A stretch of DNA of 64,000 nucleotides, taken from an uncultured Oscillospiraceae bacterium (GTDB lineage: Bacteria; Bacillota; Clostridia; Oscillospirales; Oscillospiraceae). The stretch's first letter is position 1, and each line of letters starts with the position of its first letter. The translations under genes and the position numbers were made by a program. The notes below the pieces were generated by a model. The model was given only the letters and a program-made list of their open reading frames with translations, was not told the DNA's origin and made no database searches. Below, piece by piece: positions 1-64,000 of this stretch. The DNA is taken from assembly GCA_950097245.1 (NCBI GenBank), contig CATNCS010000002.1:1-64000 (forward strand), in the 5' to 3' direction.

Positions 1-1026
1 CTCCACTTCCATCCAAGCCAGGACGCGCTCTATCTTCGCAGCATCCTTCCTACTCGTTTCGACGGCCCGGACCGTATACCACCAGAAAGTACGCAGATAC
101 CGGTAGAGCAGCGGCGCGGCTTTCTTTTCCGCCTGGGTAAAGTGATAGCTGTCTTTTATCAGAAGAAGGTTCTCAAGGAAGGACTGGAGTGCCTTTTCAC
201 TGTTCTTCTCTACATAATACATGTTATTTTCCCTCTTGTCGGGGATGTCCTCGTCAAAATTGATCCACAGCTCCCGGAACAAAACATTCAGCGCGGTATC
301 CCTGCCGGAAAGGTTGAAATCCAGCACGCCGGCAAAGCGCATATCAGCGTCCAGCAGAATATTGCCCGGGTTCAAATCGGCCTGAAAGACAGAGACTGGG
401 AGTTGGCTGTACAGCCGCTCCAAAGAGCCGCGATTCGCGAGAAAGCGGGACCATATTCCCTGAAACCGTTGTGCATATTGGGGGAGCTGTTCCTCTATGA
501 CCCCCTTGAACTCCAGGGCGCACTCCATGATTTCGTCACAGGGGTCAGAGGGGCAGAACCGCTCCAAAATACACAGACCAGAGGGAAAATCCCCGAAATC
601 CAGTCCCGCCGAACCAACCTCGCAGAGGAACCGGAGGGCGTCGTCATGGTAAATATACCGTCCGTTTTGCAGGATTACCCTTTCTCCAAGCTGGTCTGCC
701 GTCTGAAATCGGGACCGCTCTTCCGCGTACACAACGCAGGCTCTGCCCTCATATTCCACGGTCTCCGCCAGATTCCCATTTTTACCGGCGATGATCTGGG
801 GACAGTAATACCCCATAGCGCTGTAAGCCGCCGCCGTTTTCTGCCAGATCTGTACGCGGCGCGGGGAAGTAAAATCATTACAGGCAATTTTAATGACCAG
901 TCTCTGATCCGCCCACTCCGCGAAGACCGTGCGGCGGAAATCCTCCTCCCCCCGGCTGGTGTCTTTGTATTCCCAGCTGTATGGCGGGTCCTTGTGATAA
1001 AGCTGAAATATCTCTGTAAAGTCCAT
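1..1026 (-). CDS. Aminoglycoside phosphotransferase-like kinase, partial
   Basis: The reading frame is open from an ATG at 1026 to the window edge (342 codons, C-terminus missing), so it is absent from the ORF track. The late part carries the kinase catalytic loop as FQADLNPGNIL followed by GVLDFN, which matches the HxDxxxxN and DFG-equivalent motifs of the APH / choline kinase fold. The usual His of the loop is Gln here, while the catalytic Asp, the Asn and the metal-binding Asp are kept. The family phosphorylates small molecules or sugars; the substrate cannot be told. The gene lies 37 nt downstream of two ABC-2 permeases on the same strand and is probably cotranscribed. The + strand ORF 142-1125 is its shadow. 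Confidence 0.75.
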   Translation of the reverse strand, partial: MDFTEIFQLYHKDPPYSWEYKDTSRGEEDFRRTVFAEWADQRLVIKIACNDFTSPRRVQIWQKTAAAYSAMGYYCPQIIAGKNGNLAETVEYEGRACVVYAEERSRFQTADQLGERVILQNGRYIYHDDALRFLCEVGSAGLDFGDFPSGLCILERFCPSDPCDEIMECALEFKGVIEEQLPQYAQRFQGIWSRFLANRGSLERLYSQLPVSVFQADLNPGNILLDADMRFAGVLDFNLSGRDTALNVLFRELWINFDEDIPDKRENNMYYVEKNSEKALQSFLENLLLIKDSYHFTQAEKKAAPLLYRYLRTFWWYTVRAVETSRKDAAKIERVLAWMEVE

Positions 1027-1063
1027 AAAACAGATACACCTCTTTCGTGCTTTGATCGCTCTC

Positions 1064-1873
1064 CTAGCTCCCGGCACTCTCGTACCTCCCCATCCCGGCC
1101 CGGAATACCACGCAGCTCCCTGTGAACAGGAGCAGCCCCACCGCCAGGGTGACGGCTGCCATAGGCACAGGAAGGATGCCGGGTTCCGGTTCCAGAATAT
1201 CCTTGACGGGCCAAAAGGTGATCCACGCCAGAGGCAGGAGGAAGGTAAACAGGGCCTGAACCCACCGGGGGTAGATGGTAAGGGGGTATATGGACACTCG
1301 CTCGAACAGTTCCCCCACCATGTCGGTGAAATTGGCGGGACTCCTGGTCCAGAAGGACATGGAGCCGCAGAACATCCACACCGCCCCCCGGATCAGCGTT
1401 CCGCCCGCCAGGGTGCAGAGGATTAGCAGAATATTGCCGCAGCTCGGGGTCAGGTGTACCTTGACACACCCGTAGACGAATACCATCAGGCCGGGGATGA
1501 TGTCCGTGAAGCCGATGAGATTGAAGTCATCGAACAGAAACTGGAAAATCAGGTTCATAGGCCGCAGCAGAAACCGGTCAAACTCCCCATCGATCATCCA
1601 GTAGCCCATGCCCCAGGTCTGGATGAAGAACACCACCGCCAGGCCATGGCTCAGCACCGACATGCCGTACAAAAACGCCAGGCTTTCGTAGCCCCAGCCG
1701 CCGATGCTGCCAAACTGGTCCACCACGAACTTGATCGTGGCAAAGCCTATCACCCACTGGATGCAGTTGGCCAGCACATGGCCGATGAGCATAAAGGGGT
1801 ACTCCAGCCGGGATTGGATGGACTGCCGGATGGATATAGCGGCCACGGAGATGTAATATCTTATCGTTTTCAT
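1064..1873 (-). CDS. ABC-2 family transporter permease (COG3694-like)
   Basis: A 269-residue integral membrane protein with about six hydrophobic segments, resembling the DUF990/COG3694 half of a two-permease ABC-2 exporter. It begins with MKTIRYYISVAAISIRQSIQ, the amphipathic start typical of the family. It follows the second permease by 4 nt, so the two form a heterodimeric membrane part. No ATPase gene is next to them in the window, although this family normally sits in an ATPase-permease-permease trio. Exported substrate is unknown. Confidence 0.8.
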   Translation of the reverse strand: MKTIRYYISVAAISIRQSIQSRLEYPFMLIGHVLANCIQWVIGFATIKFVVDQFGSIGGWGYESLAFLYGMSVLSHGLAVVFFIQTWGMGYWMIDGEFDRFLLRPMNLIFQFLFDDFNLIGFTDIIPGLMVFVYGCVKVHLTPSCGNILLILCTLAGGTLIRGAVWMFCGSMSFWTRSPANFTDMVGELFERVSIYPLTIYPRWVQALFTFLLPLAWITFWPVKDILEPEPGILPVPMAAVTLAVGLLLFTGSCVVFRAGMGRYESAGS

Positions 1874-1877
1874 GCGC

Positions 1878-2669
1878 TCAGCCTCCTTGAATCAGTATGG
1901 CTGCCGCCATTTTCTTTTGCAGTACGTCAAACAGGACCCACAGCGCCGCGCACCAGAACAGCTGGAGCGCCGTGCGGAGCATGATCTCATCCATCGCGTA
2001 CTGCCCGATGTAGATGCCCAGGGGGAGCTGGTAGATGTTCATAAAGGGCAGCGCCTCCAGCACCTGGCGAAACCCGGCGGGGAAAAACCACAGGGGAAAA
2101 ATACTGCCGGAGAGCAGCTTCATGATGAAGCCCTTGGCGTTGACCAACGGGCCAAGGGTCAGCGTCTTAAAGGCGCACAGCCCCAGCAGGGCCGCCAGAA
2201 TCCAGTTGATGAGGTAGCCGATGGCAAAGCTGAACAGAAACAGCAGGAGGTGAACGGCTGACGCGGGCATGGGGAACCCGAACAGGACCGTCCCCACCAG
2301 AAGCAGGGGGACGGCCTTCTGGAAGAAGGCGGCGGCGCAGTCACCCAGGTCCTCCGCCAGATAGACGCCGTAGATGTTCACCGGCTTGAGTAGATCCAGG
2401 GCCACGCTGCCCGTCCGGACGCTTCGAGCGATCCGGTTCTGGACGCCCATGGTCAGCAGGTTTCCCATAATGACAGAGATGGTGGTGTAGGTGATCATGT
2501 CCCGCTGGCTCGCGCCGGACACCGTCTCGGCGCCACTATAGGCGGCGGCCCAGAAGCAGGACATGGCGTACATGATTAGGCACTGGATCAGAATGGTGGA
2601 GATCACGTTGAACCGGTAGGCCAGCGCGGTTTGTATTCTGATTTTGGCGACAAATAAGTAGGATTTCAT
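1878..2669 (-). CDS. ABC-2 family transporter permease (COG4587-like)
   Basis: A 263-residue membrane protein with six predicted membrane spans, resembling the COG4587 partner of COG3694 permeases. The ATG at 2669 has a GAGGTC ribosome site a few bases upstream. It is the first gene of the minus-strand operon permease-permease-kinase. The ATPase that would normally precede it is absent: the next gene upstream is the divergent GH31 glucosidase. The energy subunit may be encoded beyond position 1 or elsewhere. Confidence 0.8.
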   Translation of the reverse strand: MKSYLFVAKIRIQTALAYRFNVISTILIQCLIMYAMSCFWAAAYSGAETVSGASQRDMITYTTISVIMGNLLTMGVQNRIARSVRTGSVALDLLKPVNIYGVYLAEDLGDCAAAFFQKAVPLLLVGTVLFGFPMPASAVHLLLFLFSFAIGYLINWILAALLGLCAFKTLTLGPLVNAKGFIMKLLSGSIFPLWFFPAGFRQVLEALPFMNIYQLPLGIYIGQYAMDEIMLRTALQLFWCAALWVLFDVLQKKMAAAILIQGG

Positions 2670-2707
2670 TTTGTGACCTCATACGGCATTAAAATTTTAT
2701 TCTCGTG

Positions 2708-2736
2708 TTGTCAAAGCTCTGCGGCTCTGTTATAGT
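2708..2736 (+). promoter_or_regulatory. Predicted sigma-A promoter of the GH31 gene
   Basis: TTGTCA (2708-2713), 17-nt spacer, TATAGT (2731-2736), 58 nt before the GH31 start. The same bases read on the minus strand give TTGACA (2714-2709), a possible -35 for the divergent permease operon, but the matching minus-strand -10 is poor. Confidence 0.5.
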
Positions 2737-2794
2737 AAACGCACAGTACTCGCAAGAGAAGCTGTAATCCATTTGCGGCAGACGAAAGGAGCGC

Positions 2795-4798
2795 ATGGCT
2801 ATGATTTGGAAATTCAAGTACGGGCATCCCTTTGAGACGGAGGCCGTGGCCGAACATATAAAAGAGACGGAAGAAGCCCCTCCCCTCGGAACGGTCAGCC
2901 TTCAAAACGGCTTTCGCTGGCGGTATGAGCTGGCCAAGGATGATATCGTCTATGGGCTGGGCGAGGCAGTCAGGGGGATCAACAAGCGGGGACATCGCTA
3001 CATCAGCCATGCCTCGGACGACCCGCACCATATGGAGAGTACACAGTCCCTGTACGGCGCCCACAACTTCATCGTGATAGCGGGAGAACAAAATTTTGGC
3101 CTGTTTGTGGATCATCCCGCCAAGGTCACCTTTGATATCGGCTATACATGTTCCGATATTTTGGAGATCAGCTGCCAGGAGGCAGATCTGTACTTCTATA
3201 TGATAGATGGGGAAACACCCTATACGGTGGTGAAGCAGTTCCGGAAAATCATCGGGAGGAGCTATATTCCTCCTAAATTCGCCTTTGGATTCGGGCAAAG
3301 CCGGTGGGGCTACCGGACAAAGGAGGATTTCCGGCGGGTCGCGGACGGATACCGCGCAAATCACATTCCCATTGATATGCTCTACATGGATATCGACTAT
3401 ATGCAGGATTTTAAGGATTTCACCATAAACGGAGAGGAATTTGTGGATTTCCCCGCATTTGTCAAGGAAATGAAGGAGCGAAACATCAGACTGATCCCCA
3501 TTATCGACGCGGGAGTCAAGGTAGAGAAAGGTTATCCGGTCTATGAGGAGGGGGTCAAAAACGGATATTTCTGCAAAAGGGCGGACGGCAGCGATTTTGT
3601 GGCGGCGGTATGGCCGGGAGATACTCACTTTCCGGACGTCTTGAATCCGGAGGCCAGGCGCTGGTTCGGCAGTTGCTACCGTTCCCTCATTGAACAGGGT
3701 ATCGAGGGCTTCTGGAACGATATGAACGAGCCCGCAATCTTTTATACGCCGGAGGGGCTGGAGGCGGCATCCCGGCTGATGCGGGAATATATGGAGGATG
3801 AGACGGGCGCGGTATCCATGTTTCAGGTCCGAGAGGCGTTGACAGGGCTTCAGAATCATCAGGATTATTACAAGGCTTTCTATCATCAGGTAGACGGCCG
3901 CATGGTCCGCCATGATAAGGTACATAATCTGTTTGGCTATAATATGACCCGGGCGGCGGACGAGGGCTTTGAGCGGATTGCTCCAGACAAGCGGTTTCTG
4001 CTGTTTTCCCGCTCCTCCTACATTGGAATGCACCGCTGCGGTGGGATCTGGACCGGAGACAACAAGTCCTGGTGGAGCCATATCCTGCTGAATCTGCAAA
4101 TGATGCCAGCTCTGAATATGTGCGGCTTTTTGTACACAGGAGCGGATCTGGGCGGCTTTGGCGACCACACGACCCGGGACCTTCTGCTGCGCTGGCTGGC
4201 TTTCGGTGTGTTCACGCCGCTGATGCGGAATCACTCCGCCATCGACACAAGGGAGCAGGAGTGCTATCAATTTGAGGGTGTGGAGGATTTCCGCCACATT
4301 GTGGGGGTCCGCTACCGTTTGCTGCCCTATCTTTACAGCGAATATATGAAAGCGGCCCTCTCGGACGATCTGTATTTCAAGCCGCTGGCCTTTGAGTATC
4401 CACGGGACACGTTCGCTCCCCGGGTGGAGGACCAGCTGATGCTGGGCGGGGAGATCATGATCACCCCCGTCTATACCCAGAACGCGAAGGGACGGTATGT
4501 CTATCTGCCGGAAGAAATGCGGTTCGTCAAGTTCATGCCCGACGGCTCCATCCATCAAGAGACGTTGTCTCCGGGGCACCACTACGTGGAAATTGCCTTG
4601 AATGAAGTGCCTCTGTTTATTCGCTCCGGGAAATGTATCCCAGTTGCCAAGGCGGCCGAATGCGTGGCGGAGCTTCAGACAGACGCCCTTGAACTGCTGG
4701 GGTATCCAGGTGCTGAATATCTGCTGTATGACGATGACGGAACGTATAAGGACTATGATGATCCGGCAAACAGAAGGCTGTTGAAAAAAATGCCATAA
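2795..4798 (+). CDS. GH31 alpha-glucosidase family enzyme
   Basis: A 667-residue cytoplasmic glycoside hydrolase without a signal peptide. The family-31 nucleophile signature WNDMNEP lies near residue 307, and the acid/base region TGDN near 420. An N-terminal beta-sandwich, the central barrel (QSRWGYRTKEDF at its start, MLYMDIDYM on strand 2) and a C-terminal beta domain are present, the usual size for a compact bacterial GH31. It likely hydrolyses alpha-glucosidic bonds of imported oligosaccharides; exact linkage is not predictable. AAAGGA precedes the ATG. Transcribed alone from its own promoter and followed by a hairpin shared with the convergent operon. Confidence 0.9.
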   Translation: MAMIWKFKYGHPFETEAVAEHIKETEEAPPLGTVSLQNGFRWRYELAKDDIVYGLGEAVRGINKRGHRYISHASDDPHHMESTQSLYGAHNFIVIAGEQNFGLFVDHPAKVTFDIGYTCSDILEISCQEADLYFYMIDGETPYTVVKQFRKIIGRSYIPPKFAFGFGQSRWGYRTKEDFRRVADGYRANHIPIDMLYMDIDYMQDFKDFTINGEEFVDFPAFVKEMKERNIRLIPIIDAGVKVEKGYPVYEEGVKNGYFCKRADGSDFVAAVWPGDTHFPDVLNPEARRWFGSCYRSLIEQGIEGFWNDMNEPAIFYTPEGLEAASRLMREYMEDETGAVSMFQVREALTGLQNHQDYYKAFYHQVDGRMVRHDKVHNLFGYNMTRAADEGFERIAPDKRFLLFSRSSYIGMHRCGGIWTGDNKSWWSHILLNLQMMPALNMCGFLYTGADLGGFGDHTTRDLLLRWLAFGVFTPLMRNHSAIDTREQECYQFEGVEDFRHIVGVRYRLLPYLYSEYMKAALSDDLYFKPLAFEYPRDTFAPRVEDQLMLGGEIMITPVYTQNAKGRYVYLPEEMRFVKFMPDGSIHQETLSPGHHYVEIALNEVPLFIRSGKCIPVAKAAECVAELQTDALELLGYPGAEYLLYDDDGTYKDYDDPANRRLLKKMP

Positions 4799-4817
4799 AA
4801 AGGGCTGCTCCGATCAG

Positions 4818-4851
4818 AGCGGGACAAGCGGATCTCACCGCCTGTCCCGCT
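4818..4851. terminator. Hairpin between convergent genes
   Basis: AGCGGGACA..GCGG pairs with CCGC..TGTCCCGCT around a 6-nt loop. It sits between the GH31 stop (4798) and the end of the minus-strand gene (4867), so it can serve both. The T tract is weak on the plus side. Confidence 0.55.
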
Positions 4852-4866
4852 CCCCGTTTGGGCAGA

Positions 4867-5598
4867 TTACGATGCCAAATACGCAATATACTGGACAACG
4901 GCGGGAAGCCGGGGGCTGTTGCCCACCACGCCCAGATATACAGGCTCCGAGAAGCCGGCACCCTGAAACAGGGGGAACTGGGAGAGGTCGAGCCCGTTTA
5001 CGACCTCCTCCGTCACCGCCCTGTACTGCTCCGTCTGGTTGAGGGTGTATTCAATGGAGTTGTCCTCCAGGATCACAGTGTTCACGGCCAGGTGAGGCTC
5101 CAGACGGCGGTACAGGGCGCCGTCCGAAGTGAGCAGGCCGGACAGGTCAAGGAGATAGCCCCTCTGGGAAAAAATATCATACCCCTCCTGGTTCATCAGG
5201 ACGACGTCCATCTGCTCCGCATTGATGGCGGCCATGAGCTTCAGGCTGGATGCGTACTGATATTCGTGGTCCTCGGGAGCGGGGTCGTCCGACAAATAGA
5301 GCCCCCGGGACAGGTCGATCTCAGCCCGTTTGGGATCGGCCCCGCTGGTGGAGAGAAATCCCCCGGTCAGCCGGGCTTCCAGCTCATCCCCAACAGAAAT
5401 ATTGATGTGGGCCGTGTACAAAATAACTTCTTTTTTTGTGATTTGCCGGTACGCCGCGGAGCATACCAGATACAGTGCGATAAGACCTAGCAGGATCGGA
5501 AGCTTAAAGTAGGTAAAGATATACTCCGTTTTGCCAGCCAGGCTCATTTTTTGAAAGGCCGCCCTCCGGGCGGCCGTTTCCTCTTTTGTAAGACTCAT
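4867..5598 (-). CDS. Membrane-anchored protein of a sugar-uptake operon, unknown function
   Basis: A 243-residue protein with a charged cytoplasmic N-terminus, one membrane helix near residues 33-50 (ILLGLIALYLVCSAAY) and an extracytoplasmic domain of about 190 residues. No catalytic motif is recognisable. The outer part has a solute-binding-protein flavour (for example DVVLMNQEGYDIF, where periplasmic binding proteins often have a similar strand), which is only a weak hint. Its ATG overlaps the stop of the YesL-like gene (ATGA), so it is translationally coupled and third in the lacI-yesL operon. It may sense or hand over sugars, an inference from context only. Confidence 0.6.
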   Translation of the reverse strand: MSLTKEETAARRAAFQKMSLAGKTEYIFTYFKLPILLGLIALYLVCSAAYRQITKKEVILYTAHINISVGDELEARLTGGFLSTSGADPKRAEIDLSRGLYLSDDPAPEDHEYQYASSLKLMAAINAEQMDVVLMNQEGYDIFSQRGYLLDLSGLLTSDGALYRRLEPHLAVNTVILEDNSIEYTLNQTEQYRAVTEEVVNGLDLSQFPLFQGAGFSEPVYLGVVGNSPRLPAVVQYIAYLAS

Positions 5599-6257
5599 AT
5601 GTCCCCACCAGCCTCCGGGGCGCCCTCCTCCTCCGGATCATAGGCGCAGGCGCGCAGCACGTTGTTCATCAGATAGGCGCTGAGCAGGGCGCACAGGCCC
5701 TCGCCGAAGATGATCAGCGGGGTAAATACGCTGACCACCAGAAAGAACATGGCAAAATGTACCGCGAACACCAGAATGGTGCAGAAGAGATAGTGGGTCC
5801 CAATGAAAAAGGAATTTTTCAGCATGGCCCAGTTGGTGTTGGAGACGCTGGCCACCAGGGGAAAGACAAACAGCAAAACGATGGTGTAAGCCACCGCCGC
5901 GGCGATCACCAGGGCCAGGATCAAGGTCCACAGAACGGCGGCGGCGCCGGTGGAGGAGGCGCGGAGATGGTACACGATGTATCCGTCGCTGGCAAGCAGC
6001 CCGCCAACGGCCAGCAGGATCAGCCACAGGACGGTGGACTGGCGGAAATTTTCCCGGAAGGAGCGGAAGAACATGCGGGTCAAGGCGTGGTCCTCCCCCC
6101 GGACGATTTTCAGGGAGGTGTAGTACAGCGCCGTGGTGGACGCCCCAATGGTAACGATGGGGATGCAGCAGAGGAACCAGAGGATATTCAGGCAGCAGCT
6201 GTAGCACAGCTTCATCATCAGCTGGCCAAAGGGACTGTCGTAGGAAAGAAATTTCAT
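5595..6257 (-). CDS. YesL-like membrane protein (DUF624)
   Basis: A 220-residue protein with about five membrane segments, starting MKFLSYDSPFGQLMMKL as DUF624/YesL proteins do. These are found beside CUT1 sugar transporters in Firmicutes; their molecular role is unknown. The gene overlaps the LacI stop codon by 4 nt and the downstream gene by 4 nt, so the three genes are one transcript. Start supported by AAGGAGGAAGTGA upstream. Confidence 0.8.
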   Translation of the reverse strand: MKFLSYDSPFGQLMMKLCYSCCLNILWFLCCIPIVTIGASTTALYYTSLKIVRGEDHALTRMFFRSFRENFRQSTVLWLILLAVGGLLASDGYIVYHLRASSTGAAAVLWTLILALVIAAAVAYTIVLLFVFPLVASVSNTNWAMLKNSFFIGTHYLFCTILVFAVHFAMFFLVVSVFTPLIIFGEGLCALLSAYLMNNVLRACAYDPEEEGAPEAGGDI

Positions 6258-7318
6258 TTCACTTCCTCCTTCACGGTCAGCTTTGTGGAATCCCGGCAGA
6301 TCAGCTCAGTAGCCGTATAGACGGTCCGGTAGTCCAGATAGGGCTCTTTCATTCTGGACAGCAAGAGATGGAGGGCGGTAAAGGCCATGATCTGGGTGTG
6401 GATGTGGACGGTGGTCAGCGCCGGGGTCATGATCCTGGATTCCGGGGCGTCGTCGAACCCGCATAAAAGGATATCGCCTGGGACCGATTTGCCCAGCTTG
6501 CGCAGCGCCTGCATGGTGTCCACGGCGATAAAGTCGTTGGCGCAGAGAAACACCTCCGGCAGCTCCGGCAGGGCGGAGAGGGGGACATCCATATCCGTGG
6601 AATGCCGCTTGATACAGAACGCCTCGTCCACGGGGACGCCGGCCAGGGTCATAGCGGAACGGAAGGCGACATAGCGCTCAAAAAAGGACTGGCAGTGCTC
6701 ATAATCGCCAATAAAGCCGATTTTCCGGATGCCCTTCCCCAATAAATCATGGACCAGCTTGGTAATCCCGGTGGTATTGTCCATCAGCAGCTGGTCGGCG
6801 GGGAGAGAATCGCCATACCGCTTATGGGGGCCGTCCACGAACAGCACAGGCAGTCCCAGCGTGCAGACCATCTCGTCATAGGCCCGGTCAAACATCTCTA
6901 TGCACATGATGGCGCTGGCCCGTTCCGGGTCGAATGTGGCCGGGGGGGTGTGCTGGGCCAGATTCTCCCGGTCCACCTTATAAATATTTAACGAATAGCC
7001 CAGCTGAGACAGCTCCTGCTTGAACCGGTCCAGCATGGGAATGGCGAAGTGGTTGGACAGCAGGGAGAGGTTTGCGGTGAACACGGCAATTTCGCTGGCC
7101 GCGGCGGGGGGCTCAGAGTCCCCGGAGGGAACAAACCTGCTGTTTCCTGAGAGGGCGGCCACATAGGAGAATTGCTTATAGCCCATTTCCACCGCTTTCT
7201 GGAGAATTTTTTCCCTTGTCGCCTCCGCCAGACCGTCAGAGTTGTTGATTGCCTTAGACACGGTGTTTCGTGAAACACCCAGGGCGTCCGCAATATCTTG
7301 AATGGTGACCCGTTTCAC
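6254..7318 (-). CDS. LacI-family transcriptional regulator
   Basis: N-terminal helix-turn-helix VTIQDIADALGVSRNTVSKAI and a periplasmic-binding-protein-like ligand domain. The start is taken as the GTG at 7318 because AGGAGG lies 6 nt upstream; the ORF-track GTG at 7333 would place that ribosome site inside the gene. The product has 354 residues. It is divergent from the sugar ABC transporter operon, with about 380 bp of repeat-rich DNA between them, so it probably represses or activates both transcripts in response to a fructose-containing sugar. First gene of an operon with the YesL-like and membrane-anchored proteins. Confidence 0.9.
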   Translation of the reverse strand: MKRVTIQDIADALGVSRNTVSKAINNSDGLAEATREKILQKAVEMGYKQFSYVAALSGNSRFVPSGDSEPPAAASEIAVFTANLSLLSNHFAIPMLDRFKQELSQLGYSLNIYKVDRENLAQHTPPATFDPERASAIMCIEMFDRAYDEMVCTLGLPVLFVDGPHKRYGDSLPADQLLMDNTTGITKLVHDLLGKGIRKIGFIGDYEHCQSFFERYVAFRSAMTLAGVPVDEAFCIKRHSTDMDVPLSALPELPEVFLCANDFIAVDTMQALRKLGKSVPGDILLCGFDDAPESRIMTPALTTVHIHTQIMAFTALHLLLSRMKEPYLDYRTVYTATELICRDSTKLTVKEEVK

Positions 7319-7500
7319 GGAATGCCTCCTCACTTTTGTGCCTTTTCAAGGAACCTTTGATGGAATCGGTTCTCACTGTTCTAAGCCCTGAATTTTCAGG
7401 CGCTTCCCCCGCCGGAGACGGGGAAACACGAATCAATCAGAGGTTCCTCAATTTTGTTTTGCACATCGTACCACAGATAGGTGCAAATGTCAAGTTCGAG

Positions 7501-7532
7501 ATTGTGCGAATGACAATATCAATTGTCACAAT
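7501..7532. promoter_or_regulatory. Overlapping palindromes, candidate LacI operator
   Basis: Half-sites ATTGT (7501), ACAAT (7513), ATTGT (7522) and ACAAT (7528) alternate. TGACAAT-atca-ATTGTCA (7511-7528) and ATTGT-c-ACAAT (7522-7532) are both perfect palindromes that share one arm. Confidence 0.45.
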
Positions 7533-7573
7533 ATTTGCCCCAAAAATTCTACACTGCAAATACAATAATACAG

Positions 7574-7602
7574 TTGACATATGCAAAGTATCGTGCTAAT
7601 GT
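7574..7602 (+). promoter_or_regulatory. Predicted sigma-A promoter of the fructan operon
   Basis: TTGACA (7574-7579), 17-nt spacer, TAATGT (7597-7602) with an extended TGC immediately before it. An ATGCAAA motif related to the downstream inverted repeat falls inside the spacer. Confidence 0.55.
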
Positions 7603-7626
7603 AAACTTACCAAATCCAAGAAATGC

Positions 7627-7663
7627 GCAAATGCATATATATAAATTCTGATAGTGCATTTGC
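7627..7663. repeat. Inverted repeat downstream of the promoter, candidate operator
   Basis: Perfect 9-bp arms GCAAATGCA (7627-7635) and TGCATTTGC (7655-7663), 19 nt apart, beginning 25 nt after the -10. The position suits roadblock repression or looping by the LacI regulator. Confidence 0.5.
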
Positions 7664-7702
7664 TCATTTACGGAAGAGGAAAAAACAGAAGGAGGAACAT
7701 CT

Positions 7703-8647
7703 ATGAGCAAGCCCCAGACAAGCGCTGTTGTCCCAACGGGCGGAAACACCAAGCTGCACAACTCTCTGGTGTACATCCGGCAGCACTGGCAGCTGTACGC
7801 ATTATTTATCATGCCTGCCTTTGTGCTGACGATCGTTTTCCGCTACATCCCCATGGGCGGCATCGCCATTGCGTTCATGGACTACAACCCCTTCGCTGGC
7901 ATCTTTGGCAGCGAATTTGTGGGGATGTATCACTTTGAGCGCTTCCTGACGTCCCCGGATTTCCTGAGCTACCTGGCCAATACCCTGAAGCTGAGCGTGT
8001 TCGGCCTGCTGTGGGGGTTTCCAGCCCCCATCCTGCTAGCCTTCCTGCTCAACCGCATTCTGAGCAAGAGCAGGAAGCAAAAGATCCAGCTGGTGCTGTA
8101 TATGCCCAACTTCATCTCTGTCATCGTGCTGTGCGGTATTGTGCGGATTCTTCTGTCTCCCACGGGCATGATCAATATGCTTTTGGGTACCAACTATAAC
8201 TTTATGACCATGCCGGAGGCATTCCGAACCATCTATATTGCCAGCGGAATCTGGCAGGGCGCAGGCTGGGCCTCCATTATTTATACAGCCGCCCTCTCCA
8301 ACGCCAGCAAGGACCTGAAGGAGGCTGCCATCCTGGACGGCGCCAACATCATCCAGCAGATCAAGGCGGTGGAGTGGCCTGCCATCAAGGATACAGTGCT
8401 GATCCAGTTCATCATGTCGGTGGGCAACATTATGAGCATCGGCTTTGAGAAGGCCTACGCCCTCCAGACCGACCTGAATATGGCCTCCTCCGAGATCATC
8501 TCCACCTATGTGTATAAGCAGGGCCTGATCAACGGCGACTACAGCTTCTCCACCGCCGTGGGCCTGTTCAATACCGTCATCAACGTGATCCTCCTGATCT
8601 CCATGAATGCCGTTGTCAAGAAAATGAACGACGGCAAGGGCATTTGA
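7703..8647 (+). CDS. CUT1 sugar ABC transporter permease (LplB type)
   Basis: A 314-residue permease with six membrane helices and the EAA loop EAAILDGANIIQQIKAVEWP, which contacts the ATPase. It resembles LplB/YtcP-type permeases for complex oligosaccharides. AAGGAGG lies just upstream of the ATG. First gene of the operon; pairs with the next permease. No ATPase gene is present, as is common for CUT1 systems that share an MsmX-like ATPase encoded elsewhere. Confidence 0.9.
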   Translation: MSKPQTSAVVPTGGNTKLHNSLVYIRQHWQLYALFIMPAFVLTIVFRYIPMGGIAIAFMDYNPFAGIFGSEFVGMYHFERFLTSPDFLSYLANTLKLSVFGLLWGFPAPILLAFLLNRILSKSRKQKIQLVLYMPNFISVIVLCGIVRILLSPTGMINMLLGTNYNFMTMPEAFRTIYIASGIWQGAGWASIIYTAALSNASKDLKEAAILDGANIIQQIKAVEWPAIKDTVLIQFIMSVGNIMSIGFEKAYALQTDLNMASSEIISTYVYKQGLINGDYSFSTAVGLFNTVINVILLISMNAVVKKMNDGKGI

Positions 8648-8666
8648 CAGAAAGGGGAGAGAATGT

Positions 8667-9572
8667 GTGAAGCATAAAAAAAGCAGCGCCTTTGCCCGGC
8701 AGTCCGCCGGCGACAGGGCCCTCTTGATCGTCGCGTATACCATCCTCGGTCTGTTTCTGGCCGCCATCATTTTCCCCATCATCTACATTATTCTTTCGTC
8801 CTTCATCGACCCCATCACCCTCCAGAACAAGGGCGTGACCTTCGACTTCAGCAAGTGGACGCTGATGGCCTATGAGCGGGTGCTGGGCAACGCCCAGATC
8901 TGGGTGGGCTTTAAGAACGCCCTGCTCTACTCCATCGAAGCCACCATCCTGGGCGGGGTCGTCACCCTGTTGGCCGCCTACCCCATGTCCCGGCCCGATT
9001 TCCGAGGCAGAGGCTTCTTCAATGTGATCTTCGTCATCACCATGTTCTTCGGCGGCGGCCTGATCCCCACCTACCTGCTGATCGACGACCTTAACCTGCT
9101 GGACAACCCCTTGGCCATCCTGCTGCCCTGCGCCTTCAACGTGTGGAACATGATTATTGCCCGCACCTACTACCAGGGCATCCCCCGGGACCTCCAGGAG
9201 GCGGCGGACATTGACGGAGCCACCGAAATGGCCTACTTTTTCAAGATCCTGATCCCCGTCTGCACCCCCATCATCGCCACCATCTCCATGTGGAACTTCG
9301 TGGGCATGTGGAACAGCTACTTTGACGCCATGATCTACCTGAAGGACCCCGCTAAGCAGCCTTTGCAGCTGGTCCTCCGTTCCATCCTGATCCAGAGCCA
9401 GCCTGAGGCCGGTATGGTCTCCGATATCCAGAGCACCGCCGAGCGGGCCCAGCTGGCCGAGCTGCTCAAGTACGCCACCATCATTATTTCCAGCATTCCC
9501 CTGATGATCATGTATCCCTTCTTCCAAAAGTACTTCGATAACGGCATTATGGCCGGTGCAGTGAAGGGATAA
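8667..9572 (+). CDS. CUT1 sugar ABC transporter permease (YtcP/AraQ type)
   Basis: A 301-residue permease with six membrane helices and the EAA motif EAADIDGATEMAYFFKILIP. It starts with GTG at 8667, preceded by AAAGGGGAG at suitable distance. Partner of the LplB-type permease 19 nt upstream. Followed after 62 nt by the solute-binding lipoprotein, so the three make one importer. Confidence 0.9.
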   Translation: MKHKKSSAFARQSAGDRALLIVAYTILGLFLAAIIFPIIYIILSSFIDPITLQNKGVTFDFSKWTLMAYERVLGNAQIWVGFKNALLYSIEATILGGVVTLLAAYPMSRPDFRGRGFFNVIFVITMFFGGGLIPTYLLIDDLNLLDNPLAILLPCAFNVWNMIIARTYYQGIPRDLQEAADIDGATEMAYFFKILIPVCTPIIATISMWNFVGMWNSYFDAMIYLKDPAKQPLQLVLRSILIQSQPEAGMVSDIQSTAERAQLAELLKYATIIISSIPLMIMYPFFQKYFDNGIMAGAVKG

Positions 9573-9634
9573 GGCCCCTTTTTCAAGAAACGTAAAGCGT
9601 GCCAACCACAACTATCATAAAAAGGAGAATCGAT

Positions 9635-11311
9635 ATGAAAAAGTTCTTTCGCAGGAGCATCTCCCTCGCCCTGGCGCTGGTCATGGCTACAGGTCTGCTG
9701 GCAAGCTGCGGCGGCGGCAACAAGCTGGGCGGAAACAGCAAGGGCCTGGAGGTAGACCCCGCCGAGGTGGCCATGCCCCTGGCGGAAAAGGCCACCATCA
9801 AGGGCCTGACCCAGTTCCCCGCCGGCACCGAGTCCGACCCCAACAACCGCACCATCTTCAAGCGCCTGGAGGAGCAGACCAACGTCCATGTGGAGTGGCG
9901 GGCCATTCAGAAAGACCAGTGGGGCGACACCATCCAGCTGGAGATGTCCAACGCCAAGACCCTGCCCGATTTCGTGTTCGACGCAGGCTTTGGCGAGGTC
10001 GATCTGCTGAAGTACTCCAAGCAGGGCGTTATCATCCCCCTGGAGGACTATATTGACAAGTATATGCCCAACCTGAAAAAGGTCTTTGAGCAGGTGCCTG
10101 AGTATGAGGCCATGTGCAGGGACTCGGAGGGCCACATCTGGGGCCTGCCCTGGATCGAGCAGCTGGGCTACCACAACACCGCCATCCAGCTGCTGGGCAA
10201 CATGCCCTTCATCAACACCGCGTGGCTGGACTTCCTGGGCCTGGAGATGCCCACCACCGTGGACGAGTTCGAGGCTGTCCTCATTGCCTTCCGTGACAAC
10301 GCCGCTGCCCTGAAAGCCCAGTTCAACATCGACGGCGACATCATCCCCATGTCCTGCATCGTCAACGACGGCGGCCAGGACCCCTTCATCCTCATCAACG
10401 GCTTTGGCGAGGGCTACGGCGACCCCGACGCCGGGAAGCACCTGGCCGTGACCGACGAGGGCAAGGTGGTCAGCGTGGCCACCTCCGAGGGCTTCAAGAA
10501 GGGCACCGCCTGGCTGCACAAGCTGTATGAGGAGAAGCTCATCGACGTGGAAGCCTTCACCCAGGACTGGTCCACCTACGTGGCCAAGGGCAAGAGCGGC
10601 CGCTACGGTGTCTGCTTCACCTGGGACGTGGGTAATGTCGCCCCCTCCCTGGAGGGCTGGGCGCCCCTGCCCATGCTGAAGGCTGACACCGTGAACCTCA
10701 CTCCCGCCACCGCCTCCTACACCTCCGGCTTCCAGCGCGGCCGCTGCGTTGTCACCTCCGTGGCCGAGAATCCCGCCCTGGTCTGCGCCTGGCTGGACCA
10801 GATGTACGCTCCCCTCCAGTCCCCCCAGAACAACTGGGGCACCTATGGCGAGGATGACGGCTTCGACATCTTCACCATGGGCACCAATGCCAAGGGCGAG
10901 CCCATGCTCCAGCACGCCCCTCTGGGCGACAAGTCCCCCGTGGAGGTCCGGGAGGCCGAGAGCGTCAACGGCCCTCTGGCCATCCTGGACAGCTACTACG
11001 GCGAGTACGTCACTCTGCCCGATGACGCCGCTTACCGCCTGGACTGGATCAAGGAGATCTACACCCCCGTCTGCACCGCCAAGTACTGCCTGCCCAGCTT
11101 CTTCATGACTCAGGAGGACTCCGTGACCGATTCCAACCTGGGCGCCGATATCGGCAAGTGCATCAACGAGTTCAAGGCCCGCGCCGTCCTGGAGGGCTTC
11201 TCCGACGCCGACTGGGATCAGTTCCAGGCCGACCTCCAGTCCTATAAGCTGGACGAGTATGTGGCCCTGTATCAGAAGTATTTCGACGCCTATCTGGAGG
11301 CCCAGAAGTAA
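9635..11311 (+). CDS. Sugar-binding lipoprotein of the CUT1 transporter
   Basis: Start moved from the track (TTG region at 9599) to the ATG at 9635, which has AAAGGAG 7 nt before it. The product has 558 residues with a lipoprotein signal: MKKFF, a hydrophobic core and the lipobox LASC with Cys at position 25. The size and the sequence resemble the large LipO/YtcQ-type binding proteins that go with LplB permeases, which bind oligosaccharides. Codon use is strikingly GC3-rich and uniform, as expected for a highly expressed gene. The hairpin following it probably reduces read-through into the downstream enzymes. Confidence 0.9.
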   Translation: MKKFFRRSISLALALVMATGLLASCGGGNKLGGNSKGLEVDPAEVAMPLAEKATIKGLTQFPAGTESDPNNRTIFKRLEEQTNVHVEWRAIQKDQWGDTIQLEMSNAKTLPDFVFDAGFGEVDLLKYSKQGVIIPLEDYIDKYMPNLKKVFEQVPEYEAMCRDSEGHIWGLPWIEQLGYHNTAIQLLGNMPFINTAWLDFLGLEMPTTVDEFEAVLIAFRDNAAALKAQFNIDGDIIPMSCIVNDGGQDPFILINGFGEGYGDPDAGKHLAVTDEGKVVSVATSEGFKKGTAWLHKLYEEKLIDVEAFTQDWSTYVAKGKSGRYGVCFTWDVGNVAPSLEGWAPLPMLKADTVNLTPATASYTSGFQRGRCVVTSVAENPALVCAWLDQMYAPLQSPQNNWGTYGEDDGFDIFTMGTNAKGEPMLQHAPLGDKSPVEVREAESVNGPLAILDSYYGEYVTLPDDAAYRLDWIKEIYTPVCTAKYCLPSFFMTQEDSVTDSNLGADIGKCINEFKARAVLEGFSDADWDQFQADLQSYKLDEYVALYQKYFDAYLEAQK

Positions 11312-11345
11312 ACGTTCCCAGGCAGAGAGCTGCCGTTCCTACGTT

Positions 11346-11379
11346 CCCCCGTCCCTCCCTGTGGGGGCGGGGGCGTTTT
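11346..11379 (+). terminator. Intra-operon hairpin with T tract
   Basis: CCCCCG (11346-11351) pairs with CGGGGG (11368-11373), extended inward by CCC/GGG, followed by TTTT. Lying between the binding-protein and GH32 genes, it could lower expression of the enzymes relative to the binding protein. Confidence 0.5.
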
Positions 11380-11436
11380 AAAAAGGTCAGAATAAAACGC
11401 CCTCTATGGCGGGCGTGTGCAATGATGGAGGTTCCT

Positions 11437-12930
11437 ATGAGCAGTAACATTTTAAGGGAAGCGCGGAGACATGAGGAGATCGCGGAGCAGCTGATCCCGC
11501 CCCAGGCCCGCCCCTCGTTCCACCTGTCTTCCCGGGTGGGATGGATGAACGATCCCAACGGCTTTTCCTATTACCAGGGGAAATACCACCTGTTTTATCA
11601 GTATTACCCCTACGAATCCAAATGGGGCCCCATGCACTGGGGGCACGCGGTCAGTGAGGACCTGCTCCACTGGGAGTATCTCCCGGCCGCCCTGGCCCCG
11701 GATACGCCGGCAGACAAGGACGGGTGCTTTTCCGGCAGCGCGGTGGAGCTGGCTGACGGCCGGCAGCTGCTGATGTATACGGGTGTCTCCGCCGGGCCCA
11801 AGCTGCCGGACGGGACCAGTGACGACAGGCAGACCCAGTGCGTCGCGGTGGGAGACGGCGTGAACTATGAGAAGTACCCCGGCAATCCGGTCCTGACCGG
11901 CGAGGACATCCCCGAGGGCGGCAGCAAGGTGGATTTCCGGGACCCGAAAATCTGGCGGGAGGCGGATGGGACCTACCGCTGCGTGGCGGGGAACCGCCCG
12001 GCCGACGGCAGCGGCCAGATCCTCCTTTACTCCAGCCCGGACGGGTTCCACTGGAAGTTCGAGAGTGTGCTGGCCGAAAACAAAAACAGGTTCGGCCTGA
12101 TGTGGGAGTGCCCGGACTTCTTCCAGCTGGACGGGAAATATGTCCTTCTGACCAGCCCCCAGGATATGCTGCCCAGTGGGTTCGAGTACCACAACGGCAA
12201 CGGGACCCTGTGCCTGATTGGCAGCTTTGATGAGCAGAGCAAGACCTTCCAGGAGGAGCGCGACCAGGCCATTGACTACGGCATCGACTTCTACGCCCCC
12301 CAGACCCTGCTGGCCCCCGATGGCCGGCGGATCATGATCGCCTGGATGCAGAACTGGGACACCCTGTCCATCGCATCCCTGAAAGCCCCCTGGTTTGGAC
12401 AGATGACGGTGCCCAGGGAGCTGTCCATCAAAAATGGCCGGCTGTATCAGTGTCCGGTCCGTGAGCTGGACGGGCTACGGAGCGGACGTGTCTCCTATCA
12501 AAATGTAGACTTCCAGGGAGAGCTGACCCTGGAAGGGATCAAGGGCCGAAAGGTTGACGTCACCATCACCCTGAGGCCCGGCGATGAGGAACATATTTAT
12601 AAAAAATTCTCCGTCTGGTTCGGGCAGGACGATACTTACCATACAGCGATCAGCTTCCGGCCCTATGAGTCCGTTCTGAAAATCGACCGCAAATTCTCCG
12701 GCTCACGCCGGGCCATCATCCACCAGCGGAGGTGTAAGGTCCCCCAAAACGGGGGGAATATCACCTTCCGTATGATCCTGGACCGCTTCAGCGTAGAGAT
12801 TTTTGTCAATCACGGCGAGCAGACCCTGTCGGCGACCATGTATACCGATCTGTCCGCCGACGGCTTTCGGTTCTTTGCTGACGGGGAGGTCACCATGGAC
12901 ATTGAAAAGTACGATCTGGACGGGGAATAG
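11437..12930 (+). CDS. GH32 beta-fructosidase / sucrose(-6-phosphate) hydrolase, cytoplasmic
   Basis: A 497-residue enzyme without a signal peptide. All three family-32 signatures are present: WMNDPNG (nucleophile Asp39), FRDP (transition-state stabiliser near residue 169) and the EC motif in MWECPDF (acid/base Glu near 224), followed by a beta-sandwich domain. ATG 11437 is preferred over the upstream ATGs because GGAGG lies directly before it. Since uptake is by an ABC transporter and not a PTS, the substrate is probably an unphosphorylated fructoside such as sucrose, kestose or short fructan, giving free fructose for the next gene product. Confidence 0.92.
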   Translation: MSSNILREARRHEEIAEQLIPPQARPSFHLSSRVGWMNDPNGFSYYQGKYHLFYQYYPYESKWGPMHWGHAVSEDLLHWEYLPAALAPDTPADKDGCFSGSAVELADGRQLLMYTGVSAGPKLPDGTSDDRQTQCVAVGDGVNYEKYPGNPVLTGEDIPEGGSKVDFRDPKIWREADGTYRCVAGNRPADGSGQILLYSSPDGFHWKFESVLAENKNRFGLMWECPDFFQLDGKYVLLTSPQDMLPSGFEYHNGNGTLCLIGSFDEQSKTFQEERDQAIDYGIDFYAPQTLLAPDGRRIMIAWMQNWDTLSIASLKAPWFGQMTVPRELSIKNGRLYQCPVRELDGLRSGRVSYQNVDFQGELTLEGIKGRKVDVTITLRPGDEEHIYKKFSVWFGQDDTYHTAISFRPYESVLKIDRKFSGSRRAIIHQRRCKVPQNGGNITFRMILDRFSVEIFVNHGEQTLSATMYTDLSADGFRFFADGEVTMDIEKYDLDGE

Positions 12931-12939
12931 GAGGCAGAA

Positions 12940-13920
12940 ATGAATCGAAAATTCGACGTTGTGGCCCTTGGAGAGCTGCTGATCGACTTTACGCAGAATG
13001 GAGTCAGCGAACAGGGAAATCCGCTGCTGGAGGCCAACCCCGGCGGCGCGCCCTGCAATGTGCTGGCCATGCTGCAAAAGCTGGGGAAGGCCACCGCCTT
13101 TGTGGGCAAGGTGGGGGAGGATATGTTTGGCCGCCAGCTCCGCGGGGTGGTGGAACAGGCCGGCATCGACCTGACAAATCTGGTGATGGACCCTGCCGCC
13201 CACACGACCCTGGCCTTTGTGCAGACCTTCGCCAACGGCGACCGGGATTTCTCCTTCTACCGCGACCCCGGCGCTGATATGCTGCTTACCGCCGATGAGG
13301 TGCCGGAGGATGTGATCGCCAATAGCCGCGTCTTCCACTTCGGCACTCTGTCCATGACCCATCCCGGCGTGCGCGAGGCCACCAAAAAGGCAGTGGCCTG
13401 CGCAAAAGACGCCGGAGCTCTGGTGTCCTTTGACCCCAACCTCCGCCCGCCCCTGTGGGCCGGTCTGGAGGATGCCCGGGCGCAGATCGCCTGGGGGCTG
13501 GGGCAATGCGACGTGCTGAAGATTGCCGACAATGAGCTGGAGTTTATGACCGGCCAGACGGACTTTGACAAGGGCGCCGCTGTCCTTCAGGCGGAGTACC
13601 CCAACATCCGCATTTTGAACGTCACCGCCGGGGCAGAGGGCAGCTGCTCCTACTACGGAGGCAGGCGGGTGTTTGTTCCCGCCGTCAAGCTGGGCGGCAC
13701 CATTGAGACCACCGGCGCGGGGGACACCTTCTGCGCCTGCGTGCTGAACTTTGTTCTGGAACACGGCACAGAAAATTTGACAGAAGCGGATCTGACCGAC
13801 ATGCTGCGCTTCGCTAACGCCGCCGCTTATCTTGTCACCACCAGAAAGGGAGCAATCCGCTCCATGCCAGAACAGGCAGAGGTGGAAGCTCTTATGAGCG
13901 GAGATGGAGGTGGTCTGTGA
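12940..13920 (+). CDS. Fructokinase, PfkB family
   Basis: A 326-residue ribokinase-fold kinase. N-terminal GELLIDF and NPGGAPCNVLAML match the sugar-binding region of bacterial fructokinases, and TTGAGDTF near the C-terminus holds the catalytic Asp and anion hole. It phosphorylates fructose to fructose 6-phosphate with ATP, feeding glycolysis. It lies 9 nt after the GH32 gene, which releases fructose, so the pathway order fits. Its stop overlaps the next start. Confidence 0.92.
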   Translation: MNRKFDVVALGELLIDFTQNGVSEQGNPLLEANPGGAPCNVLAMLQKLGKATAFVGKVGEDMFGRQLRGVVEQAGIDLTNLVMDPAAHTTLAFVQTFANGDRDFSFYRDPGADMLLTADEVPEDVIANSRVFHFGTLSMTHPGVREATKKAVACAKDAGALVSFDPNLRPPLWAGLEDARAQIAWGLGQCDVLKIADNELEFMTGQTDFDKGAAVLQAEYPNIRILNVTAGAEGSCSYYGGRRVFVPAVKLGGTIETTGAGDTFCACVLNFVLEHGTENLTEADLTDMLRFANAAAYLVTTRKGAIRSMPEQAEVEALMSGDGGGL

Positions 13921-15461
13921 TGCGGAAGGAAAAAGCTGGAATGAATATTGGGGCTGCACCAATCTGCTTGGTATTGTTTTTATTGACCATTTTTTTATTC
14001 AGCGGCTGCGGACAAAATTCCAATGGAGACGGCAGCTTTGCCGACCCTGGAAATGACAAAGATTTTTCCCAACTGACTACGCCGGAGCAGCAGGAGGCGG
14101 CTTACAACTATCGGGCTTATTTCCGGCCCGCCCTGGATGGAGGCGAGCAGCCCTATGTGGGGGACACTATGCCCTTCTATGAGGACGGCGTCTATTACAT
14201 CTACTACCTGAAGGATAAGGGCGATTCCCGCAACCATTCCCTCTATCTGGCCACCACCACGGATTTTGTCCGCTACATCGAATATGACGAGGCGATTCTG
14301 GAGTCTACCCCGGGCGCTCAGGATGACTGGATCGGCACTGGCTCCGTGGTAAAGGTGGGTGAGAAATACTATTTGTTCTACACCGGCCACACCGATGGGC
14401 CCATGGAGTTTAAAGAAAAAATTCTGGTGGCGGAGGGGGACAGCCCCTTGGCTTTTACAAAGCTGCCGGACTGGGAACTGATCCCGCCCGAGGAACTGGG
14501 CCAGAAGCGGGACTTCCGCGACCCCCAGGCCTACTACGATCCTGACAGCGGGAGTATCACCCTGACGGTAACCGCCGCTCAAGACGGCGTGGCCCGGATC
14601 TTGAAGTTTACTCTGAGCGCCGACCTGCAGACCAGCACCTATGACGGCATCATCTTTTCCGACCCTACCGAAAGCTTTTGGAACCTGGAGTGCAGCGATA
14701 CCTTCCGCCTGGGTGACACTTGGTACCTCACCTACTCGGGCCAGGACGATACGCTCTGGTTCACCAGTTCCGACACCCCCTACGGCCCCTACGGAGAGGC
14801 CAAGCGCCTGGACGGCAAGCTGTTCTACGCCGCCAAGCATGTGGAGGATGGAGAAAATTCCTACATGGTGGGCTGGGCCCGCCGGTCTGAGGTGATGTTT
14901 TCCACCATGGGCGTTACCGACTGGGCGGGCAATCTGGCGGTGCAGAAAATCATTCAGAAAGAAAACGGGGATTTGGCGCTGGCGCCGGTGGATTCTGTCG
15001 CGGAAGGCTTTACCGCCCGCCGATTGCTGGCAGTAAAGAAACCAGAGGTGCTTGTGAAGGCTAAGGATTCCTACGTCTATATGGATACCTTTACCTGCTA
15101 TGAGAGCTTTCTGATCCAAGGCGAGTTCTGTTATGAGAAAGAGGGCATATTCGGCCTGAGCTTTGACTTTGACGGCAACCCCGGATTAAACAAGTTCATT
15201 GCGGTCAATCCCGCTGAACATAAACTCCAGCTTTGGTTCAATGAGGGTGACACCCTAATCACTGAGACGGCAGCGGAGCTCCAGCCGGGTGAGATTTATT
15301 CCTTCACCTACATTCAGGAGGGCTCTGTAGGTATCTTCTACATTGACGGCGTGGCGGCCCTGACTGTCCGCCTGTATGGTGCCAGCGGCAAGCCGATTCA
15401 ATTGTTTGCGAAAGAAAATAGCGTACAGTTCATGTCGCTGGAACAGTACACACGGCCTTGA
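13920..15461 (+). CDS. Secreted GH32-type fructanase lipoprotein
   Basis: A 513-residue protein with a lipoprotein signal (lipobox FSGC, Cys30). The catalytic triad can be read as Asp in GDTMPFYEDG (near 81), FRDP (near 200) and LEC (Glu near 256), so a GH32 five-bladed propeller is likely active although the nucleophile motif departs from WxNDPNG. The C-terminal part resembles a concanavalin-like sandwich. The ATG overlaps the fructokinase stop; GGAGGTGG lies upstream. Anchored outside the membrane, it could cut levan, inulin or long fructo-oligosaccharides into pieces for the importer. GH43-like activity is an alternative. Confidence 0.8.
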   Translation: MRKEKAGMNIGAAPICLVLFLLTIFLFSGCGQNSNGDGSFADPGNDKDFSQLTTPEQQEAAYNYRAYFRPALDGGEQPYVGDTMPFYEDGVYYIYYLKDKGDSRNHSLYLATTTDFVRYIEYDEAILESTPGAQDDWIGTGSVVKVGEKYYLFYTGHTDGPMEFKEKILVAEGDSPLAFTKLPDWELIPPEELGQKRDFRDPQAYYDPDSGSITLTVTAAQDGVARILKFTLSADLQTSTYDGIIFSDPTESFWNLECSDTFRLGDTWYLTYSGQDDTLWFTSSDTPYGPYGEAKRLDGKLFYAAKHVEDGENSYMVGWARRSEVMFSTMGVTDWAGNLAVQKIIQKENGDLALAPVDSVAEGFTARRLLAVKKPEVLVKAKDSYVYMDTFTCYESFLIQGEFCYEKEGIFGLSFDFDGNPGLNKFIAVNPAEHKLQLWFNEGDTLITETAAELQPGEIYSFTYIQEGSVGIFYIDGVAALTVRLYGASGKPIQLFAKENSVQFMSLEQYTRP

Positions 15462-15779
15462 TTATTTCTGCTGTTTCTGAATGAGAGAATTAAGCCGAAA
15501 GGGGCAACTGCTTGAGACGCTATCTGTATGGCGGCCTGTAGATACTGGGTGGCAAGCTAAGGCTCTGCCCCAATCTCTCTAAGGCGTGGAGTAAGCTGAG
15601 CTTATAACCCTGTTGTGGAAGGGACAAAAGTCGGCAGTTACCGTTTCTAAAGGGACAGTAGAGGGCATCAATGTGGCAAAGACCTCTCTTATTACATTGG
15701 AGGCTTGGGGGAATGAATATGCTTTTGAAAAGGATCTGGTCTACTTAAAATAAGACATTTGACTGAAACCCAATAAGGG
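15462..15779. other. Decayed intergenic stretch at the accessory-region boundary
   Basis: About 320 bp with no complete gene. Base composition drops compared with the upstream operon. A 52-codon open stretch (15595-15753) ends it. No obvious attachment-site repeat was found by eye. Confidence 0.5.
15595..15753 (+). pseudogene. Possible gene remnant, C-terminal fragment
   Basis: 52 sense codons between TAA (15592) and TAA (15751), reading for example TVEGINVAKTSLITLEAWG and AFEKDLVYLK at the end. It has no start codon with a ribosome site. The composition looks protein-like but I do not recognise it. It may be the tail of a gene lost when the mobile element arrived. Confidence 0.3.
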
Positions 15780-16484
15780 GTGATCCGCATAAAGAGACAG
15801 ATATTAGTTGTGGATAATGATTTAGCCACATGTCAGAGTATACGAGAAGGCTTACGGGATAGCTTGACAGAGGTGTGCTGCATAACATCTGCGGTGGAAG
15901 CACTGACCAGCTATATGAAGCAGGATTATTGTCTGGTTATTCTGGATATCCAACTTGATGATATAGACAGTATGGAACTGCTCAAAACAATGCGGTGTAC
16001 GAACCACACTCCAATTTTAGTACTTACTGCTCCTTTAACATCGGAGGAAATCATTACGCTTCTCAATGCAGGTGCAGATACTTATCTCGAAAAACCGCTG
16101 AATATAGAGGTTTGTTTTGCACAGGCAAACGCCTTGATGCGATTATATATTGATTCAGACATTAATCATGAACAACATCAGCCTCTTATCCGTGGGGCAG
16201 AATTGATCGTCAGTCCCCGATACAGACAAGTTATGGTGGATGGTAAACCGCTGGAATTGAGTCGTAAAGAATTTGACTTGCTGCACTGCCTCGCTGCTTA
16301 TCCTGGTCAGGTATTTTCCCGTGAACAGATTTACAGCCATATCTGGGATGATGAACCCACTGTAGCTGTGGATGAAGCTGTAAAATCACTGATCAAGAAA
16401 CTCCGAAAGAAGTTGGCCACTGTCGATAAAGACTACATTCAAAATATGCGCGGAGTCGGATATAAATTTGTTTTACAAGATTAA
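15780..16484 (+). CDS. OmpR/PhoB-family response regulator (orphan)
   Basis: A 234-residue protein. The receiver domain (1-120) shows acidic VVDND, the phospho-acceptor in LVILDIQLDD, a conserved LTA and the Lys of YLEKPLN. The C-terminal winged helix ends in YIQNMRGVGYKF, typical of OmpR-type DNA-binding domains. The only start that keeps the first strand is GTG at 15780, with a poor ribosome site (AAGGGG abutting it). No histidine kinase is adjacent, unlike VanRS-type pairs. Codon use is far more AT-rich than the fructan operon, in line with horizontal origin. Confidence 0.85.
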   Translation: MIRIKRQILVVDNDLATCQSIREGLRDSLTEVCCITSAVEALTSYMKQDYCLVILDIQLDDIDSMELLKTMRCTNHTPILVLTAPLTSEEIITLLNAGADTYLEKPLNIEVCFAQANALMRLYIDSDINHEQHQPLIRGAELIVSPRYRQVMVDGKPLELSRKEFDLLHCLAAYPGQVFSREQIYSHIWDDEPTVAVDEAVKSLIKKLRKKLATVDKDYIQNMRGVGYKFVLQD

Positions 16485-17076
16485 ATATGTATAAATCAAT
16501 ATCGGTCAGCAGAATGGCATCCTGTTTAGGGAAATTCTGCTGACTGACTTTTTTGTCGAAATATGCGAAAACAGCCCCGATAAAGCCCCGGTAAAGCCCC
16601 GAACACGCCCCTTTTAGTTTCTATACTATCTCCAATGGCAGTATTAAGACAAACGGAGGGATTCAACCACCCCGGCAGGCGGCAGTAAAACTGCCACTTT
16701 TCCCCTTGGTGAAGGGAGATAAGCCGTCTGTGTGCCAGCCGTAAACGGAAGGAGTTCCTTCCATCGTATTGAGAATGTCCGCCGGTATGACGTGCCAGGA
16801 CACACCGCTTACTTGAAAGCATTCAGGCGTCCTTGTCTCAATTTCTCTCGCAGGAATAGAAGGGAGCCGGTTCAAGGATCGACAAAACCTCCGCCTGCCC
16901 GATCAGTCACATCGACAAGATATCTCAATGCGTACCAAGCGGCCGAATTTTCACAGCTTTGTGGATTCGGCCGCTCTTTTTATACCTATGGGGTTTATCC
17001 CAGGTGTCGTTCTCCGCCAATCACATTTATCGCTTCACAGTACAACAATAAATTTTGATTGGAAAGGAAATTCATT
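16485..17076. other. Structured non-coding region before the sigma-like gene
   Basis: About 590 bp with no convincing gene. It contains three close copies of AAAGCCCCG (16576-16606), a small hairpin GGCAGTAAAACTGCC near 16683, a palindrome GGAAGGAGTTCCTTCC near 16748 and a strong terminator at 16938-16981. Could be a leader or small RNA of the element. Confidence 0.4.
16938..16981 (+). terminator. Rho-independent terminator
   Basis: Perfect 11-bp stem AGCGGCCGAAT / ATTCGGCCGCT with a 16-nt loop, then CTTTTT. It ends a transcript coming from the left, where no gene larger than the 16.5-16.9 kb non-coding block is seen. Confidence 0.75.
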
Positions 17077-17559
17077 ATGAATAACGATATGCGATCCTAT
17101 GTAATCAACCTGCTGGAAACTTATCAGGAGCGCACGCGGAAGATCGCTCTGCTACACTACGAGTTGGAACACCCCGCCCGTACATCCGAGGCTGAGATAA
17201 TCAGTGCGATGGCCTTGGGGCATGGTGCTGGCGGCAGCAGTCACACCGAGGGCCACATCTCCGACAAGACCCTCTACATCGCGCTCAACTACCAGAGCAA
17301 GGTTGATAAGCTGAACGCTGACACAAAAGAGGAGATTGTGGTGCATCTGGTGGAGCTGGAGCAGAAGCGGCTGGATTACTACATCTCGCTCTTGGAGTCC
17401 AGTCAAGCAGAAGTGATACATTTGTCCTATTTTGAGAGGTTATCCCAAGAAAAAGTGGCTGAATCCCTGGATTTATCTATCCGGACAGTCCAAACGTTAA
17501 AAGCCAAGGCGTTGAAGACTTTGACGGGGATGTACCAGTACGTCGCAAAACTCAACTAA
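17077..17559 (+). CDS. Sigma-70 region 4-like protein of conjugative elements
   Basis: 160 residues from the ATG at 17077 (AAAGGAAA upstream); the track start at 17059 is a TTG inside the leader. The C-terminal 60 residues form a sigma region 4 helix-turn-helix (FERLSQEKVAESLDLSIRTVQTLKAKAL). The N-terminal half (MNNDMRSYVINLLETYQERTRKIALL) matches a small protein I know from Tn1549-like elements, thought to control element gene expression. It has no region 2, so it is not a full sigma factor. Confidence 0.75.
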   Translation: MNNDMRSYVINLLETYQERTRKIALLHYELEHPARTSEAEIISAMALGHGAGGSSHTEGHISDKTLYIALNYQSKVDKLNADTKEEIVVHLVELEQKRLDYYISLLESSQAEVIHLSYFERLSQEKVAESLDLSIRTVQTLKAKALKTLTGMYQYVAKLN

Positions 17560-17671
17560 ACCGATTTGCGCGGCTTTTGCGGGAAATTTGCGGCTGTACT
17601 TCGCTGTATCTGCCGCTAGAAGGTAGTTGTAATTGCGTTTAATTCTGTGTTATTATTAAGCTGTCAAAAAA

Positions 17672-17715
17672 GGAAGGCACTCCAGGCCATGTCTGGGGTG
17701 CCTTCCCCTATTATT
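17672..17715 (+). terminator. Hairpin after the sigma-like gene
   Basis: GGAAGGCAC (17672-17680) pairs with GTGCCTTCC (17698-17706), extended by TCCAG/CTGGGG, then TATTATTT. Weak T tract; it may end the sigma-like transcript or fold in the leader of the next gene. Confidence 0.55.
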
Positions 17716-17732
17716 TACAAGGGGGTCATCTT

Positions 17733-17996
17733 ATGCGGGAAAAGATCACAGCAGAACAGTACACGCAAATGAAGGAAACCGACATCCGCTCCGTGGACCC
17801 GGCCACAGTGCCGGATATCCGGGACATCCATGTAAACCCAGCGCTTCCGCCGGCCGAGCGAATCCGGGAGGCCGCCCGACAGATGAAGGGCAATCCCTTC
17901 GTCTACCGCTGCGGCGGTCTTTTGGTCAAGACCTCCTTTGCCGGAACCCGGCCCCTCCAGGCTGTCCTGGAGGAGTGCCTGGAACATTCTAAATGA
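17733..17996 (+). CDS. Small conserved element protein, unknown function (DUF6870-like)
   Basis: 87 residues, ATG with AAGGGGG upstream. It starts MREKITAEQYTQMKETDIRSVDP and contains FVYRCGGLLVKTSF. From memory this resembles a small family (DUF6870) common on clostridial integrative elements beside recombinases; the assignment is tentative. No enzymatic motif is visible. Positioned between the sigma-like gene and the recombinase module. Confidence 0.6.
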   Translation: MREKITAEQYTQMKETDIRSVDPATVPDIRDIHVNPALPPAERIREAARQMKGNPFVYRCGGLLVKTSFAGTRPLQAVLEECLEHSK

Positions 17997-18017
17997 CAGC
18001 GCCGGTAAAACTCGCCC

Positions 18018-18046
18018 TTTACACAGAGCGAAAAAGCTGATATACT
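18018..18046 (+). promoter_or_regulatory. Predicted promoter of the recombinase module
   Basis: TTTACA (18018-18023), 17-nt spacer, TATACT (18041-18046), about 90 nt before the first recombinase start. Confidence 0.5.
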
Positions 18047-18134
18047 GAATGCGGATCAAATCAGATAAGGTTATTCCATGAGTGCTTTCTGACTGAAAAT
18101 CCGCATGTTGCGGGGAATGTCAGGAGGTTTTCTC

Positions 18135-19785
18135 ATGGAATTTTTTTGTTACGCCTATGGCCGTCTGTCCAAGGAGGACCTGGACAAAAAGGCGGAAAGC
18201 GACAGCATCAAGAATCAGCGCGACCTGATCCACGCCTACATCGACCGTGACCCGGAGCTGCACCTGGTCATGGAGGGCTACGACGATGGCTACACCGGCA
18301 CCAGCTTTGACCGGCCCCACGTCCGGGAGATGCTGGAGGCGGTGAAGTCCGACAAAGTCAACTGCGTGGTGGTCAAGGACCTGTCCCGGTTTGGACGGGA
18401 GTACATCGAGTCGGGCCAGTACATCGAAAAGCTGTCAGTACATCGAAAAGCTGTTCCCGGCCCTGGGAGTGCGTTTTATCGCCATCAATGACAACTACGA
18501 CACCGCCCACCTGGACAGCTCCAGCAGCCTGATGCTGCCCTTCAAAAATTTGATGAACGACAGCTATTGCCGGGACACCTCCATCAAGATCCGCAGCCAC
18601 CTGGATGTGAAGCGGCGGAACGGGGAGTTTATCGGCTCCTTCGCTGTCTATGGCTATGCCAAGGACCCGGAGAACAAAAACCGTTTGGTGGTTGACCCGG
18701 AGGCGGCTGAGACGGTACGGGAGATTTTTGCCCGTCGTATTGCCGGACAAAGCTGTCAGGCCATTTCGGATGATCTGAACGCACTGGGAGTCTTGTCTCC
18801 CATGGAGTACAAGCGGTCTAAGGGGATCAACTTCAAGACCGGCTACCAGGTGCAGAGCAAAGCCAAGTGGAGCGCCCGGGCGGTACTTCGTATTCTGGAA
18901 AACGAGGTCTATCTGGGCATTATGACTCAGGGCAAGCGCACCACTCCCAATTACAAGGTCAGGACGGTGGTCGAGCGCCCGCCTGAAGCCTGAATGCGGG
19001 TGGAGGGGACCCACGAGGCCATTATCAGTCAGGAGGATTTCCGACTTGCGGCCCGTTTGAAGGGCAAGGATACCCGAAAGGCCCCCGGGGCCAGCGTGGT
19101 CTATCCTCTGTCGGGGCTGGTATGCTGCGGGGACTGCAAGAGCAATATGATCCGAAAAACCAGTCTCTATGGCGAAAAGACCTACGGTTATTTTGTCTGC
19201 GCTGCCCACTGGGCGGATAAATCGGTATGCTCCACCCACAGCATCAGCGAGACCAAGCTGGAGCAGGCAGTGCTGGAGGGGATCAACTTTCACATCAAGA
19301 TGGTAGCGGAGCTGCGTGGAGCGCTGGAGGCCATCAGCCGCCGCCCCATGCAGCGGGTGACGCTGGAGCGGATGGACCGCCGGCTGGATACTCTGCGGCA
19401 GGAACTGGCCCGAAAACAGGAAATCAGGGACAATCTCTACCGCCGCTATGCCAGCGGTGAGGTATCCAAGGAGGATTTTTACGATTTCAAGCGCATTTTC
19501 ACCAAGGATTGTGAAGAAGTTGAACAGTCCATTGAGACGCAGCGGCATCAGCTGGATGAAATGCTGGCCAACACCTCCCCGGACAGCCCCTGGATTGAAT
19601 ACTTTCAGCGGTTCGGCCAAATTGACGTGTTGAACCGGGATGTGCTGGTGCGTCTGGTGGAGCGGATTCTGGTCTACGAGGACAGCCGGATTGAGATTGT
19701 GTTCCAATATCAGGCACAGTTTGAGCAGGCCAAGGCCGTGGCCTCCTCCTTTGCGGAGGACGATGAACTTCGGGAGGCGGTGTAG
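18135..19785 (+). pseudogene. Large serine recombinase 1, disrupted
   Basis: ATG 18135 follows CAGGAGG. The catalytic domain (YAYGRLSKED with the active Ser, then KDLSRFGREYIESG) breaks at a perfect 19-bp tandem duplication (18417-18435 and 18436-18454), which shifts the frame by +1. The protein resumes in ORF 18391-18993 (KLFPALGVRFIAINDNYDTA, the recombinase domain) and is then interrupted by an in-frame TGA at 18991-18993, just before MRVEGTHEAIISQEDF. In the third and fourth recombinases this place has Trp (SEW in the fourth), so TGG to TGA is likely. The zinc-ribbon (CCGDCKSNM) and coiled-coil ends are intact. Two independent lesions imply loss of function. Confidence 0.85.
18417..18454 (+). 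repeat. 19-bp tandem duplication that breaks recombinase 1
   Basis: cagtacatcgaaaagctgt occurs twice with no gap (18417-18435, 18436-18454). Removing one copy restores SGQYIEKLFPALGVRF, the sequence expected from the paralogues. Confidence 0.95.
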
Positions 19786-19787
19786 GC

Positions 19788-21285
19788 ATGGCGAGGAAAA
19801 GCCGAAAGGACCAGATCAGGGCTGCAAACAGTGGACAAGCCCTGTCTGAGCAGAGGCAGACTGCGGCTCCCGCTGAGAAAACCTATGCTACCGTGGGTTA
19901 CGCCCGCCTGTCCATCCTGGAAACCAGGGATAGGAAGGACAGCGAGGCCCTGCAAAATCAGAAAGCGCTCATTCGGGAATACATTCAGAGCCAGGGCGAC
20001 TTAACGCTGCTTTCCATCTACGAGGACAACGGCGAGACCGGGACGAATTTCCAGCGGCCCGGGTTCGAGGCCATGATGGAGGCCATCTGTGCTGGAAAAG
20101 CCAACTGCATCGTGGTCAAGGACCTGTCCCGTTTTGGTCGGAATTACATTGAGGCCGGCAACTACCTGGAACACGTATTTCCGGCGATGGGCGTCCGCTT
20201 TATCTCCATCGGGGACGGCTACGACAGCGCCGAAAAAATTGGAGGGCGTCAGCAATGCAGGCATTGTCCGCTGGCTGAACAATTCCGGGATTTTGTCCCC
20301 CTGCTACTACCGGTACCAGAAAGGCATCCTGATCGACCAGCGGTTCGCCCAGCCCAAGCCCTGGAAGGTGGAAACGGTAAAGAATATCCTGCGCAGCCAA
20401 GTCTACCTGGGCCATATGGTACAGGGCCGCCGTCGCTCGGAGTTTTACGCCGGGATACCGGACCGGCTCCTGCCGAAGTCGGAATGGACCATTGTGGAGA
20501 ATACCCATGAGGCCATCATCAGCCAAGCAGACTTTGACGCTGTACAATCCATTTGTGATTTGAAACAGAAAGAATACCACGCCAATCTGGGAAAGTACGA
20601 TCACCTGGGAAAGAGCGAAAATATTCTGAAAGGCCTGGTTTACTGCGGCGACTGCGGCCGGCCTATGGTGCGGTATAAGCAGGTGGTCAAAGGGAAAAAG
20701 GTGTCCTACCATTACATGTGTCCCAACTACGCCGCTATGCTGGAGCGGAGCGGCTGCGCCTACAAATTCCTGCGGGAGGATATCCTGCTGGACGCCCTGT
20801 CCCAGCTGATTGGCAAGGAAATCGAGCAGGCGGTGGATACTGTACGACTGGCCAGACATCTCTCCGCTGGAAAAGAGGGACAAATCACCGCCAGAGCGGC
20901 GGAACTCCGGCGGCTGAATCTGGACCTGGAGCGGGCTGAAAACCGAAAAAAGACGGTTATGCAGGATTTTTTGGCCGGAGAGCTGTCCCGCGATGAATAT
21001 GAGCAGCTGAAGATATGCTGTACCGGAGAGGCCGAGCGGTTGAAAAACCGTATTCTGGCACTCCGGGAGGAGCAGCACTGTCAGTCCGAGACGCTGACCG
21101 GGGATAATCCCTGGCTGAAAACCTTTGGAGGTCTCCAACTCCCTGACCGACTGACCAAGGAGCTGGCCCATGGACTGATCCAGCGTATTACGATTTACGA
21201 GAACGACCGAATTGAAGTGATTTTCAAGTATAGGGATGAGCGGGAGCAGCTGCTCACCGCGATTAACAAGGAGGTAGTAGCATGA
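19788..21285 (+). pseudogene. Large serine recombinase 2, internal deletion
   Basis: Begins with ATG 19788, 2 nt after the end of recombinase 1, with GGGAGGCGGTG upstream. The catalytic domain is intact (VGYARLSILE, KDLSRFGRNYIEAG, GVRFISIGDGYDSAE). At about 20232-20245 the frame changes and the sequence jumps straight to GVSNAGIVRWLNNSGILSP. Compared with recombinase 3, about 80 residues between YDS and the helix ending in LNEDGIPTP are missing, so a deletion of roughly 240 bp that is not a multiple of 3 explains both length and frame. The zinc ribbon (VYCGDCGRPM) and coiled coil follow in ORF 20089-21285. Truncated product would be a catalytic domain only. Confidence 0.8.
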
Positions 21286-22895
21286 CGGCGGCAAAATATA
21301 TCCGACTGTCCTCCGCTGACGAGGACATCAGGATGGGCGATAAAGCAGAAAGCAACAGTGTGGTTAACCAGCGAAAGCTGCTGGACTGTTATCTTGAAAG
21401 CCACCGTGAATTTTCCAACTGCACAATTTTGGAGTTTTTGGACGATGGCCGCAGCGGAACCAACCTGGACCGGCCGGGAATGCGCGCCATGCTGGACGCT
21501 GCCCGCCGGCACGAAATCGACTGCATCATTGTGAAGGACTTTTCCCGCTTTGCCAGGGACTACATTGAGTCCGGCCGTTACCTGGAACAGGTTTTCCCGG
21601 CCCTGGGCATCCGGTTCATCTCTGTCAACGATTGTTACGACAGCTATGATTTTCCCTACGGCACCGCTGGCAATATCAATAACGGTCTATTAAACTTGAT
21701 TAACGAAATGTACAGCCGAGACCTATCCCAGAAATCCAAAGCGGCCAAGCGGCTGTACGCCCAGCGGGGCCAGTGTATATCTGCTTATCCGGTCTATGGT
21801 TATCTCAAATCCCCGGAGGACAAACGGACTTGGATTCCCGATCCGGAGGCGTCCCCGGTGGTACAGCGGATGTTCAACTGGTATGCAGAGGGACTCACCT
21901 CCACGGAAATAGCCAAACGGCTGAATGAGGATGGTATCCCTACGCCAGCCCAGCATAAGAGGGCGCTGGGGTCCAAACGTCAGCCGGAACGCACCGATAA
22001 TTTCTGGCGGGCCACTACGATTGGAAAAATCCTGCGGGACGAGCGGTACACCGGCAAGCTGGTGGCACTGAAAACCACACTGAGCGAACTGGGGAACATC
22101 CACTCAGCCAAGGCAATCGAAAAAGATGATTGGGTCATCGTTCCTGGAGCGTTTGAGGCGATTATCTCTCAGGAAATCTTTGACCAGGTACAAGCAAAGC
22201 TTGAAACGGCCAGGCCCACTCGGAAGCTGGGCCCCATGAAACGGAGACTGTTTTCTCGAAAGCTAAGATGCGGCCACTGCGGCGCGGCGTTGATACGCCA
22301 TGAGATTGCACAGGGCGTCTACTACACCTGCGATGGCAGGGCATGGAACGGAACAGATGACTGCAAAAAAATCCGCCTGTTTGAGACAGACCTGATTCAA
22401 GCGGTTCTGGCCTCCATCCGGTTTCAAGCTCAGTTGGCGAAAAAGACAGAGAAGCGCCTTGACCGAAAGGAAAAACAAATCCAGACGGCACAAAATCGTG
22501 CTCAGTCAGCCCAGCAGCGTATTCAGAAACAAATCGCTCAGCTGGAGACACGGAAAGCGGAGGCCTATCTGAGCTATGATTTGGGCGAGGTATCGCAGAG
22601 CGATTACAAAAACCGCTGCAAAAAGATTGATGCCGCCATTATGGAGCAAAAGCGGCAGCTGGACGCCTTGGAACAGGACAGTGGCAGCATTCTCCCTGAT
22701 ATGGATACTGTCAGCTGTGAGCAGATCAACAGCTTGAAACCGCTCAGTAACTTGCGGACCTTGAATCGGGATATGGTTGAGGTGCTGATTCACTCCATTC
22801 AGATCTACAATGGAAATCGGATTGAAATTGCATGGAATTTTAACGAGGACTATATGAAACTTCTTGCGGAGGAGGATACAGCTATGCGGGTATAA
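21282..22895 (+). CDS. Large serine recombinase 3, intact
   Basis: 537 residues. N-terminal resolvase fold with catalytic Ser in AAKYIRLSSADED and the Arg cluster KDFSRFARDYIESG; recombinase domain from about 170; zinc ribbon LRCGHCGAALIRHE; coiled coil near 395-450; C-terminal tail. This is the full domain set of large serine integrases, which exchange attP and attB strands through a serine-DNA intermediate. Its ATG overlaps the stop of recombinase 2. As the only undamaged member of the trio it may still act, if it does not need its partners. Confidence 0.92.
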   Translation: MTAAKYIRLSSADEDIRMGDKAESNSVVNQRKLLDCYLESHREFSNCTILEFLDDGRSGTNLDRPGMRAMLDAARRHEIDCIIVKDFSRFARDYIESGRYLEQVFPALGIRFISVNDCYDSYDFPYGTAGNINNGLLNLINEMYSRDLSQKSKAAKRLYAQRGQCISAYPVYGYLKSPEDKRTWIPDPEASPVVQRMFNWYAEGLTSTEIAKRLNEDGIPTPAQHKRALGSKRQPERTDNFWRATTIGKILRDERYTGKLVALKTTLSELGNIHSAKAIEKDDWVIVPGAFEAIISQEIFDQVQAKLETARPTRKLGPMKRRLFSRKLRCGHCGAALIRHEIAQGVYYTCDGRAWNGTDDCKKIRLFETDLIQAVLASIRFQAQLAKKTEKRLDRKEKQIQTAQNRAQSAQQRIQKQIAQLETRKAEAYLSYDLGEVSQSDYKNRCKKIDAAIMEQKRQLDALEQDSGSILPDMDTVSCEQINSLKPLSNLRTLNRDMVEVLIHSIQIYNGNRIEIAWNFNEDYMKLLAEEDTAMRV

Positions 22896-22982
22896 CAAAC
22901 AGGCTTGTGGTTGATTTGATCGACAATGTATGTGTGGGGAACGGCTCCTTTCTCCGTTCCCCACACTGCTTAAAATGAGTTG

Positions 22983-23097
22983 CTTTTTGGTTTTTACAGG
23001 ACACCTTCACCCGATAGTGTCCAATAAAAACCAAAAAGGAGATTGTTTTATTTCCTCCGAGAAAAATTTTTATAATTTTTTGGTTTTCCCTTGACAC
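22983..23097. repeat. Three copies of a 22-nt motif (two inverted, one direct)
   Basis: Copy A 22983-23004 and copy B 23017-23038 are inverted around a 12-nt loop. Their arms share 14 perfect pairs (CTTTTTGGTTTTTA / TAAAAACCAAAAAG) plus GGACAC / GTGTCC, with two mismatches. Copy C (23076-23097) is a looser direct repeat of A (TTTTTGGTTTT..TGACAC). Placed right behind recombinase 3, these could be recombinase binding sites; the A/B pair could also be a terminator. Confidence 0.7.
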
Positions 23098-23151
23098 TTT
23101 CTGATGACGGAGTTTCCGGTACACCAAAACGATAGATGATTTTGTAAAAAT

Positions 23152-23190
23152 GCGTCACTCGTCTCAAGTGCAGATGAGTGACGCGTTTCT
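23152..23190 (+). terminator. Hairpin before the 131-aa gene
   Basis: GCGTCACTCGTCT (23152-23164) pairs with AGATGAGTGACGC (23172-23184) with one mismatch and a 7-nt loop, followed by GTTTCT. It could end the recombinase transcript or act as a 5' leader structure of the next gene. Confidence 0.5.
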
Positions 23191-23227
23191 ATAAATCTAT
23201 AAAAAATTTAAAACGGAGGAATATGTT

Positions 23228-23623
23228 ATGACAATTCTTGAATCATGTTTGCGGGTAATTGTTCAAGAACACAGCAAAGACTTTACGGAATCTCTTCTCG
23301 CCAGAGACATTGATGCGGAAAAACAGAACTGGGATCATGCCACCATGGCATACAACGCACAGGCCGGAGCGGAATTTCTTTCGATCTATGCGCAGAAGGA
23401 AGGCCTCCAGTATTTATACGCCATCCTTGACGGGCTCAAGAGAAAAGATTACCTCTCCACAATGGCCTACATCTGCATCACGTCTGAATGCAGTTATCGG
23501 CTGCCGCCCTATTGGATTATTCAGCATGCAGTTGACGAAAAATTGCTGGAGGAATATTGTACTTATCTGGAAGAGATGCTGCCCGCTCATATGGATGTAT
23601 TATCTGATGATGGAAAAATTTAA
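23228..23623 (+). CDS. Hypothetical protein, 131 aa
   Basis: ATG preceded by ACGGAGGAA at good spacing, so translation is likely. The protein is mostly helical and acidic (TILESCLRVIVQEHSKDFTE, ending VLSDDGKI), with no signal peptide, membrane segment or known motif. I do not recognise it. It lies between the recombinase module and the CCA-adding enzyme gene, more AT-rich than the latter, so it is probably element or island cargo. The overlapping 125-aa ORF at 23259 is its shadow. Confidence 0.6.
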   Translation: MTILESCLRVIVQEHSKDFTESLLARDIDAEKQNWDHATMAYNAQAGAEFLSIYAQKEGLQYLYAILDGLKRKDYLSTMAYICITSECSYRLPPYWIIQHAVDEKLLEEYCTYLEEMLPAHMDVLSDDGKI

Positions 23624-23715
23624 GCCCCAAAAGTAGTAATAGATTTATCTTGACTTAACTTCCAAAATTCAATAAGCTGTTGATACAAATATCAAAAGAT
23701 GTGAGGAACAGCAGC

Positions 23716-25077
23716 ATGAGATTTGATATTCCCCCAAAAGCCCAGTATATCCTCCAGGCGCTCACCGGTGCCGGCTATGAGGCCTATCTGGTGGGCGGCT
23801 GTGTCCGGGACTTGCTCAGGGGCGTGGAGCCCCACGACTGGGATATTTGCACCTCCGCCCGCCCGGAGGAGACGGAACGCTGTTTTGTCGGCCACCGAAT
23901 TATCGAAACTGGGCTGAAGCACGGCACTGTCACTGTTTTGGAGGACGGCGAGCCCTACGAGATCACCACCTACCGCACCGAGGGGCCCTACTCCGACAGC
24001 CGCCGGCCGGATTTTGTGGAGTTTGTCTCCAGCCTGGAGACCGATCTGGCCCGGCGGGACTTTACCATGAACGCCATCGCCATGGGGCTGGACGGCAGTC
24101 TGCGAGACCCCTTCGGCGGGGCGACCGACATTCAGGCTGGCCTGATCCGCTGCGTAGGGGAGCCCGCCTGCCGTTTTCAGGAGGACGGCCTGCGGGTCAT
24201 GCGGGCGCTGCGGTTTGCCGCTGTGCTTGGCTATAAAATCGAGGAGAAGACCGCCCGAGCTATTCATGAAAACCGCCACATGCTGGAGCATGTGGCGGCG
24301 GAGCGGATCAATGTGGAGCTGTGTAAGCTGCTGACCGGGGTGAACGTGGGGGAAATCCTCCGCCAATATCCCGATGTGCTGTGCCAGTTCTGGTCTCAGT
24401 TGGGGCCGCTGGTCACTTTGGAGCAGAACAACCCCTGGCACTGCTGGGGCGGCTGGGAACACACCATCCATGCGGTAGAGGCGGCCCCTGCCGATTTGAT
24501 CCTCAGGCTGACCATGCTCCTCCACGACATCGGCAAGCCTGCCTGTAAGTCAACCGATGAAAAGGGTATTGACCACTTCTACGGTCATCCGGCAGTTAGC
24601 GCAAAGCTGGCCGGTGAAATGCTCCGGAGCCTGAAATTTGACAACAAAACACGGGAGCGGGTGGTGACTCTGGTGGAGTACCACGACGTCCAGATCCCGA
24701 ACCGGGAGCGATCTATCCGCAAATGGCTGGGGTGCCTGGGGCCGGAGGCATTTTTTCAGCTCCTGGAGGTCAAACGGGCGGATGGTATGGGACAGGCTTA
24801 TGATCTGGTGAAGGATCGGCTTGCCGAACTGGAGGAAATGAAGGCGAAAGCGGAAGAGATCGTCGCCCAGGGACAGTGCTTCTCTCTGAAGGATTTGGCT
24901 GTGAATGGCCGGGATGTTATCTCCGCTGGCGTCGCCCCGGGTCCGGAGGTAGGTCGGGTGCTGAACGGACTGCTGGAGCAGGTGCTCGGCGGTGAAATCC
25001 CCAATGAGCGGAAGGCCCTGTTAGAGCGGCTGGCCTTCAGCCGGCTCCAACCGCCTCCAGGCCTCAATGGCCGCTAA
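23716..25077 (+). CDS. cca: CCA tRNA nucleotidyltransferase
   Basis: 453 residues from ATG 23716 (GAGGAA upstream; the track start is a TTG). The class II head domain shows the nucleotidyltransferase signature LVGGCVRDLLRG with DWDIC holding the metal-binding Asp pair, then RRDFTMNAIAMG and a neck with EDGLRVMRALRFAA. A C-terminal HD domain (MLLHDIGKP, YHDV) is present. The enzyme adds or repairs the 3' CCA of tRNAs in the cytoplasm. The last 57 nt overlap the 3' end of the convergent recQ gene. Confidence 0.92.
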   Translation: MRFDIPPKAQYILQALTGAGYEAYLVGGCVRDLLRGVEPHDWDICTSARPEETERCFVGHRIIETGLKHGTVTVLEDGEPYEITTYRTEGPYSDSRRPDFVEFVSSLETDLARRDFTMNAIAMGLDGSLRDPFGGATDIQAGLIRCVGEPACRFQEDGLRVMRALRFAAVLGYKIEEKTARAIHENRHMLEHVAAERINVELCKLLTGVNVGEILRQYPDVLCQFWSQLGPLVTLEQNNPWHCWGGWEHTIHAVEAAPADLILRLTMLLHDIGKPACKSTDEKGIDHFYGHPAVSAKLAGEMLRSLKFDNKTRERVVTLVEYHDVQIPNRERSIRKWLGCLGPEAFFQLLEVKRADGMGQAYDLVKDRLAELEEMKAKAEEIVAQGQCFSLKDLAVNGRDVISAGVAPGPEVGRVLNGLLEQVLGGEIPNERKALLERLAFSRLQPPPGLNGR

Positions 25078-26898
25078 AAATTCCTTGCCGTACCGCTTGG
25101 CCTTGACCGCGCCGACGCCGGACACCTCCATAAACTCCTCCGTGGTGCGGGGCTTCCGGGCCGCCATATCGCTCAGGGACGCATTGGAGAAAACAATGTA
25201 GGCTGGCACCCCCTGCGTCAGCGCCAGCCTGGTCCGCAGCTCCCGCAGGACGTCAAACAGGCCCTGATCCGCCGTTTGGGCAGGGGTCTGGGCAGAACTC
25301 TGAGCGCCGGCCTCAGGTTTGACCACTTCCTCCTGCTGCTCCGGCCTGCGGAAGGTATAGCAGACCCGCTCTCCATGGAACAGCACCTGCTTTGCCCGCT
25401 CGGCCGTGCGCAGCACCGGATAGTCCGCGCCGTCCAGGCGCAGATAACCCTGCTCAACCAGGAGATCGATATACGTTCTGATCTGCGTCCGGTCCGTCCC
25501 GCTCATCACGCCGTAGGTGGACAGCTTGTCCAGCCCGAGCTGGAGCACCCGCTGGTCCCTGCTGCCCCGAAGCATCCGGACCGTCACGGCCACCCCCAGG
25601 CCAGAGCGGTATTGCCGCTCCACCCGCGTCACGGCGGAGAGAATTTTCTGGGCTTCTATGGTGATATCCCTCTCCTCTAGCACCCCGGCACAGTTTCCGC
25701 AGCTTTCACAGGATTCCGGCGCCTCCTGGCCAAAATAGCGCAGCAAAAAGGCCCGCAGGCAGCCTGTGGTCTTGCAGTAAGCAACCATCCGGTCCAGCCG
25801 GCCCAGATCCCGCAGCCGCAGCCGCTCCCGTTCCACCTCCGGCAGCTCCTCGTTGTCGGAGCTGTGGTCGATGAGAAATTTGGCGGTGCGCACATCCTGC
25901 GCCGAGAACAACAGCGTACAGCGAGCCACCGATCCGTCCCGCCCGGCGCGGCCCGCCTCCTGGTAGTAGCTCTCCAGGTCCTTGGGCATGTTGTAGTGGA
26001 CCACAAAGCTCACATTGGACTTGTCGATCCCCATGCCGAAGGCGTTGGTGGCCACCATAACCCGGACCCGGTCATACTCAAAATCCTCCTGGCTGTTCCG
26101 ACGCTCCTCCTCGGGCAGACCGGCGTGATAGCGGGCGGCAGATACGCCATGCCCCGCCAGCGTGGCGCACACGGCGTCCACCGTCTTGCGGGTGGCGCAG
26201 TAGACGATGCCGCTCTGCCTTGGGCGGCTGTCAATGAATTTTTCTAGCCAGCCATCCTTGCTTTTCGTCCGGACGACCTCGAAGAAAAGGTTGGGCCGGT
26301 CAAAGCCGGTAGTCAGGCACAGCGGGTCCCGCAGCAGCAGGAGCTGCCGGATGTCCTCCTTGACCTGCTCGGTGGCGGTGGCGGTGAAGGCACCCACCGG
26401 TGGGCGGCGGCGGAGGGACTGAATGAACTCCGCGATTTTCAGATAGCTGGGCCGAAAATCCTGTCCCCATTGGGAGACGCAGTGGGCCTCGTCCACCGCC
26501 AGCAGGGAAATCTCCGTCTCCCGGGCAAACTGAAGAAAATTCGGAGCGGCCAGACGCTCCGGCGCAGCGTAAATCAGCTTATAGTCGCCCCGCCGCGCCC
26601 GGCGGAACACCTCCCGATACTGCTCCTGAGACAAAGTGGAGTTGAGATAGGCGGCGGGAATTCCCGCCTGGGTCAGGGACGCGACCTGGTCCTTCATCAG
26701 AGAGATGAGCGGGGATATCACCAGCGCCGTCCCCGGCAGCAGCAGGGCGGGAAGCTGGTAGCAGACCGACTTGCCCGCCCCCGTGGGCATGACCCCCAGC
26801 ACGTCCCGCCCGGACAGCAGAGCGTCTGCCAATTCTTCCTGTCCGAACCGAAATTCGCTGTGCCCAAAATGCTGCTTCAGCGCCTCATATTTATCCAT
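25021..26898 (-). CDS. recQ: ATP-dependent DNA helicase RecQ
   Basis: 625 residues from ATG 26898 (a GTG at 26910 is possible). Walker A MPTGAGKSVCYQLPALL, DEAH box LLAVDEAHCVSQWGQDFRP, motif III GAFTATAT, and motif VI YYQEAGRAGRDG are all present. A RecQ zinc-binding region (CESCGNCAG), winged helix and a C-terminal HRDC domain (SLSDMAARKPRTTEEFMEVSGVG) follow. A 3'-5' helicase in recombination repair. It converges on cca with a 57-bp overlap. RecQ genes are often near defence systems, but this one could equally be core. Confidence 0.93.
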   Translation of the reverse strand: MDKYEALKQHFGHSEFRFGQEELADALLSGRDVLGVMPTGAGKSVCYQLPALLLPGTALVISPLISLMKDQVASLTQAGIPAAYLNSTLSQEQYREVFRRARRGDYKLIYAAPERLAAPNFLQFARETEISLLAVDEAHCVSQWGQDFRPSYLKIAEFIQSLRRRPPVGAFTATATEQVKEDIRQLLLLRDPLCLTTGFDRPNLFFEVVRTKSKDGWLEKFIDSRPRQSGIVYCATRKTVDAVCATLAGHGVSAARYHAGLPEEERRNSQEDFEYDRVRVMVATNAFGMGIDKSNVSFVVHYNMPKDLESYYQEAGRAGRDGSVARCTLLFSAQDVRTAKFLIDHSSDNEELPEVERERLRLRDLGRLDRMVAYCKTTGCLRAFLLRYFGQEAPESCESCGNCAGVLEERDITIEAQKILSAVTRVERQYRSGLGVAVTVRMLRGSRDQRVLQLGLDKLSTYGVMSGTDRTQIRTYIDLLVEQGYLRLDGADYPVLRTAERAKQVLFHGERVCYTFRRPEQQEEVVKPEAGAQSSAQTPAQTADQGLFDVLRELRTRLALTQGVPAYIVFSNASLSDMAARKPRTTEEFMEVSGVGAVKAKRYGKEFLAAIEAWRRLEPAEGQPL

Positions 26899-27017
26899 AA
26901 GTAGTACCACCTCGCTGCGGCTTTTATAGTGCTATATTTATTCCAGTGTTACAATGAGTTCTTACTCTTTTGCATGTCAATGTATAACGTATAAAGTATA
27001 GAAAATAAGTCCAAAAC

Positions 27018-27064
27018 AACTATGACAGAAGCATGTTTCATCTGCTCCCGTCATAGTTATTTTT
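27018..27064 (+). terminator. Hairpin with T tract in the leader of the dead resolvase-like gene
   Basis: AACTATGAC (27018-27026) pairs with GTCATAGTT (27050-27058) around a 23-nt loop, then ATTTTTA. No plus-strand gene precedes it, so it would end a short leader transcript 30 nt before the 27090 start and could act as an attenuator. Confidence 0.5.
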
Positions 27065-27089
27065 ATAAACTTTACAAGGAGGGGATTCC

Positions 27090-27389
27090 ATGCGGATATG
27101 GGTTTACGGAGACAGTCCGGCACAGATTCAAAGCATGATAGAAAAAACGGTCCGTTCCGATGACACGGTGGCAGGAACCTCAGTCCGTGCAGAGATCAGT
27201 TCCGCATTTCCCCAGAGCGGTTTAACTCCGGCTATATCTGCCGCGATTCGGGGGGAATTTGACCTGCTGCTCATCCCTGCATTCGGATTTTTAGGGGACA
27301 AAATCAAAGCGGATCAAATGATAGGTCTGTTTCAAGGTTATGGTGTCTTGGTCAGGTCCGTTTCCAGCGATGGGATTAACAGTTCCTGA
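27090..27389 (+). CDS. Small resolvase-like protein lacking catalytic arginines
   Basis: 99 residues; ACAAGGAGGGG before the ATG makes translation likely. The second half (GLTPAISAAIRGEFDLLLIPAFGFLGDK) follows the resolvase pattern in which a helix, then FDxxLV, then a loop with RxGR, line up. Here the loop has no Arg, and the N-terminal YGDSPAQIQ shows no proper catalytic context. It therefore looks like a catalytically dead serine-recombinase N-domain without any DNA-binding part. It converges on jetD and overlaps it by 52 bp. Function is unknown; a regulator or inhibitor of recombinases is one possibility. Confidence 0.55.
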   Translation: MRIWVYGDSPAQIQSMIEKTVRSDDTVAGTSVRAEISSAFPQSGLTPAISAAIRGEFDLLLIPAFGFLGDKIKADQMIGLFQGYGVLVRSVSSDGINSS

Positions 27390-28621
27390 TAACCGACTTG
27401 TCCAAATTGTTTCACAGCTTCCGCAGTTTTTTCCAGACATGTCCCAGCACAGCCTTGAAGCAACGACCGGCTGGTTTCGCTCAGCGGCACGTCAGAGCGG
27501 CACAGGCCGTAGTCGTCGGGAGTCATATGCCACGGTTTAAGCAGCTTCGGATACCGGCTGTGCAGCTGCGCCGCGATGGACAGGCCCTTCCCGTCAAAAT
27601 CCCCGGAATAGAACAGCTCCATACCCTCCGACGTCAGAAGGTCCAACAGCCGCAACGCCGCCACCGAGGGCTGGCCAGAGGTGCAGATCAGCGGGGAATG
27701 AAACTGTGCGGAGCGGTCACAGAGCTGGGTGAACACCATCTCATTTTCCACAATGTAGGCCCGTCCTGATAGGCTGCGCGCCCCGGTCAGCCCGGACAGA
27801 CTGGAGAGGGACAGAGTACATATTTCACGGGCCTGGCGGAACAAACGGTAAGCGGGGTGCTCCTCTGCTCCCACATAGAGGACGAGCCCCGTCTGCGTGA
27901 CCAGGCTGGAGATGCTGTCGCATAAGATCCCATTTTCATAGTACAGGCCGTCTCTCTGCTCCGCATTTTCCGGATATTTCTGGTGGGAACTAAAAGCCAG
28001 CAGGTACAAAAACAGCTTGCCGCACAGCGTCCCGCTGTCCAGCGCGTGGGGATCGGAGGTGACCTGGGCGCTGAGCACAGCCAGGCGGACTGCCTCTTGG
28101 GGGCGCTGTTCCAGCCAGTCAAGGCTTCGGCATGCCCGGATCAGACTGCGTTTTGTTCCCTCCAAATCTTTCGCGGCCTCACGGCGGAGCAGTTGATACC
28201 CTCCGCCCTGCGTCTCCTTCAAGGTTTGCAGCCATCGATGGCAGGTATCGCTGTCTGCCTGTTCCGATACCTGTGCGAGCATGGCGGAAAAACGGCTGTT
28301 TTCCCCTTCACGCAGTTCGTTTCTGGTTTTGATCTCCGTGTCGAAGTAGCGCTCCAGCACTTCTTTCAGCGAGACCCCCTGGAAAGAGGTCTGCTGGAGC
28401 GCCGCCTCAAACTGGGCGGTCTGAAACTGAAGCGGCGGGGAAAAGGGGCGGCCAAAGATGCCCCGGGCGGCGTCGCACTCCTCCTGGGTAGCGTCGGCCA
28501 ACCGGACAATGCCCGCCGGGCGGCCAAAGCTGCGGTATTTTTTCAGCAGCTCTGTCATAATGCGACGGTATCCGGGCCGGGATCGAAAATAGGCCGCGCA
28601 GGCCCTGGCCTGTTCGCTCAT
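27338..28621 (-). CDS. jetD: Wadjet JetD-like Toprim nuclease subunit (DUF2399)
   Basis: 427 residues from the ATG at 28621, which overlaps the jetC stop (ATGA) and follows GGAGGACAGCCT; the longer track start is not used. The C-terminal Toprim-like domain has Glu in YIVENEMVF and the metal-binding GDFDGKGL. The N-terminal part matches the TIGR02679/DUF3323 type. In studied Wadjet systems JetD cleaves circular DNA extruded by the JetABC motor. Last gene of the four-gene operon. Confidence 0.85.
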   Translation of the reverse strand: MSEQARACAAYFRSRPGYRRIMTELLKKYRSFGRPAGIVRLADATQEECDAARGIFGRPFSPPLQFQTAQFEAALQQTSFQGVSLKEVLERYFDTEIKTRNELREGENSRFSAMLAQVSEQADSDTCHRWLQTLKETQGGGYQLLRREAAKDLEGTKRSLIRACRSLDWLEQRPQEAVRLAVLSAQVTSDPHALDSGTLCGKLFLYLLAFSSHQKYPENAEQRDGLYYENGILCDSISSLVTQTGLVLYVGAEEHPAYRLFRQAREICTLSLSSLSGLTGARSLSGRAYIVENEMVFTQLCDRSAQFHSPLICTSGQPSVAALRLLDLLTSEGMELFYSGDFDGKGLSIAAQLHSRYPKLLKPWHMTPDDYGLCRSDVPLSETSRSLLQGCAGTCLEKTAEAVKQFGQVGYQELLIPSLETDLTKTP

Positions 28622-31600
28622 AGGCTGTCCTCCAGAGTTCGCTGTTTGCCGTTCCAGTGGTAACGCAGGATGGTGACCACCGGGGCGTTGGGCGGGTGGT
28701 GCATCTCGGCGATATCCAGATCGGGTACACAGGCATAGCAGCCCCATAGTGCCTGGGAGTTGATGATGTAGTCGAAGCCCAGAATTCCCATCAGTTCAAA
28801 CATGGCGCTGATATTCTGGTCGTCCACACCGGCAAAGGCCTCGTCCAGGGCCAGAAGCCGGGGACAGGCTTCCCCACCCTTTTGATATTGAGCGGAGACA
28901 GCGGCGAATAAGGGCACATACATGGCCATAGCCTTTTCCCCGCCGCTGAACCGGTTGAACACCCGGTCGGAGAGCTCCTTTTTTCCGTCCTCTCCCCGCT
29001 GGTAAAACAGGCGGAACTCATACCAGCCCCGGTAGTCCAGAACGGAGCGAATCAAATCGGCGTAATTGACCGATATCCCCTGCACATGGGCCTCCTCCCG
29101 GGCACGCTTGACCTTGTTTCGGAAATGGGAAGAGACCTTCTGGCTGTCCTCCGGCGTGAGCAGGGCCCGATCCTTGTTCAGCAGTGTGACCAGATACGCG
29201 GTGTCCAGCTCCCCGTCCCCCTCCGACTTTTTCTCCTTCCAGTCCAGGCTGAAGGTCAGCCCCATGGAGGTGGTCAAGGTAGCCATCAGGGAAGTCATAT
29301 CCCGGACCCACCGGCCGCTCTCCTCGATGCGGGCGCGCAGCTTGTGGCTGATGGTCTCGGTCAGGATATTTTCAAACAGCTCCCGGTCCCGGTCCTCCAG
29401 AATGCTTCCGGTAGAGTCGATGTCGGCCTGGAGGGACTGAATAAAATCGTAGAGGGAGAGCTCCTTTCCACCCTTTTTCAGCAGGATGCACAGGCGCTGC
29501 CGAAGGTGAACGGTGTGGTTGGGAGCCTCAAAAACCAGCCTGATTTCGGGGTGGTAGCTCAAGAGGCTGTTGTTTGACCTCTCATAGTTTCTGCGCAGAG
29601 CGTCCGCCATGTGCTCCGGCGTATAGCCCCGGTCGGCGGGCTGGATTTTACTTGCCGCCTGCCGGGCGCGCTCCTCCAGGTCCGAGGTTTCATCCAGCCC
29701 GGAGAAACCCAGTTCCAGGTCCTCCAGGAAGTAACGCTCTGTGTCCTGTTCCTCCAGAGTGGCATCCAGAAGTTTCTGCTTTCTCTGTTTCAAAGTTTCG
29801 CTGGAAGTTTTCAGTTCTACCTCCAGGGCGGCACACATCTCCCCCGCCTCCCGGTTTTCCCGGTCCTGGCGATCAATCTCATCCTCTAATTCCGCCAGGC
29901 GGCGGGCACGAGCCTGGTTCTCCGGCCGATCCAGATAGGCTTGCAGCTCATCCACGGTCGATTGGCTGACCTGCATCGAACGTCGGACTGCTTCGTTCTC
30001 CTTTCTCCGATCTGACGCAAGGTCCCGCTGCTCGTCGATGGTATCCTGTTCGCTTTCCATGGAGCGGACTGCGTAATCCAGCTTCTGGCGGCTGTGCTCC
30101 AGGTCGTTCAGGGTATCCCGATAGCTGGCGGCGGCCCTCTGGGCCTCCTCATAGTCCGGGATGGTCCGTTCATAGGGCAGGCCGGCGCTGAGGCTGATGC
30201 ATTTTTCTTCCAGCGCGGACCAGGCTTGTTTTGCCGCCTGCTCGGCGGCCAGCTTCTGCTTCTGCTCCTCCTCGGCCTGCCGCAGCTCCCGGCGAGCCTG
30301 CTCCAGCAACGCCAGCGCCTGATCCAGTTCTTCGGCGGCCGGTATCCGGGAGCGTTCCCCCTCCAGCTGCTCCAGCCGTCTGGTATGCTCCGAAACTTCG
30401 GACTGTGCCGCCTGTATTTTTGCGGCCAGCTGTTCCAGCCGTCCCTCCAATTCGCGAATCTGCCGCTGCCGGTTGGCCGCCCGGGCGGCGGCGCCCACAA
30501 ACCCGGCGGGAACTTCGGCGTGACTGCGGCCCCGGATCATACCGCAGCGGAACCGGCCGTCAGGGAGCAGGGCGGTCTCGGCGCTGAGGTCGGCCTGAGA
30601 TATCCCCCGCAGACAGGCGGCGGCCTCGCTGGGAAAACGCCCCGTGGCGTCGGGGACCAGGCCCTGGACCGGCTGCTCCACGGCGAGGCCGGGAAGCAGG
30701 AAGCGGTCCGGGTATTCCTCCAGCAGCTCCTTGACCGCGGGCAGATGCTCCTCCGGGACTACCAAGGCGTCCAGCAGGCCGGCGTCGGCCAACTGAGTCT
30801 CCAGCAGATCCCGCTCCTCTTGAGAGAGCTCGGGCGCAAAGTCCACCAGTTCATAGAAAGGGGCACAGGGAATGCCCCGCAGCATCAGTTGAAGACGGGC
30901 GGCTTGGATTTGTTCCCGTCTGGGTGGGATAGGCTCCGGTTGAGCCTTGAGCTGCTTTAATTCCCGTTCCTGTTCCTTTTGCTCCTCAAGCAAGGTGTTC
31001 AGGACATTTTCCGCCCGCAGAAGCTGTGTCTGAAGGGCTGACTCGCAAATGCGGGTACATTCATTGACCCTGTTCAGGATGGGGCCCCAATCCGCCAAGG
31101 TGCGGTAAATGGTAAGGGCCCGCCGAATCTCCTGCCAGACTTCCTGGGAAATCACCAGCTGGGTATTTTGATCCAGCCAGCGGGTGAAGGCCTCCAACAG
31201 CTTGTCACGCTCCTCCCGCTCCTGGGTCTGGGCATCCCGGAATACGATCTGGGCCTCCCGCACAGAGACACTGGCCTGGTCTGCAGCCTGACAGGCGCTG
31301 TCGTAGATGCCTCTGGCCTCCTGGGCCTTTTGCAGGGCTCGTAAAACATCCTCGATCTGCCGGCTCCGCTGGCGAAGGGCGGCGAGAAGGGGCCGCTGAT
31401 CCCCATTCAGCCGTTCCGCCTGAATATCGCGGACGTAGCAATCGTGTTCTTGTCCTAAAACAAGGAGGTCGTTTTGATCGTTCAATTCACGCAGATGCTG
31501 GCGTGTCCCGGCCCGTGCGTCGTCACAGTCCCGGGTCAAGGTCCGCAGACTGGTCTCCCGCTTGGATATCCCGTCCTCCAGCCTTTGGAGCTGGTCCTCT

Positions 31601-32664
31601 CCCTGCCTCAGCTGGCTTGCCAGCCGGTCACAGCTCTCTTGCGCCTGTTTCAACTGGTCACGCTTGGCGGACAGATCATCGTCCCCCATAGCCGCCCGCT
31701 GGGCCTTTGCCTGCTCCAGCCGGGTGCCCGACTGCCGTCTCCGTTCCGACTGCTCCTCCAGCCGCCGCTCCAGATTGCCACGGAGGCCCTCCGCGTCCCG
31801 CAGCTGATTGCGCAGACGCTGTGTGGTCCCCCGGGCATCCAGATAGGCCTGGCCCTTGCGGCCCAGAATGTACTGGTTGTACCGGTTATATTCGGTCCGG
31901 ATGATCCTGGCGCTCTGCATGGCCGCCTGGTAGCCGTGGAGGGTATCCTCCAGATTGTCCATCTGTTCCATAGTGCTGACCATAGCGGACAAATCGTCAT
32001 CTGTCAGCACCTGAAGGGACAGATTTAAGAGCTTCTTTACCTCTGTTGGACGGAAATCCTTGGACAACTTGGGCGCCCGCACCATGATCAGCAGCTGAAC
32101 CAGCTGGTCATACTGCCGGATATCCTCAAACCTGAAAATCTGGTCGTTGACCATTTCTTTGTATTTTGTAGGACTCTCCGCCCAACAGCTGGGATCATCG
32201 AAAAATTTATGAAGCTTCTGCTTGCTGAGGGGCAGGTTTTGTCCTCCCATTTTTTCGTACAGCTGGAGGCCGCCCGGACCGATCCGCCGTCCGTCCCGGA
32301 GACAGAAGCCCCAGAAGTCGATCCCCTTTCCCCGCTGGGCCCGCATCCCCACGCCGATGGTCCGGTACTCCTCCGTGCCGGGCTTTCGAAACTCCAGATA
32401 CAGATAACCGGTGGACTCCTCCCGTTCGTTGTCGCCCAGCAGGTAGAACTCCATCTTGCGGTCCCGGGAGCCGAAGGGGTCCAGCCGCTCCGGGCGCTTG
32501 TCTCCGTCCAGGATGAAGGGAACAAAGCTCTGGGTGGTGATGGATTTTCCGGCGGCGTTGTTGCCCCGCAGCAGGATATGGCCGTCCTGGAGGGGAAACT
32601 CCTCCTGGTCATACAGCCAGAAATTGAGAAAGCCCAGCTTATTCATCTTCCAGCGGCTCATCAT
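28618..32664 (-). CDS. jetC: Wadjet JetC-like SMC/MukB-type ATPase (TIGR02680)
   Basis: About 1348 residues. Walker A LLRGNNAAGKSITTQ near residue 36, long coiled coils on either side of a hinge-like region (roughly 270-520 and 720-1010), signature motif RFSGGEKAMAMY and Walker B RLLALDEAFAGVD near the C-terminus. This is the SMC-like motor of condensin-type anti-plasmid systems. The ATG at 32664 (or 32661) is favoured by GGGGAGG upstream; ATG 32646 is also possible. The gene overlaps the end of jetB by about 26 nt and jetD by 4 nt, so the complex is made from one mRNA. Confidence 0.9.
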   Translation of the reverse strand: MMSRWKMNKLGFLNFWLYDQEEFPLQDGHILLRGNNAAGKSITTQSFVPFILDGDKRPERLDPFGSRDRKMEFYLLGDNEREESTGYLYLEFRKPGTEEYRTIGVGMRAQRGKGIDFWGFCLRDGRRIGPGGLQLYEKMGGQNLPLSKQKLHKFFDDPSCWAESPTKYKEMVNDQIFRFEDIRQYDQLVQLLIMVRAPKLSKDFRPTEVKKLLNLSLQVLTDDDLSAMVSTMEQMDNLEDTLHGYQAAMQSARIIRTEYNRYNQYILGRKGQAYLDARGTTQRLRNQLRDAEGLRGNLERRLEEQSERRRQSGTRLEQAKAQRAAMGDDDLSAKRDQLKQAQESCDRLASQLRQGEDQLQRLEDGISKRETSLRTLTRDCDDARAGTRQHLRELNDQNDLLVLGQEHDCYVRDIQAERLNGDQRPLLAALRQRSRQIEDVLRALQKAQEARGIYDSACQAADQASVSVREAQIVFRDAQTQEREERDKLLEAFTRWLDQNTQLVISQEVWQEIRRALTIYRTLADWGPILNRVNECTRICESALQTQLLRAENVLNTLLEEQKEQERELKQLKAQPEPIPPRREQIQAARLQLMLRGIPCAPFYELVDFAPELSQEERDLLETQLADAGLLDALVVPEEHLPAVKELLEEYPDRFLLPGLAVEQPVQGLVPDATGRFPSEAAACLRGISQADLSAETALLPDGRFRCGMIRGRSHAEVPAGFVGAAARAANRQRQIRELEGRLEQLAAKIQAAQSEVSEHTRRLEQLEGERSRIPAAEELDQALALLEQARRELRQAEEEQKQKLAAEQAAKQAWSALEEKCISLSAGLPYERTIPDYEEAQRAAASYRDTLNDLEHSRQKLDYAVRSMESEQDTIDEQRDLASDRRKENEAVRRSMQVSQSTVDELQAYLDRPENQARARRLAELEDEIDRQDRENREAGEMCAALEVELKTSSETLKQRKQKLLDATLEEQDTERYFLEDLELGFSGLDETSDLEERARQAASKIQPADRGYTPEHMADALRRNYERSNNSLLSYHPEIRLVFEAPNHTVHLRQRLCILLKKGGKELSLYDFIQSLQADIDSTGSILEDRDRELFENILTETISHKLRARIEESGRWVRDMTSLMATLTTSMGLTFSLDWKEKKSEGDGELDTAYLVTLLNKDRALLTPEDSQKVSSHFRNKVKRAREEAHVQGISVNYADLIRSVLDYRGWYEFRLFYQRGEDGKKELSDRVFNRFSGGEKAMAMYVPLFAAVSAQYQKGGEACPRLLALDEAFAGVDDQNISAMFELMGILGFDYIINSQALWGCYACVPDLDIAEMHHPPNAPVVTILRYHWNGKQRTLEDSL

Positions 32665-33796
32665 CCCCCACCTCCCCGGGTTCATTTTGATAAGAGGCGG
32701 GGTAATTCCCCACCAGTTTCCCCACAGCCGGATAGAGCAGGATATCTCCGTCCAGCTCCTCCAAAAACATCCAACTGGCCATATAGGCGGTCAGTTCCTG
32801 GCAGATACGTTCCAAGGAACAAGCGCGCAGCTGAGAGCCCCAGCCGTTCCCGCACCGGGCCCGGCATTGTTCGATCTCATGGCAGAATTCCCGGCGGCTG
32901 AGCAGCACGGTGTCGTCCGCCCGGCGGGGGTAGATGCCCTGTACGATCTGCTCCCTCAGCTGGGCACACAGCAGCCGCGCAACATCGGACAGCGCCCGGG
33001 TCCCGGGATAGGTCATCCCGCAGCGCTCCCCCTCGGACAGGAGGAAGAACGCGCCGTTTTTGTAGAGATGAAGCTCCCCATTGAGAAACTGGTCCAGGTT
33101 CCGGCCGACAGCGCCGCGCTGATTTTTGATGTAGTCGTAATCGCTCTGGGTCTGGTCAGAGCAGTAGAGGCCGGGGGCCAGCGCCAGCTGCCGGTAGACC
33201 CGCCGCCGGCGCTGTTCGGTCTCGTCCCCCTCCCAGGAGAAGGCCTCAAAATCCTCAATGGACCGGCACTCCATGATATCCCGGCCAAAGTGCACCGGAA
33301 AATGCCGGGACAGGCCGGTATTTTCATAGAGCACCTCTTGATTCTGGTCACTGCCGAAGAGGGCGCTGTTCCCGTCGTAGACCAGCACCAGGCCTACCTC
33401 CTGGACATACTGGAGGACCCGGACCAGCGACTTGCGGTGGGGAAACCTGGTCCAGTCCACCGGCTGCACCTCACCGAGAAAGGTCTCCACCGCCTGGGTC
33501 AGGGAGGAGAGTAGGAAAGGCGCACCGTCGTCCAGGTCGGCCAGAAACAGCAGAACGGCGCACAGCAGGCAGTAGTCCAGCGGCTCCTGAAAGGACTGGA
33601 TCCCCATCCAGGGCATGGCCCTGGGCGGCACCTTCTCCAGCTTCACCACATATTCGTTGACCACCAGATTCCAGCCCAGCAGCTCGTTGACAAGCCTGCG
33701 GAAGTCAGGCAGAGCCCGTTTCAGACTGAAATAGAGCTCCCGGTCCTCCGCCCGGGTGACCCAGAACCGATCCAGCAGGGCGCGAAATTCATACAT
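32639..33796 (-). CDS. jetB: Wadjet JetB-like subunit (DUF2398/TIGR02678)
   Basis: 385 residues from ATG 33796, which follows GAGGAGG by 6 nt and overlaps the jetA stop by 8 nt. It resembles TIGR02678 proteins, the small kleisin-associated (MukE-like) winged-helix subunit of the system. No catalytic motif is expected. Position between jetA and jetC is the standard order. The acidic C-terminus (EPGEVGDDEPLEDE) is typical of such scaffolds. Confidence 0.8.
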   Translation of the reverse strand: MYEFRALLDRFWVTRAEDRELYFSLKRALPDFRRLVNELLGWNLVVNEYVVKLEKVPPRAMPWMGIQSFQEPLDYCLLCAVLLFLADLDDGAPFLLSSLTQAVETFLGEVQPVDWTRFPHRKSLVRVLQYVQEVGLVLVYDGNSALFGSDQNQEVLYENTGLSRHFPVHFGRDIMECRSIEDFEAFSWEGDETEQRRRRVYRQLALAPGLYCSDQTQSDYDYIKNQRGAVGRNLDQFLNGELHLYKNGAFFLLSEGERCGMTYPGTRALSDVARLLCAQLREQIVQGIYPRRADDTVLLSRREFCHEIEQCRARCGNGWGSQLRACSLERICQELTAYMASWMFLEELDGDILLYPAVGKLVGNYPASYQNEPGEVGDDEPLEDE

Positions 33797-35276
33797 GGCC
33801 GGCCTCCTCAAAGATCAGCACGCAGCTTGGCATGGTCAGTACCCCGTCGGTACACCTGAGCCGGCAGGTTTGGTTTCCCCGCTTTTTCAGCGTGTAGGAC
33901 TGGCCGTACTGGGTCTGCCCCCGCTTGTCTGGACTGAGGTTGGCCAGCGCTACCCAGGACAGAAACACCGTGCGCACAGCGGGGGAGACGGGGGTATCCA
34001 GCGCGGCCAGGTCCAGCCTTCCGTCCCGGATATGCCCCATGACCTCCTGCCGTAGGGCCCGCTCCTCCTCCAGAATTTTCTGCCGCTGGGCTGCCTTTTC
34101 GGCGCTCTTGTCCGCAAAGCCGGTGCGGTCCATCCGGGGCTTGTAGGTCCGTGTCCGGGGCACGAGGAGATAGTCCATGGGAGGCTCATCATAGGGACTC
34201 AAGTCAATGCGCTCCGAGTTTCGGATGTGGTCAAAGGAAAAGTGCCGGGCCTGCTGGGCACCAAACACCAGTGCGGAGAGGCGGTGGCCCTCCTCCACCG
34301 TCTGAAATCCGGCGAACAGGGTGAGCAGGTGCCTCAGCTCCGCCTTGTTGCTCACACCCATATTCTCCATCTGTACCAGTAGCGCCGCATTCTGCACCGC
34401 CCTGCGGATGACTTCGTTGGTGACGTTCAGCACCTGTCGGGCGGCGGGATCGCTGCCGGTGAACCAATCGGCCAGCGACTGCCAGACGCCCTGGTTTCGG
34501 ATTTGCAGCTCAGCTCTCCAATTAGATGATTGTTCAGACTGGGGGCGGGGAATCTCCAGCTCACTGCGCTGGACCAGGTCCAGAATATGCGCGGCCTGTT
34601 CCGGAGAAATTTTTTCCAGCTGCGCCCCGATCTGCGCGGCGCTGTGCTGGAGGTCCTGAATAAAATCCTCCAGGTAGCGGACAAGATTCTGTTTATAGAC
34701 AATGAAATCCACCGATCTCATCTGCATTTCCATGCCGGGACCGTAGAACTCCCGGAGGAAATCCTGATGGTTCTGGCTCAGCCGCTGAAAGTCCTCCTGC
34801 AGGTCCTGCCACCAGGCGTTGACCTCCCGGAGGGGCAGGTCGTCCAGCTGTTCCGCCTTGTATAGATCTTCCCGAATACGGCGGAATGGGCTGGCGGAGA
34901 GACCGGCGGTCCGGGTGGACAGATTTTCCAGCGTAATGGTCAGCCGCTCGACCTCAATGGCCGTCTGGGACATCATGTATTGAAACTGCCGGTTTTTGAA
35001 CTCGGCGATGGTACGGGGCTTGCGGGGGTCCTGAATTGGCGTGAGGTTTTTCCACTTGACCAGCTGCTGGAGGTCAAGAGCCAACTGTTCAGGAGTATAT
35101 TGGGCAAACACAGCCTGCTCCCGCAGCAGGATCAGAACCGTGTCCCGGTCCATCTGGTAGTGCATCTTCTGATGTTCCAGATAGAAGATACGCATGATCG
35201 TTCGATAGACCCTGTAGTTATCCGCCGAGAGATATTTCGTCTCTGATACGCTATCTAACAAGTCGGCTTGCAGCAT
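33789..35276 (-). CDS. jetA: Wadjet JetA-like subunit (DUF2397/TIGR02677)
   Basis: 495 residues, ATG with GCAGGTGG upstream. It fits the TIGR02677/DUF2397 family, the kleisin (MukF-like) subunit: N-terminal winged-helix region, a helical middle and a C-terminal domain with LRCTDGVLTMPSCVLIFEEA. First gene of jetABCD, read from a predicted promoter at 35319-35347. The four-family set is, as I remember it, Wadjet type III. The role is structural, bridging the JetC heads; the system restricts small circular plasmids. Confidence 0.82.
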   Translation of the reverse strand: MLQADLLDSVSETKYLSADNYRVYRTIMRIFYLEHQKMHYQMDRDTVLILLREQAVFAQYTPEQLALDLQQLVKWKNLTPIQDPRKPRTIAEFKNRQFQYMMSQTAIEVERLTITLENLSTRTAGLSASPFRRIREDLYKAEQLDDLPLREVNAWWQDLQEDFQRLSQNHQDFLREFYGPGMEMQMRSVDFIVYKQNLVRYLEDFIQDLQHSAAQIGAQLEKISPEQAAHILDLVQRSELEIPRPQSEQSSNWRAELQIRNQGVWQSLADWFTGSDPAARQVLNVTNEVIRRAVQNAALLVQMENMGVSNKAELRHLLTLFAGFQTVEEGHRLSALVFGAQQARHFSFDHIRNSERIDLSPYDEPPMDYLLVPRTRTYKPRMDRTGFADKSAEKAAQRQKILEEERALRQEVMGHIRDGRLDLAALDTPVSPAVRTVFLSWVALANLSPDKRGQTQYGQSYTLKKRGNQTCRLRCTDGVLTMPSCVLIFEEAGHV

Positions 35277-35318
35277 AATCCACCTGCCTTTTACGTTCCA
35301 ATTCGTTCTTTCGACTTA

Positions 35319-35347
35319 ATTGTACTATATCTGCTTGGATATTACAA
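35319..35347 (-). promoter_or_regulatory. Predicted promoter of jetABCD
   Basis: On the minus strand TTGTAA (35347-35342), 17-nt spacer, TACAAT (35324-35319), 43 nt before the jetA start. Confidence 0.55.
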
Positions 35348-35395
35348 TCATATATTCCATTTTCCACTTCATATAGTTTGATGGAGGCGATTTTA

Positions 35396-35509
35396 ATGAA
35401 AAGCCCGGTCTTAATTATAAGTGAATCCCATCTGCCGCTGCGTAAGTTCGATGTTAAGAAAATTCATGGGGTTGTCACAGCTTGGCTGACAGGAAAGATG
35501 CAAAAATGA
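35396..35509 (+). CDS. Possible 37-aa peptide
   Basis: ATG with GGAGG 8 nt upstream opens a 37-codon frame (MKSPVLIISESHLPLRKF...) ending at TGA 35507. It lies between the divergent jet promoter and the toxin-antitoxin terminator. The ribosome site is good but the product matches nothing I know; it may be a remnant. Confidence 0.3.
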   Translation: MKSPVLIISESHLPLRKFDVKKIHGVVTAWLTGKMQK

Positions 35510-35511
35510 TG

Positions 35512-35539
35512 AAAAACGGGACAACACTGTGTTGTCCCG
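35512..35539 (-). terminator. Terminator of the toxin-antitoxin operon
   Basis: CGGGACAACA / TGTTGTCCCG perfect 10-bp stem with a 3-nt loop; read on the minus strand it is followed by TTTTT, 14 nt after the toxin stop at 35553. Confidence 0.8.
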
Positions 35540-35552
35540 CCGATGATTCCAG

Positions 35553-35882
35553 TTATAAATTGTGATCTTGAATCCTTTTATGAGCAATATGGTAAACCTC
35601 GTCATCTTTGCGCACACCAATCACAATCAGCACCATATAGCCCTTTTCACGGATAAGCTGATAGACCATGCGCAATTCGGCACCGCACAGCTTGACCTTG
35701 AGGAATCCGGTCAGTTGTGTATTGTCTTTGTTTCCCAGTCGTTTTCCATATCCTTCCTCTGTATCTGGCAGAGAATTCGTTCTTACTTTTTCGACGGCTT
35801 TTTTGACTAAAATTCTCTGCCTCCCATCCAAAGCCCGAAAATCATCCAGGACCTCGGGCAAATATCTGACTTCCCATTTCAT
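35553..35882 (-). CDS. RelE/ParE-family toxin
   Basis: 109 residues with the RelE fold pattern: N-terminal VRYLPEVLDDFRALDGRQ, central strand LKVKLCGAELRMVYQLI and final VLIVIGVRKDDEVYHIAHKRI. RelE-type toxins cut mRNA in the ribosome; ParE-type ones poison gyrase, and sequence alone does not decide here. Its ATG overlaps the antitoxin stop by 4 nt. Might stabilise the adjacent defence island. Confidence 0.85.
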   Translation of the reverse strand: MKWEVRYLPEVLDDFRALDGRQRILVKKAVEKVRTNSLPDTEEGYGKRLGNKDNTQLTGFLKVKLCGAELRMVYQLIREKGYMVLIVIGVRKDDEVYHIAHKRIQDHNL

Positions 35883-36202
35883 TCAAACTCCACCTCGGAT
35901 ATGTCAGCATAGTCTGCAGAAGAAAGCCCCAGGGCCTCATCAATTTGACGGTCAGAGAGCAGCCTGGCGGGGTCAAAATGAGACATCCGTGCGGATGCCT
36001 CCGCCAGCAGGCGGGCGTCGTTTACCTCGTCCATGAGGCGTACATATTCCTCCGGAGACATAAGGACACACTCAGCGCTGTTGTTTTTCATCACGACTTT
36101 TGCACCATAACGCTTGACATCTTCAAAGATTCTGCCGGCGAGACCTTTATTAAACAGAGAAATAGAAACAGTATTTTCAATTGCTCCACGAATTGCATCC
36201 AT
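35879..36202 (-). CDS. Phd/YefM-family antitoxin
   Basis: 107 residues from ATG 36202, with AAAGGAG 10 nt upstream (the track start lies in an AT-rich leader). The N-terminal DNA-binding part includes ISLFNKGLAGRIFEDVKRYGAKVVMKNN and VLMSPEEYVRLMDE, the Phd/YefM signature. The C-terminal arm would cover the toxin. It likely represses its own promoter at 36228-36256. Confidence 0.85.
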   Translation of the reverse strand: MDAIRGAIENTVSISLFNKGLAGRIFEDVKRYGAKVVMKNNSAECVLMSPEEYVRLMDEVNDARLLAEASARMSHFDPARLLSDRQIDEALGLSSADYADISEVEFE

Positions 36203-36227
36203 TTTGTTTACGCTCCTTTGTAGTATT

Positions 36228-36256
36228 ATTATACGTGCAAGCAGCAAATATATCAA
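36228..36256 (-). promoter_or_regulatory. Predicted promoter of the toxin-antitoxin operon
   Basis: On the minus strand TTGATA (36256-36251), 17-nt spacer, TATAAT (36233-36228), 26 nt before the antitoxin start. Confidence 0.65.
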
Positions 36257-36310
36257 TAAATTTGCCAATATATTTACTGCTTCATATTATTTTATTTACG
36301 CTTCATATGA

Positions 36311-36350
36311 TTTAAATGCCTTTGCCGTTGTATCGGCAAAGGCATTTAAA
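36311..36350. repeat. Perfect 17-bp inverted repeat
   Basis: TTTAAATGCCTTTGCCG and CGGCAAAGGCATTTAAA around the 6-nt loop TTGTAT. It has no T tract beyond AATTTCTT. It lies between the antitoxin promoter and recombinase 4, and could be an operator, recombinase site or terminator. Confidence 0.8.
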
Positions 36351-36424
36351 ATAATTTCTTGCCATGCAGCTGCTCATAGGGTATGATGATACCGAGCAGT
36401 TACGCCTTGAAGGAGGTGTAACAA

Positions 36425-37963
36425 ATCCTTTGTGCGATCTATACACGACTGAGCAAGGAGGAGGTCGACAAGCAACAGCCCGAATCCGAGAGCATCCAGA
36501 ACCAGAAATCCCTACTGACCCGCTATGCCATCGACCACGGGTGGGACATCTACTCGATTTTCTGCGATGAGGACTACTCCGGAGTAGACAGCCAGCGCCC
36601 CGACTTCAACCGCATGATCGAGGCCGCCAAGCAGAAGAAATTCCAGATTATTCTCTGCAAATCTCAATCCCGCTTTACCCGGGACATGGAACTGGTGGAG
36701 AAGTACATCCACGGCCTGTTTCCCATCTGGGGCATCCGGTTCATCGCGGTGGCGGACAACGCCGACACGGAGGTCAAGGGCAACAAGAAGGCCCGGCAGA
36801 TCAACGGCCTGGTGAACGAGTGGTACCTAGAGGACCTGTCGGAAAACGTCCGCATGGTGTTCGACCTGAAGCGGAAAGAGGGTAAATATATCGGCGGTTT
36901 CCCCATCTACGGCTACCGCAAGGACCCGGCAGACAAAAACCACATCATCCCAGACCCGGAGGCGGCGGAGGTGGTCCGCCAAATTTACCAGTGGTCGCTG
37001 GAGGGCCACGGCCGCCAGAACATCGCCTATCTGCTGAACCAGCGAGGCATTCCCAATCCCACCCGCTACAAGGTGGAGCGGGGCTGGACCTGTAACCACC
37101 CCGTCAAGAACGACTTCGGCCTGTGGAACAAGGTGACGGTAGGCCGGATTTTGTCAAACGAGATGTACACCGGTGTCATGATCCAGGGCCGGCGGCGCAA
37201 GGTCAGCTACAAGTCCAAGGTGGTCATCGACACGCCGGAGAGTGAGTGGTATCGGGTGGAGGGAACCCACGAGGCTATCATCGACCGGGCGACTTTCGAG
37301 GCAGTCCAACGGGGGCTGAGGCTGCGCTCCAGGACAGACGGCTCCGGGGAGGTCCATCTGCTGTCCGGGCTGGTGAAATGCGCCGACTGCGGTTCCACCA
37401 TGAGCAAGTGCTCCAACGGCAAGCGTGCCTATCTGCGGTGCAAGCTGTACGCCGACAGCGGCAAGGAAAAGCTGTGCACCCGGCACTCTGTGCGGCTGGA
37501 TCAGCTCATCGACCTGATCTCCGACCGCATCCGGTACTACGTCCAGACCTACTACCAGCTGGACCCGGCGGACCTCCAGCCCCGGAAAGACATCCGCCGG
37601 GAGGGGCTGGAGCAGGAACAAAAGGTCCTGGCCGCACAGCTGGAGAAGCGCAGTCAGGCCCTGAAAACGCTGTACCTGGATCGGGTGGCGGGCATCCTCA
37701 GCGAGGGACAGTTTGTGGAGCTGAACCAGTCCTTCCTGGAAGAAAAAAGCCGCCTGGAACGGCGGCTTCAATCTATCAAGGAGGAGCTGGCGGAGCGGGA
37801 ACAGCCCCAGCAGCAGGCGGACCTGATGGAGCGGGCCCGGGAGCTTCTAAAGCTGGAGACCGTCCCCCGGGAGCTGGTGGTGGGACTGGTGGAAAAAATC
37901 GAGGTCTGCGAGCGGGACCCGGTTACCGGCCGGCAGGAGATCAAGGTGACCTGGAAGTTTTAG
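36425..37963 (+). CDS. Large serine recombinase 4 with apparent AUC start
   Basis: The ORF track begins inside the gene (ATG 36614). The frame stays open upstream to a TAA at 36419 and encodes the missing resolvase start, CAIYTRLSKEEVDKQQPE with the catalytic Ser, then DEDYSGVDSQRPDFNRMIE. A perfect AGGAGGTG (36411-36418) is spaced correctly only for the codon at 36425, which is ATC, not ATG. The 512-residue product has KSQSRFTRDMELVEKY, recombinase domain, zinc ribbon (VKCADCGSTMSKC) and coiled coil. Either AUC initiates, or a G to C change has silenced an otherwise intact gene. It converges on the HAD gene 3 nt away. Confidence 0.75.
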   Translation: MLCAIYTRLSKEEVDKQQPESESIQNQKSLLTRYAIDHGWDIYSIFCDEDYSGVDSQRPDFNRMIEAAKQKKFQIILCKSQSRFTRDMELVEKYIHGLFPIWGIRFIAVADNADTEVKGNKKARQINGLVNEWYLEDLSENVRMVFDLKRKEGKYIGGFPIYGYRKDPADKNHIIPDPEAAEVVRQIYQWSLEGHGRQNIAYLLNQRGIPNPTRYKVERGWTCNHPVKNDFGLWNKVTVGRILSNEMYTGVMIQGRRRKVSYKSKVVIDTPESEWYRVEGTHEAIIDRATFEAVQRGLRLRSRTDGSGEVHLLSGLVKCADCGSTMSKCSNGKRAYLRCKLYADSGKEKLCTRHSVRLDQLIDLISDRIRYYVQTYYQLDPADLQPRKDIRREGLEQEQKVLAAQLEKRSQALKTLYLDRVAGILSEGQFVELNQSFLEEKSRLERRLQSIKEELAEREQPQQQADLMERARELLKLETVPRELVVGLVEKIEVCERDPVTGRQEIKVTWKF

Positions 37964-37966
37964 GCG

Positions 37967-38764
37967 TCAAGCTCCCCCCTTGGCCGCCCGGACAATATCG
38001 CCCACCCCGTCCAGCACCATAGACGGGCGGTAGGAGAAGGTTTTCAGCGTCTCCGGGGTGGAGATGCCCGACAGGACCAGAACGGTGGACATACCGCTCT
38101 CCAGACCGGAGATCACATCGGTGTCCATCCGGTCGCCCACCATCACCGCGTCCTCGGAGTGGCACTTGAGCAGGCGCAGGCCGGTGCGCATCATCAGGGG
38201 ATTGGGCTTGCCGCAGAAGTAGGCCTTCGTCCCGGTGGCCATCTCGATGGGGGCCACCAGGGCGCCGCAGGCGGGGACGGTGATCTCCTCCCCCGGGGCG
38301 GAGACGTCGGAGTTGGCCCCGATGAGCTTGGCCCCCTTCAGCACCAGGTTGATGGCCTTGGTGATGGTGTTCAGGGAGTAGTTCTGGCTTTCGCCGATGA
38401 CCACGTAGTCGGGGTCGATATCGTTCATGGTGATGTCCGCGTCGTACAGGGCGTTGAGCAGCCCGGCCTCCCCCAGGGCGTAGACCGAGCAGCCGGGGGC
38501 CTGGCTCTTCAAAAAGGCCGCCGTGGCCAGGGCGCTGGTGTAAAAGTGCTCCTCGGGCACGTCCAGCCCCATGCGGGCCAGCTTCTGCTGGAGCTCCCTG
38601 GGGGTGGAGCCGCTGTTGTTGGTCAAAAAGAGGTAGGACTTCTTCTCCTCATTGAGCCACCGGATGAACTCCTGAACTCCAGGCAGGACCTGATTGCCGT
38701 GGTAGATGACGCCGTCCATGTCGCAGATAAAGCCCTTTTTCTTCTGAAAATCAATGGAATACAT
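37967..38764 (-). CDS. NagD-like HAD-IIA family phosphatase
   Basis: 265 residues from ATG 38764, supported by GAGGA 9 nt upstream and by the usual family length; the track start is 63 codons too long. Motif I GFICDMDGVIYHG, motif II LFLTNNSG, the C2 cap, and motifs III/IV KPNPLMM..VMVGDRMDTDV are present. NagD-type enzymes dephosphorylate nucleotides or sugar phosphates in the cytoplasm. Own promoter at 38818-38846. Confidence 0.9.
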   Translation of the reverse strand: MYSIDFQKKKGFICDMDGVIYHGNQVLPGVQEFIRWLNEEKKSYLFLTNNSGSTPRELQQKLARMGLDVPEEHFYTSALATAAFLKSQAPGCSVYALGEAGLLNALYDADITMNDIDPDYVVIGESQNYSLNTITKAINLVLKGAKLIGANSDVSAPGEEITVPACGALVAPIEMATGTKAYFCGKPNPLMMRTGLRLLKCHSEDAVMVGDRMDTDVISGLESGMSTVLVLSGISTPETLKTFSYRPSMVLDGVGDIVRAAKGGA

Positions 38765-38817
38765 ACTTGTTTTCCTCATTTCTTCGCCGTTGAATCCAAC
38801 GGTATAATATCCAGGCC

Positions 38818-38846
38818 AGTATATCAGATTGCAGAGCATTGTGCAA
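38818..38846 (-). promoter_or_regulatory. Predicted promoter of the HAD gene
   Basis: Minus strand TTGCAC (38846-38841), 17-nt spacer, TATACT (38823-38818). Confidence 0.5.
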
Positions 38847-38857
38847 GTAGCGCAGGC

Positions 38858-38935
38858 CAAAGGCTCCTTTGGCAAAGGAGCTGTCAGCCGCAGGCTGACT
38901 GAGGATTGTGTTTCGCCGCAGGCGAAATGTGCGAA
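38858..38935. repeat. Triple-hairpin intergenic repeat
   Basis: Three consecutive small palindromes with 3-nt loops: GCTCCTTT-ggc-AAAGGAGC (38863-38881), CAGCC-gca-GGCTG (38885-38897) and TTTCGCC-gca-GGCGAAA (38911-38927). From memory the core GGAGCTGTCAGCC..GGCTGACTGAGG is a repeat widespread between genes of gut Clostridia. It overlaps the broken 3' end of the P-loop gene. Confidence 0.75.
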
Positions 38936-39261
38936 GCAAGCCAAGAGACGCAAAAGTGTCCCAAGGTAACCACCCCCTGGGGCGCGGTGCCGTCCACGAT
39001 AGCCACGGCCTTGCCGGGAAGGATGAGGGCGTCCAGGGAGTCCGGGTCGCCGGAGCAGAGGATGTACTCGGTGTCCAGACCGGCCTCCTCCGCCCAGGCG
39101 CCCACCTTGCGCATGAGGGTGGACTTGCCGCAGCCGGGCCCGCCCTTTAAGATGTAGATGGCCCTGGCCTCCTCGGGGGGGAGCAGGTGGTCATACAGGG
39201 AGTAAAAGCCGGTGGGGGAGTTGGCCCCCAGAAAGTACTGGATATTTGGCAAAGCAGTCAT
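38884..39261 (-). pseudogene. Truncated P-loop ATPase gene
   Basis: ATG 39261 with GGAGGGTCGCTT upstream. The first ~92 residues are well formed: ILKGGPGCGKSTLMRKVG (Walker A) and YILCSGDPDSLDALILP, ending in IVDGTAP. They resemble the N-terminus of a ~370-residue ATPase family (PRK06851-like, from memory). After GTAP, near 38985, the sequence turns into repeat-derived codons (QSACG at the end) and stops at 125 residues. The remaining two thirds are gone, apparently replaced by the triple-hairpin repeat. Confidence 0.7.
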
Positions 39262-39355
39262 AAGCGACCCTCCATATTAACGATTTTACGCCTCAGCCTA
39301 TGTGCGGAAGGGCGGGTTTGTGCGAAAAAGCGGCACCAAAAATGCGCTGTGGGGA

Positions 39356-39384
39356 TTGTATCCCGGCCAGGTCTTTGGTATAAT
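39356..39384 (+). promoter_or_regulatory. Predicted promoter of the siroheme reductase gene
   Basis: TTGTAT (39356-39361), 17-nt spacer, TATAAT (39379-39384), 75 nt before the start. Confidence 0.6.
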
Positions 39385-39458
39385 AAGGGAAAGCTTTTTA
39401 TTGCCTGTCCGGCAGGCCCGGACGGACAGAATATAACAGGGAAAGGCTGGAAGACAAC

Positions 39459-41009
39459 ATGGAGATGAGCAAGCAGTGGACCGATACCTTCCGTGGGGAG
39501 ATTGAAAGCTTTCAAGAGACAATCAGCGCCTTCGACAGGGGGGAGCTTGACCGGAAGGCCTATAAGGGGATGTCCGGCGGTCTGGGCTCCTACGCCCAGC
39601 GGGACGCCTCCAAGCATATGCTCCGTCTGCGCCTGCCGGCGGGACGGCTGACCCTGGACCGGCTGAAATTCCTGGCCGAGGTGGCGGAGCGGGAAAACGT
39701 GGGCCGGATGAAGCTGACCACCTGCGGGACCATCCAGCTCCACGACCTGGCCGCCGGCCAGGTGCCCGGCATCATGGCGGAGGCGGTGGGCTGTGAGATC
39801 TACACCAAGGGCGGCGGGGGCGACAACCCCAGGAACGTGATGGCCAGCCCCCTGTCCGGGGTCCAGCCCGGCGAGGCCTTCAACGTGGTTCCCTACGCCG
39901 AGGCGGTCACCGAATATCTCCTGTCCATCTGCCGGGACATCAAGATGCCCCGCAAGCTGAAAATCGCCTTCTGCAACGGGGTGGACGACTGCGTCCACAG
40001 CGCCTTCCGGGACATGGGCTTCCTGGCCCAGGAGGACGGCACCTTTGCCCTGCGCATCGCCGGCGGCCTGGGTGCGGCCCGGCCCTCCATGGGCGTGCTG
40101 GTGGAGGAGCATGTCCAGCCCAGGGAGGTTCTCTACTACGTCCGGGCCATGGTGGACACCTTCTGCGCCCACGGCAACTACGAGAACCGGGCCAAGGCCC
40201 GCACCCGCTATATGCAGGACACCCTGGGCCCCGACGGCCTGAAGGAGGTCTTCCTGAAGAATGTGGCCGCCCGAAAGGCGGAGGGCGGATTGGAGCTGAA
40301 AGGCCTGGAGGCCCCCGCCGATATCGCCAGAGACAACAGCGGCACGGTGGACCACCCCCGGGCCATCCCCCAGAAGCAGGCCGGCCTGTACGCCGTGAAG
40401 TACCACCCCATCGGCGGACTCCTGCCGGTGGAGAAGCCCCGGCAGCTCTATGAGCTGCTGAAGGACGTCCCCGGGGCGGAGATCCGCGTCGCCCCCAACG
40501 AGACCCTGTATGTCATCAACCTCACCGCCGCCGAGGCGGAGCGGGTGATCGCCGCCACCGCCGACAGCGCCGCCACCGAGTTTGAGTGCAGCGTAGCCTG
40601 CATCGGCGCCACCACCTGCCAGCAGGGGGTCAGGGACAGCCAGGGCGTCCTCCAGGCGGCGGTGAAGGCCGTTCGGGAGGCCGGTATCCCCGACGGAGCC
40701 CTGCCCAAAATCTGCATCTCCGGCTGTCCCTCCAGCTGCGCCGCCCACCAGGCGGGGGCCATGGGCTTCCAGGGGGGCGTGAAGCTGGTGGACAAGAAGC
40801 CCCAGCCCGCATTCAAGATGTTCCTCAGCGGTACGGACCGGCTGGGCGCGGCCCGGTTCGGCCAGGAGGTCGGCACCGTTTTGGAGGTCGACCTGCCCGC
40901 CCTGCTGGTGGAGCTGGGCCAGGCGGCGGCCGCCGCCGGCCAGAGCTGGGACCAGTGGTCCCGGGACCACGCCCGGGAGCGGGACGCCATCATCGCCAAA
41001 TATAACTAA
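39459..41009 (+). CDS. Nitrite/sulfite reductase, siroheme and 4Fe-4S dependent
   Basis: 516 residues. Two ferredoxin-like half domains plus the siroheme/4Fe-4S motifs: VACIGATTCQQGVRDSQG and, 36 residues on, ICISGCPSSCAAHQ (C-x5-C...C-x3-C). The N-terminal TTCGTIQLHDL is the conserved substrate-side segment. The enzyme transfers six electrons to nitrite or sulfite; which one is used in vivo cannot be told. Monocistronic from the promoter at 39356, and followed by GTAGGGGC-type repeats. Confidence 0.85.
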   Translation: MEMSKQWTDTFRGEIESFQETISAFDRGELDRKAYKGMSGGLGSYAQRDASKHMLRLRLPAGRLTLDRLKFLAEVAERENVGRMKLTTCGTIQLHDLAAGQVPGIMAEAVGCEIYTKGGGGDNPRNVMASPLSGVQPGEAFNVVPYAEAVTEYLLSICRDIKMPRKLKIAFCNGVDDCVHSAFRDMGFLAQEDGTFALRIAGGLGAARPSMGVLVEEHVQPREVLYYVRAMVDTFCAHGNYENRAKARTRYMQDTLGPDGLKEVFLKNVAARKAEGGLELKGLEAPADIARDNSGTVDHPRAIPQKQAGLYAVKYHPIGGLLPVEKPRQLYELLKDVPGAEIRVAPNETLYVINLTAAEAERVIAATADSAATEFECSVACIGATTCQQGVRDSQGVLQAAVKAVREAGIPDGALPKICISGCPSSCAAHQAGAMGFQGGVKLVDKKPQPAFKMFLSGTDRLGAARFGQEVGTVLEVDLPALLVELGQAAAAAGQSWDQWSRDHARERDAIIAKYN

Positions 41010-41011
41010 CC

Positions 41012-41113
41012 GTAGGGGGCGGCCTCTGAGCCGCCCCTGCTTTCTGTAGGGGCGGATACCATCCGCCCGCAATGACCGGACCAGAAAGCGGGCGCATACT
41101 ATGCGCCCCTACA
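41012..41113. repeat. Intergenic GTAGGGGC repeat, copy 1
   Basis: TGTAGGGGCGG at 41045 and CGCCCCTACA ending at 41113 are inverted ends around two inner palindromes (CGGATACCATCCG, GGGCGCATACTATGCGCCC). A shorter GTAGGGGGCGGC..GCCGCCCC element adjoins at 41012-41040. Confidence 0.75.
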
Positions 41114-41143
41114 CACGCAATTTACGGAAAGGATTTCGCAGCC

Positions 41144-42124
41144 ATGAAACGACGTATTTCCAGCGCCCTTCTGCTTTTTGCACTTCTTCTGTCCGTCTCC
41201 TGCGGCCAGCCGGCGCACACCCAGACCATAACGGGGTACGAGTCTAAACCCGGCGCCGCGGACTCAGAGCCGGGAAAAATCAACTTCATCGACGCTCTGG
41301 GCCAGGAGTTCTCCATCGAAGCGCCAGAGCGGGTGGTGGTGATGATCGGGAGCTTTGCCGACGTGTGGGTGCTGGCCGGCGGGGAGGATATTTTAGCCGC
41401 CACCGCCAACGACGCCTGGGAGTCCTACGAGCTGGACTTGCCGGAGACGGTGGTCAACATCGGCTCTCCCATGAAGCCCAACGGGGAGCTGGTGCTGGGG
41501 GCGGAGCCTGATTTGATTGTTGCCAGCAGCCTGTCCCCCTCCAACCTGGAGCTGAAGGAGACCTTCGACCGGGCGGGTATCCCCGCCGCCTATTTCGACG
41601 TCTCCTCCTTCCAGGACTACCTGGACCTTTTGGCGCTGTTTACTCAGCTCACCGGCCACCCGGAGAACTATGAGACCTGCGGTACTGACGTGAAGCTCCA
41701 AGTGGACGGGGCCGTGACGCGCAGGGCCGTGTATGACTACACCCCCACGGTGCTGACCATTCAGGTGTCGGGCAGCAGCGTGAAGGTGAAGAACAGCGAG
41801 GACAACGTGCTGGGCCCCATGCTGGCCGAGCTGGGGTGCAGAAATATCGCCGACCAGGACGGCGCCCTGCTGGAGGAGCTGAGCCTGGAGGCCATCCTCC
41901 AGGCCGACCCGGACTACATTTTCGCCGTCTACCACGGCACCGACGAGGCGGCCGCCCAGGCCAACCTGGAGGAAAGCCTCCTGTCCAACCCCGCCTGGGC
42001 CAGCCTCAGCGCGGTGCAGGGAGGCCGGTTCCACATTCTGGAGCGCCGTATGTACAGCTTAAAGCCCAACGCCCTGTGGGGGGACGCCTATGAGCAGCTG
42101 GCGGATATCCTCTGTGGGGAGTAG
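41144..42124 (+). CDS. Iron/cobalamin-type ABC transporter substrate-binding lipoprotein
   Basis: 326 residues from ATG 41144 (GGAAAGGA upstream; the track start lies in a repeat). Lipobox SVSC with Cys20. The mature part is a BtuF/FecB-fold binding protein: FIDALGQEFSIEAPERVVVM and GSPMKPNGELVLGAEPDLIV are typical of class III binding proteins for siderophore-iron, heme or cobalamin. It overlaps the permease gene by 35 nt. The ligand cannot be fixed; cobalamin would suit the MetH enzyme encoded 4 kb away, which is an inference. Confidence 0.87.
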   Translation: MKRRISSALLLFALLLSVSCGQPAHTQTITGYESKPGAADSEPGKINFIDALGQEFSIEAPERVVVMIGSFADVWVLAGGEDILAATANDAWESYELDLPETVVNIGSPMKPNGELVLGAEPDLIVASSLSPSNLELKETFDRAGIPAAYFDVSSFQDYLDLLALFTQLTGHPENYETCGTDVKLQVDGAVTRRAVYDYTPTVLTIQVSGSSVKVKNSEDNVLGPMLAELGCRNIADQDGALLEELSLEAILQADPDYIFAVYHGTDEAAAQANLEESLLSNPAWASLSAVQGGRFHILERRMYSLKPNALWGDAYEQLADILCGE

Positions 42125-43109
42125 GGGCCGTTACGGGCTGATCGCCCTGCTGGCGGCGCTGGTGGCGCTGTCCTCGGTGGCCAATCTGGCCTTCGGGGCG
42201 GTGCCCATCCCAACCGGAGAGGTGATCTCCGCCCTGCTGGGCCGGGGAAACGGCACAACGGCCTCCATTGTTCTCTACGCCCGCCTGCCCCGGCTGTGCG
42301 GCTGTCTGCTGGCGGGGGCGGCTTTGGCCTGTGCCGGCGTGATTATCCAGGGGGTGCTGAACAACCCCCTGGCCGCCCCCAACGTGATTGGGGTCAACGC
42401 CGGGGCGGGGCTGGCAACGGCAATCTGCTGTGCCGCTGCCCCGGGAGCCGTCCGGCTCACCCCCTTCGCCGCCTTTCTGGGGGCGCTGGCCGGGGTGCTG
42501 CTGGTGCTGTTCATCGCCGAGCGGGCGGGCGCGGCCCGGATTACCCTGGTGCTGGCCGGGGTGGCCATGTCCAGCATCTTCAGCGCGGGCATCGACGCGG
42601 TGGTCACCTTCGTCCCCGACGCCCTCAGCGGCTACACCGACTTCCGCATCGGCGGGGTGAAAAATCTGTCCATGGTCCGGCTGGCCCCGGCCTTTTGGGT
42701 CATCGTGATTGCCCTTTTGATTGCGCTTTCCCTGTCCAACGAGCTGGACCTGCTCCTGCTGGGTCGGGAGACCGCCCAGAGCCTGGGACTGCCCGCCAAG
42801 GGACTGCGGCTGGCCCTGCTCATGCTGGCGGCTGCCCTGGCAGGGGCGGCGGTGAGCTTCGCCGGCCTGCTGGGCTTTGTGGGCCTGCTGGTGCCCCACA
42901 TCATGCGGCGGGCGGTGGGGGAGGACAGCTTCCCGTTGCTCCTGTCTTCCGCCCTGGGGGGCGCCCTGCTGCTGACAGTGTGCGACCTGGCCTCCCGGCT
43001 CATTTTTGCCCCCTTTGAGCTGCCTCTGGGGGTGGTGCTGTCCCTGACAGGGGGCCCCTTCTTCATCTGGCTGCTGCTGAAGCAGCGGAGAGGAGGCGGC
43101 GGGCTGTGA
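42090..43109 (+). CDS. FecCD-family ABC transporter permease
   Basis: 339 residues with about ten membrane spans, typical of BtuC/FecD: PRLCGCLLAGAALACAGVIIQGVLNNPLAAPNVIG near residue 70 and LLGFVGLLVPHIMRRAVGEDSF, the region that contacts the ATPase. ATG 42090 has GGGGGGA upstream; GTG 42114 is an alternative. It overlaps both neighbours, so the binding protein, permease and ATPase are cotranslated. Confidence 0.92.
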   Translation: MSSWRISSVGSRGRYGLIALLAALVALSSVANLAFGAVPIPTGEVISALLGRGNGTTASIVLYARLPRLCGCLLAGAALACAGVIIQGVLNNPLAAPNVIGVNAGAGLATAICCAAAPGAVRLTPFAAFLGALAGVLLVLFIAERAGAARITLVLAGVAMSSIFSAGIDAVVTFVPDALSGYTDFRIGGVKNLSMVRLAPAFWVIVIALLIALSLSNELDLLLLGRETAQSLGLPAKGLRLALLMLAAALAGAAVSFAGLLGFVGLLVPHIMRRAVGEDSFPLLLSSALGGALLLTVCDLASRLIFAPFELPLGVVLSLTGGPFFIWLLLKQRRGGGGL

Positions 43110-43861
43110 TTGCGCTGAAAAACCTCCGGGCGGGCTACCCAAACCGCCCGGTGCTGGAGGGGGTGGACCTGGACTTCCGCCCCGGGGAGGTGCTGGCCAT
43201 TTTAGGTCCCAACGGCTGCGGCAAGAGCACCCTGCTCCGGACGTCCAACGGCCTTTTGGCAAAATCCGGCGGGGAGGTGCTGGTGGACGGCGTCCCCCTG
43301 GAGGAGCTGGCCCCCAGGGAGATTGCGAAAAAAGTCGCCTACCTGCCCCAGTCCCGGTCGGTCCCCAACATCACCGCCGGGCGGATGGTGCTCCACGGCC
43401 GGTTCCCCTACCTGTCCTACCCCCGGCGCTACCGCAGGGAGGACCACGAGATGGTAAAACGGGCCCTGGACTGGGTGGGGGCGGCCGACCTGGCTTCCCG
43501 GCCTCTGCCGGAGCTGTCCGGGGGCCAGCGGCAGAAGGTCTATCTGGCCATGGCCCTGGCCCAGGATACGGAGACCGTCCTTATGGACGAGCCCACCACC
43601 TATCTGGACGTGGGCTGCCAGCTGGAGGTGATGGCCCTGGCCCGCCGGCTGGCGGAGGAGGGGCGGGCGGTGGTGATGGTCCTCCACGATTTGACCCTGG
43701 CCCTGCGCTACGCCCACCGGGCCGCCCTGCTGTATGAGGGCAAGGTCCGGCAGACGGGCACGCCGGAGGAGCTGTTTCAGGGCTCTGTTCTGTCCCGGGT
43801 CATGGGCGTCTCTCTGGGCCGGGTGGAGACAGAGGGGGGCTGGCGGTACTTTTACCGATGA
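43106..43861 (+). CDS. FecE/BtuD-type ABC transporter ATPase
   Basis: 251 residues, GTG start overlapping the permease stop. Walker A ILGPNGCGKSTLLR, Q-loop YLPQSR, signature LSGGQRQKV, Walker B TVLMDEPTTYLDV and the switch His in MVLHDLT are complete. It powers import by the FecCD-type permease upstream. Confidence 0.93.
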   Translation: MIALKNLRAGYPNRPVLEGVDLDFRPGEVLAILGPNGCGKSTLLRTSNGLLAKSGGEVLVDGVPLEELAPREIAKKVAYLPQSRSVPNITAGRMVLHGRFPYLSYPRRYRREDHEMVKRALDWVGAADLASRPLPELSGGQRQKVYLAMALAQDTETVLMDEPTTYLDVGCQLEVMALARRLAEEGRAVVMVLHDLTLALRYAHRAALLYEGKVRQTGTPEELFQGSVLSRVMGVSLGRVETEGGWRYFYR

Positions 43862-43943
43862 AGAGTGTTGCGGGTCCCGCTCCCTACTGTAATAAACGTG
43901 AAAAGGGGCTGGTCAAACGGCCCGAAATGGTGTAAAATGTCTC

Positions 43944-43972
43944 TTGACAATCCAGGTGTGCCCGAGTAGAAT
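43944..43972 (+). promoter_or_regulatory. Predicted promoter of the hydrogenase gene
   Basis: TTGACA (43944-43949), 17-nt spacer, TAGAAT (43967-43972). A TCCTGCA-aaa-TGCAGGA hairpin (43992-44008) lies in the 5' leader and could be an operator or mRNA stabiliser. Confidence 0.7.
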
Positions 43973-44080
43973 GAGTGCGAAATGAAAGAAATCCTGCAAA
44001 ATGCAGGAAATTTCACTAAAAATTGCAAGAAGCACAAATCAGTTGTCAAAAGCAGAATTTTATGAGGAAGGAGCGTACAT

Positions 44081-45565
44081 ATGCACACTTTTGAAACAAA
44101 AATTCAAGAGCTGAAGACCTCTGTTCTCACCGAGGTGGCCCGTCTGACCTGGGAGGACCGGCTCCAGACCGGCATTTTGGACGTGCCCGAGAAGATCATC
44201 CCCGGCCCCGAGGCCAGCCTGCGCTGCTGTATCTATAAGGAGCGGGCCATTATCAACAGCCGGGTGAAGATGGCCATGGGGGGCGACAAGACCAACCCCA
44301 GCGTGGTGGAGGTGCTGCCCATCGCCTGCGACGAGTGCCCCGTCACCGAGATGACGGTGAGCGCCTCCTGCCGGGGCTGTCTGGCCACCCGCTGCGTCCA
44401 CGCCTGCCCTAAGGACGCCATCACCATCGTCAACCACCGGGCCACCATCGACCACAGCAAGTGTATCACCTGCGGCAAGTGCGTCAGCGCCTGCCAGTAC
44501 AGCGCCATCGTGAAGAACCAGCGGCCCTGCGAGAAGGGCTGCCCTGCCAAGGCCATCTCCATGGGCCCGGACAAGAAGGCCTCCATCGACATCAACGAGT
44601 GCATCTCCTGCGGCAACTGCGTCTACCAGTGCCCCTTCGGCGCCATTCAGGACAAGTCCTGGATTGTGGACGCCATCCAGATGATTCAGGGCGGCGCCCA
44701 CTGGGGCTACAAGACCTATGCCGTGATTGCCCCCTCCATCGCCGGCCAGTTCGCCCCGGCGACCTACGGCCAGGTGGTGGCTGGCATCAAGCAGCTGGGC
44801 TTCTCCGGCGTGGCCGAGGTGGCCCTGGGCGCCGACATGGTGGCCGACCGGGAGTCTGAGGAGCTGGTGGAGAAGGGCGTGCTCACCTCCTCCTGCTGCC
44901 CGGGCTTTGTAGGCTACGTAAAGAAGAAGCACCCCGAGCTGAACCAGTATGTCTCCCACACCCCCTCTCCCATGGTCATGATTGGCCTGCATCTGAAGGA
45001 GAAGGAACCCGACGCCAAGGTGGTCTTTATCGGCCCCTGCGTGGCCAAGAAGAAGGAATTCCAGCTGGGCCGCACCATGAACGCCATCGACTGCGTGCTA
45101 ACCTATGAGGAGTTATTTGCCCTGTTCCAGTCCCGGGACATCGATCTGGAGAAGCTGGAGGAGGCCGAGCTGGACGAGGCCAGCGGCTACGGCCGGAACT
45201 TCGCCCGCAGCGGCGGCGTGGCCGAGGCTGTGGTCCAGACCCTGAAGGAGAAGGGCAGCGACTTCCAGGTCAAGGCCGTCCCCTGCAGCGGCACCGCCGC
45301 CTGCGAGGTGGCCCTGATGAAGCTGAAGGTGGGCCGCCTGGAGGGCAACTTTATCGAGGGCATGGCCTGCGAGGGCGGCTGTGTCCAGGGCGCCGGCTGC
45401 CTGGTCCGGAGCCCCAAAAACAAGCTGGACGTGGAGAAGCACGCCAAGGAGGCCAACGACCAGGGCCGGGGCGTGGTCCAGGCTGTCAACGCAGCCAAGG
45501 GCATCGAGACGCCCGCCCCTGCCAAGGCCGCCGCGAAGGCCGAGGGCAAGGCCGAGAAGGCGTAA
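44081..45565 (+). CDS. [FeFe] hydrogenase, group B-like monomer
   Basis: 494 residues. The N-terminal half has a Cys-rich region and two 4Fe-4S ferredoxin motifs (CITCGKCVSACQ, CISCGNCVYQCP). The H-cluster domain shows all three signatures in variant form: L1 TSSCCPGFV, L2 GPCVAKKKE and L3 EGMACEGGC. L1 lacks the usual Trp after CCP, as in the group B enzymes of anaerobic Firmicutes. It interconverts protons and H2 using ferredoxin. The tail is Ala/Lys-rich low complexity (PAPAKAAAKAEGKAEKA). Single gene with its own promoter and terminator; GC3-rich, suggesting high expression. Confidence 0.85.
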   Translation: MHTFETKIQELKTSVLTEVARLTWEDRLQTGILDVPEKIIPGPEASLRCCIYKERAIINSRVKMAMGGDKTNPSVVEVLPIACDECPVTEMTVSASCRGCLATRCVHACPKDAITIVNHRATIDHSKCITCGKCVSACQYSAIVKNQRPCEKGCPAKAISMGPDKKASIDINECISCGNCVYQCPFGAIQDKSWIVDAIQMIQGGAHWGYKTYAVIAPSIAGQFAPATYGQVVAGIKQLGFSGVAEVALGADMVADRESEELVEKGVLTSSCCPGFVGYVKKKHPELNQYVSHTPSPMVMIGLHLKEKEPDAKVVFIGPCVAKKKEFQLGRTMNAIDCVLTYEELFALFQSRDIDLEKLEEAELDEASGYGRNFARSGGVAEAVVQTLKEKGSDFQVKAVPCSGTAACEVALMKLKVGRLEGNFIEGMACEGGCVQGAGCLVRSPKNKLDVEKHAKEANDQGRGVVQAVNAAKGIETPAPAKAAAKAEGKAEKA

Positions 45566-45575
45566 AGACACATTT

Positions 45576-45607
45576 AACCCCGCCGTCCTGTGGGACGGCG
45601 GGGTTTT
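45576..45607 (+). terminator. Terminator of the hydrogenase gene
   Basis: Perfect 13-bp stem AACCCCGCCGTCC / GGACGGCGGGGTT, loop TGTG, then TTTT. Confidence 0.9.
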
Positions 45608-45654
45608 ACAGCAAAGGGCGGTCCCTCCCATCCGGAGGGGCCGCCCCATTGATT

Positions 45655-46632
45655 TTACCGCAGATCCAGATCCAGGTCCACATCTCCCTGGATGCCGTCC
45701 ACCCGGCCGGTATGGGTGTACTGCCAGATATCGAAGTGGTAGTAGAAATCGGGCCTGGTGTCGTACTCCGCCAGCCACAGATTATACTCGGTGAGCTCCC
45801 GCAGGTCGTAGCGGAGGTAGCCCAGGCTCTGGTTGAAGTACACCGCCGGCTGATAGCCCGCCTCCTTGATTCTGGCGCAGAAGGCGCCGGCACACTGGAC
45901 AAGGGTGCTGTTGCTCAGGCTGTCGGTGCGGGCGCTGCTGCCGGGGGTGATGGGCTCCCAGTCGAAGGCGATGGGACAGGTGATGTCGTACCCCTCTATG
46001 GCGCTGAGGACATAGTCCGCCTCCTCCTCCGCCTCCTGGGGGGTAATGGCCTGGGAGAAGAAGTAGACGCCCACATCCAGCCCCGCGTCCAGAGCCCCGT
46101 GGAGGTTGGCCTCAAAGGTCTGGTCCATGAACAGGCCGCCCTCGGTGTAGCCCCGGTAGCCCAGGCGGAGCATGGCAAAGTCGATGCCGTCGCCCGCCAC
46201 CGCCTGCCAGTCGATCTCCTTCTGATAGGTGGACACGTCCACCCCCGTTCTGGCCCGCCTGCCGTCCTTCTCATAGGTCACCCGGCCCTTGCCGTCTACC
46301 GAGAAACCGGCTTTATCGTAGGGGTTGAGGGGCATGCCCTCCAGGGGGGTGAGCTCCCGGTCGCCAAACCGGAAGGTGACCGGCTCCTCCTCAGAGAGGT
46401 CGGGGGGCTCCTCCGGCTTCTCCTCCGGGCGCAGAATGAGAAACAGCGTCACACTGGAAACGATCAGTGCCAGAAGGGAGACAAGCAGGGTCAGCTTTCC
46501 CATCCAGCCTCCCCCGCCGGAGGACCTGCGGGGCGGCGGGGCGGACTGATGCCGGGACCGGGGGGACGTGACCGGGGGCTGGACAGCGGGCTCCTCCTCT
46601 TCCGGAAGCATGTCAGGCGGATAGGGGTTCAT
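45655..46632 (-). CDS. GH25 family lysozyme, membrane-anchored
   Basis: 325 residues from ATG 46632 with GGAGGAGAAG upstream. A Pro/Arg-rich cytoplasmic stretch (~45 residues) is followed by one membrane helix (LTLLVSLLALIVSSVTLFLIL) and an outer GH25 domain: GVDVSTYQKEIDW, FAMLRLGYRGY, GVYFFSQA, and CPIAFDWEPI with the catalytic Asp/Glu pair. It cleaves the muramic acid-glucosamine bond of peptidoglycan, probably for wall remodelling since it is tethered. Confidence 0.9.
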   Translation of the reverse strand: MNPYPPDMLPEEEEPAVQPPVTSPRSRHQSAPPPRRSSGGGGWMGKLTLLVSLLALIVSSVTLFLILRPEEKPEEPPDLSEEEPVTFRFGDRELTPLEGMPLNPYDKAGFSVDGKGRVTYEKDGRRARTGVDVSTYQKEIDWQAVAGDGIDFAMLRLGYRGYTEGGLFMDQTFEANLHGALDAGLDVGVYFFSQAITPQEAEEEADYVLSAIEGYDITCPIAFDWEPITPGSSARTDSLSNSTLVQCAGAFCARIKEAGYQPAVYFNQSLGYLRYDLRELTEYNLWLAEYDTRPDFYYHFDIWQYTHTGRVDGIQGDVDLDLDLR

Positions 46633-46666
46633 AGGGCTTCTCCTCCCTGTTTCGACGATTTTTTCT

Positions 46667-46695
46667 ATTGTATCATATCGGCAGGGAAAGCGCAA
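46667..46695 (-). promoter_or_regulatory. Predicted promoter of the GH25 gene
   Basis: Minus strand TTGCGC (46695-46690), 17-nt spacer, TACAAT (46672-46667). Confidence 0.5.
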
Positions 46696-46702
46696 GAATT
46701 AA

Positions 46703-46724
46703 GGGGCGGCCAGCAGGCCGCCCC
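46703..46724 (-). terminator. Terminator-like hairpin after metH
   Basis: GGGGCGGCC / GGCCGCCCC with a 4-nt loop, 6 nt after the metH stop on the minus strand; followed by TTAATTCTT. Confidence 0.65.
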
Positions 46725-46729
46725 GTGAA

Positions 46730-49120
46730 TTATCCGATTACCTGCCGGGCCACGTCCACGCTCCCCTTGGCGTCCCTGGCGTAGAAGTCGGCCCCGATTT
46801 TCTTTGCGTAGTCCGGGGTGAGCACCGCGCCCCCCACCACCACCCTGCAGGGGACCTGCTCCGCCCGCAGCAGGCGGATGGTCTCCTCCATGCTGCCCAG
46901 GGTGGTGGTCATCAGGGCGGACAGCCCCACCAGTGGGGCGTTGTGTTTCTTTGCCGCTTCCACCACGGAAACGGGGTCCACGTCCCGGCCCAGGTCGATG
47001 ACCGGATAGCCGTAGTTCTCCAGCAGCACCTTGACGATGTTCTTGCCGATGTCGTGGATGTCCCCCTTGACAGTGGCCAGCACGATGGGGGCTTTCGATA
47101 CGGTTTCCGCCCCCGGCTGGGCGGACAGCCCCTCCCGGATGACCTCAAAGGCGGCCTGGGCGGCCCCGGCGGCCTGGATCAGCTGGGGCAGAAAGACCTT
47201 CCCCGCCTCAAAGTCCGCTCCCACCCGGTCCAGGGCGGGGATGAGAATATCGTCCACCACGGACATGCTGTCCATGGTCTCCAGCAGCTTTTTTGTGGCG
47301 GCGGGGGCCTCCCCCTTCAAGCCGGCCACGACAATCTGTTCCAGGGTCCGCTCCCCGGCGGGGGCGGCGGAAGGAGCGGCGGTTCCCGCAGTGATGGAGG
47401 TGGACACCGTGGCATTGCCGTAGGCGGCGATGTACTCCCGGGCGTCGGTGTCGATGTTCATCAGCAGGTGGTAGCACCGCACCGCCGCCATCATGGCCTC
47501 CAGGTTGGGGTTGATAATGGGCAGGTCCAGCCCCCTGGTCATAGCCATGGTGAGGAAGTTCTGATTCACCAGGGGCCGGGCGGGCAGGCCGAAGGAGATG
47601 TTGGACACCCCCAGCACCGTTTTCAGCCCCAGCTCCTTCTTCACCCGCTCCAGCGCCTCCAGGGTCTGGGCGGCGGCCGCCTGCTCGGCGGAGACGGTGA
47701 GGGTGAGGCAGTCGATGTACACGTCCTCCCGGCGAATGCCGTAAGCCAGCGCCTTGTCCAGAATTCGACCGGCGATGTCCACCCGGGCCTGGGCGGATTT
47801 GGGGATGCCCTCTTTGTCCAGGGTGAGGCCCAGCACCGCCGCGCCGTACTTCTTCACCAGGGGCAGGATGGCGTCCAGAACCTCCTCGTCCCCGTTCACC
47901 GAGTTGACAATGGCCTTGCCGCAGTATACCCGGAGGGCCTTCTCCAGCACCTCGGGCCGGGTGGAGTCCAGCTGGAGGGGGGCGTCACTTACCCCCTGGA
48001 GAGCCTTCACCACCTTGACCATCATACCGGCCTCGTCGATCTCGGGCAGGCCCACGTTCACGTCCAGGATGTCCGCCCCGGCCTGGGTCTGCTCCAGGGC
48101 CTGGCCCAGCATGTAGTCGATGTCCTCCCGGAGGAGGGCCTCCTTCATCCGCTTCTTGCCCGTGGGGTTGATGCGCTCGCCGATGACCCGCACCCGGTCG
48201 ATGGGGACAACCTGCACCGGGCTGCACACGGCGGCGGGGACAGAGCGGGGAATCTCTTTGATGGTCCGCCCCTCCAGGGCGCGACACAGCTTGGCGATGT
48301 ACTCCGGGGTGGTGCCGCAGCAGCCGCCGTAGCACTTCACCCCCAGCTCGGTCAGCTCCGCCATGGCTTCGGCGAACTGGTCCGCCGTGATGTCGTACCC
48401 CGCCCCGCCGGGGTCGGGCAGGCCGGCGTTGGGCTTGACGGAGATGGGCAGGGTGGTCCACCTTGTCAGCTCCTCCACCAGGGCGGGCATCTCCCGGGGA
48501 CCCAGGGAGCAGTTAATGCCGATGGCGTCCGCCCCCATGCCCTCCAGGGTGAGGGCGGCGCAGGCCGGGGCGTGGCCCAGGAAGGTCCGTCCCCGCTCCT
48601 CGTAGGTGAGGGAGACAATCACCGGCAGGGTAGAGTTCTCCTTCACGGCCAGCAGGGCGGCGCGGCACTCCTGGAGGTCGGTCATGGTCTCAATCATCAC
48701 CAGGTCGGCCCCGGCGGAGACAGCGCATCGCACCTGCTGGGCGAAGATGTCCACCGCTTCCTCAAAGTCCAGGGCGCCGGTGGGCTCCAGCAGCTGTCCG
48801 ATGGGCCCCAGATCCAGGGCTACCAGGGCCCGGCCTGCCGCCGCCTCTTTGGCAATGGCGATGGAGGGGGGGATGACCTCCTCCACCGTTTTGCCGGTGC
48901 GGCGGAGCTTCTCCCGGTTGGCGCCGAAGGTGTTGGCGCAGAGAATCTGCGTCCCCGCCTCCACATAGGCCCGGTGGATATCCAGCAGCCAGTCCGGGTG
49001 TTCCAGGGCGGCCAGCTCGGGGTACTCCCCCAGCCTCAGGCCCCTGGCCTGGAGCATGGTGCCCATACCGCCGTCCAGGATAATGGGGCCCGGTGCTTTC
49101 AATAATTCACGAAATTCCAC
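46730..49120 (-). CDS. metH: Cobalamin-dependent methionine synthase, without activation domain
   Basis: 796 residues. Homocysteine-binding barrel with zinc ligands in GINCS and GGCCGTTP; pterin/methyltetrahydrofolate-binding domain (VIGERINPTGKKRMKEAL); cap and cobalamin-binding domain with DIHDIGKNIV, whose His is the lower cobalt ligand, plus GLSALMTTT. Full-length MetH (~1200 residues) ends with a reactivation domain; here it is a separate gene immediately upstream (14-nt overlap). Transfers a methyl group from methyl-THF to homocysteine. Confidence 0.95.
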   Translation of the reverse strand: MEFRELLKAPGPIILDGGMGTMLQARGLRLGEYPELAALEHPDWLLDIHRAYVEAGTQILCANTFGANREKLRRTGKTVEEVIPPSIAIAKEAAAGRALVALDLGPIGQLLEPTGALDFEEAVDIFAQQVRCAVSAGADLVMIETMTDLQECRAALLAVKENSTLPVIVSLTYEERGRTFLGHAPACAALTLEGMGADAIGINCSLGPREMPALVEELTRWTTLPISVKPNAGLPDPGGAGYDITADQFAEAMAELTELGVKCYGGCCGTTPEYIAKLCRALEGRTIKEIPRSVPAAVCSPVQVVPIDRVRVIGERINPTGKKRMKEALLREDIDYMLGQALEQTQAGADILDVNVGLPEIDEAGMMVKVVKALQGVSDAPLQLDSTRPEVLEKALRVYCGKAIVNSVNGDEEVLDAILPLVKKYGAAVLGLTLDKEGIPKSAQARVDIAGRILDKALAYGIRREDVYIDCLTLTVSAEQAAAAQTLEALERVKKELGLKTVLGVSNISFGLPARPLVNQNFLTMAMTRGLDLPIINPNLEAMMAAVRCYHLLMNIDTDAREYIAAYGNATVSTSITAGTAAPSAAPAGERTLEQIVVAGLKGEAPAATKKLLETMDSMSVVDDILIPALDRVGADFEAGKVFLPQLIQAAGAAQAAFEVIREGLSAQPGAETVSKAPIVLATVKGDIHDIGKNIVKVLLENYGYPVIDLGRDVDPVSVVEAAKKHNAPLVGLSALMTTTLGSMEETIRLLRAEQVPCRVVVGGAVLTPDYAKKIGADFYARDAKGSVDVARQVIG

Positions 49121-49784
49121 AGTGTCCGCCCGCCTTTCGGTATTGACAGCTCCCCTGGGCGGGACAGCCCAGGCAGCTTCTCTTTTTTTGTTCCATTTCC
49201 CCCTCGGCGATGCCCAGAATTGCGGTCACCGACTTCCGGGGAGTGAGGAGATGGCTGACCGTGGCGCACAGCCCCGCCCGGCGGGGGGCGTCCAGCAAAT
49301 CGAGGAGGGGCCCCTGGACCTCCAGGGGCAGGTCGCCGTAGCCCGGGCTGTACCGGAAGGGGAAGGAGCAGCCGGGGAAGTTCCCCTGGAGCTCGGTCTC
49401 AATCCGGTCGCACACCGCCTCAATGGCGGCGGAGGCGCAGCAGTCCAGCGTGAGGGCCTTGGACATGTCCAGCCGCTCGGTCCGGCGGATGAGTCCGTCC
49501 GCCTCCGCCCCCAGGGTGGCGCAGAAGAGGGCCGCCCGGCCGCAGCCGGACAGGTGGGCCTTCAGGTCCTCCCCCGGCAGGAGCAGACCGCTCTCCAGCC
49601 GGACGCCCCCCGCCTCAAGGGTGAGGCTGACTGTCCGCCAGCTCCACCGGGGGCGGATGACCGCCAGCAGCTCCCGGGCGCAGGCCTCCACCTGGGCGAT
49701 CAGGGCTCCGTCCGCCCTCTCAGGGGGACAGCCCATGTACCGCAGGACCTCGGCCGTATTTATTTGGGTAACGGTGACAGGCAT
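49107..49784 (-). CDS. MetH reactivation-domain protein
   Basis: 225 residues from ATG 49784, with GGGAGGCGCCT upstream; the track start is too long. The sequence matches the stand-alone vitamin B12-dependent methionine synthase activation domain: LFCATLGAEADGLI, FPFRYSPGYGDLPLEVQ (SAM-binding region RxSPGYGD) and a Cys-rich end (SCLGCPAQGSCQYRKAGGHC). It would bind SAM and remethylate oxidised cobalamin on MetH, its operon partner. The Cys cluster at the end may bind metal. Confidence 0.88.
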   Translation of the reverse strand: MPVTVTQINTAEVLRYMGCPPERADGALIAQVEACARELLAVIRPRWSWRTVSLTLEAGGVRLESGLLLPGEDLKAHLSGCGRAALFCATLGAEADGLIRRTERLDMSKALTLDCCASAAIEAVCDRIETELQGNFPGCSFPFRYSPGYGDLPLEVQGPLLDLLDAPRRAGLCATVSHLLTPRKSVTAILGIAEGEMEQKKRSCLGCPAQGSCQYRKAGGHCGIS

Positions 49785-49802
49785 AGGCGCCTCCCTGACT
49801 GT

Positions 49803-49819
49803 CCCCTTTTGAAAAGGGG
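49803..49819 (-). promoter_or_regulatory. Palindrome in the metH leader
   Basis: CCCCTTTTGAAAAGGGG lies between the promoter and the first gene of the metH operon; a possible leader hairpin. No S-box or cobalamin riboswitch was recognised. Confidence 0.35.
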
Positions 49820-49859
49820 GCGCGAAAGACCGCATTCCAATCGCGGCTCTGTAAACTGC

Positions 49860-49888
49860 ATTGTAACAGATTCCGGATGGGCGGTCAA
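49860..49888 (-). promoter_or_regulatory. Predicted promoter of the metH operon
   Basis: Minus strand TTGACC (49888-49883), 17-nt spacer, TACAAT (49865-49860). Confidence 0.6.
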
Positions 49889-49949
49889 GCCGCCTCACAC
49901 CCTATGTGAGAGAAGCTTGAACGGGAGGGGAGCAGCCTCCATTTCGTAC

Positions 49950-49978
49950 TTGCTAAAATTATGCAGATTTGATAAAAT
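49950..49978 (+). promoter_or_regulatory. Predicted promoter of the zinc-ribbon/ftsY operon
   Basis: TTGCTA (49950-49955), 17-nt spacer, TAAAAT (49973-49978). Confidence 0.5.
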
Positions 49979-50062
49979 AGATTTTACACGGCCATGCTGT
50001 GCAAGCGGGCTGTTTCCCTGCGCAGGGGCGGGGGATCGTTGTTGATATGCAGGAGGTCCAAC

Positions 50063-50350
50063 GTGAACGAGAACGAGAAAAAACCGGGCTGGAAGATGAT
50101 AATGGGCGGTATTGCCCTGATTATTGTGCTGTTTATAGGGATCAAGCTCGTCTTCTGGGGACTGGAGCAGGTGATTCCCAAGCAGGGGGACGTGCAGAGC
50201 GTCCAGAGCAGTCAGAGTGCGTCTGCTGACCGGAGCAGCGGGGCGGAGGGCCCCAGCTTCTGCGTCCACTGCGGCAAGGAGCTGCCTGAGTCCTTTGAAT
50301 GGGGGCAGTTCTGCCCCTGGTGCGGCGGGAAGATGGAAGGAGAAGGCTGA
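50063..50350 (+). CDS. Small membrane protein with C-terminal zinc ribbon
   Basis: 95 residues from GTG 50063, which follows AGGAGGTCCAAC; the track ATG at 49994 lacks a ribosome site. One membrane helix (IMGGIALIIVLFIGIKLVFWG), a Ser/Gln-rich linker and a zinc ribbon CVHCGKEL..FCPWCGGKM. Function unknown. Four nt before the second zinc-ribbon gene. Confidence 0.7.
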   Translation: MNENEKKPGWKMIMGGIALIIVLFIGIKLVFWGLEQVIPKQGDVQSVQSSQSASADRSSGAEGPSFCVHCGKELPESFEWGQFCPWCGGKMEGEG

Positions 50351-50353
50351 GCG

Positions 50354-50659
50354 ATGGAAAAATTGAAGTGTCTGCGCTGCGGCGTGGAGATGGAATTTGT
50401 CACGCGGGAAAAGATACAGCTGGGTCAGACGGGCTGGCTGCTGGGCGACCTGCCCAACCTGGTGGCCGGAGCGCTGGAAACGGCCATCTTCACCTGCCCC
50501 AAGTGCGGAAAGCTGGAGTTTTTCCGGGGGGACTTCTACGACGACGAGGGGGAGGAGCCGGGGAGCATCGCCCAAATCCGGTGCCCCGGCTGCGGGACGC
50601 TGTACGAGATGGACTACCCCAAGTGTCCCCGGTGCGGAGCCAAAAACGAAAACTGGTAA
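50354..50659 (+). CDS. Zinc-ribbon protein, unknown function
   Basis: 101 residues with three CxxC-type pairs: LKCLRCGVEM, FTCPKCGKLEFF and RCPGCGTLYEMDYPKCPRCGAKN. Two or more zinc sites are likely. Such proteins of Clostridia may bind nucleic acid or a membrane partner, but nothing specific can be claimed. Next to ftsY, 15 nt upstream, in one operon. Confidence 0.7.
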   Translation: MEKLKCLRCGVEMEFVTREKIQLGQTGWLLGDLPNLVAGALETAIFTCPKCGKLEFFRGDFYDDEGEEPGSIAQIRCPGCGTLYEMDYPKCPRCGAKNENW

Positions 50660-50674
50660 GAGAGGAAGCGGACT

Positions 50675-51544
50675 ATGGGCTTTTTTGACAAGCTGAAAAA
50701 AATCAACATCTTCTCCGGCTTCGGCTCGGAGCTCACCGACGACTTTTACGATGAGCTGGAGGAGTCGCTGATCCTGGCGGACACCGGCATGGATGTCACC
50801 CTGGAGCTGGTGGAGGAGCTGCGCCGCCGGGTGCGGGCCGAGGGCGTGAAGACCATGGAGGGGGCACGGGAGGTGATGGTCCGGGTCATCGCCGATGCCC
50901 TCAGTGCCGGGGACCTGTCTCTGGACCTGTCCACCCGCCCGTCGGTGGTGCTGTTCATCGGGGTGAACGGGGTGGGCAAGACCACCACCATCGGCAAGAT
51001 CGGCCACCAGCTGAAGGGGGAGCGGAAAAAGGTCCTCTTCTGCGCCGCCGATACCTTCCGTGCTGCCGCCGCCGACCAGCTCACCATCTGGGCCGACCGG
51101 GCGGGGGTGGACATCATCAAGCAGCAGGAGGGGGCCGACCCCGCCGCCGTGGTCTTCGACGCCATGACCGCCGCCAGAGCCCGGAACGCCGACGTGGTGC
51201 TGGTGGACACCGCCGGCCGCCTCCACAACAAGCAGAATCTGATGAACGAGCTGAACAAAATTTCCCGGGTAATTGACCGGGAGCTGCCCGGCTGCGCCCG
51301 GGAGACCCTCCTGGTGCTGGACGCCACCACCGGTCAGAACGGCCTGATCCAGGCCAAGCAGTTCAAGGAGGCGGCGGGCATCACCGGCATCGTCCTCACC
51401 AAGCTGGACGGCACCGCCAAGGGGGGCATCGCCATCGCCATCGCCAAGGAGCTGGGGGTGCCCGTCAAATACGCCGGCGTGGGGGAGGGCATCGACGATT
51501 TGAAGCCCTTCGACGCCCAGGAGTTTGCCCAGGCGCTGATTTGA
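50675..51544 (+). CDS. ftsY: Signal recognition particle receptor FtsY
   Basis: 289 residues: the NG domain only, without the acidic A domain of E. coli FtsY, as usual in Firmicutes. G1 [16 protein letters not shown]2 region [12 protein letters not shown]3 [10 protein letters not shown]4 [10 protein letters not shown]. An SRP-type GTPase that docks ribosome-nascent chain complexes at the membrane. An amphipathic start ([16 protein letters not shown]) probably binds lipid. Followed by a GTAGGGGC repeat. Confidence 0.95.
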
Positions 51545-51557
51545 AGGCTGCGGCCTT

Positions 51558-51607
51558 TGTAGGGGCGGACATTGTCCGCCCGCGGGCGCGCACTGCGCGC
51601 CCTTACA
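51558..51607. repeat. Intergenic GTAGGGGC repeat, copy 2
   Basis: TGTAGGGGCGGAC..GTCCGCCCGCGGGCGCGC..GCGCGCCCTTACA; two inner palindromes with inverted ends, directly after ftsY. Confidence 0.75.
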
Positions 51608-51683
51608 GAAATGCCCCGCAAAAATTTAATAGAATATCCATAGACAGAAAGAGAAAATATGGTAGAATAAGGGGGAAGATTGT

Positions 51684-52334
51684 ATGAAGCTGGTGCTGGC
51701 CAGTCAGAATAAGAAGAAGCTGGCAGAGATGAACGACATCCTGTCCCATCTGGGGGTGGAGGTCTGCTCCGAGGCGGAGGCCGGGGTGGACCTGGAGGTG
51801 GAGGAGACGGGGACCACCTTCGAGGAGAACTCCCTGCTCAAGGCCAGGGCCGTTATGGAGGCCAGCCACCTGCCCGCCATCGCCGACGACTCCGGCCTGT
51901 GCGTGGACTGCCTCAACGGCGCGCCGGGGGTGTACTCCGCCCGGTACGGCGGCGAGGGGCTGAGCGACGAGGCCCGCTACCGCCTGCTGCTGGAGAATAT
52001 GCGGGGCCAGATGACCCGGACGGCCAGGTTCGTCAGCGTCATCACCTGCTGCTTCCCCAACGGCGATGTACTCACCGCCCGGGGGGAGTGCCCCGGCACC
52101 ATCGCCTACGCCCCCATGGGGGAGGGCGGCTTCGGCTACGATCCGGTGTTCTTCGTCCCGGAGCTGAAAAGGACCTTCGCCCAGCTGTCCGCCGAGGAGA
52201 AAAACGCCATCTCCCACCGGGGGACCGCTTTAAAGCTGTTCAGGGAACAGCTGGAGCGGTATTTATCGGGTAATGAGAGCTACCCGGTGAAGAGTGTCGG
52301 CGTAACAGGAATTATTCATGGAGAGGATCAATAA
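51684..52334 (+). CDS. rdgB: XTP/dITP diphosphatase (RdgB/HAM1)
   Basis: 216 residues. N-terminal [14 protein letters not shown] (nucleotide-binding SxNxxK), [21 protein letters not shown] with the metal Asp pair, GGFGYDPVF and the final SHRGTALK are all diagnostic. It removes deaminated purine triphosphates. A possible promoter TAGACA-16-TAGAAT lies at 51641-51668. First gene of the rdgB-yhbY-nadD operon. Confidence 0.94.
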
Positions 52335-52655
52335 ATGGATTTAACAAGCAAACAGCGTGCCCAGCTGCGGGGCCTGGCCAACAGCATCGACACCATCCTG
52401 ATCGTGGGCAAGGACGGCATCGGGGACAACCTGGTCAAGCAGGCCAACGACGCCCTGGAGGCCCGGGAGCTCATCAAGGGCAAAGTGCTGGAGAACTCCC
52501 TCCTCTCCCCCCGGGAGGCGGCGGAGGAGCTGGCCCCTCTGACCAGAAGCGAAATTGTCCAGGTGATCGGAACAAAATTCGTGTTGTATCGTCCAAGCCA
52601 TAAGAAGGACAAAAAGGATAAAATTGTCCTGGTACAGGACAAAAAGCGGAAGTAG
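52335..52655 (+). CDS. yhbY: YhbY-family RNA-binding protein
   Basis: 106 residues with a CRM domain: LTSKQRAQLRGLAN at the start, VGKDGIGDNLVKQANDALEARELIKGKVL containing the GxxG-type loop. It associates with pre-50S ribosomal subunits. ATG starts right after the rdgB stop. The stop codon TAG lies within the next intergenic repeat. The Lys-rich tail (KKDKKDK) is typical. Confidence 0.9.
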   Translation: MDLTSKQRAQLRGLANSIDTILIVGKDGIGDNLVKQANDALEARELIKGKVLENSLLSPREAAEELAPLTRSEIVQVIGTKFVLYRPSHKKDKKDKIVLVQDKKRK

Positions 52656-52723
52656 GGGGCGGCGCCCTCGCCGCCCCGTTGTAAACCGAAAAGCCGGGCC
52701 GCCGAGGGCGGCGGCCCCTACAG
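52652..52723. repeat. Intergenic GTAGGGGC repeat, copy 3
   Basis: GTAGGGGGCGGCGCCCTCGCCGCCCC then GCCGCCGAGGGCGGCGGCCCCTACAG; begins inside the yhbY stop codon, so it supplies the end of that gene. Confidence 0.75.
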
Positions 52724-52754
52724 AAATTTTCATTCTGAATAGGCGGTGTTCACG

Positions 52755-53966
52755 TTGAAAATCGGCATTTTTGGCGGGACCTTCAATCCGCCCCACCTGG
52801 GGCACCTGGCGGCGGCCCGGACGGCGGTTGACGCGCTGGGGCTGGATAAGCTGCTGATTATCCCGGCGGCCCTGCCGCCCCACAAGGAGCTGCCGGAGGG
52901 GACCCCGGCCCCGGAGCACCGGCTGGCTATGGCGGAAAAGACGGCGGACGCCCTGCTGCTGCCCGAGGTGGTGGAGGTGTCCTCCATCGAGCTGGACCGG
53001 GCGGGGAAGAGCTACACGTCCGACACCCTGGCCCGGCTGAAGGAGGAGTACCCCGGGGCGGAGCTGTGGCTGCTCATGGGGACGGACATGTTCCTCACAC
53101 TCCACCTGTGGCACGAGCCGGAGCGTATTCTGGAGCTGGCAGGTATCTGCGCCTTCGGCCGCACCGAGCAGGACGGCGAGGAGGTCTTCGCCCCCCAGCG
53201 GGAGCACCTGCAAAGGACCTTCCCCGGCGCGAAGATTACCACCATCACCCTGCCCGGGCTGGTGGACGTGTCCTCCACCCAGCTGCGGGAGCTGCTGGCC
53301 AAGGGGGAGGGCGGGGAGTACCTCCATCCTGCGGTCTACGGCTATATCCTGATGAACGGCCTCTACGGCACCCGCGCCGATTTGAAGCACCTGGACATCC
53401 CGGAGCTGCGGGCCTGCTCCAGCTCTATGGTGATGCAGAAGCGGGTGCGCCACATCCGGGGCACCGAGGAGGAGGCGGTCCGCCTGGCCCGCCGCTGGGG
53501 GGCCGACGAGAACTACGCCCGCCGGGCGGGCATCCTCCACGACTGCACCAAGTACCTCACCGGGCCGGAGCACATCGCCATCTGCGAGCGGTACGGCGTC
53601 CCCCTGGACGACCTGGAGCGCACCGCCCCCAAGCTGCTCCACTCCAAGACGGGGGCCTGTATGGCGCGGCATATTTTTGGAGAACCTGATGAGGTGTTCA
53701 ACGCCATCTTCTGGCACACCACCGCCAAGGCGGATATGACCACCCTGGAAAAAATTCTCTATGTAGCCGACTACATGGAGCCCAACCGGGACTTCGACGG
53801 GGTGGAGCGGCTGCGGGAGCTGGCCTACCGGGACCTGGATGCCGCCCTTCTCCTGGGGGTGGAGACCACCATCCAGGAGATGAGGGACCGGCAGCTGCCC
53901 GTCCATACCAATACACTCCAGGCGCAGGCCTGGCTGAGAGACCACGGGGTTACAACTGAAGGGTGA
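52755..53966 (+). CDS. nadD: Nicotinate-nucleotide adenylyltransferase fused to YqeK-like HD hydrolase
   Basis: 403 residues. TTG 52755 with AGGCGGTG upstream gives the expected KIGIFGGTFNPPHLGH start; GTG 52746 is an alternative. Residues 1-195 are NadD (HxGH motif, SSTQLRELL), making deamido-NAD. From about 205 an HD domain follows (RRAGILHDCTKYL, FWHTTAKADMTTLEKILYVADYMEPNR), the YqeK family that hydrolyses Ap4A symmetrically. In B. subtilis these are adjacent genes; here they are one protein. Confidence 0.92.
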   Translation: MKIGIFGGTFNPPHLGHLAAARTAVDALGLDKLLIIPAALPPHKELPEGTPAPEHRLAMAEKTADALLLPEVVEVSSIELDRAGKSYTSDTLARLKEEYPGAELWLLMGTDMFLTLHLWHEPERILELAGICAFGRTEQDGEEVFAPQREHLQRTFPGAKITTITLPGLVDVSSTQLRELLAKGEGGEYLHPAVYGYILMNGLYGTRADLKHLDIPELRACSSSMVMQKRVRHIRGTEEEAVRLARRWGADENYARRAGILHDCTKYLTGPEHIAICERYGVPLDDLERTAPKLLHSKTGACMARHIFGEPDEVFNAIFWHTTAKADMTTLEKILYVADYMEPNRDFDGVERLRELAYRDLDAALLLGVETTIQEMRDRQLPVHTNTLQAQAWLRDHGVTTEG

Positions 53967-53970
53967 GACT

Positions 53971-55500
53971 ATGAGCGAATTTCACAATCAACACGGCAAG
54001 CGAGAGGCCCCGGGGGGCGAATTTCCTTTGGCAGTCTGGTGGAGGCAGCACCGGGCCTGGGTGGCCGGCCTGGACCGGGGGGCAAAGCTGCGCTACCGCC
54101 TGTTTCAGGTGCTGGTGGTGGTGGCAATTGTCATTATTGCCCTGTACCTCTTCCTCCGGTCCTGGATGAAGCTGCCCGAGGTGCCCAATCTGCCGGGGAC
54201 CAGCCTGAACGGTCCGGGGAGCACCTCTCAGCTCCAGCCGGGACAGACGGGAGACGTATCCTTTGAGGGGGCCGACCTGCCCAACGTGGTCAAGAGCGGC
54301 CGGAAGGAGGGGTACTACACCTTCCTGCTGTGCGGCAAGGACGTGGTCAGCGGCTCCACTGACACCATGATCCTCGTCACCTACGACACCAAGGGAAAGC
54401 GGATCAACGCCGTCAGCCTGCTCCGGGATACCATGATTAACACCAGCGCCAAGCGGGGGGCCCAGAAGCGGCTGAATACGGCCTTTAACCGGAATATGGG
54501 AGATAAAAAGCTGTCGGAGAAGGAGCGCATCAACAACGGCATGACCGGCCTGAAAAAAGAGGTGAGCAAGATCACCGGCGTCTACCCTGACTTCTACGTC
54601 ATGGTGGAGTGGGAGGCCATCGGCCGGCTGGTGGATGCCGTAGGCGGTGTCTACTTTGACGTCCCCCCCGGCATGAACTACGACGACCCCTATCAGGACC
54701 TGCATATCCACCAGGAGCCGGGCTACCGCCTGCTGGACGGCCGGGACGCCATGGAGGTGGTCCGATTCCGGAAGAGCAACAAAAATGACCCCGATTACGT
54801 CAGCCTGGGAGATGTGGGCCGCACCCAGATCCAGCGGGACTTCCTCACCGCCGTGCTGAAGAAGTGCCTTACCCCGGAGATTCTCCTCAAGCTGCCCACC
54901 CTGGTGGACATCTTCATGGACAACGTGGACACCGACCTCACCGTGGGCAACATCCTGGCCTTCGCCCAGCTGGCGGTGGGGATGGATGTGGAGGGCGGCG
55001 TGGTGCTCTCTCCCATGCCCTGCTACGGGGTGATGTACGACAAGGCGTCTCTGGTGTGTGTCCAGGAGAAGGAGCTGCTGGCAATTATCAACGACGGCAT
55101 CAACCCCTACCTGGACGAGGTCCAGGCCAGCGACCTGCAGCTGATGTACAAGAAGAGCGGGGGCGGCTTTGGGGTGACCAACGGCACCCTGGCCGACCCT
55201 GCGGTGGCCAATGTCCCCGCCCCCAAGCCGGCGGAGCCCGACGAGCCCGATGAGCCGCCGGTTACCGACCCGGAGAATCCCGGAACGACCACCGATCCCG
55301 GCACGGCGGCTGACCCCGGAGGCGCCACCGATCCCGGTGCGGCGACGGACCCGGGCACCGATCCGGGCACAACCACCGACCCGGGCACGACGGCCGATCC
55401 GGGGAATATCGGGAATATTGACCCCAGCGTCGTCTTCCCCGATCCCTCCCCGGACATTCAGGGCGGGGAAATTGAGGATACAACTCAGGCGGCGGCGTAA
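53971..55500 (+). CDS. LytR-CpsA-Psr family protein
   Basis: 509 residues. One membrane helix near 45-65 (VVVVAIVIIALYLFL), then the LCP domain with DTMILVTYDTKGKRINAVSLLRDT, VGGVYFDVP, and LLDGRDAMEVVRFRK, which hold the phosphate- and lipid-binding Asp/Arg residues. LCP enzymes attach teichoic or other polymers to peptidoglycan outside the membrane. The C-terminal 70 residues are Pro/Thr/Asp/Gly repeats (DPGTTTDPGTAADPG), probably a wall-spanning linker. Four nt after nadD. Confidence 0.92.
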   Translation: MSEFHNQHGKREAPGGEFPLAVWWRQHRAWVAGLDRGAKLRYRLFQVLVVVAIVIIALYLFLRSWMKLPEVPNLPGTSLNGPGSTSQLQPGQTGDVSFEGADLPNVVKSGRKEGYYTFLLCGKDVVSGSTDTMILVTYDTKGKRINAVSLLRDTMINTSAKRGAQKRLNTAFNRNMGDKKLSEKERINNGMTGLKKEVSKITGVYPDFYVMVEWEAIGRLVDAVGGVYFDVPPGMNYDDPYQDLHIHQEPGYRLLDGRDAMEVVRFRKSNKNDPDYVSLGDVGRTQIQRDFLTAVLKKCLTPEILLKLPTLVDIFMDNVDTDLTVGNILAFAQLAVGMDVEGGVVLSPMPCYGVMYDKASLVCVQEKELLAIINDGINPYLDEVQASDLQLMYKKSGGGFGVTNGTLADPAVANVPAPKPAEPDEPDEPPVTDPENPGTTTDPGTAADPGGATDPGAATDPGTDPGTTTDPGTTADPGNIGNIDPSVVFPDPSPDIQGGEIEDTTQAAA

Positions 55501-55563
55501 ATTTGAGCCTGCAGTCTCCCGCCCCCGGGGCGGGGACCGAAAATAAATGAGAGGAGCACTGGA

Positions 55564-55920
55564 ATGGAATCCTATGAACTGGCGGTCCTGCTGGCCAGAG
55601 CGCTGGACAGCAAAAAAGGCGGCGACATCAAGCTGCTGAAGACGGAGGGGATCACCACCCTGGCGGACTACTTTGTCATCTGCACCGCCACCTCCAACAC
55701 CCAGGTGAAGGCCATGTCCGACGCCTGTGAGGAGGCGGCGGAGAAAAACGGCGAGCGGGCCCACCACATCGAGGGCCACCGGGGAGGCACCTGGCTGCTG
55801 ATGGATTTCTCCGCGGTGGTGGTCCACGTCTTCACCGACGAGGCCCGGAAGTTCTACGACCTGGAGCGGCTGTGGAGCGACGCGGAGGAGATCGATATAG
55901 GCGAGATCCTGACCCGATAG
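55564..55920 (+). CDS. rsfS: Ribosomal silencing factor RsfS
   Basis: 118 residues with the RsfS/YbeB pattern: ALDSKKGGDIKLL, LADYFVICTATSNTQVKAM, and GTWLLMDFSAVVVHVFTDEARKFYDLERLW. It binds uL14 on the large subunit and blocks joining during starvation. Last gene of the rdgB operon, with a clear terminator behind. Confidence 0.93.
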   Translation: MESYELAVLLARALDSKKGGDIKLLKTEGITTLADYFVICTATSNTQVKAMSDACEEAAEKNGERAHHIEGHRGGTWLLMDFSAVVVHVFTDEARKFYDLERLWSDAEEIDIGEILTR

Positions 55921-55931
55921 CAAAGAAGAAA

Positions 55932-55954
55932 AGGCCCCTGAAAGGGGCCTTTTT
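55932..55954. terminator. Bidirectional terminator
   Basis: AGGCCCCT-gaa-AGGGGCCT with TTTT on the plus side and a T-rich tract on the minus side; it serves rsfS and the convergent lipid kinase. Confidence 0.85.
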
Positions 55955-56849
55955 ATTCATTCCGGATGATTTGCAGGGCCTTTTGGCAGTTGACCACCTG
56001 GCTGACCAGCTGGCTGCCGCCAAACTCGCCGTCTATGGTCCAGGGGATGGGCTGGTCGCAGGTGAAGGTGAGCCGGCTGGCCTGAAACTGGACCAGGACG
56101 CCGGACCGGTCCGCGGGGGACAGGTTGACCAGGGCCTGGAGCCCGTCGGTGAGGTCGGTGAGGCTGAGGGGCTTTTTCACCAGGGTGACCTCAAACAGCC
56201 CGTCGTCCAGCACCACCTGCTCCACCTTGGGGGGCTTCATCCCGCCGATGGACTGGGAGTTGCTCACCATGCCGAAGTAGAAGTCGTCCTCCAGTATCTG
56301 GCCGTCATACTCCACCTTCATGTGGTAGGGGGCGATGGTGGGCAGGGAGGCGATGCCGGCAAAGATATAGGCCAGATGCCCGAAGGTGTTTTTCAGGTCC
56401 TGGGGGGTGTCGTAGGCCACCCTGGTAAAGGCGCCGAAGGCGGACACATAGACAAAGGGCTTGTTGTTCAGCCGGCCGATGTCTGTGGGGACGGCCACGC
56501 CGGTGCCCGAGGCCACCAGGGCGGCCTCCCGGGGCTTCCGGGGCAGGCGGAGGGTGGTGGCGCAGTCGTTGGTGGAGCCGAAGGGGATGTAGCCCAGAGG
56601 GGGCGGGTTCTTCAGCTCCACCAGGCCGGACACCACCTCGCTGAGGGTGCCGTCGCCGCCGGCGCAGATGATCCGGTCGAACTGGGACCCCAGCTCCCGG
56701 GCGGTGCGGGCGGCGTCTCCCTTGCACTGGGTGGGGTAGGAGGTGGTGATCCACCCCGCCTTGGTAAACACATCCAATACCTGGGCCAGGGCCGTTTTCA
56801 CCTGGCCGGTGCCCGAGGTGGGGTTGAAGATGAAGAGCAGTTTGTTCAT
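55953..56849 (-). CDS. Diacylglycerol-kinase-type lipid kinase (YegS/DgkB-like)
   Basis: 298 residues. FIFNPTSGTGQ at the start, the nucleotide-binding signature ICAGGDGTLSEVVSG and GYIPFGSTNDCATTL are typical of the catalytic domain. It probably phosphorylates diacylglycerol or another lipid at the membrane; substrate is uncertain. Promoter on the minus strand: TTGATT (56911-56906), 16-nt spacer, TATAAT (56889-56884). Confidence 0.9.
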   Translation of the reverse strand: MNKLLFIFNPTSGTGQVKTALAQVLDVFTKAGWITTSYPTQCKGDAARTARELGSQFDRIICAGGDGTLSEVVSGLVELKNPPPLGYIPFGSTNDCATTLRLPRKPREAALVASGTGVAVPTDIGRLNNKPFVYVSAFGAFTRVAYDTPQDLKNTFGHLAYIFAGIASLPTIAPYHMKVEYDGQILEDDFYFGMVSNSQSIGGMKPPKVEQVVLDDGLFEVTLVKKPLSLTDLTDGLQALVNLSPADRSGVLVQFQASRLTFTCDQPIPWTIDGEFGGSQLVSQVVNCQKALQIIRNE

Positions 56850-56959
56850 GGCGAAGCCCTCCGAGAAGGAAGATATGGATACTATTATAGGAGCGGGCGG
56901 TAAAAAATCAAGATGGATTTGAAAACTTTATTTCTTCTTAACAAACGGCCGTCCGGGGG

Positions 56960-56988
56960 TTGCGCCGGGGAGGAAAAGCGAGTAAAAT
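56960..56988 (+). promoter_or_regulatory. Predicted promoter of azlCD-fabG
   Basis: TTGCGC (56960-56965), 17-nt spacer, TAAAAT (56983-56988), 35 nt before azlC. Confidence 0.45.
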
Positions 56989-57023
56989 AGGGGAAAACTG
57001 TTTGATCGAGGTGTTTGTTCCCC

Positions 57024-57737
57024 ATGAACCGAAAAACTCTGGCCGCCGCCTTTCCGGTGACCGTCCCTGTGCTGATGGGCTATCTGGCCATTGGGATGGC
57101 CTTCGGCCTGATGCTCCAGTCCATCGGCTACGGGGTGGGCTGGGCCGTTCTGATGAGCGCGGTGATCTACGCCGGCTCCGGCCAGTACCTGGGGGTATCC
57201 CTGCTGGCGGCGGGGGCGCCCCTGACCCAGGTGGCCTTCCTCACCCTGATGGTCAACTTCCGCCACCTGGTCTACGGCCTGTCCATGCTGGAGAAGTTCC
57301 GGGGTATGGGGCTGCGGAAGTTTTATATGATCTTTTCCCTCACCGACGAGACCTATGCCCTGCTCTCCTCCGCCCGGGCCCCGGAGGGGGTGGAGGAGCA
57401 CGACTTCTTCTTCGCCGTGGCCCTGCTGGACCAGAGCTACTGGGTGCTGGGGTCGGCTGTCGGCTCTCTGCTGGGCTCCGCCCTGGGCTTCGACACCACG
57501 GGAGTGGACTTCGCCATGACCGCCCTGTTTCTGGTTATCGCCGTGGGCCAGTGGAGGGCCGCCGGCAGCCACATCCCCGCCCTGCTGGGGGGCGCGGCCA
57601 CCCTGGCCAGCCTGCTGGTCGTGGGGGCGGAGGACATGCTCCTGCCCGCCCTGGCCATTATTGTCATCGCGCTCACCCTGCTCCGGCCCCGGCTGGATGA
57701 AAAACATGAGAGAGAGGAGGAGACCCCATGCCCCTGA
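57024..57737 (+). CDS. azlC: AzlC-family branched-chain amino acid exporter, large subunit
   Basis: 237 residues from ATG 57024 (GAGGTG upstream); the track start is TTG 57015. Membrane protein with the AzlC hallmarks GYLAIGMAFGLML, IYAGSGQYLGVSLLAAGA and NFRHLVYGLSM. With AzlD it exports branched-chain amino acids or analogues. Overlaps azlD by 10 nt. Confidence 0.92.
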   Translation: MNRKTLAAAFPVTVPVLMGYLAIGMAFGLMLQSIGYGVGWAVLMSAVIYAGSGQYLGVSLLAAGAPLTQVAFLTLMVNFRHLVYGLSMLEKFRGMGLRKFYMIFSLTDETYALLSSARAPEGVEEHDFFFAVALLDQSYWVLGSAVGSLLGSALGFDTTGVDFAMTALFLVIAVGQWRAAGSHIPALLGGAATLASLLVVGAEDMLLPALAIIVIALTLLRPRLDEKHEREEETPCP

Positions 57738-58063
57738 CCCCTGTACAGACCCTGGCCTCCATTGCCGTCATGGCGGTGGTCACCTTCCTTACCCGGGCCC
57801 TGCCCTTCCTCCTCTTCGACCGGGGGGACCACCCCCCCAAGCTGGTCCTCTACCTGGGCCGGGTGCTGCCCCCGGCCATTATCGCCATGCTCATCGTCTA
57901 CTGCCTGAAGGGGGTCACCTTCACTACCCTGGGGGGCTGGGTCCCGCCCCTGGCGGCGGGGCTGGCCGCCGTCCTCCTCCACCTGTGGAAGGGCAACGAC
58001 CTGATCTCCATCTTCGGAGCCACGGTGTTTTATATGGTGCTGGTGCAGGGGGTGTTCGCCTGA
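57728..58063 (+). CDS. azlD: AzlD-family transporter small subunit
   Basis: 111 residues with four membrane spans and FLTRALPFLLF plus YLGRVLPPAIIAMLIVYCLK, the AzlD signature. GAGGAGGAG precedes the ATG. It is the obligate partner of AzlC. The next gene starts directly after its stop. Confidence 0.92.
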   Translation: MPLTPVQTLASIAVMAVVTFLTRALPFLLFDRGDHPPKLVLYLGRVLPPAIIAMLIVYCLKGVTFTTLGGWVPPLAAGLAAVLLHLWKGNDLISIFGATVFYMVLVQGVFA

Positions 58064-58801
58064 ATGTCCAATCACGTTTTAATTACCGGCGCCTCCCGGG
58101 GCATCGGTGCGGCCACGGCCCGGCTGTTTGCCCGGGAGGGCTGGGACGTGGCCCTCAACTACAACAAAAGTCAGATGGAGGCCGAGGCCCTGGCGGCCGA
58201 GCTGTCCGGGCTGGGGGGGAAGGCTGTCCCCATCCAGGCGGACGTCTCCGTCCCGGAGGAAGCCGCCCGGCTGGTCCGGGAGGCGGAAGAGGTGTTGGAC
58301 GGACTGGACGCCATAATCTGCAATGCGGGGATCGCCCTGCCCCAGCAGCTGCTCACCGACACCACGCCGGAACAGTGGCGGCGGCTGATGTCGGCGGACC
58401 TGGACGGGGTATTCTATACCCTCCGGGCGGCCATCCCAGGCCTGGTCCGCCAAAAGCGGGGGGCCATTGTGACGGTGTCCTCCATGTGGGGGATTACCGG
58501 CGGCTCCTGTGAGGCCCCCTACTCCGCCGCCAAGGCGGGGGTCATCGGCCTGACGAAGGCCCTGGCCAAGGAGCTGGGGCCGTCCCACATCCGGGTGAAC
58601 TGCGTGGCTCCGGGGGTCATTGACACGGATATGAACGGCCATCTCTCCCCTGAGGAGCTGGCCGCCCTGGGGGAGGAGGCCCCCCTGTGCCGTATCGGGA
58701 CCCGGTCGGAGGTGGCCCAGGCCATTTATTTCCTGGCCTCGGAGCGGGCCTCCTTCATTACCGGCCAGGTGCTGGCGGTGGACGGCGGTATGGTGATTTA
58801 A
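58064..58801 (+). CDS. Short-chain dehydrogenase, FabG-like
   Basis: 245 residues with cofactor motif LITGASRGIG, NAG in IICNAGIA, catalytic Ser in VTVSSMWG and YSAAK, and a C-terminal GQVLAVDGG. It resembles 3-oxoacyl-ACP reductase. Being alone with azlCD and far from a fatty-acid operon, it could be another NAD(P)H-dependent reductase. Confidence 0.88.
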   Translation: MSNHVLITGASRGIGAATARLFAREGWDVALNYNKSQMEAEALAAELSGLGGKAVPIQADVSVPEEAARLVREAEEVLDGLDAIICNAGIALPQQLLTDTTPEQWRRLMSADLDGVFYTLRAAIPGLVRQKRGAIVTVSSMWGITGGSCEAPYSAAKAGVIGLTKALAKELGPSHIRVNCVAPGVIDTDMNGHLSPEELAALGEEAPLCRIGTRSEVAQAIYFLASERASFITGQVLAVDGGMVI

Positions 58802-58845
58802 GAAAAATTTTGTCGAATTTTAAGATTTGCTCCGGTGATTTGCGG

Positions 58846-58874
58846 TTGTAAAATCCCTGTAAACTTGGTATAAT
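58846..58874 (+). promoter_or_regulatory. Predicted promoter of the membrane-anchored glycosidase gene
   Basis: TTGTAA (58846-58851), 17-nt spacer, TATAAT (58869-58874). Confidence 0.6.
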
Positions 58875-58932
58875 AAGACTCTCAAGAAGTTATGTAGACC
58901 AAAATCTGCCAAAAGGGGACCGGAGGGGAGCT

Positions 58933-60024
58933 ATGGGCCGCGTCAATAAGGATGTCGGCGGCTATCGGGGCCGCAGGACGATTACGGATATTTTAAAGTT
59001 TATCGCGGTTGCCCTGGGGGTGATCGTAGTCCTTGTGCTGGCCGGGGGGCTCTACCTCCAAAAATACATGGTCTATACCGACGAGGGCCCCAAGCTGGAG
59101 CTGCCCCCCTTCCTCCAGATGTTCCGCCAGGGGGAGAAGGAGCCCGGCGTCTCCTCCTCCCATCCCAACTCCGGCAGCGTCAGTGTGGTAATTGATCCCG
59201 GCGGCAGCGCGTCCGAGCCCCCGGCGGAGCCGGAGAAGCCCGGCCTTGCCATTCAGCTGACCGTGGACGATGTCCTGAACGGCACCGCCGCCGCCAGGCT
59301 GGAGGAGGCCGGGGCGGATACCCTGATTCTGGAGGCGAAGGCCTCCAGCGGGCAGCTGATCTGGCACTCCGACCTGTTCACCGCCGACTGGGCGGAGGTA
59401 AACGCCCCCCAGTCCAACAACGAGGCCCTGAAGCAGTGGAACGAGGGGAAGGTGTACACCGTCGCCCGGGTGTGCTGCTTCCGGGACGACAGCGTCCCCT
59501 ACTCCCTGAACAAGCGGGCCCTGCGCAAGGGGAACTACAACTGGCGGGATGAGCTGGGCCTGCGCTGGATGAGTCCCGCCCACGAGGAGAACCAGGCCTA
59601 TATCGCCGGGCTGTGCGGCGAGCTGGCCGCCTTGGGCTTTGACGAGATTGTGCTGGAGCAGTGGCACTTCCCCGTGGGGGGAAAGACGGAGAACATCACC
59701 CGTGGCGACCGCTACGACCCCAACGCCTTTACCACGGAGCTGGAGGACATGCTCACCCAGGTTCAGGGGGCGCTGGGACCCTACGACACCAAGCTCTCCC
59801 TCCGTTTCGGGGCGGAAGCCCTGAATGACGGGTGCAGCCTCAGCGGCCTAAGCCCTGAGCTGCTGGACCGTTTTGCCAGCCGTTTCTGGACAGAGCAGGA
59901 GGGGCGGATGTCCCTGTCCGCCTCACCTGCCGTCCGGGATTTGCAGGAGCGGACGGTGGAGATCGTCCCTCAGGCGGACGAAGACCGGGAATTCTTCCAG
60001 GCGGTCATCCCCCCGAAGGAGTAA
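58933..60024 (+). CDS. Membrane-anchored putative glycoside hydrolase-like protein
   Basis: 363 residues: short basic N-terminus, one membrane helix (FIAVALGVIVVLVLAGGLYL), a Ser/Pro-rich linker to about residue 105, then a barrel-like domain. Segments such as ADTLILEAKASSGQLIW and FDEIVLEQWHFPVGG resemble putative family-GHL10/DUF4015 glycosidases, where Asp/Glu at strand ends would act. The identity is uncertain. Ends with a strong terminator. Confidence 0.55.
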   Translation: MGRVNKDVGGYRGRRTITDILKFIAVALGVIVVLVLAGGLYLQKYMVYTDEGPKLELPPFLQMFRQGEKEPGVSSSHPNSGSVSVVIDPGGSASEPPAEPEKPGLAIQLTVDDVLNGTAAARLEEAGADTLILEAKASSGQLIWHSDLFTADWAEVNAPQSNNEALKQWNEGKVYTVARVCCFRDDSVPYSLNKRALRKGNYNWRDELGLRWMSPAHEENQAYIAGLCGELAALGFDEIVLEQWHFPVGGKTENITRGDRYDPNAFTTELEDMLTQVQGALGPYDTKLSLRFGAEALNDGCSLSGLSPELLDRFASRFWTEQEGRMSLSASPAVRDLQERTVEIVPQADEDREFFQAVIPPKE

Positions 60025-60035
60025 CAGAAAACGAC

Positions 60036-60067
60036 GCCGCCCGGCCGGAAACGGCCGGGCGGCTTTT
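60036..60067 (+). terminator. Rho-independent terminator
   Basis: Perfect 12-bp stem GCCGCCCGGCCG / CGGCCGGGCGGC, GAAA loop, TTTT. Confidence 0.92.
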
Positions 60068-60141
60068 ATCCAAAACGGAAAAAGTGCGGAAAACTCAGGC
60101 AAACGCGGAGAATTGCCCAGCTAAAAATGGTGAAAAAGGCC

Positions 60142-60170
60142 TTGATTTTTCGGGAAGATTTGACTACAAT
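60142..60170 (+). promoter_or_regulatory. Predicted promoter of the V-ATPase operon
   Basis: TTGATT (60142-60147), 17-nt spacer, TACAAT (60165-60170), 49 nt before the first gene. Confidence 0.55.
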
Positions 60171-60219
60171 GGGAGATAGCAAATTCCTATATTCTAGCAT
60201 TGGAAAAGGTGGTGAAAAC

Positions 60220-60534
60220 ATGGCATTGGAAGCGATCCAGACGGTCACACAGGCCGAGGCCAAGGCCAAGGCGGACCGGGAGGCGGCGGCGGCCCAGGCC
60301 AAGCAGAGGCTGGCCGATGCCCAGCGGGAAGCGAAGCAGATTGTGGAGCAGGCCCGGCAGCAGGCTCGGGAAGAGGCCCGTCAGATGATGGCGGAGGCCG
60401 AGTCCAAGGCGGCCCAGCTGACAGGGGAGGAACTTACCCGGGCGGCGGCGGACTGTGACACGCTGAAGCAAAATGCCCGGGGGCGGCTTGAGGAGGCCGC
60501 GCAGCTCATTGTTGGAAGGGTTGTGGAACGGTAA
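60220..60534 (+). CDS. V-type ATPase subunit G/H (peripheral stalk)
   Basis: 104 residues from ATG 60220 (AAGGTGGTG upstream; the track start is inside the promoter). Almost entirely a charged coiled coil (QAEAKAKADREAAAAQAK, EARQMMAEAESKAAQL), ending in IVGRVVER. With subunit E it makes the peripheral stalk. First gene of the operon; its stop overlaps the next ATG. Confidence 0.85.
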   Translation: MALEAIQTVTQAEAKAKADREAAAAQAKQRLADAQREAKQIVEQARQQAREEARQMMAEAESKAAQLTGEELTRAAADCDTLKQNARGRLEEAAQLIVGRVVER

Positions 60535-62462
60535 TGGCCATAGAAAAAATGAAACGCCTGCGGGTGGTGGCTATGGCGGCCGACCGGGAGGCGGTGCTCC
60601 GCACACTCCAGCACATGGGCTGTGTGGAAATCATCCAGCCGGAGGCCGACCCGGACGACCCCCTGTGGGCCTCCCTCACCCCCCCGGAGACGGCTGGACT
60701 GGCCGCCGCCCATGAGGAGAAATCCCAGGCGGAGCGGGCCCTGGAGGTCCTCAAGCGGTATGCCCCGGTGAAGGGCGGGCTGCTGACCCCCAAGCCCGGC
60801 GTGCGGGAGGGGGAACTCCTGGATGAGGATCGGGCGGAAAAGGCCCGGGCCGCCGCCAGAGAGGTCAACGACCTGGACCGCCGCCTGGCCGCCATCCACG
60901 GGGAAGAGAACAAGCTGGAGGCCCAAAAGGCGGCCCTGCGTCCCTGGCAGAGCCTGGATTTGCCCCTGGAGACCGGCTCCACCGGACAGGTGGCCATCCA
61001 GCTGGGCACCCTGCCCGCCGCCCTGGCCATGAACCAGGCGGAGGGAGAGGTCCGGGCCGCCAGTGAGCTGGCCCAGCTCACCGAGGTGTCCTCCGACAGA
61101 GACGCCCGCTACTGCACCCTGGTGTGTCACGCCAGCGAGGCGGAGGAGGTGCTGGAGGCCCTGAAGGCCCTGGGCTGGTCCCGGGCCAATCTCCGGGAGT
61201 GGACGGGCACCGCGTCGGCCAACCTGAGCCGCCTGGAGCGGGAGACGGACGAGCGGAAGGCGGAGGAGGCCTCCATCCAGGAGAAGCTGTCCGCCATGGG
61301 TGAGCGCAACGCCCCCCTGCGGCAGCTGTCCGACCTGGCCGGGGTGACCATCAGCCGGGAGGAGGCCCGCAGCCGCCTGATGGATACGGGGTAGACCTTC
61401 CTGCTGGAGGGCTGGGTCCCGGCGGAGCGCTGGCCCGCCCTGGAGAAGGAGCTGGACCAGTACCCCTGCGCCTGCGAGGTAAGCGACCCCGCCCCTGAGG
61501 AGTATGAAAAGGTGCCGGTGAAGCTGAAAAACAACCTTCTCACCAAGCCCCTGAACATGGTCACCGAGATGTACTCCCTGCCCGCCTACGGCACCCTGGA
61601 CCCCAACCCCCTGATGGCCCCCTTCTTCATCCTGTTCTACGGGATCATGATGGCGGACATGGGGTACGGTCTGCTGATGATACTGGCCGGAGCGATTATC
61701 CTGAAAAAGAAGAAGCCCGGCGGCACCTTCGGCCACCTGTGCGGCCTGCTGGTGCTGTGCGGCATCACCACGTTCATCATGGGCGCCCTCACCGGCGGCT
61801 TCTTCGGCGATTTCCTCACCCAGGTGGTCAAGCTGACCACCGGCGGCGACTTCGCTCTGCCCGCCCTGTTTACCCCCCTGGAGGACACCATGATGATCCT
61901 CATCGGGGCCATGTGTCTGGGCTTTGTGCAGATTATCACCGGCATGGCCATCAGCTTTGTTTCCAAGCTGAAAAACGGCCAGGTGCTGGACGCCGTCTTT
62001 GAGGAGGTCACCTGGTGGGTGGTCTTTGCCGGCCTGGGCCTGATGATTGTGGGGATTACCCCCATCGTGCTCATTGTCGGACTGGTGCTGGTGGTGGCCG
62101 GCCCTGTGATTCAAAATCAGGGCTTCGGGAAGATCACGGGAATTTTCGGCTCCCTGTACAACCATGTGACGGGCTACTTCGGCGACATTTTGTCCTACTC
62201 CCGTCTCATGGCCCTGATGCTGGCCGGCAGCGTGATTGCCCAGGTGTTCAACACCCTGGGAGCCATCCCGGGCAACATCGTGATTTTCCTGATTATCTCC
62301 TTCGCGGGCAACACCCTGAACTTCGCTTTGAACCTGCTGGGCTGCTACGTCCACGACCTGCGCTTGCAGTGCCTGGAGTACTTCGGCAAGTTCTATCAGG
62401 ACGGCGGAAAGCCCTTCCGCCCCCTGAATCTCAATACCAAATACTACGAGGTAGTTAAATAA
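60534..62462 (+). pseudogene. V-type ATPase subunit I, interrupted by in-frame amber codon
   Basis: One continuous reading frame except for TAG at 61392-61394. The first 286 codons (MAIEKMKRLRVVAMAADREA) are the cytosolic arm. Directly after the stop the same frame goes on with TFLLEGWVPAERWPALEKEL and the membrane domain (PFFILFYGIMMADMGYGLLM, then FGDILSYSRLMALMLAGSVIAQV with the half-channel Arg). CAG or AAG to TAG is the simplest cause. A GTG at 61512 could restart the membrane half with a GAGGAG site, but would lose about 38 residues. Subunit I is normally required for rotation-coupled ion transport. Confidence 0.8.
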
Positions 62463-63017
<555 letters not shown>

Positions 63018-63032
63018 GGCGGGTGGCAGCCG

Positions 63033-63716
63033 ATGGAAGGAATCGAAAAAATCACCGCCAAAATCGCCCAGGACGCCCAGGCTGAAATCGACAGGCTGAT
63101 GGCGGAAACTGAGGAGAAGGTCCGGGCCGTCCGGGCCAACGCAGAGCACCAGGCCCAGCAGGAGGCCAACGAAATTGTGGAGAAGGGCCGTATGGCCGCC
63201 GCCGAGCGGCTGGAGCGGCTGAGCTCCGCCGCCCAGATGGAGCGGCGCAAGCTGGAGCTGGCCTCCAAGCAGGAGGTGCTGGGTGAGGCCTTTGACCTGG
63301 CCCTGGAAAAGCTGTGCGCCCTGCCCGAGAAGGAGTACATCGCCCTGCTGACCAGGCTGGCCCTGGAGGCCAGCACCAGCGGCCGGGAGCAGATCATCTT
63401 CTCTCAGAAGGACCGCAATACCGTGGGCAAGCAGGTGGTCATGGCCGCCAACGACGCCCTCATCAAGGACCGGGCCCCTGGCCTGCCGGACGAGGTGGCC
63501 AAGTCCAGGGTGGGCACCCTGATGGATAAGCTGATCCACAACACCACCGCTATCGTCACCGGCGCCGGCCTCACTCTGTCCGAGCAGACCCGGGACATCA
63601 GGGGCGGCTTTATCATGGTGGACGGCGACGTGGAGATCAACTGCGCCTTCGAGACCCTGGTCCGCCTCCAGCGGGAAAAAATGGAGAAGCAGGTCGCTGA
63701 TACACTGTTTCAATAA
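63033..63716 (+). CDS. V-type ATPase subunit E (peripheral stalk)
   Basis: 227 residues. N-terminal coiled coil (KITAKIAQDAQAEIDRLMAE), C-terminal globular domain with RGGFIMVDGDVEINCAFETLV, the E-subunit signature. Forms the EG stalk with the first gene product. The stop is followed by a GTAGGGGC repeat. Confidence 0.9.
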   Translation: MEGIEKITAKIAQDAQAEIDRLMAETEEKVRAVRANAEHQAQQEANEIVEKGRMAAAERLERLSSAAQMERRKLELASKQEVLGEAFDLALEKLCALPEKEYIALLTRLALEASTSGREQIIFSQKDRNTVGKQVVMAANDALIKDRAPGLPDEVAKSRVGTLMDKLIHNTTAIVTGAGLTLSEQTRDIRGGFIMVDGDVEINCAFETLVRLQREKMEKQVADTLFQ

Positions 63717-63718
63717 TC

Positions 63719-63775
63719 TGTAGGGGCCGCCGCCTTCGGCGGCCCGCGGGCGGCCCAGGAGGGCCGCCCCTACAG
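63719..63775. repeat. Intergenic GTAGGGGC repeat, copy 4
   Basis: TGTAGGGGCCGCC..GGCGGCCC then GGGCGGCC..GGCCGCCCCTACAG: inverted ends and two inner palindromes, inserted between the E and C genes of the V-ATPase operon. Confidence 0.8.
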
Positions 63776-63819
63776 GGCACATCAAATCCAAAGCAAGCGA
63801 AAACGAGAGGAGGGATATT

Positions 63820-64000
63820 TTGTCCCACCGCAAAAAAGATACTGACTATCTGGCCATCTCAGCGAGAATCCGGGCCATGGAAAACAGGCTCCTCACCCGG
63901 GAGCGGATGGACCGGATGATCGAGGCCCGTGACGACAGCGAGGCCCTGAAGAGCCTGGCCGAGTGCGGCTATGCCGAGGGGCTCCTGGACGCCGTCCTGG
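63820..64000 (+). CDS. V-type ATPase subunit C, partial
   Basis: TTG 63820 with AGGAGGG upstream; 60 codons before the window ends. The sequence DTDYLAISARIRAMENRLLT and DDSEALKSLAECGY fits subunit C (d/AC39), the central stalk-membrane connector. Gene order H-I-K-E-C is the usual one. Confidence 0.85.
   Translation, partial: MSHRKKDTDYLAISARIRAMENRLLTRERMDRMIEARDDSEALKSLAECGYAEGLLDAVL

Follow-up and report, generated by a model that had tools for sequence, protein, structure and literature searches.

The closest described systems are the streptococcal ICEs with triplet serine integrases, which are Tn1806-like (PMC4701971; PMC12942858). Triplet elements of this kind target mutT, traG, and hsdM (Ambroset 2016, PMC4701971), and Tn1806-like elements nest within other ICEs (PMC12942858). 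The locus described here resembles Tn1806-like ICEs in that a tandem triplet of large serine recombinases occupies one end, insertion disrupts a gene with very short direct repeats, and the genes entered belong to other mobile elements (traG, snf2, and hsdM in the streptococcal case). Unlike in those ICEs, the targets here are serine recombinase genes, entered at the DDG motif with a 2-bp GA repeat, and an internal attP-like dyad is located 93-94 bp from the crossover. Tn4451 with TnpX belongs to the same large serine recombinase family and shares the GA crossover dinucleotide, but it has a single recombinase, many GA sites, and a TnpX that is sufficient alone (PMC3158075; PMC5704250). The use of GA sites by Tn4451 has been reported (PMC5704250). 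Like the attP of serine integrases, as seen in the LI integrase structure, the sites found here have half-sites of ~25 bp flanking a central dinucleotide, with distinct inner and outer blocks for recognition; unlike those integrases, which need no auxiliary DNA sequences (PMC3783163), a second full site adjoins attR.

The window analyzed here is a stretch of 64,000 nucleotides from an uncultured Oscillospiraceae bacterium. The original prediction had described a near-perfect 22-bp inverted repeat and a looser third copy in direct orientation behind an intact serine recombinase, and this description was borne out in each part. Copy 1 (22983-23004, + strand) and copy 2 (23017-23038, - strand) form an inverted match of 22 nt with two mismatches and a 12-nt spacer, while copy 3 (23077-23101, + strand) lies in direct orientation at an offset of 93, with 80% identity to copy 1 over 25 nt. 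In a pattern search of the whole window, copies 1 and 2 were the sole matches at ≤3 mismatches (0.00 expected from shuffles), and a repeat search of the whole genome returned this locus only, plus one match with 3 mismatches elsewhere. The dyad formed by copies 1 and 2 has 22 of 28 positions symmetric, the maximum in 400 shuffles of the region being 19. The adjoining recombinase is intact (recombinase 3, Table 1), and its closest solved structure is the N-domain of TnpX (2mhc, E 2e-19).

Table 1. Features at the right end of the element, in window coordinates.
Feature	Position	Strand	Basis
Recombinase 1, broken	18135-19785	+	Aligned to the intact 543-aa gene of G033; Recombinase-domain match with one in-frame TGA
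Recombinase 2, broken by a 224-bp deletion at 20231	19788-21285	+	Aligned to the intact 573-aa gene of G033
Recombinase 3, intact; large serine recombinase of 537 aa, external in the triplet	21282-22895	+	Resolvase, Recombinase, and Zn_ribbon_recom domains
Perfect stem-loop of 13 bp after the recombinase operon	22932-22966	+	Repeat search, relatives, fold
Copies 1 and 2, full attP-like dyad of two ~25-bp half-sites, central dinucleotide CC (23010-23011)	22983-23038		Symmetry, register with att half-sites; matching changes in the two arms in G006
Copy 3, element-side P half-site of attR	23076-23102	+	20-mer shared with the right ends of four other genomes and one IMG/VR contig
Crossover dinucleotide GA, element end	23103-23104	+	2-bp GA overlap of the flanks on the uninterrupted target; all left ends align at GA
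Target-side half-site, left over from a serine recombinase gene (DDGVSGT motif) that is otherwise gone	23105-23124	+	Translation; G428 flank matches to 23122

Three tandem genes with Resolvase and Recombinase domains are located at the element end, as in triplet serine-integrase elements; parA, parB, sortase, and surface-protein genes were also seen. In genome G033 the triplet is intact (543, 573, and 540 aa) and 99.6% identical to the window over its length. Among 401 genomes of the family and 391 of the class, the only close relative of recombinase 3 besides the window's own was that of G006, at 57% identity; plasmid and phage records held only distant relatives of this protein and no DNA relatives of the element's right end. 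A scan of 84,980 genomes for the 20-mer at the element end identified only G033, G022, G006, and Pseudoflavonifractor sp. 60 (G428) besides the window's genome, and one further right end was found in an IMG/VR contig. In each of these records the 20-mer lies at such an element end, so the repeat is not one that occurs widely at unrelated gene ends. The homologous right ends in the four genomes and the IMG/VR contig cease to match the window at the junction, at ~23103-23110; G033, G022, and G006 match as far as ~23110 and diverge beyond it. In all of them, as in the window, the P half-site 20-mer is followed by one base and then by GATGACGG. The best explanation of the region is that a large integrated mobile element, operated by a tandem triplet of large serine recombinases, has its right end here. 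Just beyond the element, at 23141-23195, there is a 24-nt inverted repeat (83%), and a similar stretch occurs at unrelated places in G007 and in G022:C13.

The crossover was fixed by an empty site. An intact gene in G695, which belongs to another genus, matches the left flank of the G428 element to base 1649 (98.4%) and its right flank from base 1648 (83%), and the overlap of the two flanks is exactly GA. This overlap on an uninterrupted gene places the crossover at 23103-23104 of the window. Comparative genomics therefore shows copy 3 to be the P half-site of attR, with strand exchange at this GA, and comparison with both the relatives and the empty site leaves the element boundary there and not elsewhere. 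The original prediction offered two guesses, an attachment site or the recombinase's own binding site, and each holds for different copies. Copy 3 is the element half of an attachment site, as the five right ends and the empty site show. Copies 1 and 2 fit a complete binding site of the recombinase type, though not the recombining one.

The relatives are each inserted in a different serine recombinase gene or remnant, at codons for DDG(Y/V/W)SG. Downstream of the junction, a serine recombinase gene begins abruptly at the DDG motif in G033 (DDGYSGASFQRPGF), G006 (DDGYSGTSFERPGF), G428 (DDGVSGTRFDRPGF), and the IMG/VR contig (DDGWSGANFERPSW), and only a short remnant of the target gene is left in G022 and the window. 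According to Pfam, the flanking genes of G033, G006, and G428 are different serine recombinases that start at position 37 of the Resolvase domain. The GA overlap and the recurrent motif are what is expected of insertion inside a specific gene with a very short direct repeat. Among the recombinase motifs without an insertion in the loci retrieved, 18 of 54 read GATGACGG, and the word is uniform at the element junctions, suggesting that the DNA word, and not just the protein motif, is recognized. For the relatives, these alignments show that the partner site is the GATGACGG stretch, which encodes the DDG motif in the serine recombinase gene of another element; the window retains only a remnant.

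In G510:C6 (L139, ~160-700), the N-terminal part of a recombinase gene, as far as ~98 bp beyond the GA, is similar to the G428/G695 target, and the remainder is unrelated; the gene is a natural chimera joined within the catalytic domain. In G428:C313 (L112) and in the right flank of L011, recombinase genes end at DDGYSGATF/DDGYTGTNF and are followed by an inverted repeat, GGTAAGATA...TATCTTACC; in L011 (G022) the C-terminal part of a recombinase lies in reverse orientation after this repeat. A different triplet element, in G022:C3 (G022:C3:155520; L072, ~8000), also lies in a serine recombinase gene, where the equivalent motif is DKGYSG; its right half-site, TTGACATTGGC-GGA, is related but has diverged. 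Recombinase genes may, on the example of this element, be a common target of triplet elements. In two loci of G454 (L097, L102), recombinase genes share a single open frame with the last part of a traG/VirD4-like coding sequence, as would result from insertion in traG.

A profile of recombinase N-termini found 5' halves broken off in G428, G006, and G022, and the left-end sequence used as a query revealed more ends in G022, G007, and G502. The left ends (two in G428, two in G022, and one each in G006, G007, and G502) each follow a recombinase 5' half that stops at the same motif and ends in GA, after which comes the common element sequence TGATAGTGCTATATTAGGACCAAGTCAGAAAGTGC, whose variants align without gaps. 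The target gene is common to G428 and G007, and the other left ends are in different genes. Left and right ends are on different contigs, and their pairing is based on target-gene homology. The G006 left end was located on contig C36; contig C16, considered earlier, did not contain it. The left-end motif was not found in the window's own genome (G000) or in G033, and the window starts within the element. Downstream of the left ends there are parA-like genes, and also parB where annotated in G006. In Flintibacter muris DSM 110149, the circle joint of the excised element is predicted to have the core ...CACTTTCT-GA-TGATAGTGC.... The left ends also contain a hairpin, GGACCAAGTCAGAAA...TTTCTGATTTGGTCC, followed by a T-run (L108, ~1338-1400; L109, ~142-210), which is probably a terminator shielding the element from transcription of the target gene. 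It was considered as a second attP-like site and rejected, since the T-run that follows and the opposite direction of the motif are terminator-like.

Copies 1 and 2 have the architecture of a large serine recombinase att site. The 93-bp offset of copy 3 transfers its crossover exactly onto the dyad center (23010-23011) with no fitting, and P, P', and the dyad arms are in register over ~23-25 bp as inverted half-sites about a central dinucleotide. Read outward from the core, an AGTG/GGTG block on the inside and an ACCAA block on the outside recur in the right P (AGAAAGTGTCAAGGGAAAACCAA), the left P' (TGATAGTGCTATATTAGGACCAA), and the two dyad arms (TGAAGGTGTCCTGTAAAAACCAA, CGATAGTGTCCAATAAAAACCAA), in agreement with the ~25-bp half-sites and two-domain recognition of serine integrases (PMC3783163). 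Compared over 24 positions, the dyad arms agree with the right P half-site at 18 and with the left half-site of G428 at 14-15. Of 59,952 24-mers in the window, only 3 score as high as the better arm. The match between the G006 left half-site and the window dyad is weak (10-12/24). A recombining attP would have the GA core of attB, and GA is found in none of the dyads: CC forms the core in four of them (window, G033, G428, and G022) and GG in the fifth (G006). Since a CC core cannot pair with GA, the dyad is predicted to be non-recombining. It might be argued that such a resemblance to attP with a non-matching core marks a functionless relic, either an old attP duplicate or the scar of another insertion. 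The best dyad center relative to the crossover is at -93 in the window, G033, and G428 and at -94 in G022 and G006, about nine helical turns, so the distance is kept even where identity in recombinase 3 is only 57%, and the symmetry survives substitutions. We therefore regard a relic as very improbable. A dyad was sought near the right end of the second triplet element (G022:C3), and none was found; this absence and the weak match of the G006 left half-site speak against the reading favored below.

The arms of the G006 dyad differ in sequence but keep their symmetry, with concordant changes at five positions (simple random model, P = 0.0004), and with the center retained at -94 this indicates that the dyad is probably constrained at a fixed distance of about nine turns. 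Base pairing in RNA would also explain concordant changes, and the dyad could be a hairpin of the recombinase transcript (a terminator, a 3'-end stabilizer, or a small-RNA feature) with only an incidental likeness to att; its fold is very stable (z -7) and it lies directly after the recombinase operon. However, a T-run precedes and an A-run follows the stem on both strands, which is the reverse of an intrinsic terminator. The terminator scan made no call, in line with the original view that the repeats are too long for an ordinary terminator, and a role as intrinsic terminator was rejected for want of a T-run directly after the stem. Rfam gave no family at threshold, and the arms are in register with att half-sites, with the center at a fixed phase of 93-94 bp to the crossover. 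Moreover, the separate stem-loop at 22932-22966, variable in sequence among relatives with its stem retained, already follows the operon and is the probable transcript end. An RNA role, second among the rivals, therefore seems quite unlikely.

In G006 the P half-site is unchanged although the dyad arms have diverged. Different triplet proteins might therefore recognize the dyad and the crossover site, or a protein other than a recombinase might recognize the dyad. The faster evolution of the arms also suits the main rival, an operator through which a recombinase or another element protein controls transcription, for example that of a partition operon joined in the circle, where the dyad would sit ~93 bp ahead of the left end and then the parA/parB genes. 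But no promoter-like site was called at the dyad, and an operator requires neither the att half-site register nor the centering on a core dinucleotide. We consider an operator unlikely.

The reading we favor, and consider probable, is that copy 3 is the attR half-site and that copies 1 and 2 form an accessory site beside the crossover, which would be bound by recombinase and would not recombine. A recombinase dimer of the triplet would most likely bind the dyad, which with its CC core should be unable to exchange strands with attB, attL, or attR. With a spacing of about nine turns, the dyad and the crossover face the same side of the helix, and the most likely role of the dyad would be that of an accessory docking site for stabilizing or regulating the recombinase complex at attR or attP. 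In the res sites of resolvases, the accessory subsites II and III are recombinase-binding dyads that stay uncut at a fixed distance from the crossover site. The dyad here would be comparable to these subsites as an uncut dyad at a fixed distance, but res sites belong to small resolvases of the Tn3/gamma-delta type, with different enzymes and spacing, so the analogy is one of working and not of membership. A fuller proposal is that a dedicated, permanently uncuttable attP-like site, phased at about nine helical turns, controls integration or excision in an element that makes rival mobile elements' recombinase genes its specific target and inactivates them; we put this forward only tentatively and think it somewhat doubtful.

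In the window copy, a 19-bp duplication at 18417 shifts the frame of recombinase 1, which also has a nonsense change to TGA near 18992. Because recombinases 1 and 2 are broken, only ~20 bp of the target gene survive, and no left end was found, the element is probably an immobile, decaying resident, unless the lesions are sequencing errors. Another intact large serine recombinase (513 aa) is encoded on the same contig at 36422-37960 of the window, possibly in another element.

A literature search covering papers available without subscription returned no report of recombinase genes as a target or of an accessory site for large serine recombinases, and both the target and the internal non-cuttable attP-like site appear to be new. 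According to existing descriptions, short att sites are all the DNA that large serine recombinases require, so a conserved second site that cannot be cut would be an exception. By entering other recombinase genes at their conserved catalytic motif, the element gains a landing site in many other mobile elements. Defined att sites are now available for a recombinase triplet of gut bacteria. Insertion also switches off the recombinase of the host element for as long as the invader remains, and such competition between mobile elements may be reversible.
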